Assembly (NCBI GenBank): GCA_030685015.1 | Contig: JAUXWS010000077.1 | Coordinates: 1-13,102 of the forward strand | Source: a bacterium | Lineage (GTDB): Bacteria > CAIWAD01 | Length of the DNA: 13,102 bases | Direction of reading: 5' to 3' | In this document: positions 1-13,102 of the stretch, in pieces | Position numbering within the stretch: the stretch's first letter is position 1 | Layout: every line of letters begins with the position of its first letter | Notes under the pieces: generated by a model | What the model was told of the DNA's origin: nothing | The model's input: only the letters and a program-made list of their open reading frames with translations | Databases searched by the model: none | Made by a program: the position numbers and the translations under genes

Positions 1-300
1 GAGGTGGACCGGGAACGGGAAGGCCGGGGCCACGCCTTCATCCGCTGCGCGGACGACTGCAACGTCCATGTGCGAAGCCGTCGGGCCGGGGAACGGGTGA
101 TGGGCTGGCTGCGGGAGCTGTTCACGGGGCTGCATCTAAAGGTGAACGAGGCCAAGAGCGCGGTGGATCTGGCGACACGCCGCAAGGTGCTGGGCTACAG
201 CTTCTGGCTGGGACCCGGCGGAGTGGTGAAGCGCCGGGTGGCCAAGAAAGCCCAGGACAAGCTGAAGGAGCGGGTGCGTCACACGACTCGGCGCATTTGA
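1..300 (+). pseudogene. ltrA-like: Group II intron reverse transcriptase/maturase fragment, truncated
   Basis: The frame is open from the first base, so the 5' end is off-window. It encodes about 99 residues matching the central part of intron RTs: the palm segment AFIRCADDCNVHVRSRRAGE, then a thumb-proximal stretch with LKVNEAKSAV and KVLGYSFWL. The usual YADD active-site box reads CADD (46-57), one base change from Tyr. Both catalytic Asp remain. An intact protein continues for roughly 100 or more residues after TRR with the X/maturase domain. Here a stop follows at 298-300, immediately against domain V, so the maturase region appears deleted. Reverse transcription and splicing assistance are therefore unlikely. 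The identity is clear; functional loss is inferred from the truncation. Confidence 0.8.
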
Positions 301-375
301 ACCGCCCGGTGCGGACCCGCAGGCCGGTTGGTGTGGCAGGGGATGCCGGGGATTCCCCGGCACCCCTATGCCGAT
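299..375 (+). ncRNA. Group II intron RNA domains V and VI
   Basis: Domain V: ACCGCCCGGTGCGG (301-314) pairs back through a short loop with 317-332. This gives the family's 32-34 nt helix with a 2-nt bulge (AG, 321-322) on the 3' strand. The CGC triad lies near 303-305. Its last C faces T328, where relatives I recall have G, so one triad pair is lost. Domain VI: GGC (335-337) pairs with GCC (370-372), AGGGG (338-342) with CCCCT (363-367), and GCCGGGG (345-351) with CCCCGGC (355-361). A368 is left as a candidate branch-point adenosine. The pairings are seen directly; the domain names come from family knowledge. Confidence 0.65.
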
Positions 376-380
376 TTTCA

Positions 381-404
381 GAAAATGCGCTCCGCGCGTT
401 TTTT
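381..404 (+). terminator. Probable intrinsic terminator after the intron
   Basis: AAATGCGC (383-390) and GCGCGTTT (394-401) form an 8-bp stem, including one T-G pair, around a TCC loop. The 3' arm runs into a six-T tract (399-404). This would end transcription entering from the intron side before the promoter of the lipoprotein gene. The stem is GC-rich only in its upper half, so strength is uncertain. Confidence 0.55.
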
Positions 405-419
405 CTCTGTGTTAGCTCT

Positions 420-447
420 TTGACACACACCTCTCTTTGTGTAAACT
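420..447 (+). promoter_or_regulatory. Sigma70-type promoter candidate for the lipoprotein gene
   Basis: A perfect TTGACA (420-425) is followed after 16 bp by TAAACT (442-447), which matches 4 of 6 positions of the -10 consensus. It lies about 80 bp upstream of the ATG at 526, in a locally AT-richer patch of this GC-rich window, and just after a putative terminator. No transcription data support it. Confidence 0.45.
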
Positions 448-525
448 CAGGTCGTTCCGCCGGGGACGTGTCCCCTGGAACGCGCAGCTGTAACCGAACC
501 ATCCACCCAAAAGGACGAGGTGCCA

Positions 526-1107
526 ATGAAGCGCTTCCTGCCTCTTTTCGCGGCCGGGCTGGGTCTCCTACTGGCTTTCGGCTGCTCCCAGGACAGCCGA
601 CCACCCGAATCTGGAGGGCGTCTGCTCTCGCGGGATCAGGTGCGTCTGCTCAGTCCGGCTGACTTTGCCGGCAAGGATCGCGTGATCGACGCGATGGGAG
701 ATTTCACCCTCCAGGTGCTGCCGGGTGAGGCCTCCGTGGTTGAGGGAGAGGCTTTCCGTCTGGTCGCCCCGGCTGGCGCCGTCAGCCAGCCTGTCACCAT
801 CCACGCCCAGTGGCTGGGCGGTGACGGCACGGGCGAGATCGGCTTCAATTTCACGCCGGAAGGCCAGGAGTTCCTGCTTCCCCTGCACTTCGAGCTGACC
901 CTGCCCCTCCAGCCGGCCGACCTGCCGGCCGGGGACGAGCTGATGGTCCTCTACGATCGCGAGGATGGCTGGTACGAGGTCATCTCCAACGAGGTGCACT
1001 GGCTGAGCGTGGATGAGAAGGCCACGATGTTGGCCCGCCTGGAGCACTTCACCAAGTACCTCATCGCCACGGGACCGCCGCCGGATCCGGATCCGGACAA
1101 CAACTGA
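526..1107 (+). CDS. Secreted lipoprotein with ZU5-like beta domain
   Basis: This encodes 193 aa. The start is the ATG at 526, preceded by AAGGA (511-515) and GAGG (517-520); an in-frame GTG at 520 overlaps that site and is less likely. Residues 1-20 form a lipoprotein signal: Lys-Arg, a hydrophobic core, then LLLAFGC with Cys20 as the lipidation site. Position -3 is Ala, a weaker lipobox than Leu. Ser follows the Cys, so outer-membrane sorting is plausible. Residues about 65-180 read like a ZU5-type beta sandwich: a PAGAVSQPVTI strand, FNFTPEGQEFLLPLHFEL, a Gly-Trp-Tyr strand and a closing HFTKYLIA. Such domains are structural or adhesive, not catalytic. The tail is Pro-Asp rich (PPPDPDPDNN), from a short CCGGAT tandem repeat. 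It is a single-gene unit with its own promoter and terminator. Biological role unknown. Confidence 0.75.
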   Translation: MKRFLPLFAAGLGLLLAFGCSQDSRPPESGGRLLSRDQVRLLSPADFAGKDRVIDAMGDFTLQVLPGEASVVEGEAFRLVAPAGAVSQPVTIHAQWLGGDGTGEIGFNFTPEGQEFLLPLHFELTLPLQPADLPAGDELMVLYDREDGWYEVISNEVHWLSVDEKATMLARLEHFTKYLIATGPPPDPDPDNN

Positions 1108-1138
1108 TCCCATGTTCCGCCCGCCTCTGTGAGACATG

Positions 1139-1165
1139 AGCCCCGGCCCCGCGGCCGGGGCTTTT
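1139..1165 (+). terminator. Intrinsic terminator between convergent genes
   Basis: AGCCCCGGCC (1139-1148) and GGCCGGGGCT (1153-1162) form a perfect 10-bp GC-rich stem with a CCGC loop, followed by TTTT (1162-1165). It sits 31 bp after the lipoprotein stop and ends just before the stop of the converging histidine kinase gene at 1171. Only the plus-strand side has a T tract, so it mainly serves the lipoprotein gene. The same hairpin could still stabilise the 3' end of the minus-strand message. Confidence 0.8.
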
Positions 1166-1170
1166 CATGG

Positions 1171-2868
1171 CTAATGCGGCAAGGGCAGCAGGATGCGGAA
1201 GGCGGTGCCCCGCCCGGGGCGGCTCTGCACCTGGATGAGACCCTGGTGCGCCTCCACCACCTGGCGGACCAGAGGCATGCCCAGGCCCGTGCCCCCTTCG
1301 CCCTTGGTGGTGAAATAGGGCTCCCAGATGCGGGCCAGCACGGCCTCCTCCATGCCGCAACCGTTGTCCTCCACCACCAGGAGCAGATGCTGGCCGACCA
1401 GCCGCGTGCGGCACTGCACCCAGCCGCCGCCGCAAGCCTCCACGGCGTGGGCGGAGTTGATGAGCAGATTGAGCAGCATCTGTTGCAGCTGCTCGGCATC
1501 GGCCTTGATCTGGGGCAGGTGGGGCATCACGTCGAGCCGGATGCGAAGGGTGCCGCGGTCCTCGGACTCCGGCTCGGGGCCGCCCACGCTCAGGTCGAAG
1601 CGCTTGATCTTGCCACCCAGATCCTTGAGCAGGCTGACCGTGCCCGCCGCCAGGGCGTTGAGGTCCACGTCCCCCAACTGGCGCTGGGGCGGACGCGAGA
1701 GGTCGCTCAGGGTGCGGGCGATGCGCTCGATGCGGCCCGCCATCTCCTCGACGATCTGCAGGTCGGGATCCACATCCTCCTGGACGGAGGGCCGTTCGCG
1801 CAGGGTCATGCGCGCCAGCTGGACATGCCCGCTCAGGGGCGCCAGCGCGTTGCGGATCTCATGGGCGATGGATCCGGCCGTGCGGCTGACCATGGCGAAC
1901 TTCTCACTCTCGAGCAGCTCCTGCTGCATGCGCACCTCGGCCGTGACGTCGGACAGGATGAGGCCCCAGACCTGCTCGCTGCCGTCGGGGAAGGAGAGGG
2001 GGAAGGGCCGACACCGCAAGTGGCGGTTCTCCACCGCCCAGTCCGCGCTGCGCTCGTGGCGATCCATGCGGCTTTGCAGGAAGCGGCCGAAGGAGGACTC
2101 CAGCCTCCAGCCGGCCGGCGCCGCCGGGTCGGGCTCGACGATGGAGAGCATGCTCAAATCCCGGTGGAAGGGTTGGTTGGCAAACTGCAGGCGGAACTGC
2201 CGATCGTAGATGATGAGGGCGCTGGGCAGCGAGTCGACGATGCGCAGGTGGAGGCGCTCGAAGTTGTCATAGCGCAGCTGTTGGGCCTGTTCGGTGCGCC
2301 GCAGCTGGAGTTGCGTCAAGGTGAGGGAGCACAGCTCGCAGAAACCGTCCAGCAGCACGAGGATGTGCTCGCTGTAGAGGGTCGTGACCGAGCTGTCCAC
2401 GTAGAGGGCGCCCACGACCTGCCCCTGGCGGCGCAAGGGTGCGCAGAGGCTGCTCTTCAGGTCGAAATCGATGATGGAGCGGGCCTGGGCCAGTTCCTCC
2501 AATTGCGAAAGGTTGGAGGAGCGCAGGGGCTGGCCGCTTTCCAGGACGCGCCGGATGATGGAGTGGGAGGCCTGGGTCTCCGGCCGGTCCAGGGTGAAGC
2601 CGTCGCGGTCGACGCCCAGGGTGAAGAGCAGCTCCCCATCCTCGTCCAGTTCGACGATGGCGCCACGCTGGGCTCCCGCCAGGCGGATGGCCTGGTGCAG
2701 GAGGAAGTGCAGGGCTTCGCGCGGCGTGGTGCAGGTGTTCAGCTCGCGGGCCAGCCCCAGGACCAGGTCCAGTTCGCGCCGGGTGAAGCGCTCCTGGCGG
2801 CGGGAAAGATCCTCGGCCCGGCTCTCAAGCTCCTGTAGCGCGGCCAACTGATCCAGCAGTGCGGCCAT
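1171..2868 (-). CDS. GAF-PAS sensor histidine kinase, soluble
   Basis: This encodes 565 aa. An N-terminal coiled helix (1-30) leads to a GAF domain (about 31-187) with SHSIIRRVLESGQPL and SSLCAPLRRQGQVVGALYVD, closely resembling GAF domains fused to STPK-TPR proteins. A PAS domain follows (about 205-310, SALIIYDRQF), then HisKA with SIAHEIRN and phospho-acceptor His336. The HATPase has N box LLNLLINSAHAV (Asn467), DNGCGM (501-506), WEPYFTTK and GTGLGM (526-531), in NtrB style. I see no membrane segment or receiver. It should autophosphorylate on His336 and pass phosphate to a regulator not encoded here. The start is the second of two tandem ATGs, 4 nt after AGGAGG; the frame stays open upstream to 2931. 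It overlaps the Ser/Thr kinase gene by 44 nt and is last in that operon. The cytoplasmic ligand of the GAF/PAS domains is unknown. Confidence 0.88.
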   Translation of the reverse strand: MAALLDQLAALQELESRAEDLSRRQERFTRRELDLVLGLARELNTCTTPREALHFLLHQAIRLAGAQRGAIVELDEDGELLFTLGVDRDGFTLDRPETQASHSIIRRVLESGQPLRSSNLSQLEELAQARSIIDFDLKSSLCAPLRRQGQVVGALYVDSSVTTLYSEHILVLLDGFCELCSLTLTQLQLRRTEQAQQLRYDNFERLHLRIVDSLPSALIIYDRQFRLQFANQPFHRDLSMLSIVEPDPAAPAGWRLESSFGRFLQSRMDRHERSADWAVENRHLRCRPFPLSFPDGSEQVWGLILSDVTAEVRMQQELLESEKFAMVSRTAGSIAHEIRNALAPLSGHVQLARMTLRERPSVQEDVDPDLQIVEEMAGRIERIARTLSDLSRPPQRQLGDVDLNALAAGTVSLLKDLGGKIKRFDLSVGGPEPESEDRGTLRIRLDVMPHLPQIKADAEQLQQMLLNLLINSAHAVEACGGGWVQCRTRLVGQHLLLVVEDNGCGMEEAVLARIWEPYFTTKGEGGTGLGMPLVRQVVEAHQGLIQVQSRPGRGTAFRILLPLPH

Positions 2869-5800
2869 CATCCCTCCTATCGAGTTCATCCAGTCGGGCC
2901 AGGCATTCACCCGCCCTCTCCAGCATGACACGCAACCAGGGCGAGGAGGCCACCCGCTCCTGCCAGGCGGGTGACAGGTCCATGGCGAGGGACTCCAGCA
3001 GGCGCACGGCGCGTCCCAGCCGGATGCCGGCGGCGGACCAATCCTCGCGGCGGGCGGCCGATTCGCCCTCGTGGGAAAGCAGGCGGATCTCGTGCAGGCG
3101 GTGGATCTCCCGCACTTCGCGCAGACAGGGCGCCCATTCGGCGAGCCAGGGCAGCCGTCCCTCCAGCAAGCGCAGGGCGAGGCGCACGCCGTCCAGGCGC
3201 GGTTCCAGCCCCAACAAGGTGCTCAGCAGGTCGGCGGAGGCTGTTTCCCTCCCCGCGGCCAGGGCCCGGAGGGACGCGGGCGTATTGGCCGGCAGCCCGG
3301 CCGCACCGGTCGGCGACGCATCGAAAGCCGCCAGCAGGGCCCATTGCCGACTGGCGGCCTTGTCGCGCCCGGCATCGATCTCCTGGAGGCGGGCGAGGTG
3401 GCTGCGGGTCGGCTCGATCCCCAGGTCCCAAGCGAGACAGAGCAGGTTCTTGAGTGAATCCAACTCCTCGTCCGGCATTTGCAGGGCGCGGGCCAGGTCC
3501 AGCTCGCGCTCCCAGGTGGCCTCGGCGCTCTCCAGGTCCCCCAGGGCGGCCCAGGCTTCGCCCAGATGATCGAGGATGGCCAGTTCCGTCTGCATGACCT
3601 GCAGCTCCCGGGCCTGGACCAGGGCGGGCTCCAGCTCCCGGACGGCCTGGTCGGCGGCGCCCCGCTTCAGCTGCACCAAAGCCAGGTTGACGCGGGCCAT
3701 CAGCTCGTAGCGGTCCAGGTGGAAGAGGGCCGCCTCCCGGCCGGCCTGCTCCAGCTCGGTGCGGGCCTGCTCCAGGCGGCCAGCCTGCAAGTGGATGACA
3801 CCCAGGTTGTTGGCCAGCCAAATCCGCTGCTGGATCTGGAGGATCTGCCGGCCCGGCCGGCTGAGGTGGGTCCAGAGGCGGGCCGCCAACTCCGGTGAAC
3901 CCAGGTTGAATGCCGCCACTGCCGCCTGATGGATGGCGTGGGCGATGCCGGGTCCGCCGGCGGGATCCGCCTCCAGCAACAAGGGGGCCGCCGCCGTCAG
4001 CCGCGCGTTGGCCTCGGCGGCCCGGCCAATGCCCTGCAGCAGCTCGATCGCCTGCACCTCGAGGGCCAGACGGGACTTGTCCTCCCGGGCGAGTCGGCGG
4101 CCATGCTCCACCAGGCGCCAGGCCAGGCGGCGGCGCTGGCCGAGCCGCCAGGCGTGCGCCAGGCGGAGGACCAGCGAGGTGGAGCGCTCGGCGGAATCGG
4201 CGCCGGACTCCCGCAGAAGAGCCTTGAGGAGCTGGGCCGCCTCGGCGGCGCGGTCCTGTTCAAGGAGGGCGGTGGCCAGGTCCGACTGCAGGTCGCTCCG
4301 TTGTTCGGCCGGCAACAAGGGAAGCAGTTCGGTGATCAGCTGGATCTTTCGCTGCGGATTGATCAGGCCGCGGGCGCGCCGCAGGATCTGGTGCGCCATG
4401 TGGGGATCGGCCCGGCCCAGATCCGCCCGGGAGAGGAGGAGGAGGCCCAATTCGGCCGGCGGATCCGGGCGGCGCCAGAGGTCCTGGAGCAGGTCGAGGG
4501 TCGCCTGGCCCAACACATCCTCGTCCAGGCTCCCGATCAGACCGGCCCGGGGCACGAGCTGGCCATCGCCGCGGTCGCGCAGCCAGCCGGCGCCCTCCAG
4601 CATCTCCAGCTCGTCCTCGCGTCCCTGGCGGACCAGATCCTGCCAGCAGCCGATGGGGGCCGGCTCAACCCAGGCGCAGGCCCGCAGCAGGGCGTGGCGC
4701 AGCTTGCCATCCAGGGCGGCCAGATCCGCACCGCGCAGGTCCTCGCCCCGGGGTGGCCGGATCTCCGTCAGCCGCCACATCCCATCCGCGGGAGCCAGAC
4801 TGCCTTCGCTGATGCAGCGGGCCACCAGGGGTGCGATCCGCTCGCCGTCGCCGGCCGACAAGCGGTCCAGGACGTCGATGGCGGCATCCTCCAGCGTGAT
4901 GCCGGGCGTGGGGTGGCGCAGCCAGGCGCGCCACTGGCCACTCTGCGGAGGATCCAGCCGGTGCGTCTCGCCCAGGTCCAGGCCCGGCTCCGGGGCGCCA
5001 TCCAGCTGCAGGACGACGAGGGGACGGTGCTGGCGTCGGCAGGTCTCCACCAGCAAGGGAAGCTGGCGTGCGTCAGGATCCCCGGGCGGCACGATCCAGC
5101 ACAGGCCCTGGCGCGGCCGCTCCAGCTGGTCGTCCAGGAAGCCCAGCAACTGCCTCAGGATGTCGGGATCCGTCGTTCGGCGCGCCACGGCGCGGGCCAG
5201 CTCCGGATAGTGCGCCAGGAGTCCGCCCTCGTCCGCCCGGCAGGCCAGCCAGTCAAGCAGGGTCTGGCCGGGGACGCGCTCCACCTTCAGCATGGGCAGA
5301 GGCAGGCCCGCCTCCAGCAGCAAGTGATCCAGGCGGACGCGCCACTGCCCCGCTTGGCCGCTGCGCAGGAGAACCAGCTTCCCCTCCGACAGGCACTTCA
5401 GCACCTGGTCGAGCTGGGTCGGATCCCAGCTGCCCGGCCCACGGCGCGGCACAAGCAGCGCGGCCCGCTGGCGCGGCAGCTTCGGCAGCAGGCTGTCCAG
5501 GGCCTCCTGCGGGGAGGGCCGCCGGGCCGGATCGGCCTGCAGACAGCGCAGGGAGAGGGGGAAGAGAGGGTGCCCGGCCCCGGGACCGGGATCCTGCGGC
5601 CGTCCGGACAGGATCTGCGACAGGGCCGCGTCGGGGTCGTCCGGGAAGGGCGGCCGGCCCGTGATCAGTTGGAAGAGGAGGGCGCCCAGGGAGAACATGT
5701 CGGAGCGGGGATGGGGCAGGCCCTGGGCCAGGATCTCCGGCGGCATGACCTGGAAGGTGCCGGAGCGCCGGGCCACCCGGTCGTCATTGGCCCGGGCCAA

Positions 5801-6259
5801 GCCCAGGTCGAGCAGGGAGGCGCGGCTGCCCGACAGGAGGAGATTGGCCGGCCCGAGATCCCCGTGGATCCAGCCGTGTTCGGCCAACTCGGTCAGGCCC
5901 TGCAGCACCTGGACGGCGATCCACGCCACATCGTCGGGGTCCAGGCAGCGGCTGGTCTCCTCCAGGGCCGACATGGGTCGGCCCGGTCGCCGCTCGATGA
6001 CCAGGCGGGCGGGGCGCTGGGCGCTGCCCGGATCGTGCTCCACCAATTCAGGGAAGACGGGGGAGCGCAGGGCCAGCAAGAGGCGGGCCTCCTTGAGGAA
6101 GCCATGCCCACCCGCCGCTCCGGGGCGGGCCTCCTTCAGCACGACCTCGCGGCCGGTCCAGCGGTCCAGCGCGGCGTGGACGATGGCGCTGGACCCTTCG
6201 GCCAGCTGCTGCAGCCCCGTATAGCGCAAGTTTTCGCCGTCCCGGCCGGGGGAGTTCAT
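2825..6259 (-). CDS. Ser/Thr protein kinase with degenerate ATPase module and TPR repeats
   Basis: This encodes 1144 aa. The kinase domain spans about 12-265: Gly loop EGSSAIV (21-27), Lys42 in VVLKEA, helix-C Glu57, catalytic loop IHGDLGPANL (Asp134, Asn139), DLG (151-153), MPPEIL (172-177) and SDMFSLG. It is a non-RD (HGD) kinase whose catalytic-loop Lys is replaced by Gly136. Residues about 278-500 follow the layout of the AAA/STAND module of PknK-like kinases but lack a P-loop: LLRSGQAGQWRVRL (297-310) sits where GxxGxGKT is expected, and CWIVPPGDPD (387-396) where Walker B is. TPR-like helical pairs fill about 655-945, for example LANNLGVIHLQAGRLEQAR. No membrane segment is seen, so it is cytoplasmic. 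The ATG overlaps the phosphatase stop as ATGA. It probably phosphorylates Ser/Thr of unknown partners, with TPRs as the docking surface. The ordered C-terminal helix ends near residue 1131, exactly where the histidine kinase begins. Confidence 0.88.
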   Translation of the reverse strand: MNSPGRDGENLRYTGLQQLAEGSSAIVHAALDRWTGREVVLKEARPGAAGGHGFLKEARLLLALRSPVFPELVEHDPGSAQRPARLVIERRPGRPMSALEETSRCLDPDDVAWIAVQVLQGLTELAEHGWIHGDLGPANLLLSGSRASLLDLGLARANDDRVARRSGTFQVMPPEILAQGLPHPRSDMFSLGALLFQLITGRPPFPDDPDAALSQILSGRPQDPGPGAGHPLFPLSLRCLQADPARRPSPQEALDSLLPKLPRQRAALLVPRRGPGSWDPTQLDQVLKCLSEGKLVLLRSGQAGQWRVRLDHLLLEAGLPLPMLKVERVPGQTLLDWLACRADEGGLLAHYPELARAVARRTTDPDILRQLLGFLDDQLERPRQGLCWIVPPGDPDARQLPLLVETCRRQHRPLVVLQLDGAPEPGLDLGETHRLDPPQSGQWRAWLRHPTPGITLEDAAIDVLDRLSAGDGERIAPLVARCISEGSLAPADGMWRLTEIRPPRGEDLRGADLAALDGKLRHALLRACAWVEPAPIGCWQDLVRQGREDELEMLEGAGWLRDRGDGQLVPRAGLIGSLDEDVLGQATLDLLQDLWRRPDPPAELGLLLLSRADLGRADPHMAHQILRRARGLINPQRKIQLITELLPLLPAEQRSDLQSDLATALLEQDRAAEAAQLLKALLRESGADSAERSTSLVLRLAHAWRLGQRRRLAWRLVEHGRRLAREDKSRLALEVQAIELLQGIGRAAEANARLTAAAPLLLEADPAGGPGIAHAIHQAAVAAFNLGSPELAARLWTHLSRPGRQILQIQQRIWLANNLGVIHLQAGRLEQARTELEQAGREAALFHLDRYELMARVNLALVQLKRGAADQAVRELEPALVQARELQVMQTELAILDHLGEAWAALGDLESAEATWERELDLARALQMPDEELDSLKNLLCLAWDLGIEPTRSHLARLQEIDAGRDKAASRQWALLAAFDASPTGAAGLPANTPASLRALAAGRETASADLLSTLLGLEPRLDGVRLALRLLEGRLPWLAEWAPCLREVREIHRLHEIRLLSHEGESAARREDWSAAGIRLGRAVRLLESLAMDLSPAWQERVASSPWLRVMLERAGECLARLDELDRRDDGRTAGSVGRATGA
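2873..2878 (-). promoter_or_regulatory. Shine-Dalgarno for the histidine kinase, inside the upstream gene
   Basis: The minus strand reads AGGAGG, then G, then ATGATG. Spacing is 1 nt to the first ATG (2871-2869) and 4 nt to the second (2868-2866), which favours the second. This strong site lies within the last 20 codons of the Ser/Thr kinase gene, so the histidine kinase can be initiated separately and is probably coupled to upstream translation. Confidence 0.6.
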
Positions 6260-6984
6260 GCCTCGGTCTCCGGATTGATCCACACCAGACTCAGGTTGTC
6301 CTCCGCCCCGCGGCTGAGTGCCTCCTCCATGAGCAGGCCGGGAATGTCGTCGTCCCCGGTGGCGGACTGCAGCAGCTGGTCCAGGACCGTGGCCTCGATC
6401 CCGGCCTGGACGAAACCGTCGCTGCAGAGCAGCAAGCGGTCCCCCGCCTCCAGCCGCAGCTCCACGCAGCACAGCTGGTCGTGCTGGGGGGCGCCCAGGG
6501 CGTGGCTGAGCAGATTGGGCTGTTCAACGCTGACGTGATGGTCCGTGCTCAGTTGCCGGAAGCAGCCACCCGACACCAGGTAGGCGCGGCTGTCGCCCAC
6601 GTGGTAGAGCCGCCCTATCTGTCCGTCGAGGGCCAGGCCCGTGAAGGTGGTGGCCACCCGCCGCTCGCGCAGTTCGGCCTGAAGGCGGCCCAGGCAGCCC
6701 GCCAGCTCCAGCTGGACCCGCTGCAGGCTGGGCGGCCAGGCGGCGCTCAGGCAGCGCTCGTCGTGCAGGCAGAGCTGGATGAAGGCGTCGGCGGCGCGGC
6801 GGGCGGCCCGGTCGCCGTGTCGCATGCCACCCATGCCGTCGCAGAGGGCACAGGCCAGGCGCCCATCGCGAAATTCGCCTGCGGCCCAGTCCTCTGATTG
6901 TCGACGCACCCGACCGGGGTGCAAGCTTATGTGAAATCCAGGAGCCAGGAACCTCTCCTTCCCCGGGTGTGTCCGTGGCCGCAC
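6256..6984 (-). CDS. PP2C-family Ser/Thr protein phosphatase
   Basis: From the GTG at 6984 this is 242 aa, close to the usual 230-260 aa for stand-alone bacterial PP2C (PPM) enzymes. Metal-binding motifs appear in order: RRQSED (Asp32; the usual Asn before Glu-Asp is Ser), LCDGMGG (Asp49), HVGDSRAYLV, LCSDGF (Asp189) and EDNLSLV (Asp229). It should remove phosphate from Ser/Thr in a Mn/Mg-dependent reaction. The obvious counterpart is the kinase encoded next, joined by an ATGA overlap (6256-6259). The start is uncertain. A TTG at 7032 and this GTG lack Shine-Dalgarno sites, whereas AAGGAG (6955-6960) stands 6 nt before an in-frame CTG at 6948; that start would give a 230-aa protein beginning close to the first conserved strand. 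It is the first gene of the minus-strand signalling operon. Confidence 0.85.
   Translation of the reverse strand: MRPRTHPGKERFLAPGFHISLHPGRVRRQSEDWAAGEFRDGRLACALCDGMGGMRHGDRAARRAADAFIQLCLHDERCLSAAWPPSLQRVQLELAGCLGRLQAELRERRVATTFTGLALDGQIGRLYHVGDSRAYLVSGGCFRQLSTDHHVSVEQPNLLSHALGAPQHDQLCCVELRLEAGDRLLLCSDGFVQAGIEATVLDQLLQSATGDDDIPGLLMEEALSRGAEDNLSLVWINPETEA
6955..6960 (-). promoter_or_regulatory. Shine-Dalgarno-like AAGGAG near the phosphatase start
   Basis: The minus strand reads AAGGAG, then AGGTTC, then CTG (6948-6946) in the phosphatase frame. It is the only good ribosome binding site near the 5' end of this gene. Either a CTG start is used or the site is fortuitous and translation begins at GTG 6984 or TTG 7032. 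Confidence 0.35.
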
Positions 6985-7005
6985 GATGAGGGCGGCGAAG
7001 TCGAA

Positions 7006-7043
7006 CCAAGCGTTGATGAACAAAAGGATCAATCCATGCTTGG
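7006..7043. repeat. Imperfect inverted repeat in the divergent intergenic region
   Basis: CCAAGC (7006-7011) faces GCTTGG (7038-7043), and inside it GTTGAT (7012-7017) faces ATCAAT (7028-7033) with one mismatch or wobble; CCAT is inserted on the right side only. It lies between the phosphatase and pntAA genes, where an operator controlling one or both operons would be expected. It could also form an RNA hairpin in a minus-strand leader. No known operator consensus was recognised. Confidence 0.35.
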
Positions 7044-7135
7044 CTGGTGCGTCGCGAAGTCCGGGCGCCCAAGTCCGCGTCTTATCGGCAGATGGAGGGC
7101 CTGAATCGCGTTGCCGGGGGAAGTCGGGCGGCGAG

Positions 7136-7164
7136 TTGGGTCTTCGGGCCGCACCGCGTATTTT
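7136..7164 (+). promoter_or_regulatory. Weak promoter candidate for the pnt operon
   Basis: TTGGGT (7136-7141), a 17-bp spacer and TATTTT (7159-7164) match 3/6 and 4/6 of the sigma70 consensus. The element is placed 61 bp upstream of the pntAA ATG, in the only AT-rich spot of that leader. No good divergent promoter for the minus-strand operon was found in the same interval. Confidence 0.3.
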
Positions 7165-7224
7165 GAACCCCGTTCCACCTCGGAAGCGTCACGCGGAGAT
7201 GCCGCGCCACACACAGGAGACGCC

Positions 7225-8349
<1,125 letters not shown>

Positions 8350-8357
8350 GAGGAGCC

Positions 8358-8657
8358 ATGGACCTGCACACGATGGTCTACCTGATCTTCATTCTGTTGC
8401 TCTCGATCTTCCTGGGCTTCGAGCTGATCTCCAAGGTCCCCTCGACGCTGCACACGCCGCTCATGAGCGGTTCCAACGCCATCTCGGGCATCACCGTGGT
8501 GGGCGCCCTGCTCTCCGCCGGCTACGGGGGCAGCGACGTCCTCACCGTCGCCCTGGGCGCCCTGGCCGCCTTCTTCGCCATGATCAACGTGGTGGGCGGC
8601 TATCTGGTCACGGACCGCATGCTGTCCATGTTCCGCAGCAAGGGAGGCCGGTCGTGA
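8358..8657 (+). CDS. pntAB: NAD(P) transhydrogenase alpha-2 membrane subunit
   Basis: This encodes 99 aa with three hydrophobic helices (about 7-25, 35-57, 61-84), the standard size and topology of the separate alpha-2 subunit forming domain II with PntB. The conserved LHTPLMSGSNAISG stretch is at 31-44. Position 43 is Ser, whereas Thermus-type enzymes, as I recall, carry a proton-channel His here (NAIHG). The ATG follows AGGAGGAG (8348-8355), which overlaps the pntAA stop. Its own stop overlaps the pntB start as GTGA (8654-8657). Confidence 0.93.
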   Translation: MDLHTMVYLIFILLLSIFLGFELISKVPSTLHTPLMSGSNAISGITVVGALLSAGYGGSDVLTVALGALAAFFAMINVVGGYLVTDRMLSMFRSKGGRS

Positions 8658-10035
8658 GCCTGGAGTTCCTCATCAACCTGGCCTACGCCATCGCCGCCCT
8701 GCTCTTTGCCTTCGGCATCAAGATGCTGGCCTCGCCCACCACCGCCCGGCGGGGCAACGCCGTCAGCGCCGTGGGCATGGCCCTGGCCGTGGGCGCCACC
8801 CTGCTCGACCCGGCCATTGGCCGCTGGACCTGGATCATCGTGGGCCTGGCGGGCGGCGCCGTGGTGGGTGTCACCGCCGCCCGCACGGTGTCGATGACCG
8901 GCATGCCGGAAATGGTGGCCCTCCTGAATGGCTTCGGCGGCATCGCCAGCCTGATGGTGGCCTGGGCCGAATATGCGCGGGCCATGTCCAGCCAGACGGT
9001 CTTCGGCCTTTACCAATCCGTCACGGTGGCGATCGCGGCCCTGATCGGCGGCGTCACCTTCTCGGGGTCGCTCATCGCCTGGGCCAAGCTCAAAGAGGTG
9101 ATGTCGGGGCGCCCCATCATCTTCAGCGGACAGCAGGCCGTCAACGGCCTGCTCATCCTCGCCATCCTGGGCGCCGCCCTGCTCTTCGCGCTGGATCCCC
9201 CGGGCGCCCACCTCTGGCTGATCGTGCTTCTCGCCCTCTCCCTGGTCCTGGGCGTGATGGCCGTCATCCCCATCGGCGGGGCCGACATGCCCGTCGTCAT
9301 CTCGCTGCTCAATAGCTATTCCGGATTGGCGGCCTGCGCGGCGGGCTTCATCATCAGCAACAACGTGCTCATCGTGGCCGGCGCGCTGGTGGGCGCCAGC
9401 GGCATCGTGCTCACCGTCATCATGTGCAAGGCAATGAACCGCAGCCTGGCCAACGTGCTCTTCAGCGGCTTCGGCGCCGTTGTCCAGGGCGCCGCCAAGG
9501 CCAGCGGCGAGGTGAAGGCCCTCACGCCCGCGGACGCCTACATCCTGCTCGAAGCGGCCCAGAGCGTGGCCTTCGTGCCCGGCTACGGACTGGCCGTGGC
9601 CCAGGCCCAGCACGCCGTGCGGGAGCTGGGCGAGCTGCTGGAGAAGAACGGCTGCGAGGTGCGCTACGCCATCCATCCGGTGGCCGGCCGCATGCCCGGC
9701 CACATGAACGTGCTGCTGGCCGAGGCCAATGTCCCCTACGAGCAGCTAGTGGAGATGGAGGCGATCAACCCCTTGATGGAGACCGTGGACGTGGCGGTGG
9801 TGATCGGCGCCAACGACGTGGTCAACCCCGCCGCCCTGGACGACCCGGGCAGCCCCATCTACGGGATGCCCATCATCGAGGTGCACCGGGCCCGCACGGT
9901 CTTCGTGTTGAAGCGCTCCATGGCGGCCGGCTTCGCCGGCATCGACAACCCCTTGTTCTACGGGCAGAACACGCGCATGGTCTTCGGGGATGCCAAGGCG
10001 ACCATCACCAAGCTCGTGGCCGAGTTCAAGAGCGA

Positions 10036-10039
<4 letters not shown>
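8654..10039 (+). CDS. pntB: NAD(P) transhydrogenase beta subunit (membrane and NADP(H) domains)
   Basis: This encodes 461 aa, full length for PntB. Nine hydrophobic helices fill about residues 1-265. The soluble NADP(H)-binding domain III follows, with GYGLAVAQAQ (310-319), HPVAGRMPGHMNVLLAEA, VVIGANDVVNPAA, KRSMAAGFAGIDNPLF and a terminal helix after GDAK. It couples hydride transfer from NADH to NADP+ to inward proton movement and supplies NADPH. Start GTG 8654 overlaps the pntAB stop by 4 nt. In helix 3 the motif EMVALLNGFGG has Asn92 at the place of the E. coli beta-His91. The stop overlaps the downstream kinase start as ATGA. All domain III fingerprints look intact, so an active enzyme is expected. 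Confidence 0.95.
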
Positions 10040-12467
<2,428 letters not shown>

Positions 12468-12471
<4 letters not shown>

Positions 12472-12884
12472 ACGGCGGCCAGTCGCCCGCGTCGACAGGG
12501 CATCCAGCGCCGGAGGAAGCTGACGAGTACCGCCGCCTGGCGGCCAAGGGTCTGGCGCGGGCCTGCGCCGGCCGCTTTTTCGCCGCCCATGAGAGCTGGG
12601 AAGCATTGTGGCTGCGCCTTCACGGCGACGAGCGGGTGTGGATCCAGGCCTTGTTGCAGGCCGACGTGGCCTTGCACCATGCCGCCGCCGGCAACATGGC
12701 GGGCGCCGCCAGTCTGCGGGAAAAGGCGCGCGTCAAGCTGGCCCGCCTGGCATCCGACGAGTTCCGGCTGCCGGTCTGGGCACAGGATTTGGGCTTGCCG
12801 GAGGTGGTCGACCTGCTGGATCGGCTGCTGGCGTGGCAACCGGGGGAGGGGGGCGTGGCGCCCCCGCTCTTCGGCCCCCCCTGA
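12468..12884 (+). CDS. DUF309 family protein
   Basis: This encodes 138 aa. The family core is clear: RFFAAHESWEALWLR (36-50, with His41-Glu42 and Trp44-Glu45), IQALLQADVALHHAAAGN (59-76), then GAASLREKARVKL. DUF309 proteins are small all-helical proteins of unknown function with a conserved HExxE-like patch, sometimes suggested to bind metal. Residues 1-18 are Pro/Ser-rich and probably disordered, and the tail (GEGGVAPPLFGPP) is low-complexity. The start ATG overlaps the kinase stop as ATGA (12468-12471), so it is cotranslated with the kinase and is the last gene of the pnt operon. A perfect 7-bp hairpin, GGGGGCG/CGCCCCC (12849-12865), lies within its last codons without a T tract. No function can be assigned from context. 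Confidence 0.85.
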
Positions 12885-12911
12885 GTGATTGGCCTCCCAG
12901 TGATGCCTTTC

Positions 12912-12931
12912 ATCCCGGCGGAAGCTGGGAT
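12912..12931. repeat. REP-like palindrome
   Basis: ATCCCGGC (12912-12919) and GCTGGGAT (12924-12931) pair over 8 bp, with one G-T wobble, around a GGAA loop. In plus-strand translation the surroundings read FIPAEAGI, typical of the dispersed extragenic palindromes often mistaken for short proteins in many bacterial genomes. Its copy number cannot be judged from one window. Confidence 0.55.
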
Positions 12932-12966
12932 CCTGTCCATCCCTTCGGCAGCATCTTGCGGCGCAC

Positions 12967-13010
12967 GCGCCACCTTCCCACCTTTCTTCTGGCGAGAAGA
13001 AAGGTGGCGC
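12967..13010. repeat. Nested inverted repeats with two competing hairpins
   Basis: CCACCTTTCTTCT (12978-12990) pairs perfectly with AGAAGAAAGGTGG (12995-13007) around a GGCG loop. In addition, GCGCCACCTT (12967-12976) is a perfect 10-nt complement of AAGGTGGCGC (13001-13010). Both pairings need 13001-13007, so only one can form. There is no T tract on the plus side, so it is not a standard terminator; it may be part of a dispersed repeat with the palindrome at 12912. Confidence 0.6.
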
Positions 13011-13048
13011 CAAAGAAGCGCTCTCCAAGACCTCACCGGCCCTGACCA

Positions 13049-13066
13049 GCCCGCCTCACAGCGGGC
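13049..13066. repeat. Short GC hairpin near the window end
   Basis: GCCCGC (13049-13054) and GCGGGC (13061-13066) pair around CTCACA. CCTGAC (13041-13046) and GTCAGG (13083-13088) could form an outer stem. The 218 bp from 12885 to 13102 hold only these palindromes; the reading frames crossing them look like repeat translations, not genes. Confidence 0.4.
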
Positions 13067-13102
13067 GTCGGACAGAGGGCGCGTCAGGTGAATGAACATC
13101 CC

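Follow-up and report, generated by a model that had tools for sequence, protein, structure and literature searches.

A Ser/Thr kinase gene and a histidine kinase gene that overlap in a CAIWAD01 bacterium, most likely a known architecture in split form

Where a Ser/Thr kinase (STPK) reading frame gives way to a histidine kinase (HK) in the +1 frame, does the DNA encode one hybrid protein, joined by frameshifting or broken by a sequencing error, or two separate genes? We addressed this question for a minus-strand locus on contig JAUXWS010000077.1 (assembly GCA_030685015.1, lineage CAIWAD01); the whole stretch of 13,102 nucleotides that was analysed is called the window below. The reading we prefer, with a probability of about 0.92, is a PP2C-STPK-HK operon translated as three separate proteins, in which HK initiates at its own Shine-Dalgarno sequence and the STPK and HK genes overlap. 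It draws on the ORFs, their domains, the positions of the signals and the split found in a relative. Most likely the locus consists of ordinary overlapping operon genes in an arrangement common to this distant relative, and amounts to a known architecture that is split into two genes.

Genes of the operon and their surroundings

The features of the locus are listed in Table 1. The stop codon of the PP2C gene overlaps the start codon of the STPK gene as ATGA. In the STPK protein a Pkinase domain was matched with an E-value of 3e-23, and weak matches to TPR were also obtained in Pfam. The kinase residues K42, E57, D134, N139 and D151 are kept, and the sequence reads HGDLGPAN where the usual form is HRDLKPxN; from the retained residues, kinase activity of STPK appears plausible. 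The initial annotation had also named an ATPase domain. This point needs correction: at the respective position (5300-5370, minus strand, residues about 298-318) the Walker A motif is lost and the sequence reads GQAGQWR, as compared to GPAGGGKS in the ortholog from G003, a genome of the same family but another genus. No Pfam AAA match was obtained for the window STPK, and AAA in the G003 protein was matched weakly. The two STPK proteins share 33% identity, with a match over the full length.

For HK, Pfam matches to HATPase_c, GAF, HisKA and PAS_4 were found, and both the phospho-acceptor motif AHEIRN and the ATP-binding motifs are retained. This STPK is the sole Pkinase-family match in the genome of the window, and G003 likewise contains one only; a lone Pkinase flanked by phosphatase and histidine kinase genes in both genomes suggests a dedicated pathway. 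STPK and PP2C could set the phosphorylation state of HK or of a shared partner, PP2C would reverse the action of STPK, and HK would pass the signal to a response regulator encoded elsewhere, since no response regulator gene is present in the operon. We infer that STPK, PP2C and HK may form one pathway.

Other genes are found on the plus strand of the window. A frame at 1-300 that runs off the contig start bears a resemblance to a group II intron reverse transcriptase, of which it would be the end (GHAFIRCADDCNVHVRS); it yielded no match in Pfam at 0.001. A probable pyridine nucleotide transhydrogenase operon (7111-10039) diverges from the PP2C gene; its first gene matches AlaDh_PNT_N/C in Pfam, the other two being identified by sequence reading only. 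It is followed at about 10040-12471 by a histidine kinase that carries multiple PAS domains and, at its C terminus, a receiver domain.

Table 1. Features of the PP2C-STPK-HK locus (positions in the window)
Feature	Coordinates	Strand	Details and basis
PP2C-type protein phosphatase ORF, first of the operon	6256..7032	-	Pfam PP2C_2 3.7e-9; start tentative
STPK gene: Pkinase, degenerate ATPase region (Walker A lost), TPR/helical repeats	2825..6259	-	1144 aa; ATG 6259 to TGA 2827-2825
HK gene: GAF-PAS-HisKA-HATPase	1171..2868	-	565 aa; +1 frame relative to STPK
AGGAGG, proposed Shine-Dalgarno sequence of the HK gene, also two in-frame STPK Arg codons	2873..2878	-	Sequence and chance estimate
STPK/HK gene overlap, 44 nt	2825..2868	-	HK ATG 2868 to STPK TGA; sequence and codon scores

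Coding switch and start of the histidine kinase gene

The geometry described in the initial annotation was confirmed: HK lies in the +1 frame of STPK, and ATG 2868 corresponds to STPK residue 1131. The interval 2825-2931 given there is where the longest ORFs overlap, with the HK ORF taken from GTG 2931; the best-supported start is ATG 2868. The HK frame is open upstream as far as a TGA at 3225, so that over about 400 bases neither frame is interrupted by a stop codon. In order to locate the change of coding frame, we trained a codon model with 400 kb sampled from the window's own genome; it placed the best switch point at 2880. Relative to this optimum, switching at ATG 2868 costs 1.4 log units, at GTG 2931 11.8 and at the end of the STPK ORF (2828) 15.3. 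From 3222 to 2869 the STPK frame scores +49.9 and the HK frame -51.3; from 2868 to 2828 the respective values are -6.8 and +7.1. The codon switch fixes the position of the event; by itself it fits two genes, a frameshift and an indel alike. The kinase had furthermore been described as helical up to about residue 1131; in an AlphaFold model, of low confidence overall (mean pLDDT 47), the last helix spans residues 1107-1132 and is followed by disorder.

The AGGAGG sequence that had been noticed just ahead of the frame switch was located at 2878-2873, beside the best switch point. It lies 1 nt ahead of ATG 2871 and 4 nt ahead of ATG 2868. The pattern AGGAGG-N3-9-ATG occurs 52 times in 800,000 strand-bases, a rate of about 0.0005 for each 24-nt zone and frame, and is so infrequent that its placement at the coding switch by chance is unlikely. 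The 3′ end of the 16S rRNA was not found in the assembly (a pattern match sits inside a protein gene), and the anti-Shine-Dalgarno sequence was therefore assumed. We infer that HK initiates at ATG 2868, or at the adjacent ATG 2871, via this strong Shine-Dalgarno sequence within the last STPK codons. Ribosomes translating STPK would traverse and expose the HK start site, so STPK and HK are probably translationally coupled, as the overlap indicates. The final ~13 residues of STPK would then be a by-product of the overlap.

With the HK start codon and ribosome-binding site inside the STPK gene and the coding switch at the same place, the two genes show the features of an overlapping pair. Among close same-strand pairs counted with a simple home-made gene model (n = 273), starts and stops overlapped in 108; overlaps of 2-7 nt accounted for 55 of the 273, those of 1 nt for 18 and those of 30-60 nt for four. 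Overlaps are thus common in this genome, but rare at lengths of 30-60 nt. The phase -8, -11, -14 and so on is reported to be the commoner one when overlaps are long (PMC10666635), and the STPK/HK overlap of -44 belongs to it.

Relatives and rival explanations

Whether orthologous loci are fused or split had been proposed as a check, and the pair is split in G003, the sole relative found with it. Conserved split genes in relatives had also been named as what would refute frameshifting, and in this one relative they are present. G003 carries PP2C, STPK and HK genes in identical order, divided at the same boundary, with the junction TGATG (STPK TGA at 170874-170872, HK ATG at 170872) and HK in the -1 frame. 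The HK proteins of the window and G003 are 39% identical and align without gaps from Met1; the score of residues 2-30 was matched by only 39 of 20,000 shuffles, and no similarity between the two genomes was seen over the 30 codons upstream of the HK start, read in the HK frame. Outside this pair, a relative of HK occurs alone behind a RarA-like gene in G004, a more distantly related genome labelled Candidatus Delongbacteria, in which no Pkinase match was found (this genome is only 67% complete). An ortholog of the STPK-HK pair was not found in two same-genus genomes. A match on contig C38 of G002 was considered as a same-genus ortholog and rejected, as it proved to be another kinase, truncated and carrying WD-like repeats. 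When the genome contigs were scanned with an HK profile, near-full-length matches came only from G003 and G004, the relatives already known, and conservation of the split rests on two genomes, the window and G003. A short ORF behind the G003 HK gene was considered as a response regulator and rejected, since it reads through short repeats; directly behind this gene we observed a short repeat in two copies (L031, 3764-4129), read as SGRPLQGRLTGRCPMNQTIGQRSAIVAICIT.

A programmed or facultative +1 frameshift at AGG_AGG_G, or one stimulated by an internal Shine-Dalgarno sequence as in prfB, could in principle yield a fused STPK-HK protein, either as the only product or together with the two separate proteins. 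Right at the switch the STPK frame reads AGG AGG, a +1 shift there enters the HK frame, tandem AGG is reported to shift +1 in E. coli (Spanjaard and van Duin 1988, as cited in PMC6456624), and the fused domain order is known in other genomes. Of the features of a tandem-AGG shift site, the window thus has the in-frame AGG AGG before the +1 frame; scarce decoding and conservation of the site were not found. AGG is not very rare here (usage of 6.4 per thousand codons in the 400 kb sample), a tRNA-Arg(CCU) gene is present in the genome, and at 12 other in-frame AGG-AGG sites frame 0 exceeds the +1 frame in coding score. In G003 AGG AGG is absent and HK is reached in the -1 frame behind TGATG. The prfB-like shift proposed in the initial annotation fared no better. 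The cassette of release factor 2 consists of CUU followed by UGA (PMC5009743), and what it has in common with the window is a Shine-Dalgarno-like sequence ahead of a +1 frame change. However, there is no CUU_UGA at the window junction, nor does a stop codon stand at the shift position: after AGGAGG the STPK frame continues with GAT GAT GGC CGC, its stop begins 45 nt past AGGAGG, and a normal start codon follows at proper spacing from the Shine-Dalgarno sequence. We therefore regard frameshifting as improbable. The same low likelihood is given to a minor share of ribosomes shifting +1 at AGG_AGG_G, with a fused hybrid made beside the two separate kinases; if this were true, a single locus would yield both split and fused signalling proteins.

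A sequencing error, in which an indel in the contig would have disrupted one fused gene, had been named as a further explanation. The window is the entire contig of a fragmented 105-contig draft assembly, and fused architectures exist in other genomes, which would fit such an error. However, an indel would not set AGGAGG-N4-ATG at the switch, and G003 is split independently at the same boundary in another frame, which makes a sequencing or assembly error very improbable. Equally slight is the chance that a fused dual kinase underwent recent fission in this genome alone and that both proteins are its broken remnants. Fused proteins of the same domain order in other lineages and the loss of Walker A in the window STPK would agree with it, but both ORFs are intact over their full length, and the split at the same boundary in G003, at 33-39% identity, implies that any fission is old. 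Split genes with independent initiation of HK, the other option that had been offered from the start, are what AGGAGG-N4-ATG at the coding switch and the split in G003 support, and with this reading one candidate frameshift gene is dropped from consideration.

Comparison with known systems

The window pair encodes the domain order STPK, TPR, GAF, PAS, HisKA, HATPase, cut between TPR and GAF. The earlier claim that single chains elsewhere unite STPK, ATPase, TPR, GAF and an output module is borne out by proteins from other genomes that combine STPK, AAA_16, TPR or another middle part, GAF and an output, and by a published description (PMC1262709). The output is a histidine kinase in L154, a sigma54 module in L152, L153 and L155, and a SpoIIE phosphatase in L150. 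The proteins with sigma54 or SpoIIE output share with the window the order STPK, ATPase (in the window a degenerate region), TPR/helical middle and GAF; they differ in being single chains with an output module other than a histidine kinase. A plasmid protein search for fused relatives returned kinase-domain matches only. In an unrelated genome we observed another split STPK/GAF pair (L046, 4363-8440, plus strand), in which a TPR-Ser/Thr kinase ORF ends at 6738 and a GAF-nucleotide cyclase-like ORF starts at 6740.

As a pair of overlapping genes, STPK and HK can be compared with translationally coupled pairs (PMC6728339, PMC10666635), which are same-strand operon genes, as are those joined by ATGA (PP2C-STPK) and by TGATG (STPK-HK of G003). 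The usual coupled overlaps measure 4 or 1 nt, whereas that of STPK and HK in the window is 44 nt and comes with a strong Shine-Dalgarno sequence of its own.

Dual STPK-HK proteins have been reported from cyanobacteria and a few other bacteria (PMC1262709). In these HstK-type dual kinases (Nostoc/Anabaena and others) the Ser/Thr kinase is followed by GAF, PAS and histidine kinase, as in the window. They are, however, one chain, whereas the window carries two genes with their own starts and stops, an ATPase region minus Walker A and a PP2C gene ahead; its kinases lie in two frames, and they are split in G003 too. The fused comparator L154 consists of STPK, AAA_16, a long middle, GAF, HisKA and HATPase, in the same order as the window for the domains matched there. 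In a profile comparison its kinase domain and its GAF-HK part align with the window pair and the middle does not. Homology is thus supported for these two parts and not for the middle, and we regard the locus as a two-gene counterpart to the fused Ser/Thr-His dual kinases, not as a member of the dual-kinase family. In such a split form, possible action of the Ser/Thr kinase in trans on the histidine kinase becomes a question that can be posed.
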